DNA from: a virus
Length of the DNA stretch: 33,807 bases
IMG/VR virus record: IMGVR_UViG_3300044729_001736
Location: 1 to 33,807 of that record
Reading direction: 5' to 3' (one strand)
Position 1 is the stretch's first letter. Each line of letters begins with the position of its first letter. Of the stretch, positions 1-33,807 are shown one piece after another. Under the pieces are notes generated by a model. The model was not told the origin of the DNA. It searched no databases and saw only the letters and a program-made list of their open reading frames with translations. The position numbers and the translations under genes were made by a program.

Positions 1-323
1 TGGCCCGTATCGAGGCCGAAGTGGCGAAGGCTCAGGCATTGCGCGAGCAGACCGGCGCGGATATCGAGACGGTCAAGAAGCTGATGGCGACGCTTGCCGA
101 ACGCATGAACGTCGAGATGCCTGAGCTTGAAGAAGAACCCGAAGGTCCGGAGCCCGAGGAAATCATGCTCGCGCAGCTTCTGGAGCAACAGCAAGGAATG
201 CAGGACGCGATTGCGCAGCTTGCGACTGCGGTGCAAAACAAACCGCCGATTGCTGTTGAAATCATGCGCGGGCCGGATGGACGCGCACAACAATTCGTAA
301 TGAGGCCCACAAATGGCGGTTAA
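1..323 (+). CDS. Portal protein, C-terminal fragment (5' cut by window edge)
   Basis: This is the last 107 or so codons of the same gene that is complete at 30984-33296. The frame is open from base 3 with no start of its own; an in-frame GTG at 21 is an internal valine. It encodes the end of a coiled-coil region and an acidic segment that reads ELEEEPEGPEPEE here and ELGSEDKGPEPEE in the other copy, then a conserved tail. Its stop overlaps the start of the next gene by 11 bases. This is a second allele of the portal C-terminus, not a separate gene. Confidence 0.9.
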   Translation, partial: ARIEAEVAKAQALREQTGADIETVKKLMATLAERMNVEMPELEEEPEGPEPEEIMLAQLLEQQQGMQDAIAQLATAVQNKPPIAVEIMRGPDGRAQQFVMRPTNGG

Positions 324-693
324 TTATCGAACCTCTCTCAAGACCACGCGCATGACAGCCGTGCGCGATGACATTGACAGCGGAACCGGCGCGGGCACGT
401 TGGAAATCTGCACTGCGGCTTACGCCTCGGTGCTGGTGACGTTCACCTGTAACGACCCGTGCGGCACGGTGAGCAGCGATGTTCTATCGTTTTCCGGTCT
501 TACCAAGACCGCGACCGCTGGCAACACCGGCACTGCCGCCATTGCGCGGTTTAAGAACAGTTCCGGCACCGACATCGTGACCGGCTTGACGGTCGGCACA
601 TCTGGAACCGACATCATCATCAGCCCGTCAACGACGATCACCTCGGGTCAGTCGGTTGACTGGACTGCTGGCACCATCACGCATAGCGCATAA
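313..693 (+). CDS. Small putative virion protein (126 aa), allele A
   Basis: The protein is rich in Thr, Ser, Gly and Ala, with alternating beta-type segments and no membrane segment or signal. It resembles the small structural or decoration-like proteins that many phages carry near head genes, but I recognise no named family. It starts at an ATG inside the portal 3' end, so translation is probably coupled to the portal. A second allele lies at 33286-33666 and differs in only two residues (T/A near residue 7, S/G near residue 55) although the DNA differs more. Selection therefore appears to hold the protein sequence constant. A virion role is inferred from position and composition. Confidence 0.75.
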   Translation: MAVNYRTSLKTTRMTAVRDDIDSGTGAGTLEICTAAYASVLVTFTCNDPCGTVSSDVLSFSGLTKTATAGNTGTAAIARFKNSSGTDIVTGLTVGTSGTDIIISPSTTITSGQSVDWTAGTITHSA

Positions 694-701
694 GGCACGA
701 C

Positions 702-2219
702 ATGGCTGATAACGTCGTTCTCCCTGGCACTGGCGAATCGGTCGCCACTGACGACATTAGTGGCATCCAGTATCAGCGCATCAAGGTTTCCGATGGGCTG
801 GCCGAATCGACCACGCACATGCGCGTTCGCGCGGATAATCCGCTGCCGACCGATGGCGGAGCGGTTGTCCGGCAAGCGCCGTGCGATATCTGGTCGGTTG
901 GCTTTGCCGCGTCCGGATCAAGTTTGCTTGCGCAAGAGCTTACGCAGCGACGTCTTGGCACCGGCATGGGCGTTACGCAAGGGTCTAGCAACCTGCTGGT
1001 AACGACAGGAACGACCGCCAATAGCGAATTCCTCGCGCGTTCTACGCAGGCTTTCCGTGGCGCGTTTACGGCACGGGCCAAGACAATCCTCTCGCAGCGG
1101 ATTGCAAATAACAACTTCGTGGCGATGCTTGCCGACGTAGTTGGTGAGGGCCTTAGCTGCACGATCAATTCGGCTACCAGCATCACGGTCACCAAGACCG
1201 CGCACGGCTTCACGGCCGATAACGTCGGTCAGTTCATGCTGATTGGTGCGATCAATGGCGCGAACGGTGTGCCGGGTCGCTACGCAATCGCGTCTGTCCC
1301 GAGCGTTGATACGATCAACTTCACGGTTGCGGGCTGGCCAGCGTCTGGTTCCTGCACGCTTGACCTGTTCGGCTGGAACTACATCCGCACGCTGTACACC
1401 GGCACCACGGCCACCAACGCAGCGGTTGACGCGCAGCGGCGCGGCTGGAATAGCGGCGATACCACGGCGACGATCAACACGACTGCCTCGCCGGGTCATG
1501 TCATCCAGATGTACACAGATGGCCGGAATATCAGCTTTGCAGATACGCTCGTTGCATCAAGCACGACGCCTACCGTCACTACGCGGGCGAGCCGGATTGA
1601 AAACATCCCGGACGATGACGTAGACCTGTATTTTTACCTTTGGGCATTTAACGGCACAACGAACCCGGCATCCACGACGACTTGGACGGTGGGCTTTATC
1701 GCGGTCGAGGACACGGTAAACGCGCCCACGTTCATTGCCGGTGTGCGACCGCTTGGCGCACAAGCCGCGTTGCCGGTTTCCGTGCAAGGCACCGCCACGG
1801 TGACGTTTACACAGCCTGCCTTAGTTGCTGGCACTGCCGCCATTGGTGACGTTGGCATTCAGTACCGTGCAAACGCAACAGGCGCAGCAACGCTGACGAA
1901 CGTCAACTGCCCCGCGACGCCGGCAGCGCAGCAAATAAAGGGTCTCGCAGGTCGCTTAATCAGCATGGTGGTGACCAACACCGCCACCTCGGCGCGGTGG
2001 GTCAAGGTATTCAACTTGCTATCTGCATCAGTAACCCCCGGCACGACCTCGGCACTAACCGAGTTCGGAATCGGCCCAAATGCGACCGTTGAATGGCACG
2101 TAGAAGGCGGCGCAGCGTTCGCGACCGGCATCACCATCATGGTGACTGGCGGGCAGGGCCTGACGAATAACACAGCAGTGACAGCCGGTGATGTCACCGG
2201 CTTTACGCTCCACGCATAA
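702..2219 (+). CDS. Putative structural protein, 505 aa
   Basis: A large Thr/Ala/Gly-rich protein with many short beta-type segments and almost no Lys. The C-terminal third (after about residue 370) has the look of a jelly-roll or immunoglobulin-like decoration domain. It lies between portal and scaffold, where P22-type phages have no conserved gene, so it is probably an extra virion component such as head decoration or vertex protein. The start at 702 follows GGCACGAC with only a weak ribosome binding site. The N-terminal residues recur in the terminal repeat (MADNVV here, MSDNVV at 33677). No enzymatic motif is visible. Confidence 0.7.
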   Translation: MADNVVLPGTGESVATDDISGIQYQRIKVSDGLAESTTHMRVRADNPLPTDGGAVVRQAPCDIWSVGFAASGSSLLAQELTQRRLGTGMGVTQGSSNLLVTTGTTANSEFLARSTQAFRGAFTARAKTILSQRIANNNFVAMLADVVGEGLSCTINSATSITVTKTAHGFTADNVGQFMLIGAINGANGVPGRYAIASVPSVDTINFTVAGWPASGSCTLDLFGWNYIRTLYTGTTATNAAVDAQRRGWNSGDTTATINTTASPGHVIQMYTDGRNISFADTLVASSTTPTVTTRASRIENIPDDDVDLYFYLWAFNGTTNPASTTTWTVGFIAVEDTVNAPTFIAGVRPLGAQAALPVSVQGTATVTFTQPALVAGTAAIGDVGIQYRANATGAATLTNVNCPATPAAQQIKGLAGRLISMVVTNTATSARWVKVFNLLSASVTPGTTSALTEFGIGPNATVEWHVEGGAAFATGITIMVTGGQGLTNNTAVTAGDVTGFTLHA

Positions 2220-2228
2220 GGTGCAGTA

Positions 2229-2393
2229 ATGACAGTCAATCAGCTTATTCAAATGGCGCAGCGCCGCATTGCGCACCTTGGCGAGCAGCGGATTAATGCC
2301 GAGAGAGTTGGCGACGTTGACGCCGTGACGCGCATCGACACCGATCTGGCCGAAACGCAAGCAACGCTGGCGCAACTGAACACTCTGGTGTAG
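2229..2393 (+). CDS. Small helical protein, 54 aa
   Basis: A 54-codon ORF starting MTVNQLIQMAQRRIAHLGEQ and ending AQLNTLV. It is rich in Ala, Gln, Leu and Arg with heptad-like spacing, so probably all alpha-helical. It fills the gap between the 505-aa gene and the 169-aa gene exactly (9 bases before it, 4 after it), in the same operon orientation. Proteins of this size and style are common beside phage head genes. The function is unknown; a structural or assembly accessory role is a guess from position. Confidence 0.6.
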   Translation: MTVNQLIQMAQRRIAHLGEQRINAERVGDVDAVTRIDTDLAETQATLAQLNTLV

Positions 2394-2397
2394 TCAA

Positions 2398-2907
2398 ATG
2401 CTGCTGCTGCTGTTTAATCAGCCTGCAAGCGGCAACCCGACTGTTTCACTAGGGGCGACGGAGGGCGCAGATACCGCCGCGTTTGCGACAAGCGTTGTCA
2501 GTGCTGCCCCGGCTGTTTCTCTGACCGCTACCGAAGGGTCGGACGTTGCCGCGTTTGCCGTGCGCGGGCCTGCCCTTGCTACAGGCGGTGGCGCTGGGGA
2601 TTACTTCACCAATGTTCCGAACTTCGCCCGCCGATGGGTGGATATCCGCGAGGAGTTGGAGGAAAAGCCGACTCCGGAAGTGGTTCGAGAAGCGGCGCGG
2701 TCAATCGTCCAGGCGCAGCCGGATATTGAGCCTGCCGCACTTCAATCGCTGGTTGACGAGCAACTACGGGCATATGACCTGCTTTCGTCACTGTTAGCCA
2801 TCGCACAAGAAGAAGCGCGGCTAGAGCTACAGCGACTGCAAATGCTCGAACAGGACGAGGAAGAAGTACAGCAGGCAATCCGCATGTTCGTGGAGTATCT
2901 GCAATAG
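2398..2907 (+). CDS. Hypothetical protein with two N-terminal repeats, 169 aa
   Basis: The N-terminus holds two copies of a 17-residue unit (residues 14-30 and 38-54) with the pattern P-x-V-S-L-x-A-T-E-G-x-D-x-A-A-F-A. Next come a Gly-rich linker and a charged helical second half with a Leu/Glu/Gln-rich coiled-coil segment at about 115-165. This unit type is common in phage structural proteins and perhaps forms beta-strands. It sits just before the scaffold gene, and its TAG stop is immediately followed by the GGCGATAAACCGCC motif. No known function is recognised. Confidence 0.65.
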   Translation: MLLLLFNQPASGNPTVSLGATEGADTAAFATSVVSAAPAVSLTATEGSDVAAFAVRGPALATGGGAGDYFTNVPNFARRWVDIREELEEKPTPEVVREAARSIVQAQPDIEPAALQSLVDEQLRAYDLLSSLLAIAQEEARLELQRLQMLEQDEEEVQQAIRMFVEYLQ

Positions 2908-2921
2908 GGCGATAAACCGCC
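2908..2921 (+). promoter_or_regulatory. Repeated motif GGCGATAAACCGCC, copy 1
   Basis: A 14-base motif with inverted GGCG/CGCC ends, directly after the stop of the 169-aa gene and 57 bases before the scaffold start. The same 14 bases occur at 8341-8354 and 30936-30949, each in the short gap after a stop codon and before a late gene. It could act as a promoter element, protein-binding site or small RNA hairpin (4-bp stem, 6-base loop). There is no following T-run, so it does not look like a factor-independent terminator. Confidence 0.55.
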
Positions 2922-2978
2922 ACCGCTCCCGCTGGTTTCCGTCTACCTTCGGCGCATCTCATTCATGCCGTAGGCAAA

Positions 2979-3809
2979 ATGACGAACGAAACCAGCGTGC
3001 CCTCGCAGGGGAATGAAGCGGAGTCGCTACCCGCACCTGAAGCCGAACAGGTTAAAACGGCAGGCCAAGAGCAGGCCAGCGACGAACATCAGACCGAAGA
3101 GCAGGGCGTCGAAGACGCGGAGCCGCGTGACGATGGGAAGCGCAAGCGTGGTTTAGGCGAGCGCGCGATTGAGTACCGGAATCAAGCCCGGGACTTGGCG
3201 CGCGTCAATGAGCGGCTGCTAAACCTGATGGAGCGAACCCTAGCGGGCGATGCACCCAAGGTGGAGAAGCCCTCAGGCCCGCCGCAGCGCGAGAACTTCG
3301 ACAGCTACGAAGCCTATCTGGAGGCGAAAGCCGATTACCAGGTGGCGGCAAAGCTGCAAGAAGTTGAAGTGCGAGCGGAACGGGCACGCCAAGAGGCATC
3401 AATTCGTGAGCGTGAGGAGTCGTGGATCAACCGGCAGAAACAAGCCGCGAAGAAATACGATGACTTTGCCGAAGTAACCATGTCGGACGATCTGACGATC
3501 ACTCCGATCATGGCGGAAGCAATCAAGGATTCCGATATGGGGCCGGACGTTGCTTACTACCTCGGCAAGAACCCTGACCTTGCAGAGAAGATTGCCCGCA
3601 TGAACCCCGCCGCTCAAGTGCGCGAACTCGGCAAGATCGAGGCGCGTTTGGAATCGAACAAAGAGCCGGTCAAGCGCCCAAGCAAAGCGCCCGCACCGAT
3701 TGAGCCTATCGGCGGTGGCAAGGCATCTTCGGATGATCTTGGAACCATGTCACAGGCTCAATACGAGGCGATGCGTAAGAAGCAAGGCGCATGGTGGGCT
3801 GGACGTTAA
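2979..3809 (+). CDS. Capsid scaffolding protein (putative)
   Basis: A 276-aa protein of very charged composition. The acidic, disordered N-terminus (Glu/Gln/Asp-rich, residues 1-55) is followed by long predicted helices, including RNQARDLARVNERLLNLMER, and a basic C-terminal tail ending KKQGAWWAGR. Acidic low-complexity N-terminus, helical middle and basic C-terminal coat-binding region is the usual make-up of phage scaffolds. It lies immediately before the coat gene, as P22 gene 8 does. The scaffold would drive procapsid assembly and then leave. Sequence similarity to P22 gp8 is not obvious, so the call rests on position and composition. Confidence 0.7.
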   Translation: MTNETSVPSQGNEAESLPAPEAEQVKTAGQEQASDEHQTEEQGVEDAEPRDDGKRKRGLGERAIEYRNQARDLARVNERLLNLMERTLAGDAPKVEKPSGPPQRENFDSYEAYLEAKADYQVAAKLQEVEVRAERARQEASIREREESWINRQKQAAKKYDDFAEVTMSDDLTITPIMAEAIKDSDMGPDVAYYLGKNPDLAEKIARMNPAAQVRELGKIEARLESNKEPVKRPSKAPAPIEPIGGGKASSDDLGTMSQAQYEAMRKKQGAWWAGR

Positions 3810-3830
3810 CCCATACCCTGCGGAGCAATC

Positions 3831-5054
3831 ATGTCGAATACCCTCGCAACTACCTCACTGGTCGCCAAGGAATGCCTTGCGATCCTCAAGAACATGCTCA
3901 CCTTTTCCAAGGGCGTCAATCGCTCGTGGCAGAGTGAGTACGGCTCTAGCATGGCTCGCGGCTATGCCACCGGCCAGACCATCAACATCAAGCGCCCGCC
4001 GCGCTACACCTACCGTTCGGGCCGCGTTGCCTCGCCGCAAGCGACCGTTTTCAACACGGTTCCGCTGACGCTGAATCAGGGTGGCTGCGATATCAACTTC
4101 CCGCTGATCGAGCGGTCGGTGAGCATCAGCAACCCCGATCTGCAAAAGGCGCTGCAAGCCGCTGTTGCCACCGTGGCGAACGAAATCGACCGCCAAGGTC
4201 TGGCGCTGGCTGAAAGTGCCGTCGCCAATCAGGTCTCGGTCAATACGACCACGATGGTTCAGCCTTCGACGCAAGCTGAAGCGCTGGCCCTTGCCACGCA
4301 AGCGGGTCGCATTCTGGATGACAACGCCGCCCCGCGTGATGGTCGCCGTAACCTGGTGCTGTCCTCGGGTCTCAATGCCTCGATGGTGCAGGGTTTGGCG
4401 GGTCTGTTCAACAACGCCTCGACCATCGGCAAGCAGTACGGCGTAGGCATGATGGTGGACTCGCTCGGCTTCAACGTCGGCATGGATCAGAACGTCGCCC
4501 GTCAGACTAACGGTGCCGCGACCGCGACGAATATCTCGGGCGCCGGTCAGACTGGTTCATCGATCACCGTGGTTGCGATCACGGGCGGCACGCTGACGGC
4601 TGGCACGATCATCACCTTGCCGGGGGTGTTCGATGTCAACCCGCAGACCCGTGCATCGACCGGCCGACTAAAGCAATTCGTTGTTACTGCTGATGCCCTT
4701 ATCAGCGCGACCTCGATTTCGATCAGCCCCGCTGTGACCCCGACCGGCGCATTCCAGAACTGCACCGCCTCGCCCACTAACGGCTCGCCGTATGTGATCG
4801 TTGGCTCTGCCTCGGTCAGCTACGATACCTCGGTTGCTTTCCATGAGGATGCCTTCACGCTGGCGATGGTTCCGATGTTCGTGCCGCAGGATCAGAACGC
4901 CAAGGTCAGCCAAGAGTCGGACCAGGGCTTCACGGTCAAGGTCACGGAGTACTACGACGGCGCGAACGACGTGAGCAACATGCGTCTCGACGTGCTGTTC
5001 GGTTGGGCCGCGACCTACCCCGAGCTGGCCTGCCGGATCGGCACCACGGGCTAA
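3831..5054 (+). CDS. Major capsid (coat) protein, P22 gp5-like
   Basis: A 407-aa protein in the coat position, right after the scaffold. It has the expected length (P22 coat is 430 aa) and a plausible HK97-type N-terminal region. An inserted domain at about 235-325 is rich in Thr, Gly and Ile and resembles the extra insertion domain of P22-type coats. The C-terminus has the conserved pattern S-x-D-T-S-V-A-F-H-E-D-A-F-T-L-A followed by a Leu-Asp-Val-Leu-Phe-Gly segment, typical of the gp5 family. GGAG lies 6 bases before the ATG. A strong terminator follows, as expected for the most expressed late gene. Confidence 0.88.
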   Translation: MSNTLATTSLVAKECLAILKNMLTFSKGVNRSWQSEYGSSMARGYATGQTINIKRPPRYTYRSGRVASPQATVFNTVPLTLNQGGCDINFPLIERSVSISNPDLQKALQAAVATVANEIDRQGLALAESAVANQVSVNTTTMVQPSTQAEALALATQAGRILDDNAAPRDGRRNLVLSSGLNASMVQGLAGLFNNASTIGKQYGVGMMVDSLGFNVGMDQNVARQTNGAATATNISGAGQTGSSITVVAITGGTLTAGTIITLPGVFDVNPQTRASTGRLKQFVVTADALISATSISISPAVTPTGAFQNCTASPTNGSPYVIVGSASVSYDTSVAFHEDAFTLAMVPMFVPQDQNAKVSQESDQGFTVKVTEYYDGANDVSNMRLDVLFGWAATYPELACRIGTTG

Positions 5055-5078
5055 GACTTTCTTGGTAGCTGGAAGTTT

Positions 5079-5104
5079 ACGGGGGCTTCGCGCCCCCGTT
5101 TTTT
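5079..5104 (+). terminator. Rho-independent terminator after the coat gene
   Basis: A stem CGGGGGC/GCCCCCG with a 5-base loop is followed by six T residues. It lies 25 bases after the coat stop. It would end or attenuate transcription from scaffold and coat, lowering expression of the tail genes downstream. Confidence 0.9.
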
Positions 5105-5118
5105 CTTAGGGATCAGGA

Positions 5119-5835
5119 ATGCCGCGCACTGTACGAGAAATCCTTACCCGCGCAATGCGGACTGCAACCATCCTCGGGGCATCCGATGTCATGGAGGGCA
5201 ACGACGCCGCCGACGCACTGCTGACGCTAAATCAGATGATGGACGCTTGGCAGGCGGAGCGTCTTTTTGCCTACGAAATTCTGCAACATACGCACGCGCT
5301 TACCGCTGGTGTTGGCACGTACACCATTGGGCCGGGCGGAACAATTAACACAGACCGCCCAGTCAGGATTGAATGGGCATACACGCGGGACTCGCAAAAC
5401 TATGATCGGCCGATGGAAATTGTTCCGGATCAGGTTTTTGCTGCAATCACGCTAAAAAATCAGGGCGACAATTTCCCGTCTGTGCTTTGGTACAGATCGG
5501 CATACCCTCTGGGGATAATTCGACTTTGGGAGCATCCGTCGGCCAATCTGGTGCTGCACCTTGGATGCTGGGTCACGCTCTCCGAGTTTGCCGACCTTAA
5601 TGCGTCTGTGGCACTGCCGCCCGGATATGAGCAAGCGATTGTGCTGTCTGTTGCCGAACTGCTGTCGCCTGAATACGGCAAGGAACCGTCGGCTAGCCTC
5701 GTGCGCATGGCCGCGAAAGCGAGGGCGAACATCCAGCAAAACAATCTGCCAGACCCGCGCATCGGGTGCGAGTTCATGGGAGTGCAGCAAAATACACCCG
5801 CGCCTTACTATCGCTATGTCTCTGGGGACTTCTGA
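5119..5835 (+). CDS. Head-tail adaptor / tail accessory factor, P22 gp4-like
   Basis: A 238-aa protein with the start pattern of the gp4 family: R-E-I-L-T-R-A-M-R, then L-G-A-S-D, then A-L-x-x-L-N-x-M-M-D-A-W near residues 35-45. In P22, gp4 binds the portal after packaging and begins tail assembly. It is the first gene after the coat terminator and its TGA overlaps the start of the gp10-like gene (TGATG). Length and gene order both agree with the family. Confidence 0.85.
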   Translation: MPRTVREILTRAMRTATILGASDVMEGNDAADALLTLNQMMDAWQAERLFAYEILQHTHALTAGVGTYTIGPGGTINTDRPVRIEWAYTRDSQNYDRPMEIVPDQVFAAITLKNQGDNFPSVLWYRSAYPLGIIRLWEHPSANLVLHLGCWVTLSEFADLNASVALPPGYEQAIVLSVAELLSPEYGKEPSASLVRMAAKARANIQQNNLPDPRIGCEFMGVQQNTPAPYYRYVSGDF

Positions 5836-7298
5836 TGCGCGTGCCGTTTGAGGGATTTATCGGCCCCGCATATGCTGCGGCAAGCTGGAAAGCCAGCACT
5901 CAGCGGGCCGTTAATCAGTACCCCGAAGGCGATCCGGAAAAGGGGCTGGTCTACTATCCGGCCCCGGGTCACACGACCATCGGTTCTAGGGGATCTTCGC
6001 CCGTGTTGGCAATGGAGCCAACACCGTCAGGCTTGGTAATCGTTACCGCCGATTCTGTTCACCTCGTGCCGGACATTCAAAACGGCGCATTCGTCAACCC
6101 GGTGCAAGTTGGAGCAACGGGGAGCGCTTACGCGATTGTGGCGCAGGCTGGCGACCGTGTGATGATAGTGAACGGCAATCAGGGATTCTGGTTTGACCGC
6201 ACCGCCGCAGTGCCAACGCTGAACACGATTTCTGACGCCGCATTCCCTGGCAACCCGCAAAGCTGCACCGCGCTGGATGGATATTTCATTGCGCACGGGC
6301 CGAATAGCGACCAGTTTTACTGGTCATCGCCCTTTGATCCGTCAACGTGGAATGCGCTTGACTTCGCCTCTGCCGAGAACCTGAACGACAAGCTACAGCG
6401 GGCGATTACGGTAGAGCGCGAGCTTTATCTGATTGGCTCGCAATCAACGGAAATCTGGGCAACGACCGGCGGCGAAGAGATATTCGACCGCATTCAAGGG
6501 ACGTATATCCCCTACGGCACTGCCGCCCCGCTATCCGCTGCTGTAATCGGCCAGGCTTTGCTGTGGCTTGCGCAAGACACAAACGGCGGTTCCGTTGTGA
6601 TGCAGGCTCGCGGACTGCAAAGCAAGCGGGTTTCAACACATGCCATCGAACAAGAAATTTCCAGTTACTCGGTAACGACAGACGCTTATGCGCTGACCTA
6701 CCAGCAAAACGGCCACCTGTTCTACGTACTGACGTTCCCGACTGCCGGTAAAACCTGGGTCTACGATCTTGCCACGCAACTGTGGCACGAACGATCCTCC
6801 CTTGTTCCTGACCCGACGCAGCCTGACCAAGTAGCACCGATCAGCTACGTGGAGAGTTCATGGCGGGCGCGGTGCCATGCCTACTTTGCCGGGATCAACC
6901 TGATTGGAGACTCGCGCGGGCCGAACATCGCGCAGCTTTCAACGGACATTTACAGCGAAAACGGCGTGGACATGATCTGTAAACGAGTCTCTCCGCACAT
7001 TGCGAACAAAGCCGAATACCTGACGATTTCAGGCGCTGAATTCATCTTTCAACCAGGCGTAGGGCTTGCCACAGGAAACCCCGAAGACGTAGACCCGCAC
7101 GCCATGCTGCGCGTCAGTAAGGACGGCGGACGGCAATGGTCGGCACAACGTACCGCGCCGATTGGCGAGCTTGGGGAGTACTTGGAGTCGATCCACTTCA
7201 AGCGCTTGGGACGGGCGCGTGACTTCGTAATCGAACTGAGCATGTCGGCGCAGGTATACCGGCCAATCTCCGGCGCATATCTTGATCTGACGCCATGA
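5835..7298 (+). CDS. Packaged-DNA stabilization protein, P22 gp10-like
   Basis: A 487-aa protein. I place the start at the ATG at 5835, which overlaps the gp4-like stop; the longer upstream frame has no ribosome binding site and overlaps the gp4-like gene. The N-terminus (FEGFIGPAYAAASWKAS..R.VNQYPE) and the WSSPFDPSTWNALDFASAE segment near residue 160 are typical of this tail-hub family. It folds as a propeller and plugs the tail below gp4. It overlaps the next gene by 4 bases (ATGA), which suggests coupled translation. Confidence 0.88.
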   Translation: MRVPFEGFIGPAYAAASWKASTQRAVNQYPEGDPEKGLVYYPAPGHTTIGSRGSSPVLAMEPTPSGLVIVTADSVHLVPDIQNGAFVNPVQVGATGSAYAIVAQAGDRVMIVNGNQGFWFDRTAAVPTLNTISDAAFPGNPQSCTALDGYFIAHGPNSDQFYWSSPFDPSTWNALDFASAENLNDKLQRAITVERELYLIGSQSTEIWATTGGEEIFDRIQGTYIPYGTAAPLSAAVIGQALLWLAQDTNGGSVVMQARGLQSKRVSTHAIEQEISSYSVTTDAYALTYQQNGHLFYVLTFPTAGKTWVYDLATQLWHERSSLVPDPTQPDQVAPISYVESSWRARCHAYFAGINLIGDSRGPNIAQLSTDIYSENGVDMICKRVSPHIANKAEYLTISGAEFIFQPGVGLATGNPEDVDPHAMLRVSKDGGRQWSAQRTAPIGELGEYLESIHFKRLGRARDFVIELSMSAQVYRPISGAYLDLTP

Positions 7299-8341
7299 CG
7301 CCACGCATTCCGCCGCTTACAACGCCAGTTGCCGAGGCAGAGGGGTCAATTAACCCGTTATGGCATCGCTACTTTCAGGCGCTGCAATCAAAAATCGGCG
7401 ACGCAAACGGATTGCCCGATGCGCCGAATAACGGGCTTTTTTACGCAAGGCGCAATCAGGCATGGCAGTCGTTCACTATTCCAGACCCGATCAACCCATA
7501 TGGGCAAGTGAACGTCTACAACGTAGGCTTTACAGAAGGTATGTACCCTAACGTTCCGTCTGCCATTGCTGCGATCAATGCCGGGGTTCCGCCGTCTGTA
7601 AACAATCGGTCGATGGTCTATGTGTGGCCGGGGAAATACGTTACTTCTAGCGTTATCACTGTGCCGCAGTTTGTTGGAATCAAAGGGCTGTCAAAGGGAC
7701 TTGTTCAATTCCAGAATGATTCAACTGACTTGTTCAAATGTTCTGGGGACACGTTTTTCGAGGATTTTTTGGTAGAGGGAAGCCCGAACGCTAGTTTGTA
7801 TGCGTTTGACGGCAATAACGCAAATGCGGTGCATGTACGAAATGTGGACATGCTTAGGAATGTCGGCGATGTTTCAAGGCAAAAGTTCTTAAAGCAATCT
7901 GGTGCTACTTGGGAAATCTTGTTTATTGAGCATTGCATCATTGACTACAGAGCGCTAAACGATTACGCCGTGCTTCTTGAAAACACCAGCGGCGCGGCGC
8001 GGTTTGTTGACACAAACATCAATGACGTTTTCTTCGACGCGTTCAATCTGACCAACTTCGGCGGGTCTTTCTTGCTGCGCGGAGTGCAGGATGTTCGTAT
8101 CAAGCGGTCTACCATCCGTGGCGCTGCGACTTGGAACACCGGCATTCGTCTGGAGCGTTTTGGCGTAACCGGAACGCCTAGCGTGGAAGTGCGGCAGTGC
8201 GACATGGCAGGCCCGCAAAACGCAGCGGGTGGCGTTTCGATCTTCAACGAGGCCGGAACCGCCGCTTATGTCAGCAACACAGACGCGCCGAACAGTATTT
8301 TTTCGGGAGCCTCTGTTGTGCGCAATAGTTTCGTGACGTAG
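7295..8341 (+). CDS. Beta-helix tail protein (fibre, spike or needle position), 348 aa
   Basis: Residues 1-35 (IPPLTTPVAEAEGSINPLWHRY) form the short N-terminal anchor seen in many phage tail fibres. From about residue 80 to the end the chain is a series of short beta-strands with regular turns (V-x-V-x-x-x-x-I/V-x), like a right-handed parallel beta-helix of pectate-lyase type. It occupies the gene 26 (tail needle) slot of P22 but has no needle-like coiled coil. Probably a receptor-binding or depolymerase-type tail component. Catalytic residues cannot be assigned. GC is lower than in its neighbours, which hints at module exchange. Confidence 0.65.
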   Translation: MTPRIPPLTTPVAEAEGSINPLWHRYFQALQSKIGDANGLPDAPNNGLFYARRNQAWQSFTIPDPINPYGQVNVYNVGFTEGMYPNVPSAIAAINAGVPPSVNNRSMVYVWPGKYVTSSVITVPQFVGIKGLSKGLVQFQNDSTDLFKCSGDTFFEDFLVEGSPNASLYAFDGNNANAVHVRNVDMLRNVGDVSRQKFLKQSGATWEILFIEHCIIDYRALNDYAVLLENTSGAARFVDTNINDVFFDAFNLTNFGGSFLLRGVQDVRIKRSTIRGAATWNTGIRLERFGVTGTPSVEVRQCDMAGPQNAAGGVSIFNEAGTAAYVSNTDAPNSIFSGASVVRNSFVT

Positions 8342-8354
8342 GCGATAAACCGCC
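8341..8354 (+). promoter_or_regulatory. Repeated motif GGCGATAAACCGCC, copy 2
   Basis: Identical to 2908-2921 and 30936-30949. Its first G is the last base of the preceding TAG stop. It lies 46 bases before the first ejection-type gene, whose own ribosome binding site (AGGAGG, 8391-8396) is strong. It could drive or regulate the ejection protein cluster. Confidence 0.55.
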
Positions 8355-8400
8355 CCAAGATTGACGGGCTTTGTCATAGGCTCAGACGATAGGAGGCCGC

Positions 8401-9144
8401 ATGGGCTGGGAAACTGCTTTATCAGTCGGTAGCAACATTGTCGGCAGTCTCATCGGCGGACGATCTGCCCGCAGTGCTGCGCGTAGGCAAGAAGCGGCAG
8501 CGCGAGAGGCCAATCGTCTACTCGGTCAGACGCAAGAGGCAAACTATGCCGACCTGTCGCCGTATCGAGATATCGGGACGGGCGCTACCGGCCGACTCGC
8601 AATGCTGCTGGGCGTTGGCGGCAGTGCCGAAGACCCGCGCTACGGTGAACTGACCCGCCGGTTCTCGATGGCGGATTACGAAGAAGACCCAGGTCTAGCT
8701 TTCCGCCGCGAACAGGGCGAACAAGCGATCAACCGCAACGCTCTGGCGCGGGGCCGGTTTAACTCGGGTTCCGCGCTCAAGGAATTGCAACGCTACAACT
8801 CCGGGCTTGCCTCGCAGGAATTTGGGAATGCTTTTGAGCGGTGGCGTGCGCAGAGTGCCGACATTGCTGGCCGTTTGGGCGGGGCTTCCGGCATTGGTCA
8901 GCGTGCGGTCGAAAGCGGCAACGCAGACCGATCAAACCTGCGCGGGCAGATGGCCGGAAACCTTGTAGGCATCGGCAACGCACAAGCCGCAGCCCGTATT
9001 GCCAGCGGGAACGCTTTGCTGCAAGGCTTGCAAGGCGCTACTGATTGGGGCATGAACGCACTGCGGCAGCGCCCGCCGACTCCGCGTAGCGTTAGCAACT
9101 ATTCGCCGTTCCTTGAGGGCGAAGACGCAATGGCGGGTCGGTGA
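8401..9144 (+). CDS. Internal virion / DNA ejection protein (gp7 position)
   Basis: A 247-aa protein beginning MGWETALSVGSNIVGSLIGG, a hydrophobic Gly-rich N-terminus, followed by an Ala/Arg/Gln-rich helical body (ARRQEAAAREANRLL) and a NALARGRFNSGSAL segment widespread in podovirus internal proteins. It occupies the slot of P22 gene 7. Such proteins are packed in the head and pass into the cell to carry DNA across the envelope. AGGAGG lies just upstream. The stop overlaps the next ATG (TGATG). Confidence 0.75.
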   Translation: MGWETALSVGSNIVGSLIGGRSARSAARRQEAAAREANRLLGQTQEANYADLSPYRDIGTGATGRLAMLLGVGGSAEDPRYGELTRRFSMADYEEDPGLAFRREQGEQAINRNALARGRFNSGSALKELQRYNSGLASQEFGNAFERWRAQSADIAGRLGGASGIGQRAVESGNADRSNLRGQMAGNLVGIGNAQAAARIASGNALLQGLQGATDWGMNALRQRPPTPRSVSNYSPFLEGEDAMAGR

Positions 9145-10388
9145 TGGCGCTTGATACCTCAATTTACGGCCGAATTCAGCCGTTTAAGGTCGCCAGTCCG
9201 GGCGAAGTAGAGCGTAACGCGCTCGCCATTGAAAACGCGCGGCAGGCTAACCGCATGAACGCGCTCAAGTTTGACGAGATGGAGCGTGCGCGTGCTGAAG
9301 CTGCGGCAGATCAGGAAACGCTGCGGGCCTACTTTCAAGCCGGGGGCGGCGAGGGCAACCTGAACGCGCTAAACGTGCGTCCTGGTCTTCGCGTGGCCGA
9401 GGAAAAGCGATTGCTAGAGGCGGCGAAGCAGCGAGAAGAAGCTGCCGCAAAGCGGGCAACGACCGGCAAGACCACGCAGGAAACGCTAGATGCGCGGCTA
9501 AAGACCTACCGAACGGCGCTTGATTTCATTGATACGCCGCAAGCGGCGGCGCGTTGGACTGAGGCGCAATTCAATGACCCCGTTGTCTCTGAGTTCGTGC
9601 GCCGCAATGGGACGCTAGAAGAAATCGTCGGCCGCATTCCTAGCGACCCGCAGCAGTTTCAGCAGTGGCGGCAACAGTCTGCGATGGGAATGCAAAAATT
9701 CATCGACAACCAGACTGCGGTGCGCGGGCAAAACATCACGATGCGCGGCCAAGATTTGACCGACGTTCGCACTCGGAGCGAGGGCGCGGCCAATCGTGCC
9801 GTAACGCTGCGCGGGCAGGATTTGACCGATGCAAGGGCGCGTGAGGGACTTGCCGCCGGTAGGGCTGGCGATACAAAGCCGCCAACAGAGGGACAAGCCA
9901 AGTCTGTGCTTTTTGGCTCGCGTATGGTTGCCGCTGACAAGATAATCAAGGAGATGGGCCAACAAGGCGTCAACATGCCCAGTGTTTACAAGCAAGGCAT
10001 GGAGGCGGTTCCGTTCATTGGCGGTGTACTCGGCACGGCTGCAAATCTTGTGCAATCGCCAGAACAGCAGCAAGTCGAACAAGCGCAGCGCGACTTTATC
10101 AACGCAGTGCTGCGCCGTGAGTCTGGCGCTGTTATTGCTGATAGTGAGTTTGATAATGCGAGAAAGCAGTATTTCCCGCAAATTGGCGATTCGGAAGCCG
10201 TTATCAGGCAAAAAGCCAAAAACCGCACAACGGCTATTGAAGGGCTAAAGGTTGAAGCTGGCCCGCACTGGCGGGACGTTAGCGGGGCAACGCAAGGAAC
10301 GCAGCCGATGCCGCGTCAGCCGATTCAACGGCCCCCCGTGAACGTGCCGCAGTCTGTTGAAGACCTTTTGAAAAAGTACGGGCAATAA
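9144..10388 (+). CDS. Internal virion / DNA ejection protein (gp20 position)
   Basis: 414 aa, Ala/Arg/Gln-rich and mainly helical. It has an internal near-repeat around residues 195-235, where the pattern RGQ-x-(L/I)-T-x-x-R occurs three times. A short hydrophobic stretch at about 290-305 (VPFIGGVLGTAANLV) could insert into a membrane. I prefer the ATG at 9144, overlapping the previous stop, over the GTG one codon earlier. The end overlaps the next start by one base (TAATG). The position matches P22 gene 20; the exact role is inferred. Confidence 0.7.
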   Translation: MALDTSIYGRIQPFKVASPGEVERNALAIENARQANRMNALKFDEMERARAEAAADQETLRAYFQAGGGEGNLNALNVRPGLRVAEEKRLLEAAKQREEAAAKRATTGKTTQETLDARLKTYRTALDFIDTPQAAARWTEAQFNDPVVSEFVRRNGTLEEIVGRIPSDPQQFQQWRQQSAMGMQKFIDNQTAVRGQNITMRGQDLTDVRTRSEGAANRAVTLRGQDLTDARAREGLAAGRAGDTKPPTEGQAKSVLFGSRMVAADKIIKEMGQQGVNMPSVYKQGMEAVPFIGGVLGTAANLVQSPEQQQVEQAQRDFINAVLRRESGAVIADSEFDNARKQYFPQIGDSEAVIRQKAKNRTTAIEGLKVEAGPHWRDVSGATQGTQPMPRQPIQRPPVNVPQSVEDLLKKYGQ

Positions 10389-12607
10389 TGGCGGCCGAAG
10401 AACAACTGTCGCAAGCGCTGATTCGTGCAGATGCCGCAGGCGACACGGAGGGCGCTCGCATTCTTGCGGCGGAATTGTCAAAGGTTCGCGCTCAATCCTA
10501 CGTTCGGCCCGAGATTGATGCGGCCACCGAGAACATGGATCCGCGCGACGTTATGGCGCGGCGGCGTCCTGCGCCTGCAACGACGATTGGAGGCAGGCTG
10601 CGCGAGGAATACTACGCAGGGCCTGCCGCTGGCGCGGTGCGCGGTGCGCGTGACGTTGTAGAGGGTGCAGGGCAGTTGTTTTTCCGTGGTGTAAACGCGG
10701 CGCGGAAAACGCTTGAGTCTGCCGGTGTTCCAAGTGTTGTGACGAATCTGCTGGCAGATGACGAAACAATCCGCAAAGCGGATGCCTCTGCGCGACAATC
10801 GCAAGCTGAGTATGCGTGGGCAACTGGACGCCCGCAGAATGAGCTTGATATTCCTCGTTTGACTGGCAACGTAGGGGCGACTGCCGCAGTTCTTCCGGCG
10901 CGGCTGTTGCGCGGAGCGACAATGGCGCAGCGCATGGGCGGTAGTGCTGCCATCGGCGGCGCTGGCGGCGCGTTGCAGCCCGTAACCGAGGGAGACTTTG
11001 CGGAGGAAAAGACAAAGCAAGTCGGCCTTGGTGCTGCCGCTGGCGCTGTTGGCACTCCGGTTGCCGAGGGCTTGATTCGTCTTGCCGTGCCGGTGATAAA
11101 TACGGCAGTTGGAACGATACGCCGTGTTGGCTCTGCACTGCGCCCGCAGCAGTATGACAACATGCTCGCCCAAGCGCTTGAAGCCAACGGCTTGAAGTGG
11201 GCGGATATGCCAGAGGCAGCACGCGCGGCGTTGCGCGAGGATGTTGTGCGTGCGCTGCAATCCGGCGGGCAAGCTGACGCCGAGGCAATCCGCCGCTTGG
11301 CAGACCTTCGTGCTGTTGGCGTTACTCCGACGCGCGGATCAGTGACTCTTGATCCTGTTCAAATAACCGCAGAACGCAATCTTGCAAAGATCGGCGCAAA
11401 CAGTACCGATCCGGCGCTGCAACGTCTTGCGCGGGTCGAATCTGAAAACAATGCGGCGTTGATTGCGCGCCTTAATCAACTGCAAGGCGGCAACCCTGCG
11501 GACGAGTTCAGCACGGGTGCAAAAGTCATTCAAGCCCTGAAAGACAGGGACGCGCAAGCCGCAGCAACAGTTGACAGACTGTACGGTCAGGCGCGTTCGC
11601 TTGCTGGCGGAGAAATCCCGTTGAACGGTGCGCAGTTCGTCAACAATGCCAGCAGAGCGCTCGACGCCGAAATGAAGGGCGCGTTTCTGCCTGGAGAAAT
11701 TCGCGGGATCGTGCAGGGAATCGGCAACGGAGAAATTCCGTTCAACATCAGCACGGCAGAGCAGTTGCGGACGACGCTTGCGACTGCACAACGTGGCGCA
11801 CAAGATGGCAACGTGCGCCGCGCCTTGTCTCTGGTGCGCGATGCGTTGGAGAACGCGCAGCCGATGCAAAGCGTGACGCGAGGTGTTGGCCCTGCGATTC
11901 CTGGCGCACAAGCCCCGACCGCGCAAGCGGACGAGGTTCTCGCCGCATTCAATCGGGCACGCGCCGCGCATCGTGCAAGGATGCAACTACGGGAGGAATC
12001 CCCCGCACTAGCGGCTGCGATTGATGACGCGGAGCCGGACAGGTTCGTGCGTCAGTTCATCCTCGGCAGTGGGGCAAAATCAACGGTTGCCGACGTTGCT
12101 GCGATGCGCAGATCAATGGCGGGCAGTCCTGAATCCCTCGATGCGGTTCGTGGGAACATCGTGAATCACCTGAAGTCTCGTGCCCTGAGCGGCGCGTCGG
12201 ACGAAATTGGCACATTCTCTCAATCTGCTTACAACAAAGCTGTAAACGAGATCGGAGATCGCAAGCTTGCTGCGTTTTTCTCGCCCGAGGAGATTGCGCA
12301 GCTTCGGCAGGTGGGCCGCGTGGCGAGCTATCTGCAAGTGCAACCAAAGGGAAGCGCGGTCAACAACTCGAACACGGCAAGCGCAGCGCTTGGCGCGTTG
12401 GATCGGATCGTGAGCCGCATTCCGTTTGGCGATGCCGCAATCCGCACGCCGATGACTAACTACCTGCAACAGCAGCAAGCGCAAAACGCTCTGCTACAGA
12501 CGATCCCCGTAACGGGGCGTGAAGTAATTGACGAATCGACCAGAAACGCCCTACTTAGGCTTTCTGTCCCGATTGGCGCTGCGTTTGGCGTGGCGGGCGC
12601 GCAATAG
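10388..12607 (+). CDS. Large internal virion / DNA ejection protein (gp16 position)
   Basis: A 739-aa, Ala-rich (roughly a fifth), mostly helical protein, the largest of the three in this cluster. Small-residue hydrophobic segments (about 165-200 and 220-235) and a hydrophobic C-terminus (LSVPIGAAFGVAGA) could form membrane-interacting helices, as in P22 gp16, which helps DNA enter. No transglycosylase or protease motif is seen. It directly follows the gp20-position gene. A short antisense ORF overlaps its last 57 bases. Confidence 0.7.
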   Translation: MAAEEQLSQALIRADAAGDTEGARILAAELSKVRAQSYVRPEIDAATENMDPRDVMARRRPAPATTIGGRLREEYYAGPAAGAVRGARDVVEGAGQLFFRGVNAARKTLESAGVPSVVTNLLADDETIRKADASARQSQAEYAWATGRPQNELDIPRLTGNVGATAAVLPARLLRGATMAQRMGGSAAIGGAGGALQPVTEGDFAEEKTKQVGLGAAAGAVGTPVAEGLIRLAVPVINTAVGTIRRVGSALRPQQYDNMLAQALEANGLKWADMPEAARAALREDVVRALQSGGQADAEAIRRLADLRAVGVTPTRGSVTLDPVQITAERNLAKIGANSTDPALQRLARVESENNAALIARLNQLQGGNPADEFSTGAKVIQALKDRDAQAAATVDRLYGQARSLAGGEIPLNGAQFVNNASRALDAEMKGAFLPGEIRGIVQGIGNGEIPFNISTAEQLRTTLATAQRGAQDGNVRRALSLVRDALENAQPMQSVTRGVGPAIPGAQAPTAQADEVLAAFNRARAAHRARMQLREESPALAAAIDDAEPDRFVRQFILGSGAKSTVADVAAMRRSMAGSPESLDAVRGNIVNHLKSRALSGASDEIGTFSQSAYNKAVNEIGDRKLAAFFSPEEIAQLRQVGRVASYLQVQPKGSAVNNSNTASAALGALDRIVSRIPFGDAAIRTPMTNYLQQQQAQNALLQTIPVTGREVIDESTRNALLRLSVPIGAAFGVAGAQ

Positions 12608-12667
12608 TTCCAGCACAATCATGACGGCAGGAATTAGGATGATCGTCCAAAACTGTTGATCAGACAT
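12551..12667 (-). CDS. Candidate antisense membrane micro-ORF, 38 aa
   Basis: A 38-codon ORF on the minus strand, beginning MSDQQFWTIILIPAVMIVLE, followed by a strongly basic tail (RARHAKRSANRDRKPK). That makes a single membrane helix with a positive C-terminal end, a plausible small membrane protein. It overlaps the end of the gp16-position gene and fills the 80-base gap before the tail fibre, which otherwise holds nothing clear. No good ribosome binding site precedes it (the upstream sequence is pyrimidine- and A/T-rich) and no other minus-strand gene is near. It may be chance. Confidence 0.3.
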   Translation of the reverse strand: MSDQQFWTIILIPAVMIVLELLRARHAKRSANRDRKPK

Positions 12668-12687
12668 AATCAATAAAAGGTAATAAA

Positions 12688-13872
12688 ATGGCTAACGTTG
12701 CGCCGCCTGGACTGGCGACATTCACATACCCGACGAGCGTACTCGTTAACGGGGTGCCGACGATTGTCCAACTGCCCGCCGCAGGCTACCGGCTGTTTAC
12801 CTACGATGCCGGAACCACGAACCCGCGTACAACGTGGAGCAATGCGGGCGAGACGGTAGCGAATGCTAACCCGATTATTCTGGACGCGAACGGGCAAGCG
12901 CAGATTTTCTACCGTGGCAATTACAAGCTGGAACTCCGCGCCCCTGTCGCCATTGGCGGCGCAGTGCTTTGGACTGTTGACAACTTCAACGTCCCCGACC
13001 CTAGCGCCTCGACATCGATCCAGTTTGCAAACGGCACAGCGGCAACGCCTTCGATCCGGTTTGCTCAGGCTACTAGCTCGGGCTTATTCTCCCCCGCCGC
13101 TAACGTGGTGGCAATGTCGGTCAGCGGTCTTGAAACGATGCGCTGGGCCGCTGGGAACGTCGGCATTGGCGGAACCCCGACGCAGAAATTGGACGTATTT
13201 GGGACTGCGCGGATTCAAGGCACGGCCACGATTACTACGGGCGGGCTGGCGATCACTGCCGGAGGCGCGACGATCACAGCGGGCGGTCTGACCATTGCCG
13301 CTGGCGGTGCTGCAATCACTGGCAATAGCACGGTAGCCGGGACGTTCGGAGTTACCGGAAACACCACGATCAGCGGCGGCACGTTTGCGAGCCGTGGATT
13401 TACCGATAACGCAACAGCGGCCGCGTGGAACATTGATAGCTCGGGGCGATTGCGCAACAACGGTACGACGATGCCCAGCTTTGCCGCTGCGCGTACCAGC
13501 AACCAGACAACCTCCGGAACTCTGATTTTTGATTCTGTTTCGTTTGGCAGCGGGCATAACACTGGCGCATATAGCACCACAACGGGACTGTTTACCGCTC
13601 CGGTTGACGGTGATTACCTTATCTGCGCTGCCTGCTACATCTACAACAACACTGCGGGCGGATTAACCGGGTGGACTGCCGAACTGCGCATTAATGGCGG
13701 CGCGGTTTTGTCGTACACCCTCAGCAGTGACGCATTTGACCAGCATCCGGTAGTGTTCAATCACATTGCCAGACTGACGGCAGGGCAAACGGTCGGGGTA
13801 TTTTCTGCCAGTTTGTCAGCAACAACGTACCTAATTCCGAACAGCACATTTTCTGCTAGGTTGCTGGGGTGA
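12688..13872 (+). CDS. Tail fibre/spike with C1q/TNF-like tip, 394 aa
   Basis: Three parts are visible. Residues 1-105 are a head- or tail-binding N-terminus of the tailspike style (G-Y-R-L-F-T-Y-D-A-G-T-T, then P-I-I-L-D-A-N-G-Q-A-Q-I). Residues 150-240 are a Gly/Thr/Ala repeat stalk with strands of I/A-T-I-x-x-G-G, probably a trimeric beta-structure. Residues 265-394 are a globular domain with the C1q/TNF pattern (F-x-x-x-TGLFTAPVDGDYLICA...). The tip is likely the receptor-binding head. The gene follows the ejection genes, the usual tailspike location. Confidence 0.75.
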   Translation: MANVAPPGLATFTYPTSVLVNGVPTIVQLPAAGYRLFTYDAGTTNPRTTWSNAGETVANANPIILDANGQAQIFYRGNYKLELRAPVAIGGAVLWTVDNFNVPDPSASTSIQFANGTAATPSIRFAQATSSGLFSPAANVVAMSVSGLETMRWAAGNVGIGGTPTQKLDVFGTARIQGTATITTGGLAITAGGATITAGGLTIAAGGAAITGNSTVAGTFGVTGNTTISGGTFASRGFTDNATAAAWNIDSSGRLRNNGTTMPSFAAARTSNQTTSGTLIFDSVSFGSGHNTGAYSTTTGLFTAPVDGDYLICAACYIYNNTAGGLTGWTAELRINGGAVLSYTLSSDAFDQHPVVFNHIARLTAGQTVGVFSASLSATTYLIPNSTFSARLLG

Positions 13873-13875
13873 CGG

Positions 13876-14217
13876 ATGGATTTGCACATCGCTGAAGTGT
13901 TCAAACGCTACGCAGCCGAGGCATTCGGCCTTGTTGGCGCGTTGCTCGGGTTATCGTTCCTCGAAAAGCTGACCGTCATTGCCGTTTTGACAGCGATAGG
14001 GGCCGGTGCAGCGTTTGCGATTGTTGGCGCACCGATCATCGTGCATTACGTCAACCCGCCGCCTGCGATCCGTGACCACGTTCTAGCCGGTTGCGCCCTT
14101 ATTCTCGGGCTAATCGGTTTCTTGCTGGCCGGTGCCATCCATGCGAGTGCGGCGCATATGCGGCACTGGTTGCCGGATTTCATTCGCAAGATGATCGAAA
14201 AGCGGGGGGGTGTCTAA
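13876..14217 (+). CDS. Membrane protein, holin candidate (113 aa)
   Basis: Three hydrophobic segments are visible at about 15-30, 33-55 and 68-90, with a charged C-terminal tail (FIRKMIEKRGG). It directly precedes a second membrane protein, the muramidase and Rz, so a holin or pinholin role is likely. TAATG overlap with the next gene suggests coupled expression. No named holin family is recognised. Confidence 0.65.
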   Translation: MDLHIAEVFKRYAAEAFGLVGALLGLSFLEKLTVIAVLTAIGAGAAFAIVGAPIIVHYVNPPPAIRDHVLAGCALILGLIGFLLAGAIHASAAHMRHWLPDFIRKMIEKRGGV

Positions 14218-14510
14218 TGATTGCCTCCGTTACGTACCTGCTGGCGTGCGTTATCGTGGCGATTCTCGGGATAAAGTCGCTCACCAGAATGAGCCGCAGA
14301 ACGCAGCACATGCGCCGCTTTGCGTTTGCCCTGATGACTGCTGGCGCACTTGTGCCGCTGGTGGTGTTGCTAGGCCATGCTGCGGCTGTTATCACCGCAG
14401 ACCAGGCCGCTGAAGCATTTGCCGCAGTATCCGCAAGTGCGCAGGTAAGCGGTACGTTCTTCGCGGTAGGACTGGCCTGTCTGTTACTTGTTGGCGCTCG
14501 GGGGCAATAG
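14217..14510 (+). CDS. Membrane protein, holin or antiholin candidate (97 aa)
   Basis: Three transmembrane segments are visible at about 3-20, 37-60 and 76-94. It starts at the ATG overlapping the previous stop (TAATG) and ends overlapping the GTG of the muramidase gene (TAGTG). Paired small membrane genes before the endolysin are often holin plus antiholin. Which of the two is the true holin cannot be told from sequence. Confidence 0.65.
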   Translation: MIASVTYLLACVIVAILGIKSLTRMSRRTQHMRRFAFALMTAGALVPLVVLLGHAAAVITADQAAEAFAAVSASAQVSGTFFAVGLACLLLVGARGQ

Positions 14511-14986
14511 TGGATTTCGATACGGCATTCGCCACGCTGCTAAAGCATGAGGGCGGGTTCAGCGATCACCCGGACGATCCAGGCGGTAAGACCCGGTACG
14601 GGATAACTGAAGCGGTGGCGCGGGAAGTGGGATACCGTGGAAACATGCAAGACCTGCCGCTAGACCTTGCCAAGCGGATTTACTTTGAGCGCTATTGGGC
14701 GCCGTGCCGTGCCGCCGATCTTCCGGCCCCCCTGCGTTACCCGCACTTTGACGCCGCCGTAAACAGTGGCCACAAAGCCGCTGCACGCTGGCTGCAAAGG
14801 GCCGTTGGGGTCACGGTAGACGGAGTGATCGGCCCCGGGACGCTGGAAGCGATAGAACGTGCCGACGTTGAACGGGTGCGAGTCTGGATGATTGCCGACA
14901 GACTCCGCGCAATGACATGGATGAACGGTTGGCCCTCGTTTAGCCGTGGATGGGCGCGGCGCATTTGCGAAGTGCTTGAAGGATGA
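14510..14986 (+). CDS. Endolysin, GH108 N-acetylmuramidase
   Basis: A 158-aa enzyme expected to cut the glycan strands of peptidoglycan. The family's catalytic motif is present near the N-terminus: K-H-E-G-G-F at residues 12-17, with Glu14 as the catalytic acid, then D-x-P-x-D-P-G-G-x-T-x-x-G-I-T. A C-terminal peptidoglycan-binding-type segment (ARWLQRAVGVTVDGVIGPGT) follows at about 85-105. It begins with GTG overlapping the upstream stop and ends overlapping the Rz start (ATGA). No signal peptide is seen, so it needs the holin for export. Confidence 0.92.
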   Translation: MDFDTAFATLLKHEGGFSDHPDDPGGKTRYGITEAVAREVGYRGNMQDLPLDLAKRIYFERYWAPCRAADLPAPLRYPHFDAAVNSGHKAAARWLQRAVGVTVDGVIGPGTLEAIERADVERVRVWMIADRLRAMTWMNGWPSFSRGWARRICEVLEG

Positions 14987-15465
14987 ACTTGCTCGCCTTC
15001 CTTGCCGGATTTGCTCCGTATCGAATGCTTGGTGCATTCCTGGCGGTGCTGCTGGCATTGGGTGCCGTGTATCTAAAAGGATACAGCGACGGTAAAGAAT
15101 CAGTAACGAAAGACTGGCAAATTGAGAAAGACGCTTTAGCGGCAGCGCAAGCGCATACACTGGCCGATGCTATCAACCGCGCAAACGAACTGCAACGAAA
15201 GAAAACGGAAGCCGAGGCCACCTATGCGCAAGCCCTTGCAGACCGCGACCGCCGTATTTCTGCCCTTGCTGCTAGTAGCTTGCGCGACGCCGCAGCCTTG
15301 CGTGCTGCCGGAACCGCTGCCGATTCCCTCGCCGCCTGCCGTGCCGATGCCGCCATCCTCCGGGACGTACTCAGCGGAGTTGATGCAGAAGCGGGAAGAC
15401 TGGCGGCGGCTGCTGACGCCAGAGCCGACGAAGTAAGGGTACTGCTGGAGGCATGGCCCAAATGA
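14983..15465 (+). CDS. Rz: Rz-type inner-membrane spanin
   Basis: A 160-aa protein with one N-terminal membrane anchor (about residues 13-32) and a long periplasmic Ala/Glu/Arg-rich coiled coil, as in lambda Rz. It lies directly after the endolysin and contains a lipoprotein gene (Rz1) nested in another frame, which is diagnostic. With Rz1 it fuses inner and outer membranes at the last step of lysis. The 3' end (from 15415) recurs imperfectly at 16749. Confidence 0.85.
   Translation: MNLLAFLAGFAPYRMLGAFLAVLLALGAVYLKGYSDGKESVTKDWQIEKDALAAAQAHTLADAINRANELQRKKTEAEATYAQALADRDRRISALAASSLRDAAALRAAGTAADSLAACRADAAILRDVLSGVDAEAGRLAAAADARADEVRVLLEAWPK
15224..15436 (+). CDS. Rz1: Rz1-type outer-membrane spanin lipoprotein, nested in Rz
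   Basis: A 70-aa protein read in the +1 frame inside Rz. It starts MRKPLQTATAVFLPLLLVAC, a lipoprotein signal with Cys20 in the lipobox LVAC, followed by a proline-rich mature part (PEPLPIPSPPAVPMPP). Fully nested Rz1 genes of this size with proline-rich mature chains are typical of lambdoid and P22-like phages. An earlier in-frame ATG at 15167 would put 19 charged residues before the signal, so I prefer 15224. Confidence 0.85.
   Translation: MRKPLQTATAVFLPLLLVACATPQPCVLPEPLPIPSPPAVPMPPSSGTYSAELMQKREDWRRLLTPEPTK
15415..15464 (+). repeat. Imperfect direct repeat, left copy
   Basis: About 42 of 50 bases match 16749-16797, including the GGAGGCATGGCC ribosome-binding stretch. This copy encodes the end of Rz and the start signals of the ADP-ribosyltransferase-like gene. 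Together the two copies bracket that gene. Confidence 0.8.
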
Positions 15466-16730
15466 GCAACGAACTTCAAAAACCCAGCAAACGGCGTGAT
15501 CCAACAATGCTGGATGTTCTTTTGTCCGTTCCGGACACTGCCGCTTCCGCGTTGCGCGGCGGCGTTAAGAACTTTCTCGGCGCACCTGGTGACATTTGGA
15601 ATCTGTACGTTGCCGCAAACAACGCACTTCCAAATTCGACTGTAACGTCTAGGGCGGTGCGTGCTATTGGCCCGACAAAATACGGTTCGCAATTTTTTGG
15701 CGAGGTGCTGCCGGAGGCAACGCCGATTTCATCCTATCAGCCGACGATTCCGAGGCAAGAAACGCAGTCAGTCGTGGAGGATTTGCTTGGGCCGTTTATG
15801 TTAGGCCCGGCCAATGCCGCACAGAAAGCCGCAGGCAGAGCCGTAACGAAAGCTGGCGAGCCTTTTGTGCCAGCGTTGCAACATGTTCAAAACTCATTGT
15901 CTGCCGCTTATGCCTCGCCCAGATTACAAGTTGTCGCCCCGCGTGACGAAGCAATGCGGATTGCGCAGCAAAACGCGGCAAAGCCAGTTAGCGAGGGCGG
16001 GCTAGGGCTGCGCCCGGATAACATGCCGATGGAGCGGGCTAGGGCGTTGGGGTTTGATGAGCGAGAATATATCGGCGTTCACAAAGCGCCAACGTCAGCC
16101 AGCACAGGATACAGCGCTCCTTTGCATGAATTAAACAGGACTTATCCTGACGATATTTATTCAAGTATGGCCGCTAGGTATTACGGAGACGGCGCAAATC
16201 CTGCGCGTGATGCAGCGTTAATTCGGAAAATGCAGGCTTTCCGCGCAAAACCTGATGCTCAAGTGGAAGTGTTTAGAGCGGTTCCAAAGAACGCTGGAGA
16301 TTCTATTAATCAAGGAGATTGGGTGACGATGGATCGCCGTTATGCTATAGAGCATGGAGATGGAGCGCTAGGCGGCGATTACAAAATAATCAGTACGAAA
16401 ACGCCAGCAAAAACACTTTTTACTGAGGGCAATTCAATTTACGAACTTGGCATTGATAAAACTCAAAAGTTTGCCGAAGGGCCATCATCAATGCCGACAA
16501 TGGTAAGCAACAGAGCGCCATTTGAACGCTCCCGCTTCGCCGCCTTTGACCCCGCCCGCGTCAACGAGAACGACATGCTTGGCTTTGTTAACCCGCGTTT
16601 ACTCGCCGCACTTGGCCTCGGTAGCGCTGCCGCAGTAGCAGGCAATTCGCTACTGAACAGCGGCAAGAAGAAGATGGAAGACGCTAAAAAGGCGCGTCAG
16701 CAAGCGATTGAAAAGGCCGAGAAAAAATAG
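15462..16730 (+). CDS. Putative ADP-ribosyltransferase-like, possibly ejected, protein (422 aa)
   Basis: The N-terminal half is an Ala-rich helical region like those of internal virion proteins. Residues 200-332 have the outline of a mono-ADP-ribosyltransferase domain found in phage polyvalent proteins: V-E-V-F-R-A-V-P with Arg272, N-Q-G-D-W-V-T at 283-289, R-R-Y-A-I-E-H-G, and N-S-I-Y-E-L-G with Glu328. The C-terminus has a small-residue hydrophobic helix and a Lys-rich tail. I choose the ATG at 15462, which overlaps the Rz stop and sits 10 bases after GGAGG; the ATG at 15453 lies only 1 base after it. The catalytic half is AT-richer than its surroundings. Flanking direct repeats and a following hairpin suggest a moron. 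Activity is unproven. Confidence 0.5.
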   Translation: MSNELQKPSKRRDPTMLDVLLSVPDTAASALRGGVKNFLGAPGDIWNLYVAANNALPNSTVTSRAVRAIGPTKYGSQFFGEVLPEATPISSYQPTIPRQETQSVVEDLLGPFMLGPANAAQKAAGRAVTKAGEPFVPALQHVQNSLSAAYASPRLQVVAPRDEAMRIAQQNAAKPVSEGGLGLRPDNMPMERARALGFDEREYIGVHKAPTSASTGYSAPLHELNRTYPDDIYSSMAARYYGDGANPARDAALIRKMQAFRAKPDAQVEVFRAVPKNAGDSINQGDWVTMDRRYAIEHGDGALGGDYKIISTKTPAKTLFTEGNSIYELGIDKTQKFAEGPSSMPTMVSNRAPFERSRFAAFDPARVNENDMLGFVNPRLLAALGLGSAAAVAGNSLLNSGKKKMEDAKKARQQAIEKAEKK

Positions 16731-16745
16731 GGGGCCGAAGCCCCC
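16730..16745 (+). terminator. Hairpin GGGGGCCGAAGCCCCC
   Basis: A perfect 6-bp GC stem with a CGAA loop starts on the last base of the preceding stop codon. No T-run follows, so it may be an mRNA-stabilizing or weak terminator structure. The same 16 bases occur at 18373-18388, where three T residues follow. Confidence 0.5.
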
Positions 16746-16748
16746 GTG

Positions 16749-16797
16749 GACGCAAGAGCCGACTAAGTAAAAGTGCTTTTGGAGGCATGGCCAAATG
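16749..16797 (+). repeat. Imperfect direct repeat, right copy
   Basis: Matches 15415-15464 with 7 substitutions and a 1-base gap. The stop that would correspond to Rz is lost and the repeat now supplies the GGAGG for the 26-aa membrane ORF. Confidence 0.8.
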
Positions 16798-16875
16798 CCG
16801 CCTTGGGTCGATGACGAACTGCTGGCGATGTGGCTTGTGTTGCTGGCTTGCGCGTTTGTTTTGATCGGGTGGTGA
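16795..16875 (+). CDS. Membrane micro-ORF, 26 aa
   Basis: Encodes a tiny protein starting MPPWVDDELLAMWLVLLACA and ending FVLIGW: two acidic residues and then one hydrophobic helix. GGAGG at 16781-16785 is 9 bases upstream of the ATG. Its TGA overlaps a GTG (GTGA) that opens the next micro-ORF. It stands at the head of a chain that ends with the SprT-like gene. Its size and position after the lysis genes suggest a membrane modifier, but the function is unknown. Confidence 0.5.
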   Translation: MPPWVDDELLAMWLVLLACAFVLIGW

Positions 16876-16937
16876 ATTCACGAATTGCCGATGTTCACGT
16901 TTCGTGGACAGACGAGAAAACTGAACGCGACTGGTGA
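16872..16937 (+). CDS. Candidate micro-ORF, 21 aa
   Basis: A GTG-started ORF that reads M-NSRIADVHVSWTDEKTERDW, soluble and charged. It overlaps the preceding micro-ORF by GTGA and the following one by GTGA. Support comes only from this double overlap; there is no strong ribosome binding site of its own. It may be a translational-coupling leader rather than a functional protein. Confidence 0.3.
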   Translation: MNSRIADVHVSWTDEKTERDW

Positions 16938-17095
16938 CATGTATGGGTTTCTGGCTTCTTCTATGCGTGACGCTGGCATATGCATGGATTTCCGTCGAGT
17001 CCTTTATCAAAGGCCCGCAGACGCAAGCAATAATCTTCGCCGGGTACGCATTGGCAAACATCGGATTTCTGATTTCGATGTGGCGCGAGCAATGA
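16934..17095 (+). CDS. Two-helix membrane protein, 53 aa (50 aa from the ATG at 16943)
   Basis: Two hydrophobic segments are visible: GFWLLLCVTLAYAWISV, and IIFAGYALANIGFLISM before the basic-acidic end WREQ. It may start at GTG 16934, overlapping the previous stop, or at ATG 16943. Its TGA overlaps the ATG of the SprT-like gene (ATGA). A longer open frame in the SprT-like phase runs through here but has only a TTG start and lacks the family's N-terminus, so I treat this membrane ORF as the real reading. Confidence 0.5.
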   Translation: MTCMGFWLLLCVTLAYAWISVESFIKGPQTQAIIFAGYALANIGFLISMWREQ

Positions 17096-17436
17096 ACGTC
17101 ACGCCCAAAGTTCTCAAATCTGCGTACTCGCACTTGCGGGAACTGAGGCCGTTTAATCGTTGGAGCCTGCCAGAAGCAAGCGGCGTTTCGTTCGGCCTTC
17201 TCAATGGCATGGATCACGCGATCTACATGCTTGACCGAAAACATAGGATCGAGGTCAACGCGCACACGCACACGACGCACACGCAGATTCTAATGAGCGT
17301 GGCGCACGAAATGATTCACTTGCGTCAAAACGAGCTGGGACGCCTCCCAGTAACGCGCAACCCGCATAACGCCGAGTTTCGGCGTATGGCTCGGCAGATA
17401 TGCCACGAGTTCGGGTGGGATGTGCAAATCTTTTAG
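17092..17436 (+). CDS. SprT-like zinc metalloprotease-type protein, 114 aa
   Basis: Contains the zinc-binding helix V-A-H-E-M-I-H-L-R at residues 70-78 (His72, Glu73, His76) and a downstream H-N-A-E-F (His92), the pattern of compact SprT/minigluzincin folds. The SprT/Spartan family acts on DNA-bound proteins, and phage members are common but little studied. I start it at the ATG overlapping the membrane micro-ORF stop. It lies in a late-strand accessory cluster just before the metallophosphoesterase. Substrate unknown. Confidence 0.75.
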   Translation: MNVTPKVLKSAYSHLRELRPFNRWSLPEASGVSFGLLNGMDHAIYMLDRKHRIEVNAHTHTTHTQILMSVAHEMIHLRQNELGRLPVTRNPHNAEFRRMARQICHEFGWDVQIF

Positions 17437-17443
17437 GTGACCT

Positions 17444-18373
17444 GTGCCCGCGCAAAAAATTGATCCATCATTAGCCGCTGAAGCGATTGAGGCGGTTAAA
17501 AAATACGGCACTCAAGTCGAGGCGGCAAAAATGCTCGGCATGAGTCGAGCGGGATTACAAAACAGATTGCGTGCGGCGGATCAATACGGCATTGCGGAAT
17601 ATATGCGCACCGTTCACGGCCGAAAGCATCTCAACCTGGACGACGGCTATCTTATCGTCGGCTCGGATGCGCACTTCTGGCCGGGTATCGAATCCACGGC
17701 CTACCGCGCCTTCCTTCGGTTCTGCGAGGAACTGCGCACAACTGCCGTCATTCTGAACGGCGATGTATTCGATGGGGCGTCAATTTCCCGTCACCCGATA
17801 ATGCGGTTTGAAGATCGGCCGTCTGTCGTGCAGGAACTGAAAGCCTGCGAGGCGAGGCTTAGCGCGATTGAGTCTGCCGCCCGCACAAAAAATCTTTTCT
17901 GGACGATTGGAAACCACGACGCAAGGTTCGAGTCGTTCTTGGCCAACAACGCCGCCGAATATAACGGTGTCAAGGGCACGACGCTCAAGGATCATTTCCC
18001 GATGTGGGCACCGTGCGTCTCTCTGTTTGTGAACGATGATCTTGTTATCAAGCACCGCTGGAAGTCTGGAATTCATGCGCCGCACAATAATACGTTGTGG
18101 GCTGGGCGCTCGATTGTCACTGGGCACCTGCACAGTCAGAAGGTCTACCCGATAAGCGATTACAACGGCACGCGATGGGGTGTTGATTGTGGAACATTGG
18201 CCCAGCCGTATGGCCCACAGTTTGCATACACCGAAGACGCGCCGGTTAATTGGCGCAGTGGCTTTGCAATCATTCGATACAAGCGGGGGCGGATGCTAAC
18301 GCCGACCTTGGTTCGTGTGATTGACGAGGATGGCGGCGAGGTAGAGTGGGGCGTGGAGACGTTCAAGGTTTAG
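17444..18373 (+). CDS. Metallophosphoesterase with N-terminal HTH, 309 aa
   Basis: Residues 10-45 form a helix-turn-helix (AAEAIEAVKKYGTQVEAAKM then LGMSRAGLQNRL). The rest is a calcineurin-type phosphoesterase with all metal motifs: SDAH (Asp75, His77), NGDVFD (Asp107, Asp110), GNHD (Asn157, His158), His204 and GHLH (His228, His230). Likely a nuclease or phosphodiesterase acting on nucleic acid. It starts at a GTG seven bases after the SprT-like stop and ends at a hairpin with T residues, closing the late + strand unit. Confidence 0.85.
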   Translation: MPAQKIDPSLAAEAIEAVKKYGTQVEAAKMLGMSRAGLQNRLRAADQYGIAEYMRTVHGRKHLNLDDGYLIVGSDAHFWPGIESTAYRAFLRFCEELRTTAVILNGDVFDGASISRHPIMRFEDRPSVVQELKACEARLSAIESAARTKNLFWTIGNHDARFESFLANNAAEYNGVKGTTLKDHFPMWAPCVSLFVNDDLVIKHRWKSGIHAPHNNTLWAGRSIVTGHLHSQKVYPISDYNGTRWGVDCGTLAQPYGPQFAYTEDAPVNWRSGFAIIRYKRGRMLTPTLVRVIDEDGGEVEWGVETFKV

Positions 18374-18391
18374 GGGGCCGAAGCCCCCTTT
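18373..18391. terminator. Terminator between convergent units
   Basis: A GGGGGC/GCCCCC stem with a CGAA loop (UUCG on the minus strand) and TTT on the plus side. It lies between the ends of the late + strand unit and the early - strand operon and could serve both. Confidence 0.7.
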
Positions 18392-18394
18392 GTG

Positions 18395-18502
18395 CTAGTA
18401 GAACCAGATGCCGACCGTGCCGCCGCCGACCTTCTCCAGCGTCTCCTCGGTGATTTCGATGACTTCGGAATCCACCGGCTGATCTTCGTAGTTGTATTCC
18501 AT
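18395..18502 (-). CDS. Small peptide with double-glycine-like leader, 35 aa
   Basis: The last gene of the early operon. The N-terminal part is acidic (MEYNYEDQPVDSEVIEITEE), followed by T-L-E-K-V-G-G-G and a short hydrophobic end TVGIWFY. The E-E-x-L-E-x-V-G-G pattern resembles the double-glycine leaders of exported or modified peptides. GGAG sits 7 bases before the ATG. No modifying enzyme or peptidase-transporter is in the window, so a peptide-precursor role is only a suggestion; it could be a small inhibitor that binds a host protein. Confidence 0.5.
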   Translation of the reverse strand: MEYNYEDQPVDSEVIEITEETLEKVGGGTVGIWFY

Positions 18503-18513
18503 GATGACTCCGG

Positions 18514-18573
18514 TTAGATGATGAAACGAATCCATTCGAGGATTGCGATGATGAAACCGACTGCGTCTTGCAT
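18514..18573 (-). CDS. Hydrophobic micro-peptide, 19 aa
   Basis: Encodes MQDAVGFIIAILEWIRFII. AGGAG lies 6 bases before the ATG, an excellent ribosome binding site for so short an ORF. The peptide is a single hydrophobic, amphipathic helix similar in size and style to small membrane toxins or phenol-soluble-modulin-like peptides. It sits 11 bases upstream of the 35-aa gene. Function unknown. Confidence 0.5.
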   Translation of the reverse strand: MQDAVGFIIAILEWIRFII

Positions 18574-18588
18574 GGTTGCTCCTGGTGT

Positions 18589-18611
18589 GCGGGCTGAGTT
18601 CCGCCGCCCGC
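18589..18611. other. Hairpin between the 77-aa gene and the micro-peptides
   Basis: A perfect GCGGGC/GCCCGC stem with an 11-base loop in the 55-base gap on the early strand. It has no T-run. It could separate expression of the two terminal peptide genes from the operon or protect the mRNA. Confidence 0.4.
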
Positions 18612-18628
18612 TGCGCGGTTAAATTGAG

Positions 18629-18862
18629 TTAGGCCCGCTTCTTGTGGCCAGACACCATTTCCGCCAAAAGATCGAGGCCGTCTTGAGACTGGAAACGGTC
18701 GTAAAGATTGAGTGCATCACATACTTTGCTTTCCCATTGCTCCTTAATCTCTGCCGCCCCCCGCTGGTAGCACAGTTCCGCAAACCGCTGGCGCACTCTG
18801 CCGTCATCGCTCGATGCTTTGAACGCCTCAAGCCAAAGGTCATCAATCTCGCGGTCGGTCAT
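18629..18862 (-). CDS. Hypothetical early protein, 77 aa
   Basis: A soluble helical protein beginning MTDREIDDLWLEAFKASSDD. Its start overlaps the stop of the upstream gene and a GGAAGGAA ribosome binding site lies in that gene's end. Similar small MTDREI-type proteins occur in many phage early regions; no function is known. The stop codon is inside GTTAGGC (18628-18634), but no attC site accompanies it. Confidence 0.7.
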   Translation of the reverse strand: MTDREIDDLWLEAFKASSDDGRVRQRFAELCYQRGAAEIKEQWESKVCDALNLYDRFQSQDGLDLLAEMVSGHKKRA

Positions 18863-19191
18863 GGCATGTTCCTTCCAATCTCAGCCGCAGCGCGGGTGAT
18901 GGCGTGGCGGGTGGCGGCGTAGGGGTCACGCTCCCATTCTGCGATTGAGGTTCGTTCAATCACCCAAACTTCACCGATACGAAACATCCGCAACTTCACC
19001 GCCAGACGTAGCGCATCGCCGTCGTCGTCGCGTGGTCGCCACAGGAAAAGCTTAGGCTCGCCGTCTTGATCCACGGCTGACCCGGCTTCGTAGACCCATG
19101 CGCCATAAGCCCATGCGTCACAAGCGACATGCTCTTGCACGATGTAGCCCGCCGCCTTCGAAGCCAGTTCAAGCAATTCCCTGTCAGTCAT
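18859..19191 (-). CDS. Hypothetical early protein, 110 aa
   Basis: Begins MTDRELLELASKAAGY and contains the phrase W-R-P-R-D-D-D-G-D-A-L-R-L-A-V-K-L, a widespread phage early-gene pattern of unknown role. Overlaps of 4 bases at both ends (ATGA) tie it to its neighbours. No enzymatic motif or membrane segment is visible. Confidence 0.75.
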   Translation of the reverse strand: MTDRELLELASKAAGYIVQEHVACDAWAYGAWVYEAGSAVDQDGEPKLFLWRPRDDDGDALRLAVKLRMFRIGEVWVIERTSIAEWERDPYAATRHAITRAAAEIGRNMP

Positions 19192-19424
19192 GCTTGCCCC
19201 CTTGCGCGGATGGCGTCTGCTGCACCATTCAGTATTGCCACAGACCCAGTACCCGGCGTCTGCCTACTTTCACACACTTTCGCACACGCATCCCGCTCTG
19301 CTGCGGCACCGGCTGCATAGGCTGCGGCGAAGAAGCGTTCGAGTTCAATCACTGTGAAGCCCCAGATACCGCCCGAGGAGCCCCCAGCCTCCCGCGCCAT
19401 GCGGATGATGATTTCTTTATCCAA
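19188..19424 (-). CDS. Hypothetical early protein, 78 aa (TTG start)
   Basis: Encodes (M)DKEIIIRMAREAGGSSGG..., then F-F-A-A-A-Y-A-A-G-A-A-A-E-R-D-A-C-A, a pattern common in phage early genes. I accept the TTG start because AAGGAG stands 7 bases upstream, inside the end of the preceding gene. The end overlaps the next ATG. Unknown function. Confidence 0.7.
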   Translation of the reverse strand: MDKEIIIRMAREAGGSSGGIWGFTVIELERFFAAAYAAGAAAERDACAKVCESRQTPGTGSVAILNGAADAIRARGQA

Positions 19425-19791
19425 GATTCTTCTCCTTCAGGAGTCGATCCGCCCACAGCGCACCACTGCGGAATGCTGTGTCTCCGTCACGAATTGCGGG
19501 GAAGTCGTCCTCCGTCAGCGGCACCCACTCGCGGCGGGGTGGGCCGTATTTAACTGCCACTAACTCGTGGGTGCCGTTGGCGTGGCGCTTGATGATCGTG
19601 CAACATGGCCTGTCACCGTCGCGGCCCCAGTCAACACTGTACGCAACATACGGCTCCTGCTCCTGCTGCGCCAGTGCGGCACGAAGTGCTTCCATTGCTT
19701 CAAAATAATCGTCATGGTGAACATCCATGTTGTAAATGTTTGCTCCCATTTCTAGTAGCGCCTGCTGTGCTGCTTTGTAAAGGTCACTCAT
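19417..19791 (-). CDS. Hypothetical early protein, 124 aa
   Basis: Begins MSDLYKAAQQALLEMGA. The middle contains A-L-R-A-A-L-A-Q-Q-E-Q-E, a link shared by many phage early genes, followed by a beta-rich second half with Trp, Cys-Cys and a charged end (LLKEKNLG). It starts at the junction AAGGAGGGCCAGCGATGA, which also precedes two other genes of this operon. Function unknown. Confidence 0.7.
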   Translation of the reverse strand: MSDLYKAAQQALLEMGANIYNMDVHHDDYFEAMEALRAALAQQEQEPYVAYSVDWGRDGDRPCCTIIKRHANGTHELVAVKYGPPRREWVPLTEDDFPAIRDGDTAFRSGALWADRLLKEKNLG

Positions 19792-20315
19792 CGCTGGCCC
19801 TCCTTGATCGCCCGCAAGAGCGCGCTGCGGTACTGACCGAGGCTCTGAAACGACGCGGCGTGACTGTCATCCGCGATCAGCGCCCGCATTTGCTCGGCCT
19901 TAAGCTCTGTGGTAGCCAGTCGTTTCGCCAGATCACGGTAGCCGTGTAGTCGCTGTGCAGCTTCCGGTGATTGCAGCCATGTCGCCGCCTTCGCTTCCCA
20001 TTCAGCAATCAGCGCCTGGAGGATCGCCTCGGCGTGCAGTTCATCCTGATCGACCTCGGCCTGCTGCGCCGACGCACAACCGGCATTGAACGCCTCGGTC
20101 AGTTCACGCCACGCATGATGACCACGCGCTGCGCCGTAGCGGTCGCGCAGGTAGGTTTCGGCGTCCGCCGCCGGCTCGGCCTGCTGCGCCAGCGTGGCGC
20201 GGAGGGCCGCAATGGCGTAATCTGCCTCTCCGATTTGCGCTTCACGTTGCGTCATAACAAGCGCCTCCAGCACTTGCTCCGCGACGGCTCGCGGCATTGT
20301 GATAAGGTCACTCAT
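19788..20315 (-). CDS. Hypothetical early protein, 175 aa
   Basis: A helical, Ala/Glu/Gln-rich protein with an ALRATLAQQAE segment near residue 40 and a C-terminal coiled-coil-like region. The last codons, K-E-G-Q-R-stop, encode the ribosome binding site of the next gene. Its own start uses the same junction, whose upstream part is now the remnant left of the inserted cassette at 20316-20362 (in-frame codons HDLPNTTKEGQR). The cassette may therefore reduce coupling of this gene to its former upstream partner. Confidence 0.7.
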   Translation of the reverse strand: MSDLITMPRAVAEQVLEALVMTQREAQIGEADYAIAALRATLAQQAEPAADAETYLRDRYGAARGHHAWRELTEAFNAGCASAQQAEVDQDELHAEAILQALIAEWEAKAATWLQSPEAAQRLHGYRDLAKRLATTELKAEQMRALIADDSHAASFQSLGQYRSALLRAIKEGQR

Positions 20316-20350
20316 CGCTGGCCCTCCTTGGTGGTGTTTGGCAGATCGTG

Positions 20351-20367
20351 GCGCATCAACACTAGTT
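20351..20367 (+). repeat. Direct repeat flanking the cassette, left copy
   Basis: GCGCATCAACACTAGTT. It matches 20675-20691 with one T/C difference and lies 324 bases away. Deleting one repeat plus the DNA between them restores the interrupted early gene in frame. Confidence 0.85.
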
Positions 20368-20605
20368 AGGCATCAACTTCGCCCAGCAGAAGCGTTCGAG
20401 CTTCGTAGTACGGCGCGTCGGGCTTGACGAATTGGTTGCCGCGCAGGTCCGTGTATGTCGTGTGCTTATCAGGCGCGAACGGCACAACCCGAGCGCTTCC
20501 GCCTTGGTCGTAGTAGCCAGTGCCGCGGCTGTGCTCTACCACTTCCACGGTGGCGTCTTGGTCTTCAAACGCGGCAAGCCACTGGATCAGTTCTCTTACT
20601 GTCAT
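20366..20605 (-). CDS. Cassette-borne early-type protein, 79 aa
   Basis: Begins MTVRELIQWLAAF and continues with D-x-x-V-E-V-V-E-H-S-R-G-T-G-Y-Y-D-Q-G-G, a pattern like small phage and plasmid proteins that start with an L-I-x-x-L helix. GGAGG is 5 bases before the ATG; a GTG 12 bases upstream overlaps that site and is less likely. The gene is wholly inside the putative integron cassette, and its TAA stop is the first trinucleotide (TTA) of the cassette. It is oriented with the phage operon and opposite to the usual cassette gene orientation. Function unknown. Confidence 0.75.
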   Translation of the reverse strand: MTVRELIQWLAAFEDQDATVEVVEHSRGTGYYDQGGSARVVPFAPDKHTTYTDLRGNQFVKPDAPYYEARTLLLGEVDA

Positions 20606-20672
20606 CTCATCCTCCACGGTTGATGCCTAACTGTCGCTCAAGCCGACCGCTTCGCGGCGGCTTAGCTTTTTG
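20366..20672 (+). mobile_element. Integron-type gene cassette (307 bp)
   Basis: It begins TTAGGC after a G at 20365 and ends with a G before TT at 20672/20673, the exact cut point of integron cassettes (G|TTRRRY). Its end carries an attC-type site. The cassette start GTTAGGC and the R'' box GCCTAAC are perfectly complementary, as required for a cassette that once circularized; the match extends to 14 bp (20364-20377 with 20619-20632). No integrase is encoded in the window. It was probably acquired from a host integron or by integrase action in the host. Confidence 0.8.
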
Positions 20673-20678
20673 TTGCGC
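20625..20678 (+). other. attC: attC recombination site
   Basis: The order of parts matches attC sites: R'' GCCTAAC (20625-20631), then TCAAGCCGAC, a short GC-rich tip with CTTCG, then CGGCTTAGC, then G|TTGCGC as the R' position (20672-20678). The AAGCCG/CGGCTT arms pair, with one unpaired A before a CCG/CGG tip, like the extrahelical base that sets strand choice in attC. After circularization R' would read GTTAGGC and pair fully with R''. The core is like those of antibiotic-resistance cassettes. Confidence 0.82.
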
Positions 20679-20875
20679 ATCAACACCAGTTCGTCGGCAG
20701 ACTCTGCGGGCGTCTTTCCGTGGTGCCACTTCGCCGTCAGTGCGTCCCACTCGCGGCCAGTCGGCGGGGCGATCATCTTCCACTGGCACACGGTCTGCAC
20801 CCAATCCGCCCACAGCGAGCACTCCAGCGAGGGGTGCTGCCGCAAGTGCTCGCGGTTGCTGTCGTTGTCACTCAT
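20627..20875 (-). CDS. Early protein with its 3' end replaced by attC, 82 aa
   Basis: Residues 1-67 (MSDNDSNREHLRQHPSLECS... to VLMR) look like the original protein. The last 15 residues (NKKLSRREAVGLSDS) are read from the attC site. Skipping the inserted 324 bases gives a 79-residue chain ending HDLPNTTKEGQR, whose TGA overlaps the next ATG exactly as other genes of this operon do. The junction AAGGAGGGCCAGCGATGA serves as its ribosome binding site. It is probably still translated with an altered tail. The original function is unknown. Confidence 0.75.
   Translation of the reverse strand: MSDNDSNREHLRQHPSLECSLWADWVQTVCQWKMIAPPTGREWDALTAKWHHGKTPAESADELVLMRNKKLSRREAVGLSDS
20675..20691 (+). 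repeat. Direct repeat flanking the cassette, right copy
   Basis: GCGCATCAACACCAGTT, matching 20351-20367 with one difference. On the minus strand it encodes the LVLMR end of the uninterrupted part of the early gene. Confidence 0.85.
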
Positions 20876-21162
20876 CGCTGGCCCTCCTTGAGTGCGTCGC
20901 GGGCTTTTGCACCAAGTTTGCGCACGATGGTCTGCCACGGCGTTGTGTTCGGCCCTTCACCTGTGTATTCACCGATGCTGCGCAGCGCCGCCCGCAGCCG
21001 CTCGACCTCGGCTTCCAGTAGATGGCGCTTGTCAAAGCACTCCTCACACTCTGCCTCAAACGGCGGAATGTCTTTCAGCAGTTGCGCCAGACTTGCATTC
21101 TCTGCCTCCAAATCTGCCAGCCGCTCAGCCGTGCCAATAGGCAAGCATTCAAAGTCACTCAT
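20872..21162 (-). CDS. Coiled-coil early protein, 96 aa
   Basis: Begins MSDFECLPIGTAERLADLEAE and continues as Leu/Glu-rich heptads to about residue 60, with a C-x-x-C pair (ECEEC) in the middle. The end is R-D-A-L-K-E-G-Q-R, whose codons supply the next gene's ribosome binding site. Of two adjacent ATGs I prefer the second (21162), which is better spaced from GGAGGA. Small coiled-coil genes of this kind are common in phage early operons; function unknown. Confidence 0.7.
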   Translation of the reverse strand: MSDFECLPIGTAERLADLEAENASLAQLLKDIPPFEAECEECFDKRHLLEAEVERLRAALRSIGEYTGEGPNTTPWQTIVRKLGAKARDALKEGQR

Positions 21163-21213
21163 CATTCCTCCGTCAAAGACTGCACCGTAATCCCGCTTTA
21201 CCGCTGCGTCAAT

Positions 21214-21492
21214 CTAACCGTTGCGGATATACAACGCCGTGATTGTGTCGGCCAGCGCGTCCATCTCGGAATACCGCGCATTCCTCCATGCCGATTTGTC
21301 GCCGTGGATTCCCTTGGGGCCGCGATGATGCTCAGGGCATGCGCAGATTGCGAGGGCATCGCTTCCACGCTGGGCCATGCCTTGATCTTCCCGGAGATGG
21401 TGTATCTCCCCTGGCGTTGCGCCCAAGCCGAGATGGAGGCAGAGGGAACAGCCGCGCTCGGCAACGCGGCTTAGGTGGCGTTTAATGGACAT
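21214..21492 (-). CDS. HNH nuclease, Ref/RecA-dependent-nuclease-like
   Basis: A 92-aa protein with Cys15 and Cys18, then I-H-H-L (His31, His32), C-P-E-H-H-R-G (Cys52, His55, His56) and G-I-H-G (His63). This spacing fits the small HNH proteins related to phage P1 Ref, which cut DNA at RecA-made displacement loops. It lies beside the SSB-like protein, exonuclease and annealing protein, so a recombination role is likely. Its ATG shares one base with the SSB-like stop. Confidence 0.75.
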   Translation of the reverse strand: MSIKRHLSRVAERGCSLCLHLGLGATPGEIHHLREDQGMAQRGSDALAICACPEHHRGPKGIHGDKSAWRNARYSEMDALADTITALYIRNG

Positions 21493-21731
21493 CAGAAAGG
21501 CACGGCGTCATCGTCTCGGGCCGCTGGCTTTTGCTCACGCGGCCCCTCGGCCTGCTTAGGCTTGGCGGACAGGCTGAAAAACGCGCCGCGTGCGCCCTGT
21601 TTCTCCCATGCGGCAATCTCGTACAACTGCCCGCCGATCATCAAATCGCCGCGCCAGTCGGGCCGCTTGTCGTTGCCTTGCTTGTCGTTCTTGAACAGAC
21701 TGCCGCCGCCTTCCTTGGGTACATATGCCAT
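21492..21731 (-). CDS. SSB-like protein with acidic C-terminal tip, 79 aa
   Basis: The N-terminus has G-G-G-S-L-F-K-N-D-K followed by R-P-D-W-R-G-D-L, an OB-like beta pattern seen in DUF736-type and phage proteins. The C-terminus is a flexible, charged linker ending D-D-D-A-V-P-F, like the DDDIPF tip with which SSB proteins recruit partner enzymes. It is downstream of the exonuclease and directly upstream of the HNH gene. It probably coats single-stranded DNA or docks partners during recombination; DNA binding is inferred. Confidence 0.6.
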   Translation of the reverse strand: MAYVPKEGGGSLFKNDKQGNDKRPDWRGDLMIGGQLYEIAAWEKQGARGAFFSLSAKPKQAEGPREQKPAARDDDAVPF

Positions 21732-21733
21732 TA

Positions 21734-22351
21734 CTACGCTCCTTCGGTTACTTGCTGGAAAATGGCCTCGACTTCGGCCAAGAATTGCACTGCTGCTTGC
21801 TCCACCGCTGCAATCTGCTCTGCGGTCGGCTCAAAGCGGCGGATAAAAATACGCTGCTCGCGCACCTTGACGCGCGGGTCAAACGCGACGAAATCAACGA
21901 ACCGCCGCCGCGTGCAGGCAATCTGCGCCAGCATTTGCGGCTTGTGTTCCTCCGGCACCACGCCAGCGGCCCGCCAGTTGACATATGTAGTCGTGGTCGG
22001 GCACTTGATCTCGACCAGCCCATCCGCCCCGAGTAGCCGGTCAGGCGTTGCGCCAAAAAACTCGATTGACGGATGCGGGAAGAAGCCGCAGTTCTCCAAC
22101 AAGTTGCCGGTTGTTTCCTCATACGCCGCCGCCGCTTCCGGCTCGCAGTCGATGCCGTGCTGCATTGCAGGGCTGACGAAATGATCTAAAGCCCCGTCAA
22201 TCATGCGCTCGGCTACAAGCTCCGTCGCGTATTTCCGCCGTGCCTCGGCAGGCTGGCCGTTTTTTAGCGTGGCGAGAACGTCTTTCATTCGACTAGCAGT
22301 AAGCCAGCCGATGCGCTGCCGTACCCATGCCGAGGATTGCTGCGGGATCAT
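21734..22351 (-). CDS. YqaJ/lambda-type exonuclease (recombinase)
   Basis: A 205-aa PD-(D/E)XK nuclease. Motifs are H-G-I-D-C-E-P-E-A (Glu70), S-I-E-F-F-G-A-T-P-D-R (Asp104) and L-V-E-I-K-C-P (Glu114, Lys116), matching the metal-binding and catalytic residues of lambda exonuclease. It would resect 5' strands of duplex DNA and hand the 3' strand to the ERF annealing protein encoded upstream in the same operon. The start overlaps the preceding stop in an AAAGCGGAGGGCAAATGA junction. Confidence 0.9.
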   Translation of the reverse strand: MIPQQSSAWVRQRIGWLTASRMKDVLATLKNGQPAEARRKYATELVAERMIDGALDHFVSPAMQHGIDCEPEAAAAYEETTGNLLENCGFFPHPSIEFFGATPDRLLGADGLVEIKCPTTTTYVNWRAAGVVPEEHKPQMLAQIACTRRRFVDFVAFDPRVKVREQRIFIRRFEPTAEQIAAVEQAAVQFLAEVEAIFQQVTEGA

Positions 22352-22584
22352 TTGCCCTCCGCTTTTGTATTTAAGGCGGTTGACGCAAGCAACCGATCAT
22401 AGGAGTTCAACGCCCAATGCAAATTATCTTGCAGTTTATTGTTTTCCTTTCGTTCTTTCCAAAGAGCCTCTGCGGTTGCGCGGATTGATTCTGCGGCATG
22501 TTCTGGGTCTTCAATCTTTTCCCCGCGCTCGATTTGCGTTGCAATGATTACGGCATGGCGGCTTGCGCTACAGGTGCGACTCAT
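22348..22584 (-). CDS. Hypothetical early protein, 78 aa
   Basis: Begins MSRTCSASRHAVIIATQIER. A helical, charged chain with an ALWKERKENNKLQDNL segment, ending N-T-K-A-E-G-K. The last codons contain the ribosome binding site of the exonuclease. The ATG overlaps the previous stop and follows GGAG; the GTG two codons upstream is less likely. Placed between annealing and exonuclease genes, but no function can be assigned. Confidence 0.65.
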   Translation of the reverse strand: MSRTCSASRHAVIIATQIERGEKIEDPEHAAESIRATAEALWKERKENNKLQDNLHWALNSYDRLLASTALNTKAEGK

Positions 22585-22940
22585 TTGCACTCCGCTTTAG
22601 CGATGGCGGCGCGGGCTTTTTGGTGTGCTTCTTCACCTTGTGCGTTAATTGGTGGGCATACGTTGAGCATGTACGTCAACGCCCCCAGCAACTCAGGGAA
22701 CAGCGCGGCCCGCCGCTTCATCTCTGCACGTTTTGCCTCAGCCTTGTCGCGGAGCGAATTTTCGTAACGCCACTTGCGGTCACGTTCCTCTTGCCTCGCA
22801 TTCGCTTTGGCGGCAATAGTTGGCGGGTGATGCGTCTTGCAGTACCACTGCCCTTCATGTTCGTACTTCGCTGTCTTGCTGCATTGGTGGCTGCGAAATG
22901 CGACAGGAGACCATGCGCGGCCAACGCAAATGTGCTTCAT
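22581..22940 (-). CDS. Cys/His-rich early protein, 119 aa
   Basis: The N-terminal 40 residues contain C5, a R-S-H-Q-C-S motif and W-Y-C-K-T-H-H, likely a zinc site. A strongly charged helix follows (QEERDRKWRYENSLRDKAEA), and the C-terminus is A-A-I-A-K-A-E-C-K, a variant of the repeated junction. Similar Cys/His proteins with a coiled-coil tail occur in many phage early regions. DNA binding is possible but not shown. Confidence 0.65.
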   Translation of the reverse strand: MKHICVGRAWSPVAFRSHQCSKTAKYEHEGQWYCKTHHPPTIAAKANARQEERDRKWRYENSLRDKAEAKRAEMKRRAALFPELLGALTYMLNVCPPINAQGEEAHQKARAAIAKAECK

Positions 22941-23488
22941 GCCGCCTCCAATTCTTTCTTGCGCCCATCCTTAACCGCCGAATACCGCGCCCGCAGGTTT
23001 GACGGAATAGCTGCCCATGCGTCAGCCAGTTCGCCCATATTCTTAGCCGACTTCAACCGGCCAACAGTGGCGGGGTCATGCGTAAACGGGTCGGGCTGTT
23101 CGTCTTTCCCATCTTTCTTGGTTGCGCCGTTGCCATCATCATCATCAGACGGCACGCCCCAGGCGGTTTGCAGGCTGTACCTACGGGCATAGGTGATAGC
23201 GCTTCCGTAGGCTTGCGCATCGTTCTTGATTGCAGGCACAAACAACGGGCCGCATAAAAACTGTTCGCCGGACTCGTGCAAGATGATCGTTTCGACGGTC
23301 ACGCCGCCCGAGGACTCGCGGAACACTTGCACAAACCCCAAACCATGTGCAGCGGCAGCGGGCTTGATTGCCGAGACAACCGAAGCCAAGTCGGCGTACT
23401 TGGATTTGAAATGCGGGTTCGTGCTGTCTTTGACCGCCGCCGAAATTTCAGATTGCGCCTTGACCAGCGCAGCAAACAAGTTTTTCAT
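22937..23488 (-). CDS. erf: ERF-family single-strand annealing protein
   Basis: A 183-aa recombinase with the family start K-A-Q-S-E-I and N-P-H-F-K-S-K-Y-A-D-L-A-S-V (residues 24-37), then H-E-S-G-E-x-F and Y-G-S-A-I-T-Y-A-R-R-Y-S-L, all typical of P22 Erf. An acidic linker (DDDDGNG) precedes a small C-terminal part. It anneals complementary single strands, and in phages like this can circularize the terminally redundant genome after entry. It acts with the YqaJ exonuclease downstream. Confidence 0.92.
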   Translation of the reverse strand: MKNLFAALVKAQSEISAAVKDSTNPHFKSKYADLASVVSAIKPAAAAHGLGFVQVFRESSGGVTVETIILHESGEQFLCGPLFVPAIKNDAQAYGSAITYARRYSLQTAWGVPSDDDDGNGATKKDGKDEQPDPFTHDPATVGRLKSAKNMGELADAWAAIPSNLRARYSAVKDGRKKELEAA

Positions 23489-23562
23489 TCTGTTCCCTCG
23501 TGCGCGTTCTCGCGCATACGGTTAAGCCATTCGTGATATTCCTGCTGCTGTTCATCTGTCAT
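23485..23562 (-). CDS. Acidic micro-ORF, 25 aa
   Basis: Encodes MTDEQQQEYHEWLNRMRENA followed by HEGTE. It overlaps the ERF start by ATGA, and its last codons supply GAGGGA as the ERF ribosome binding site. Its own start has only a weak site inside the preceding ORF. It may act mainly as a coupling leader for ERF. Confidence 0.45.
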   Translation of the reverse strand: MTDEQQQEYHEWLNRMRENAHEGTE

Positions 23563-23644
23563 AGCTAGTCCACAAAATGCCCAGGAAGATGCCGAGAACA
23601 ATGCCGGTCAGAAAAAGCATTAGGCCGATTAGCACTTCAATCAT
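23552..23644 (-). CDS. Membrane micro-ORF, 30 aa
   Basis: Encodes MIEVLIGLMLFLTGIVLGIF then LGILWTSYDR, one hydrophobic helix with Gly residues. ATGA overlap with the upstream gene. One of several membrane micro-ORFs between 23552 and 24251. Function unknown. Confidence 0.5.
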   Translation of the reverse strand: MIEVLIGLMLFLTGIVLGIFLGILWTSYDR

Positions 23645-23859
23645 TGTTTGCGACCCGACCCAGAAATGCAAGAAACCGTGCCGGAATTCAGCACTTGCAC
23701 CGCAATAGCGTTGTTTTTTGCACACGCTTCAATGTGCGCTCGGGTTTCGGCATTGTGGGCTGCGCGTTTTTCACTGGCGCAAACGAGCGAAGCCCATATC
23801 CAAACCGCAGGCGCAACGACAGCGGCACCGACTAGCGCCCAGACTACTCGATGCGTCAT
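23641..23859 (-). CDS. Small membrane-anchored protein, 72 aa
   Basis: An N-terminal hydrophobic helix (VVWALVGAAVVAPAVWIWA) is followed by a soluble, probably periplasmic, helical part with three Cys residues (C28, C47, C64) and a basic end. It resembles small phage exclusion or inhibitor proteins, but no family is recognised. It overlaps both neighbours by 4 bases. Confidence 0.55.
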   Translation of the reverse strand: MTHRVVWALVGAAVVAPAVWIWASLVCASEKRAAHNAETRAHIEACAKNNAIAVQVLNSGTVSCISGSGRKQ

Positions 23860-23945
23860 AACGCCATCCTGATGACTCGGGACAGGCCGACAAATGCCAG
23901 CGCAATCGGCAGCGAAACGCCGAGGAAAGCAACACCGAACAGCAT
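23856..23945 (-). CDS. Membrane micro-ORF, 29 aa
   Basis: Encodes MLFGVAFLGVSLPIALAFVG then LSRVIRMAL, a hydrophobic helix with a basic end. The frame is open further upstream but overlaps the 63-aa gene; I start it at the ATG 1 base after that gene's stop. Function unknown. Confidence 0.45.
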   Translation of the reverse strand: MLFGVAFLGVSLPIALAFVGLSRVIRMAL

Positions 23946-23946
23946 G

Positions 23947-24138
23947 TCAAGTGCGCCCACGGACGACGAGATTACGGAGTGCAAGCTCTGCCGCCGCAAG
24001 CTCGGTAAACGCGGCATCGGTCTTGCGTTGCTCGGCAAGTCGGAAAGTCTCGCGGATATCCGTTTGTGCCGCAGGGACGTAGCGGAACTCAGGCGAGAGG
24101 ATCGACGTTGCGGGGGCGGTAGATCGAAGCGGTTTCAT
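23947..24138 (-). CDS. Hypothetical early protein, 63 aa
   Basis: Begins MKPLRSTAPATSILSPEFRY. The second half is an Ala/Glu/Leu helix (FTELAAAELALRNL) and it has no Cys. It overlaps the preceding membrane ORF by ATGA. No family is recognised. Placement inside a run of membrane micro-ORFs suggests they are co-expressed. Confidence 0.5.
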   Translation of the reverse strand: MKPLRSTAPATSILSPEFRYVPAAQTDIRETFRLAEQRKTDAAFTELAAAELALRNLVVRGRT

Positions 24139-24251
24139 CGCATCAAATCCACAATGACCATCCAGCCGAGAACGGCACAGCCGATCACGAAAAACGCGGT
24201 CAGGCCGATTAACTCAATGACCTCGCGGCGGCGCAGGTAACGTAGCTTCAT
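24135..24251 (-). CDS. Membrane micro-ORF, 38 aa
   Basis: Begins MKLRYLRRREVIELIGLTAF and continues with a hydrophobic helix FFVIGCAVLGWMVIV. Basic residues at the N-terminus predict it faces the cytoplasm on that side. Overlaps both neighbours. Function unknown. Confidence 0.5.
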   Translation of the reverse strand: MKLRYLRRREVIELIGLTAFFVIGCAVLGWMVIVDLMR

Positions 24252-24583
24252 TCGCAGTCCCTTTCAAATTGACGGCGCAATTCTGCGCTACGGCAGTGGT
24301 GCGCCATTTCCACGGCCAAAGGCAACCGCATTGGAGCGGGGTGCGGGACGTTCGCTGCTTTGACAGCCGCAGAGGCGACCTCCGCGCAGCGCGCCAACTC
24401 GTGATAGTTTGCCGATGCTTCGACAGAGGCACGCGACCACTCTGCCGCTGCTTCTCTGATGACTGAATCAGGGGCGCGGGCTAAAAGCCTGATCCGGTGG
24501 AGATGCTCTGCGGCATCTTGAACGTTGCGGGCCTCGATGTAAGCCGAGGCCGCAGCACTCAACGCGATGAAAGCGGGACTCAT
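24248..24583 (-). CDS. Hypothetical helical early protein, 111 aa
   Basis: Starts MSPAFIALSAAASAYIEARN at the ATG overlapping the previous stop (GGCAAATGAG, a repeated junction). The frame extends upstream with no suitable start. The product is Ala/Glu/Arg-rich and entirely helical with no known motif; it might bind another protein. Confidence 0.6.
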   Translation of the reverse strand: MSPAFIALSAAASAYIEARNVQDAAEHLHRIRLLARAPDSVIREAAAEWSRASVEASANYHELARCAEVASAAVKAANVPHPAPMRLPLAVEMAHHCRSAELRRQFERDCE

Positions 24584-24855
24584 TTGCCCTCCGCTTTGGC
24601 GATGGCGGCGCGGACCATCCCGAAAGGCTCGACCGCATCGGGTTTGCCTTCGATGAAAGCCTGCACGGCCTTCAGAGCGTCGAGAAGTTCCGGGGCGCTG
24701 GCGATCAGGCGGGCGTTGTAACGACCTTGATCTTGCCAAGTGTGTGTTGCCACTTCGCAGATGCGCAAGTTTTCGCTGCGCTTCGATCCGCTGTGCAAAC
24801 AAATGATAATGTTGGTGTCGGCCCATTGCGTCCACGGCCCCGGTGTGTGTTTCAT
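24580..24855 (-). CDS. Widespread phage early protein, 91 aa
   Basis: Begins MKHTPGPWTQW and contains G-R-Y-N-A-R-L-I-A-S-A-P-E-L-L-D-A-L-K, a signature found across many phages and prophages without an assigned function. The C-terminal A-A-I-A-K-A-E-G-K is the junction motif that carries the next ribosome binding site. Second gene of the early operon. Confidence 0.75.
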   Translation of the reverse strand: MKHTPGPWTQWADTNIIICLHSGSKRSENLRICEVATHTWQDQGRYNARLIASAPELLDALKAVQAFIEGKPDAVEPFGMVRAAIAKAEGK

Positions 24856-24864
24856 TCCGCCTCC

Positions 24865-25203
24865 TCAAAACCCGTTGACGGCCATATCGCGGGCAGCGTC
24901 TTCGACCATCTCAACTGCAATTGCCGCGATGCGGCGCGCAGCCTCGTCGGTATCGGCGCGGCCGTAGTGGATCTGCGCAGCGGTCTCGGCCACGATGTCC
25001 TTGATACGCAAGCCGAACGACTCGTTCACGATTTCTGTCAAAACGTCGAGCGCGACCTGGTTGTGTCCGATCCGAGCATTGAAAGCCACGGCCGTGATGT
25101 ATCCGCTGGCTTCGGCCGCAATCTCGGCCTCGGTGCGGGGTTCATCGCCGCCGCCGTCGTAGGCGATTTCAGCGGCAGTGGCAGAGCAGGGCATACGATT
25201 CAT
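24865..25203 (-). CDS. First gene of the early leftward operon, 112 aa
   Basis: Starts MNRMPCSATAAEIAYDGGGD with GGAGAAACGA in front of the ATG; the longer upstream frame lacks such a signal and runs through the control region. The rest is a helical Ala/Glu/Asp/Arg-rich protein (AEIAAEASGYITAVAFNARI). Being first, it could be an early regulator, but no HTH is evident. Confidence 0.6.
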   Translation of the reverse strand: MNRMPCSATAAEIAYDGGGDEPRTEAEIAAEASGYITAVAFNARIGHNQVALDVLTEIVNESFGLRIKDIVAETAAQIHYGRADTDEAARRIAAIAVEMVEDAARDMAVNGF

Positions 25204-25234
25204 TCGTTTCTCCGTAGTGCGTTGCGATGAACGA

Positions 25235-25263
25235 ATCATGTGCCACGCATAACGCAGCGTCAA
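25235..25263 (-). promoter_or_regulatory. Leftward early promoter
   Basis: Sigma-70 type: -35 TTGACG (25258-25263), a 17-base spacer, and -10 CATGAT (25235-25240), read on the minus strand. It lies upstream of the first early gene at a normal distance and should drive the operon 25203-18395. Confidence 0.6.
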
Positions 25264-25278
25264 TGTGAATATTCGACA

Positions 25279-25296
25279 CGTTGCAAATTCGCAACG
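25279..25296. promoter_or_regulatory. Palindromic operator candidate
   Basis: CGTTGC-AAATTC-GCAACG, a perfect 6-bp inverted repeat with a 6-base centre, just upstream of the leftward -35. The size fits a dimeric HTH or winged-helix repressor, possibly one of the two winged-helix proteins encoded immediately rightward. Confidence 0.55.
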
Positions 25297-25367
25297 GTCA
25301 ATTTTTTTCTTGCGCCGTGCGGTTGAGCGTGCAAACATTTGGACTCCCGAACACATCAGGAAACAAA

Positions 25368-25736
25368 ATGACATGGCCACCGCCGAAGGAAATACGCAAC
25401 ACTAAAGCGGGATTGAAGATGCGGGACATTCCCGCGTCTGTGCGGATCACGTTCGATGATGCGGCCCCGGAAAGGACCGTTGCAAAAAAGCAACTCCAAG
25501 AAAAACCGCACCATGCAACAGCACTAGGACTGCTGATTGAGGCCCGGAACAAAAACGAGGGGCTGACGATGCCGCAGTTAAGCCAACGAAGCGGGATCAC
25601 AAAAAGCACGCTCACTAACCTGATGGGCGAGCTAAAAAAAGCCGGGTTAGTGCATGTGATTGGAGGCACGCCTTTCCTCGGGCGCAACCGTAAACCTTGG
25701 CCGATTTACTCGGCCACAAAAAAGGCACAACTATGA
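25368..25736 (+). CDS. Winged-helix DNA-binding protein, 122 aa
   Basis: The first rightward gene. The N-terminus is proline-rich and basic (MTWPPPKEIRNTKAGLKMRD); residues 50-115 form a MarR-like winged helix with recognition helix S-T-L-T-N-L-M-G-E-L-K-K-A-G-L-V. AGGAAAC precedes the ATG at 25368; the upstream in-frame extension lies in the control region. It is divergent from the early operon and next to a palindrome, so it may act there. Its stop overlaps the next ATG. Confidence 0.65.
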   Translation: MTWPPPKEIRNTKAGLKMRDIPASVRITFDDAAPERTVAKKQLQEKPHHATALGLLIEARNKNEGLTMPQLSQRSGITKSTLTNLMGELKKAGLVHVIGGTPFLGRNRKPWPIYSATKKAQL

Positions 25737-26008
25737 AACCTGCCGCACGAAAGCTAGACCCGCAGACCAGCCACGACGCCGCAAAGTCAATGGAAACGGC
25801 CGCGACGCTTCACTGCGCCCAGGTGTTGAATTGCCTGCGTGCAATACGCCGCGCCGGAGCCGAGGAGATTGGGGAGCTAATCGGCATGGACGCTTACGCC
25901 GTGCGCAAACGCCTGCCAGAGTTGCAGGATGCCGGGTTTGTAGATGCCACGGATCAGCGCAGGACAACGCGCAGCGGACGATCTGAGCGGATTTGGAGGA
26001 TTGTGTGA
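25733..26008 (+). CDS. Winged-helix protein of phage early type, 91 aa
   Basis: Begins MKPAARKLDPQTSHDAAKSM, a start common in phage regulators, followed by E-E-I-G-E-L-I-G-M-D-A-Y-A-V-R-K-R-L-P-E-L-x-x-A-G-F-V, a winged helix, and a wing with R-T-T-R-S-G-R. It starts with ATGA overlap with the previous gene. Probably a transcriptional regulator or replication-associated DNA-binding protein. Confidence 0.65.
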   Translation: MKPAARKLDPQTSHDAAKSMETAATLHCAQVLNCLRAIRRAGAEEIGELIGMDAYAVRKRLPELQDAGFVDATDQRRTTRSGRSERIWRIV

Positions 26009-26061
26009 ACCTGCCGCCACAAAACACCAGAGAGCGAGTAAAATTCAGGCCAACGCCGTGA
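26005..26061 (+). CDS. Candidate leader peptide, 18 aa
   Basis: GTG-started ORF MNLPPQNTRERVKFRPTP, overlapping the preceding stop (GTGA) with GGAGGA just upstream. It ends 24 bases before a large hairpin that covers the ribosome binding site of the next gene. It could be a regulatory leader. It is short, so chance is possible. Confidence 0.35.
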   Translation: MNLPPQNTRERVKFRPTP

Positions 26062-26085
26062 GAAGCGTAGTAGGTGGCATTTAAG

Positions 26086-26185
26086 AGTCCTCACCGGGGA
26101 CGGCCTTAGATGCCGTTAAACACGACTGCAATGGTCGGATGCCGCCCGGTAATTCTCACACTAGGGCCGTCCACCAGTGAGGACT
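26086..26185 (+). promoter_or_regulatory. Long hairpin covering the YdaU gene's ribosome binding site
   Basis: The 5' arm AGTCCTCACCGGGGACGGCC (26086-26105) pairs with 26165-26185 over 19 base pairs, with one mismatch and one unpaired base. The loop is about 59 bases and can form a smaller CGAC/GTCG hairpin. The 3' arm contains GAGGACT, the ribosome binding site for the ATG at 26188. The structure would block translation unless opened. It could also be an origin feature or a processed RNA. Confidence 0.65.
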
Positions 26186-26187
26186 TG

Positions 26188-26973
26188 ATGCACTATTACC
26201 AATTCAACATTGGCGATTACGCCAGGGATACGTCCCATCTGTCTGTGATCGAGCACGGCATTTACCGGCTGCTCTTGGATTGGTGCTACCTGAACGAAAA
26301 GCCGATCCCAACAGACAAGGCACTTCGGATAGGGCGTGGGCACCCAGACGAAACCCAGTCGGTTTTGTCTGAGTTTTTTTCGCTTTCCGAAGACGGTTGG
26401 CAGCACAACAGAGTCGCCGCCGAGGTAAGTAAGTACCGCAAAAAAGCAGAGACAAACAGGAAAAACGGGGTAAAAGGTGGTCGTCCTATAACCGAAAAAA
26501 ACCCAGCCGGTTCCCAGTCGGAACCCAACCGTAACCCTAACCAAGAACCAATAACCAATAACCAAAAAAAAGATTATGGTGCTAACGCACCATTGTCCTC
26601 GCCGCCGAAAAACGACGGCGAGAACGCCGAAAGTGTTGCAGGAAAGACACACTTACCCCCCTGCCCGATTGACGAAATCGTCTCCGAGTATCACAATCGT
26701 CTTCCGTCACTGCCTCGCGTTCTGGTTCGCAATGCCAAACGGGACGGGCTGATACGCGGCAGGTGGCGCGAGGCGTTTGCCGATGGGAAGTTCACGGATC
26801 GGGCGGACGGGATGGGGCTTTTCTGCGAGTTCTTCGACCACGTTTCCGGGAGCCGTTTCCTTACTGGGCGGGCCGACTCGAAACCTGGGGTTCCGCCGTT
26901 TTGCGCCGATCTGGAATGGCTTATGCGGCCGACGAACTGGGCCAAAGTTGTCGAGGGGAAATATCATCGCTAA
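26188..26973 (+). CDS. YdaU/DUF1376 replication-type protein, 261 aa
   Basis: The N-terminal domain matches the YdaU family: MHYYQFNIGDYARDTSHLSV, then E-H-G-I-Y-R-L-L-L-D-W-C-Y, residues 1-70. A Lys/Asn-rich linker and a second helical domain follow. Such genes occupy the replication-initiator slot in lambdoid phages. I choose the ATG at 26188, which follows GAGGACTT; an in-frame ATG at 26110 lies in the hairpin loop with no good site. Its end overlaps the next gene. Confidence 0.75.
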   Translation: MHYYQFNIGDYARDTSHLSVIEHGIYRLLLDWCYLNEKPIPTDKALRIGRGHPDETQSVLSEFFSLSEDGWQHNRVAAEVSKYRKKAETNRKNGVKGGRPITEKNPAGSQSEPNRNPNQEPITNNQKKDYGANAPLSSPPKNDGENAESVAGKTHLPPCPIDEIVSEYHNRLPSLPRVLVRNAKRDGLIRGRWREAFADGKFTDRADGMGLFCEFFDHVSGSRFLTGRADSKPGVPPFCADLEWLMRPTNWAKVVEGKYHR

Positions 26974-27526
26974 GACGCTGGGCCGATATCTCTCCGAGGC
27001 CCCGGAGCCTGCCGCTACCGCCGCCCGAACATGGCGCTGCATGTGCCACGGGTGCCCTGCAACTGCCGGAATTGACGCCGGGAATGGGGAAACGATTTGC
27101 CGATTCCACTACGGCGCACCAGCCTCCGAATGGCAGTCGATCACGAACCGCCTGCGCCAGCGGGAATGGATGGTGAAAGCGGCGGACTACTGCGCTCAGG
27201 GTGACGTAAATCCGGCATGGTTTGACCGTGCTGTCATCGCCGCAGAGAGAGCGGGTAGACCTGACCTTGCGCCGACCCACAAACGCACTACAAGGGCCGG
27301 GAAGGTGCGCGATGATGCGGAACATCCGATGCTGTACGCGCAGGCGTTAAACGGGGTTCTTGGGACGGAATGCGCCGCCGAACGCAAGGCCCCGCCGATG
27401 CCGGATAAGCTGAAGAAGCTGCTTGGATCGGTCAGGCTCGGGGACATGCTTGGCAGCTTTGAAACCGAAAACGAACGCGAAGCCCGCCTAGAACGCGAGG
27501 CGATCCAAGCCGAGGCGAGTGCGTGA
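26948..27526 (+). CDS. Zinc-finger-like early protein, about 192 aa
   Basis: After a short N-terminal part (AKTLGRYLSEAPEPAA) comes a probable zinc site: W-R-C-M-C-H-G-C-P... I-C-R-F-H-Y. The rest is helical and charged. The start is unclear: TTG at 26948 is the nearest normal start, but the only good ribosome binding site (GAGGGG, 26954-26959) points at ATC 26966. It overlaps the end of the YdaU gene. Related phage proteins usually follow the replication gene. Confidence 0.6.
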   Translation: MSRGNIIAKTLGRYLSEAPEPAATAARTWRCMCHGCPATAGIDAGNGETICRFHYGAPASEWQSITNRLRQREWMVKAADYCAQGDVNPAWFDRAVIAAERAGRPDLAPTHKRTTRAGKVRDDAEHPMLYAQALNGVLGTECAAERKAPPMPDKLKKLLGSVRLGDMLGSFETENEREARLEREAIQAEASA

Positions 27527-27708
27527 CATGCGAAGCCTGCGGCAAACTCTCCGGCCTGTACCTGATGGGCTGCGCCGCCTGCGTGCGCCGGTTGATTCTC
27601 AGCGCCCCAAAAGAGGCACGGGAAGCAATGAAGGCGCATGTAGCACGGACGCACCCGGAGATAATTGCCGAGGCGAGGAAACTGCATGAGACGAGCGGCA
27701 AGGGTTGA
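27523..27708 (+). CDS. Zinc-ribbon protein, 61 aa
   Basis: Begins (M)TCEACGKLSGLYLMGCAACV, two C-x-x-C pairs spaced 13 residues apart, then a helical part. A GTG start overlaps the upstream stop (GTGA). Likely a small nucleic-acid-binding protein; target unknown. Confidence 0.65.
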   Translation: MTCEACGKLSGLYLMGCAACVRRLILSAPKEAREAMKAHVARTHPEIIAEARKLHETSGKG

Positions 27709-27973
27709 CGATAATCAGGCCGAGATTGTCGCCGCGCTGCGCAAGTGCGGCTGTACGGTTCAGTCACTCGCTGCCCTTGGCAGTGGCGTGCCGGATTTGC
27801 TTGTAGGGCGTGCAGGCGTGAATTACCTGCTGGAAGTCAAAGACGGGTCAAAGCCGAAAAGCGCCCGAGAATTGACGCCGGATGAGCTACGTTGGCTCCA
27901 TGCGTGGCGAGGCTCCGCCGCTGTGGTGGAAACCGTAGACGAGGCATTGAGGGTTACAGGGGTAACGGCATGA
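27686..27973 (+). CDS. VRR-NUC-type nuclease, 95 aa
   Basis: The family signature is visible: D-N-Q-A-E-I-V at 9-15, G-S-G-V-P-D-L-L-V with Asp37, and L-L-E-V-K-D-G with Glu50 and Lys52, then a W-L-H-A-W segment. VRR-NUC nucleases of this size act as junction-resolving or structure-specific nucleases in phages. GAGGAAACTGC precedes the ATG; an upstream ATG at 27665 adds 7 residues and is less likely. Replaces a RusA-type resolvase in this position. Confidence 0.85.
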   Translation: MRRAARVDDNQAEIVAALRKCGCTVQSLAALGSGVPDLLVGRAGVNYLLEVKDGSKPKSARELTPDELRWLHAWRGSAAVVETVDEALRVTGVTA

Positions 27974-28401
27974 CGGAAACGCGAACGCACGAGGGCGCGA
28001 GCCTGATGCTTAGTCGGCCGCAGATTGAGGGATTGCCCGACGATGCGAACCTGGTAGAGATTACGCGGGTTTACACAAAGCCAGAACGGCGCAAGCAAGG
28101 CGACGCCCGCTGGCTGCTTTGCGAGGTTTGCGTGCAGGCAGATGAAACGCAGACGTTCCTGATGCTTAGCCCGAAACCGTTCGACGATGAGCCGATGGAC
28201 GCCGATGCCCTTGAGGGTTTTTACCGCCGGTTCGGGTTTAAGACAATGCAGCGGGAAGCCGATGACGGCACCCCGCACGTAATCATGGTGAGGGAACCGC
28301 GCGAGCGCTTGCGAAGCGGCCACTTTCGGAGTTTGGCAGACGGCCGGCGCATCTGGGTAAATCCCGCGTGGCTTGGAAAGCTTGGGAAAGGCGGCACTTA
28401 A
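27970..28401 (+). CDS. GNAT-like acetyltransferase, 143 aa
   Basis: Contains a GNAT-type segment V-Y-T-K-P-E-R-R-K-Q-G-D-A-R-W-L-L (residues 34-50), which resembles motif A that binds acetyl-CoA, and F-Y-R-R-F-G-F (84-90), a motif B feature. The Q/RxxGxG/A signature reads R-K-Q-G-D-A and is thus altered. It starts with ATGA overlap with the nuclease gene. Phage GNAT proteins may modify host or phage proteins or small molecules; the target is unknown. Confidence 0.6.
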   Translation: MTETRTHEGASLMLSRPQIEGLPDDANLVEITRVYTKPERRKQGDARWLLCEVCVQADETQTFLMLSPKPFDDEPMDADALEGFYRRFGFKTMQREADDGTPHVIMVREPRERLRSGHFRSLADGRRIWVNPAWLGKLGKGGT

Positions 28402-28454
28402 AAGAACTAATCGATTGGGTAGAGGACTACGAACGTCAAGAGGCGATGCAATGA
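28368..28454 (+). CDS. Candidate micro-ORF, 28 aa
   Basis: Reads MAWKAWERRHLKELIDWVED followed by YERQEAMQ from a GTG inside the GNAT-like gene. It ends in ATGA overlap with the terminase small-subunit gene. Rich in Trp and charged residues with helix periodicity. It fills the 49-base gap that otherwise holds no gene. Confidence 0.45.
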   Translation: MAWKAWERRHLKELIDWVEDYERQEAMQ

Positions 28455-28759
28455 GCGAAGACAAAGTGACGGAAAGTGTCACATCAGGCCGAGGGGGCTA
28501 CAAAGGCGGCTCCCGCAAAGGGATTCCGAACAAGGCGACTTCCGCCGCACGGGAAGCAATCGCCATGTTCGTGGACGGAAACGCAGGCCGACTGCAATTC
28601 TGGCTTGACGAGGTTGCTTCTGACGACCCTGAAAAGGCTTTCCGCCTGTTCATGGATGTTGTCGAGTACCACATTCCCAAGCTGGCGCGTACTGAGCACA
28701 CGGGCAAGGACGGCGGCGCGATCATCGTGCAAGCGGCAAACGGGGATGACGCGCTATGA
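28451..28759 (+). CDS. Terminase small subunit (putative), 102 aa
   Basis: The N-terminus has G-G-Y-K-G-G-S-R-K-G-I-P-N-K-A-T, a basic motif found in many terminase small subunits, followed by helices (AREAIAMFVDGNAGRL, EKAFRLFMDVVEYHIPKLAR). The protein lies one small gene before the large subunit. Expected to recognise the packaging site; a pac site would lie within or near this gene, but I cannot identify it. It ends overlapping the next gene. Confidence 0.75.
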   Translation: MSEDKVTESVTSGRGGYKGGSRKGIPNKATSAAREAIAMFVDGNAGRLQFWLDEVASDDPEKAFRLFMDVVEYHIPKLARTEHTGKDGGAIIVQAANGDDAL

Positions 28760-29013
28760 ATTGTCGCAATTGTGTGTTTTGGTGGCGCGGTTCAGACCCA
28801 AAGACATGGTCGCGCATCGGCGGGGAAACGGTTGGCCTGTGCGATAGCAAGCGCTTTATACACGACCGCCTGCGGCCGTATATTGGCGGGGCAAGCCTTG
28901 TTGTTGTTCGCGGGGTTAATGGCAGCGAATTTAAGCCGCCCAGGGGGCTGACGGTTGCGCCGTTAACTCACGCCGAGTTCGGCTGTGTTGGTTTTGAGGC
29001 AAAGTCGGAATGA
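28756..29013 (+). CDS. Cys-rich protein between terminase subunits, 85 aa
   Basis: Starts MNCRNCVFWW with a C-x-x-C pair; further Cys at about 29 and 76 make a possible zinc site. ATGA overlaps link it to both terminase genes. Similar Cys-rich proteins lie near terminase genes in some phages; function unknown. Confidence 0.6.
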   Translation: MNCRNCVFWWRGSDPKTWSRIGGETVGLCDSKRFIHDRLRPYIGGASLVVVRGVNGSEFKPPRGLTVAPLTHAEFGCVGFEAKSE

Positions 29014-30356
29014 CTCTCACGGCCCGCCAGCAGGAAGCGCAGTCGATCCTCGCGGGGAACTCGACGCACATTCTGTTGGAGGGCGGCAGTCGATCCGGCA
29101 AGACGTTTCTGCTGACTCGTGCCGTCTGTATGCGGGCGATCAAAGCCCAGAAATCGCGCCACGCGATATTCCGATTCCGCTTCAACCACATCAAAGCCTC
29201 GATCATCTCGGACACGTTCCCCAAAGTCATGGAAACGTGCTTTCCGCAGGTCAAGGCCGAGATAAACCGCACGGACTGGTTTGCGTCATTCCCGAACGGC
29301 TCTCAAATCTGGTTCGGCGGGCTGGATGACAAAGACCGCACGGAAAAGGTTCTTGGGCAGGAATTCGCCACGCTGTACCTAAACGAAGTGTCCCAAATCC
29401 CGTGGGCAAGCCGCGATATGGCGCTGACCCGTTTGGCGCAGAAAGTCGATCAGGAAGTAGCTGGATCGCGCAAGCCGTTGCCGCTGCGTTTTTACTACGA
29501 CCTGAATCCGACGAACAAAAACCACTGGGCTTATCGGCTGTTTCACGAGAAACGCGACCCGGAAACAAAGATCGAGCTTAATCATCCCGACGATTACGCC
29601 TGGTTCCGGCTAAACCCCGAGGACAACGCAGCAAACCTGTCTGCCGCGTATATCGACACACTACGGGGAATGAGCCAGCGCCAGCAAAAACGCTTCCTGC
29701 GCGGAGAATGGGCGGACGCAAACCCTTCGGCGCTATTCCACGACGAGGATATCGAGAAGTGGAGAGTACTCGACGGCCGCGTGCCGGATTTCGTGCGCGT
29801 TGTGGTGGCGGTCGATCCGTCAGGGGCCGGAGACCGAGACAACGCCGATAACGACGCCATCGGAATCGTAGTTGCCGCGCTCGGGGTGGACGGCAATGCG
29901 TACATCCTCGAAGACTGCACGATCAAAGCCGGTCCGGCCGCATGGGGGCGGGTCGCCACATCGGCATTCGACCGGCACCGGGCTGACTGCGTTGTCGGGG
30001 AAGGCAATTTCGGCGGCGACATGGTGCGGCACACAATTCAGACCGCACGCCCCCGGACGCCGTTCAAGAAAGTGACGGCCAGCCGTGGCAAGTCTATCCG
30101 TGCCGAACCTGTAAGCGCGCTTTATGAGCAGGGGAAAGTGCGCCACGTTGGCCTGTTCCCGGAGTTGGAGGAGGAGCTTTGCGGGTTCTCGACGTTTGGC
30201 TACACCGGCACCGGATCACCGAATCGGGCCGATGCCGCAGTCTGGGCACTGACTGAGCTATTTCCGGGCATGACGAAGCCGCAAGATGATGAGAAAACCG
30301 AGGACGAAACCGACTACAGCGCAATGTATGGGGGTTCCGGATGGATGGCAGCGTAA
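29010..30356 (+). CDS. terL: Terminase large subunit (packaging ATPase/nuclease)
   Basis: A 448-aa packaging motor. Walker A is G-G-S-R-S-G-K-T (residues 25-32), the Walker B-like segment T-L-Y-L-N-E at 121-126 ends in Glu126, and the nuclease domain begins with V-V-A-V-D-P-S (Asp269), an RNase H-like metal site. The length fits a P22-type enzyme and headful packaging fits the wrapped genome ends. It docks on the portal encoded downstream. Confidence 0.95.
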   Translation: MTLTARQQEAQSILAGNSTHILLEGGSRSGKTFLLTRAVCMRAIKAQKSRHAIFRFRFNHIKASIISDTFPKVMETCFPQVKAEINRTDWFASFPNGSQIWFGGLDDKDRTEKVLGQEFATLYLNEVSQIPWASRDMALTRLAQKVDQEVAGSRKPLPLRFYYDLNPTNKNHWAYRLFHEKRDPETKIELNHPDDYAWFRLNPEDNAANLSAAYIDTLRGMSQRQQKRFLRGEWADANPSALFHDEDIEKWRVLDGRVPDFVRVVVAVDPSGAGDRDNADNDAIGIVVAALGVDGNAYILEDCTIKAGPAAWGRVATSAFDRHRADCVVGEGNFGGDMVRHTIQTARPRTPFKKVTASRGKSIRAEPVSALYEQGKVRHVGLFPELEEELCGFSTFGYTGTGSPNRADAAVWALTELFPGMTKPQDDEKTEDETDYSAMYGGSGWMAA

Positions 30357-30922
30357 CAATTTTGGCGACGCGAGTAGAGCGAATTGAGTCGCTGCACGCA
30401 GAAGCAAAACGGCGGGCGAGCTCAGCGGTTGAGGCTGCGCTTGAGTGTGGTCGCGAGATCATGCGAGCAAAAGACGATTTAACTCGCGCATCGCAGGGCG
30501 AACTGTTTGACGAGTTTGCAAGTGGTTTGTCATTTGGCGGCGAGCAGGCAACTAGATACGTGCGTGCTGCGCAGATGGTTGAATCAAATCCAGACGCGCT
30601 GCAAGTGCTGAACGTGCGTCACTTATTCGTGCCAGAAAAGAAAAATTCATCTAGCACGTATTACGAAGCAAGAAGCCAGCTTGTCGATTGGCGTGAAATC
30701 GGCATGGACTTGAGACGGCGAGGGTTTTCACAGCAAGACGTAGCCACAGCGCTAAACATTGCGCGATCAACCGTGAAGTCGTGGTTCAACGACGGCAGTC
30801 CGCCGCTTCCAGATGATGCTTTTCGATTGGTGTTTCTGTATGAACGCGTGACCGGCATCGTCATCATTGACAAAATCAGGCATCGAGCGGAATCGCTTAC
30901 TCTGATGCCAAAAGTTGCATAA
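30341..30922 (+). CDS. HTH protein between terminase and portal, 193 aa
   Basis: The N-terminal region (residues 8-80) resembles DUF3102-like helical proteins. Residues 129-150 form a helix-turn-helix (FSQQDVATALNIARSTVKSW) of Cro/LuxR-like style. It overlaps the terminase gene by 16 bases, starts 6 bases after GGGGG, and is AT-richer than its neighbours, so it may be an inserted gene. A copy of the GGCGATAAACCGCC motif follows 13 bases after its stop. It may regulate late genes; this is unproven. Confidence 0.6.
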   Translation: MDGSVTILATRVERIESLHAEAKRRASSAVEAALECGREIMRAKDDLTRASQGELFDEFASGLSFGGEQATRYVRAAQMVESNPDALQVLNVRHLFVPEKKNSSSTYYEARSQLVDWREIGMDLRRRGFSQQDVATALNIARSTVKSWFNDGSPPLPDDAFRLVFLYERVTGIVIIDKIRHRAESLTLMPKVA

Positions 30923-30935
30923 TGTTTTCATGTTG

Positions 30936-30949
30936 GGCGATAAACCGCC
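30936..30949 (+). promoter_or_regulatory. Repeated motif GGCGATAAACCGCC, copy 3
   Basis: Identical to the copies at 2908 and 8341, 34 bases before the portal ATG. Copies 1 and 3 also share the flanking G and the following AC. The conserved position before a late gene suggests a shared control element. Confidence 0.55.
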
Positions 30950-30983
30950 ACGCCAGTCCCAAGAATCGCGCTATTAAGTCGGG

Positions 30984-33296
30984 ATGATTGAATACACCGG
31001 TCGCCCGCAAGGCGTCAAAGACGCCGACATCGTTGCCGAGGCGCGAAAGCGCTATCGCGTGGCGTCTGACGCCGCCTCCCGAAACCGCGAGAGCTTCCGC
31101 GAGGCGATGCGGTTTGCCGCTGGCAATCAATGGGATGACCGGCTAAAGCAAGCCCGCGAGTCGCAAAACCGGCCTTGTCTGACGATGGACAGGCTTGGCA
31201 CGCACATCAACCAGATTGTTAACGATCAGCGGCAGAGTAAGCCCGCGATCAAATGCAACCCCGTAGACGATAAGGCCGACGTTAAGACCGCCGAGATTCT
31301 GAATGGGGTCATTCGGAACATCGAGCATTTGAGCAATGCGCCGATGGTCTACGAAACGGCCAGCTTCACTCAGGTTGCCGCAGGCATGGGCGTTTGGCGG
31401 GTGCTGACAGAGTACGCCGACGAAAACGCATTCGAGCAGGACATCCGGCTAAAGCGCATCCTCGACCCGATCTCCGTCACGTTTGACCCGAACGCCCGCG
31501 AGATGGACGCCAGCGACGCCATGTACGCTTTCGTTGAAGACTCCGTAGACCGCGAGACGTTCAAGGAGCTGTACCCGGACATTAATCCGGACGATTGGGC
31601 GGGCCAGTCTGATGACTTGGGCTGGTGGAATCCTGACAGTGTTCGTTGCGCCGAGTATTACCGCGTAATCATGCGCAAGACGCGCCTGTTCCTACTGTCC
31701 GATGGGTCGGTGATGGATGAGCAGGAATTCGCCAAGTCTGAGCGCAACCCGGCCGAAGTGATTGACCAGCGACCCAGCAAGCGGCGCGAAGTGCAATGGT
31801 TCAAGATTGCCGGGGCTTCCGTTGCCGATTCCAGAGTCTGGCCGGGGCGGTGGATTCCGCTGGTGCGGATTGTCGGAAATGAGACCGTTGTCGATGGGAA
31901 GATTCTTTACACCGGCCTGACGCAACGTGCATACGATGCGCAGCGCATGTATAACTATCAGGTCTCGACAATGGTCGAGATGCTGAGCCTGCAAAAGACG
32001 GCCCCTTACATCGGCGCGAAGGGTCAATTCAAGGGTGTTGAGGCCCGTTGGGCGCGTGCCAATGCCACAAACCCAGCTTATCTGGAATATGAGCCCGTTG
32101 AGCTAAACGGCCAATTCCTGCCAGCCCCGCAGCGCCAACCCGCGCCCCAAGTGCCGACCGGCAATGTTCAGGCCATGCAAGCGGCCGCGCAAGATTTGCA
32201 GTGGATCACTGGCCAACATGCTGCCAACTTCGGTGCCGCATCGAACGAGACCAGCGGCCGCGCCATTATGGCCCGCCAGCGCGAAGGCGACACGGCGACG
32301 TATCACTATCTGGACAACCTGAGTCGCGGCATTTTGCACACCGGCAGAATCCTGGTTGACCTGATTCCGCGCATCTACGACACCAAGCGCATTTTGCGGG
32401 TCTTGGGCGATGATGAATCTCCGTCCGTGGTCATGCACGACCCAGAGCAGCCCGAAGCCGTGCGCAAGGTGCAGGACGAAACCGGCGCAATCAAGCGCGT
32501 CTATAACCTGAACGTGGGACGCTATGACGTTGCGGTTGCCGTTGGCCCGTCCTTCGGTACGCTTCGCGCCGAGTCTACGGAGGCCATGACGCAGCTTCTG
32601 CAGGGCAATCCGAACCTGTGGACGGTTATCGGTGACTTGTACGTGCGTGGCCAGAATTGGCCGAACGCGCAAGCTATTGCGGATCGACTGGCCAAGACCG
32701 TGCCGCCTGAGATCAAGGGCGCGGAAGGCGAGGAAAACGACCCCGAAGCGATGATGGGTCAAATGCAAGCGGCGATGCAGCAACTGGAAGCCGCGTTGCA
32801 GGAACGCGAGCAGGCATTGCAGCAAGCGGCGCAGATCGTCCAGCAGCTTGAGGGCCAACTGCAAGAGGCTCAAGTCAAGCAACAGACCGAGCAAGCGCAG
32901 ACGATGGACAAGACGAACGCCGAGATCATCAAGGCCGAAACCGAGCGCTACAAGGCGGACGCCTCGATTGAAGTGGCCCGTATCGAGGCCGAAGTGGCGA
33001 AGGCTCAGGCATTGCGCGAGCAGACCGGCGCGGATATCGAGACGGTCAAGAAGCTGATGGCGACGCTTGCCGACCGGATGAATGTCGAGATGCCCGAGCT
33101 TGGAAGCGAAGACAAAGGCCCGGAACCCGAGGAAATCATGCTGGCGCAGCTTTTGGAGCAACAGCAAGGAATGCAAGACGCGATTGCACAACTTGCGACT
33201 GCCGTGCAAAGCAAACCGCCGATTGCGGTCGAGATCATGCGCGGCCCGGATGGACGCGCACAACAATTCGTAATGAGGCCGACAAATGGCGGTTAA
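30984..33296 (+). CDS. Portal protein, P22 gp1-like
   Basis: 770 aa, near P22 portal length (725). The N-terminus R-F-A-A-G-N-Q-W-D and N-x-I-V-N-D-Q-R-Q-S-K-P-A-I-K are typical of the P22 portal family. A Gln/Glu-rich coiled coil (about 590-690) resembles the long helical barrel of P22 portal. It forms the 12-fold DNA channel at one vertex and receives terminase and gp4. The start ATG at 30984 has a modest site (GTCGGG). Its 3' end is repeated, diverged, at the start of the window. Confidence 0.93.
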   Translation: MIEYTGRPQGVKDADIVAEARKRYRVASDAASRNRESFREAMRFAAGNQWDDRLKQARESQNRPCLTMDRLGTHINQIVNDQRQSKPAIKCNPVDDKADVKTAEILNGVIRNIEHLSNAPMVYETASFTQVAAGMGVWRVLTEYADENAFEQDIRLKRILDPISVTFDPNAREMDASDAMYAFVEDSVDRETFKELYPDINPDDWAGQSDDLGWWNPDSVRCAEYYRVIMRKTRLFLLSDGSVMDEQEFAKSERNPAEVIDQRPSKRREVQWFKIAGASVADSRVWPGRWIPLVRIVGNETVVDGKILYTGLTQRAYDAQRMYNYQVSTMVEMLSLQKTAPYIGAKGQFKGVEARWARANATNPAYLEYEPVELNGQFLPAPQRQPAPQVPTGNVQAMQAAAQDLQWITGQHAANFGAASNETSGRAIMARQREGDTATYHYLDNLSRGILHTGRILVDLIPRIYDTKRILRVLGDDESPSVVMHDPEQPEAVRKVQDETGAIKRVYNLNVGRYDVAVAVGPSFGTLRAESTEAMTQLLQGNPNLWTVIGDLYVRGQNWPNAQAIADRLAKTVPPEIKGAEGEENDPEAMMGQMQAAMQQLEAALQEREQALQQAAQIVQQLEGQLQEAQVKQQTEQAQTMDKTNAEIIKAETERYKADASIEVARIEAEVAKAQALREQTGADIETVKKLMATLADRMNVEMPELGSEDKGPEPEEIMLAQLLEQQQGMQDAIAQLATAVQSKPPIAVEIMRGPDGRAQQFVMRPTNGG

Positions 33297-33666
33297 CTAT
33301 CGAGCCTCTCTCAAGACCACGCGCATGACGGCGGTGCGCGATGACATTGACAGCGGAACCGGCGCGGGCACGTTGGAAATCTGTACTGCGGCTTACGCCT
33401 CAGTGCTAGTTACTTTCACCTGTAACGATCCGTGCGGCACGGTAAGCGGCGATGTTTTGTCGTTTTCCGGCTTGACCAAGACTGCGACCGCTGGCAACAC
33501 AGGCACTGCCGCCATTGCGCGGTTCAAGAATTCATCGGGCACGGACATTGTGACCGGCTTGACGGTCGGCACCTCTGGTACAGACATCATCATCAGCCCG
33601 TCAACGACGATCACCTCGGGTCAGTCGGTTGACTGGACTGCTGGCACCATCACGCACAGCGCATAA
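33286..33666 (+). CDS. Small putative virion protein (126 aa), allele B
   Basis: Same protein as 313-693, with Ala for Thr near residue 7 and Gly for Ser near residue 55; many codons differ silently. It overlaps the portal 3' end by 11 bases. It is the allele matched to the complete portal gene. Structural role inferred from position. Confidence 0.75.
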   Translation: MAVNYRASLKTTRMTAVRDDIDSGTGAGTLEICTAAYASVLVTFTCNDPCGTVSGDVLSFSGLTKTATAGNTGTAAIARFKNSSGTDIVTGLTVGTSGTDIIISPSTTITSGQSVDWTAGTITHSA

Positions 33667-33676
33667 AAGGCACGGC

Positions 33677-33807
33677 ATGTCTGATAACGTCGTTCTCCCT
33701 GGCACTGGCGAATCGGTCGCCACTGACGACATTAGTGGCATCCAGTATCAGCGCATCAAGGTTTCCGATGGGCTGGCCGAATCGACCACGCACATGCGCG
33801 TTCGCGC
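33677..33807 (+). CDS. Start of the 505-aa structural protein, allele B (3' cut by window edge)
   Basis: The first 43 codons of the gene seen complete at 702-2219, starting MSDNVV instead of MADNVV. The intergenic spacer has two extra A residues compared with the other copy. The rest is identical up to the window end. Confidence 0.9.
   Translation, partial: MSDNVVLPGTGESVATDDISGIQYQRIKVSDGLAESTTHMRVR

Follow-up and report, generated by a model that had tools for sequence, protein, structure and literature searches.

A phage genome carries in its early operon a genuine integron gene cassette of 307 bp, which is predicted to have been recombined by an integron integrase (IntI). It lies in the window, by which we mean the whole 33,807-base stretch of DNA analysed here, an IMG/VR record classed as viral. 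We consider it likely that this is a true cassette that IntI inserted at a lone G|TT, and that it comes from a phage-adapted pool of cassettes with reversed genes transcribed from the early operon. A first-pass annotation had already read the segment as an integron cassette with its attC inside a phage early operon, and this is borne out by a covariance model search, by the way the site folds, by its junctions and by an independent copy that lies in an array. The attC with its junctions, the reversed genes, the arrays in which other phages keep such cassettes and the presence or absence of whole cassettes can be read directly from the DNA, while the manner of joining and of expression set out below is predicted from them.

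The cassette and its attC site

Profile searches identified a P22-type portal and a large terminase in the window, the two ends of which (positions 1-832 and 32974-33807) form an 832-bp repeat with 92.8% identity. This terminal repeat makes it probable that the genome is circularly permuted and close to complete, or else it marks a join of two strain variants. The early operon runs on the minus strand and includes the genes for ERF and YqaJ. The features that bear on the cassette are the following:

20366..20672, no strand assigned: 307-bp integron gene cassette, bounded by a G|TT junction on each side (sequence; 97% identical block in contig L003 with the same boundary)
20366..20617, minus strand: cassette gene, 83 amino acids, ATG at 20605 (open reading frame; phrog_14647, E = 4.5e-14; homologues in isolate phages)
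20625..20678, plus strand (canonical top strand; the recombinogenic bottom strand is the minus strand): attC site, the only one in the window (covariance model R1; fold)
20625..20631, plus strand: R'' box GCCTAAC (sequence; complementary to GTTAGGC at 20365-20371)
20638..20645, plus strand: L'' box TCAAGCCG (sequence, covariance model alignment)
20658..20665, plus strand: L' box CGGCTTAG (sequence, covariance model alignment)
20672..20678, plus strand: hybrid R' box G|TTGCGC at the right junction (sequence; R stem of the integrated form stays open)
20351..20367, plus strand: left 17-bp flank GCGCATCAACACTAGTT (sequence; same left flank without cassette in L021)
20675..20691, plus strand: right 17-bp flank GCGCATCAACACCAGTT (sequence)
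20627..20875, minus strand: upstream phage gene, MSDNDSN...ELVLMRN, ending inside attC at KKLSRREAVGLSDS (open reading frame translation, junction sequence)
21734..22351, minus strand: YqaJ-type recombination exonuclease (PF09588, E = 5e-21), sharing operon and direction with the cassette gene
22937..23488, minus strand: ERF single-strand annealing protein (PF04404, E = 2e-27)

The boxes and boundaries given in the first-pass annotation for the 307-bp segment are all present where it had placed them. The left junction reads CACTAG|TTAGGC with the cut at 20365|20366, the right junction is a G|TT cut at 20672|20673, and the tip of the attC is CGCTTCGCG. The complementarity of R'' and R' that had been claimed for the circular form holds over seven pairs (GCCTAAC/GTTAGGC). 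An attC covariance model, set beforehand as a test of the annotation, finds the window site: our model R1, made from 12 bacterial attCs (five class 1 plasmid and seven chromosomal), returned 20625-20678 on the plus strand as its sole significant match on both strands of the 33.8 kb (25.3 bits, E = 1.3e-4). When attC is reconstituted with its own R', the minus strand folds into seven R pairs and a 13-pair L/upper stem (z = -4.9), with the same stems as attC_aadA2 folded alongside and with two extrahelical bases at identical positions. In the integrated form R' is a hybrid that includes phage sequence and the R stem therefore stays unclosed, which suggests that the cassette would be hard to excise from its present site. 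With no match to TIGR02249 (intI), the window holds a lone cassette, not a complete integron. A CALIN has no intI and at least two attCs, the number also required in Qi 2023 (PMC9892861); the single attC of the window falls short of this, whereas L003 and many other contigs are CALINs.

The two 17-bp flanks, GCGCATCAACACYAGTT (20351-20367 and 20675-20691), lie within the range 20351-20691 delimited by the annotation, are near-identical and would stand in tandem at an empty site. Through the insertion the upstream gene lost its TAG stop, and its end is now within attC. The TAA stop of the 83-aa gene (20366-20368) falls inside the R box. This gene is on the minus strand and attC on the plus strand, an antisense arrangement unlike the sense arrangement of a typical bacterial cassette, and one that the first-pass annotation had not remarked on. 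The protein family, phrog_14647, is of unknown function, and the structure prediction for the 83-aa protein was weak (pLDDT 71, pTM 0.48). The gene-start sequence GGAGGGCCAGCGATGAGTGAC is present in three exact copies (window 19783, 20307 and 20867) and is found in L021 too; such copies are possible homology points for early-gene shuffling.

Copies, relatives and whole-cassette differences

Comparison with related phages, which the annotation had put forward as a check, agrees with an insertion: among the relatives found, only the near-identical L002 (99.9% identity over 4.7 kb) shares the cassette at the same place, and the 307 bp is missing from the others, in which YqaJ is 65-94% identical. 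L021 is identical to the window from 20306 to 20367, where the G|TT is reached, and diverges beyond it; it shows the left flank without the cassette but is not a full empty site. In L021 GACGAACTAGTG is joined directly, yet we rejected it as a true empty site: the gene upstream is a different one, and flank repeats of 15-17 bp leave room for an origin by recombination, so that L021 counts as a cassette-free left flank. The empty-site sequence expected for the window locus is GCGCATCAACACTAGTTGCGCATCAACACCAGTT; a search with the flanking genes returned L002 alone and no true empty site. In the same phage family there is a second cassette hot spot (window 18600-18660, L017 11858-12217, L019 8040-8680, L021 5722-6050), at which the window has no cassette but a GCCTAACTCAATTTAACC box, L021 has one cassette, L019 has two and L017 has two attC hits.

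The block at window 20365-20645 recurs at 97% identity in L003, with its start exactly at the G|TT boundary. L003 is an early-operon piece of another, unrelated phage, with YqaJ, HNH and RecT-like genes, and the copy sits there within an array of seven attC sites. The gene is common to the window and L003 and the outer half of attC is not; therefore gene and attC have been reassorted. L004 and L005 carry a copy of the window cassette at 77%. Between early genes of L004 (825-1700) there are also degenerate R-box pairs such as GCCTAACTAGAGTTAGGC, perhaps decayed attC sites.

Close phages differ by the clean presence or absence of whole cassettes in six cases. Five of these join at the canonical R' cut by G|TT (L081/L121, L139/L185, L128/L090 and two in L169/L145), while the sixth, a 373-bp difference of L197 or L110 against L173 with flanks 99.6-99.9% identical, joins at the R'' box, a junction that homologous recombination or use of the top strand would also give. 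The sixth case prompted us to consider a gene plus its downstream attC, mobilised through the top strand, as the mobile unit; the other five junctions contradict this as a general rule.

Some of these phages encode the enzyme. Proteins above the TIGR02249 cut-off are present in two of the 35 attC-bearing phage records, with L137/L104 and a fragment in L111 in addition. The four distinct phage IntIs form one clade (96/94) against 14 bacterial IntIs, a small sample. In L124, L141/L335, L137/L104 and L111, the integron integrase stands alongside a phage-type integrase and reverse-gene attC arrays. In all four IntI-bearing phages the relation of intI to attC is canonical and the cassette genes are flipped, running with intI.

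Gene direction and translation starts in the phage attC pool

We searched with an 18-base pattern from the outer attC end, GYCTAACGTTYGAGYTAA, which occurs in at least 120 stretches on at least about 114 contigs of IMG/VR and in 119 bacterial genome stretches, for which Rubrivivax and other Burkholderiales account in many cases. When whole phage records were searched with R1, 33 of 35 had attC sites, with a maximum of 17 per record. Terminase (phrog_2) was present in 12 of 26 attC phage records and YqaJ in eight of 26. In six of the six YqaJ records with listed sites, the window included, attC lies downstream of YqaJ and on the opposite strand, and the genes are co-directed with YqaJ.

Antisense polarity is the rule in phage contigs and no accident. 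Among the matches listed, 237 phage gene sides next to the pattern are antisense and 23 sense to attC, and per locus the antisense:sense ratio is 101:1; in bacteria the corresponding counts are 100 antisense to 360 sense gene sides and 12:81 loci, the remaining loci being mixed, and none of these are counts of independent events because some contigs are near-duplicates. The best open reading frame between neighbouring covariance model hits is antisense in 52 of 63 phage cassettes compared with 20 of 93 bacterial ones (p = 2e-14). Genes were called by one simple rule based on G+C by codon position, applied alike to phage and bacteria; the phage set was collected with a single attC pattern and consists of metagenomic contigs throughout. 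For several phage cassette genes (C5 methylases, DUF6378, YfbR-like and HTH proteins) homology fixes the strand. The call of attC polarity itself is firm, since phage attCs score about 70 bits with R1, and up to 74, on one strand as against ~19 on the other, and intI is placed canonically in four of four phages. A bacterial bin, L291 (an Aquincola sp. MAG), also has reverse-gene cassettes, adjoining a phage-type integrase; this stretch is probably a prophage and gives a hint of Burkholderiales hosts.

Many phage attCs also carry a start for translation. Among those of 70-140 nt, 57 of 92 have a ribosome-binding motif and an ATG on the gene-matching strand with the frame open into the gene, compared to 12 of 231 in bacteria; in the other direction such an in-attC start was seen at one of 93 phage and none of 230 bacterial sites. 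The inner boxes TTGAGCGAGGGGTTAGGC translate as LSEGLG or LERGVR, and the leader MTTESTPAVLGLSEGLG stands ahead of at least three different gene bodies. Leaders ending ...LSEGLG and ...LERGVR are common to otherwise unrelated cassette proteins (L003, L093, L110, L139, L144, L150 and others). The short attC of the window is without a leader, and the ribosome-binding site of the 83-aa gene comes after the R box. At the level of sequence we regard the phage cassette pool, its polarity and its leader starts as established.

Origin of the cassette and comparison with known systems

In the mechanism that we propose, an integron integrase would have inserted a circular cassette through the folded bottom strand of its attC into a lone G|TT within the final codons of an early phage gene. 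The cassette would have been drawn from a phage-adapted pool in which the genes have the reverse of the customary orientation with respect to attC and intI and, because of this, would owe their transcription to the early operon of the phage, where they follow YqaJ/RecT/ERF, and not to Pc. In many members of the pool attC would provide the ribosome-binding site and start codon as well. Joining would be carried out by a host IntI for the window phage and by a phage IntI for some of its relatives, and expression of the 83-aa gene would come from the early operon. A broader proposal, towards which we lean with less assurance, is that a lineage of phages of Burkholderiales-like hosts runs an integron system of its own, with a phage IntI clade, early-operon reverse-gene cassettes and an attC serving as a portable translation start by which any inserted gene receives a common leader peptide, and that phages lacking intI, the window phage among them, depend on IntI supplied by their host or by another phage infecting the same cell.

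The cassette might instead be an ordinary bacterial one that a host integron integrase inserted off-target into a phage, comparable to attG, with an antisense gene by accident. Insertion of the attG type has been published (Loot 2024, as cited in PMC12901181), a full IntI is present in genomes of Rubrivivax, Roseateles and Ideonella that carry this type of attC, and the window encodes none. This origin is nevertheless unlikely in view of the gene and its direction. The 83-aa gene belongs to a phage family with members in phages without attC: isolate phages of Stenotrophomonas and Pseudomonas have homologues, Stenotrophomonas phage S72 has no attC beside its own, and blastn/tblastn of isolate phages with the L003-type attC and gene yielded homologues of the gene without attC and zero attC matches, the L003-type attC having no match among 50,697 phage records. 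The gene was absent from the bacterial arrays examined and had no match in 399 host genomes of the order, a search that had no positive control. The reverse polarity, finally, is too general in phage contigs to be accidental. The first-pass annotation had inferred that a host integrase placed a circular cassette into the phage, which is partly supported: the cassette stands, while the evidence does not establish that it was a bacterial one placed by a host integrase. The gene family is a phage one, the polarity is of the phage type, and some phages encode IntI.

We consider it improbable that the attC-like palindromes are phage intergenic repeats spread through homologous recombination by ERF/YqaJ without an integron integrase. 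Such phages do encode ERF/RecT and YqaJ, the gene-start repeat is present three times, a crossover within about 20 bp of common R''/L'' would account for one of the six polymorphisms, and 17-bp repeats flank the window cassette. Against this, the covariance model sees a marked strand asymmetry (74 bits versus about 19), five of the six cases have their boundaries at the R' G|TT, the extrahelical bases are conserved, and real IntI genes adjoin such arrays in four phages. That the hairpin is nothing more than a terminator of transcription, or a structure in the mRNA, separating two phage genes can practically be dismissed: a G+C hairpin is followed by a T-run (GCTTTTTG), but on the plus strand whereas the genes are on the minus strand, and this leaves unexplained why R boxes stand 260 bp from each other, why the cassette has a copy in another phage and why the covariance model finds the site, and is disfavoured by the independent L003 copy bounded by attC sites.

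If insertion by IntI from a phage-adapted pool is correct, phages would shuffle genes by integron recombination as a matter of course, not by an occasional mishap, and a large cassette pool, methyltransferases included, would be under phage control. The strict gene direction would have a testable cause in that the phage operon, and not Pc, drives expression, phage genes landing in a host integron would be kept silent, and attC would have a second job as a translation-start module. Searches that expect genes along the attC direction could miss the reverse-gene set.

The attC of the window resembles the aadA attC of class 1 integrons in its R and L boxes and its fold, in the extrahelical bases and in the place of the G|TT cut, and a plasmid blastn with the window cassette returned similarity to the aadA attC and nothing else. 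It differs in the antisense direction of the window gene and in its R', a hybrid that includes phage sequence. With the sedentary chromosomal integrons of Rubrivivax and other Burkholderiales it shares the attC end sequence TTAGCTCGAACG|TTAGGC, whereas their genes are sense to attC and most of their attCs have no leader ORF. Like the cassettes inserted at lone sites in bacterial genomes that are described as attG (Loot 2024, via PMC12901181), the cassette would have been placed at a single G|TT outside an integron; the difference is that here the genome is that of a phage and the insertion is read from its sequence. Cassettes with attC in phage genomes were described by Qi 2023 (PMC9892861), who found integrons/CALINs in phages TJE1, P12002L and PH101, some of the cassettes adjoining methyltransferase genes, and observed recombination with attI1 for five of six tested phage attCs (IntI1 activity). 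In the isolate phage TJE1 the attCs are sense with the annotated genes, as we checked here, unlike those of the reverse-gene phage cassettes. Neither the reverse-gene rule nor attC-encoded leaders are reported in Qi 2023, and we found no report of either in the open-licence literature. Thus, while phage integrons as such are already known, the reverse-gene, leader-bearing form of the phage cassette appears to be new.
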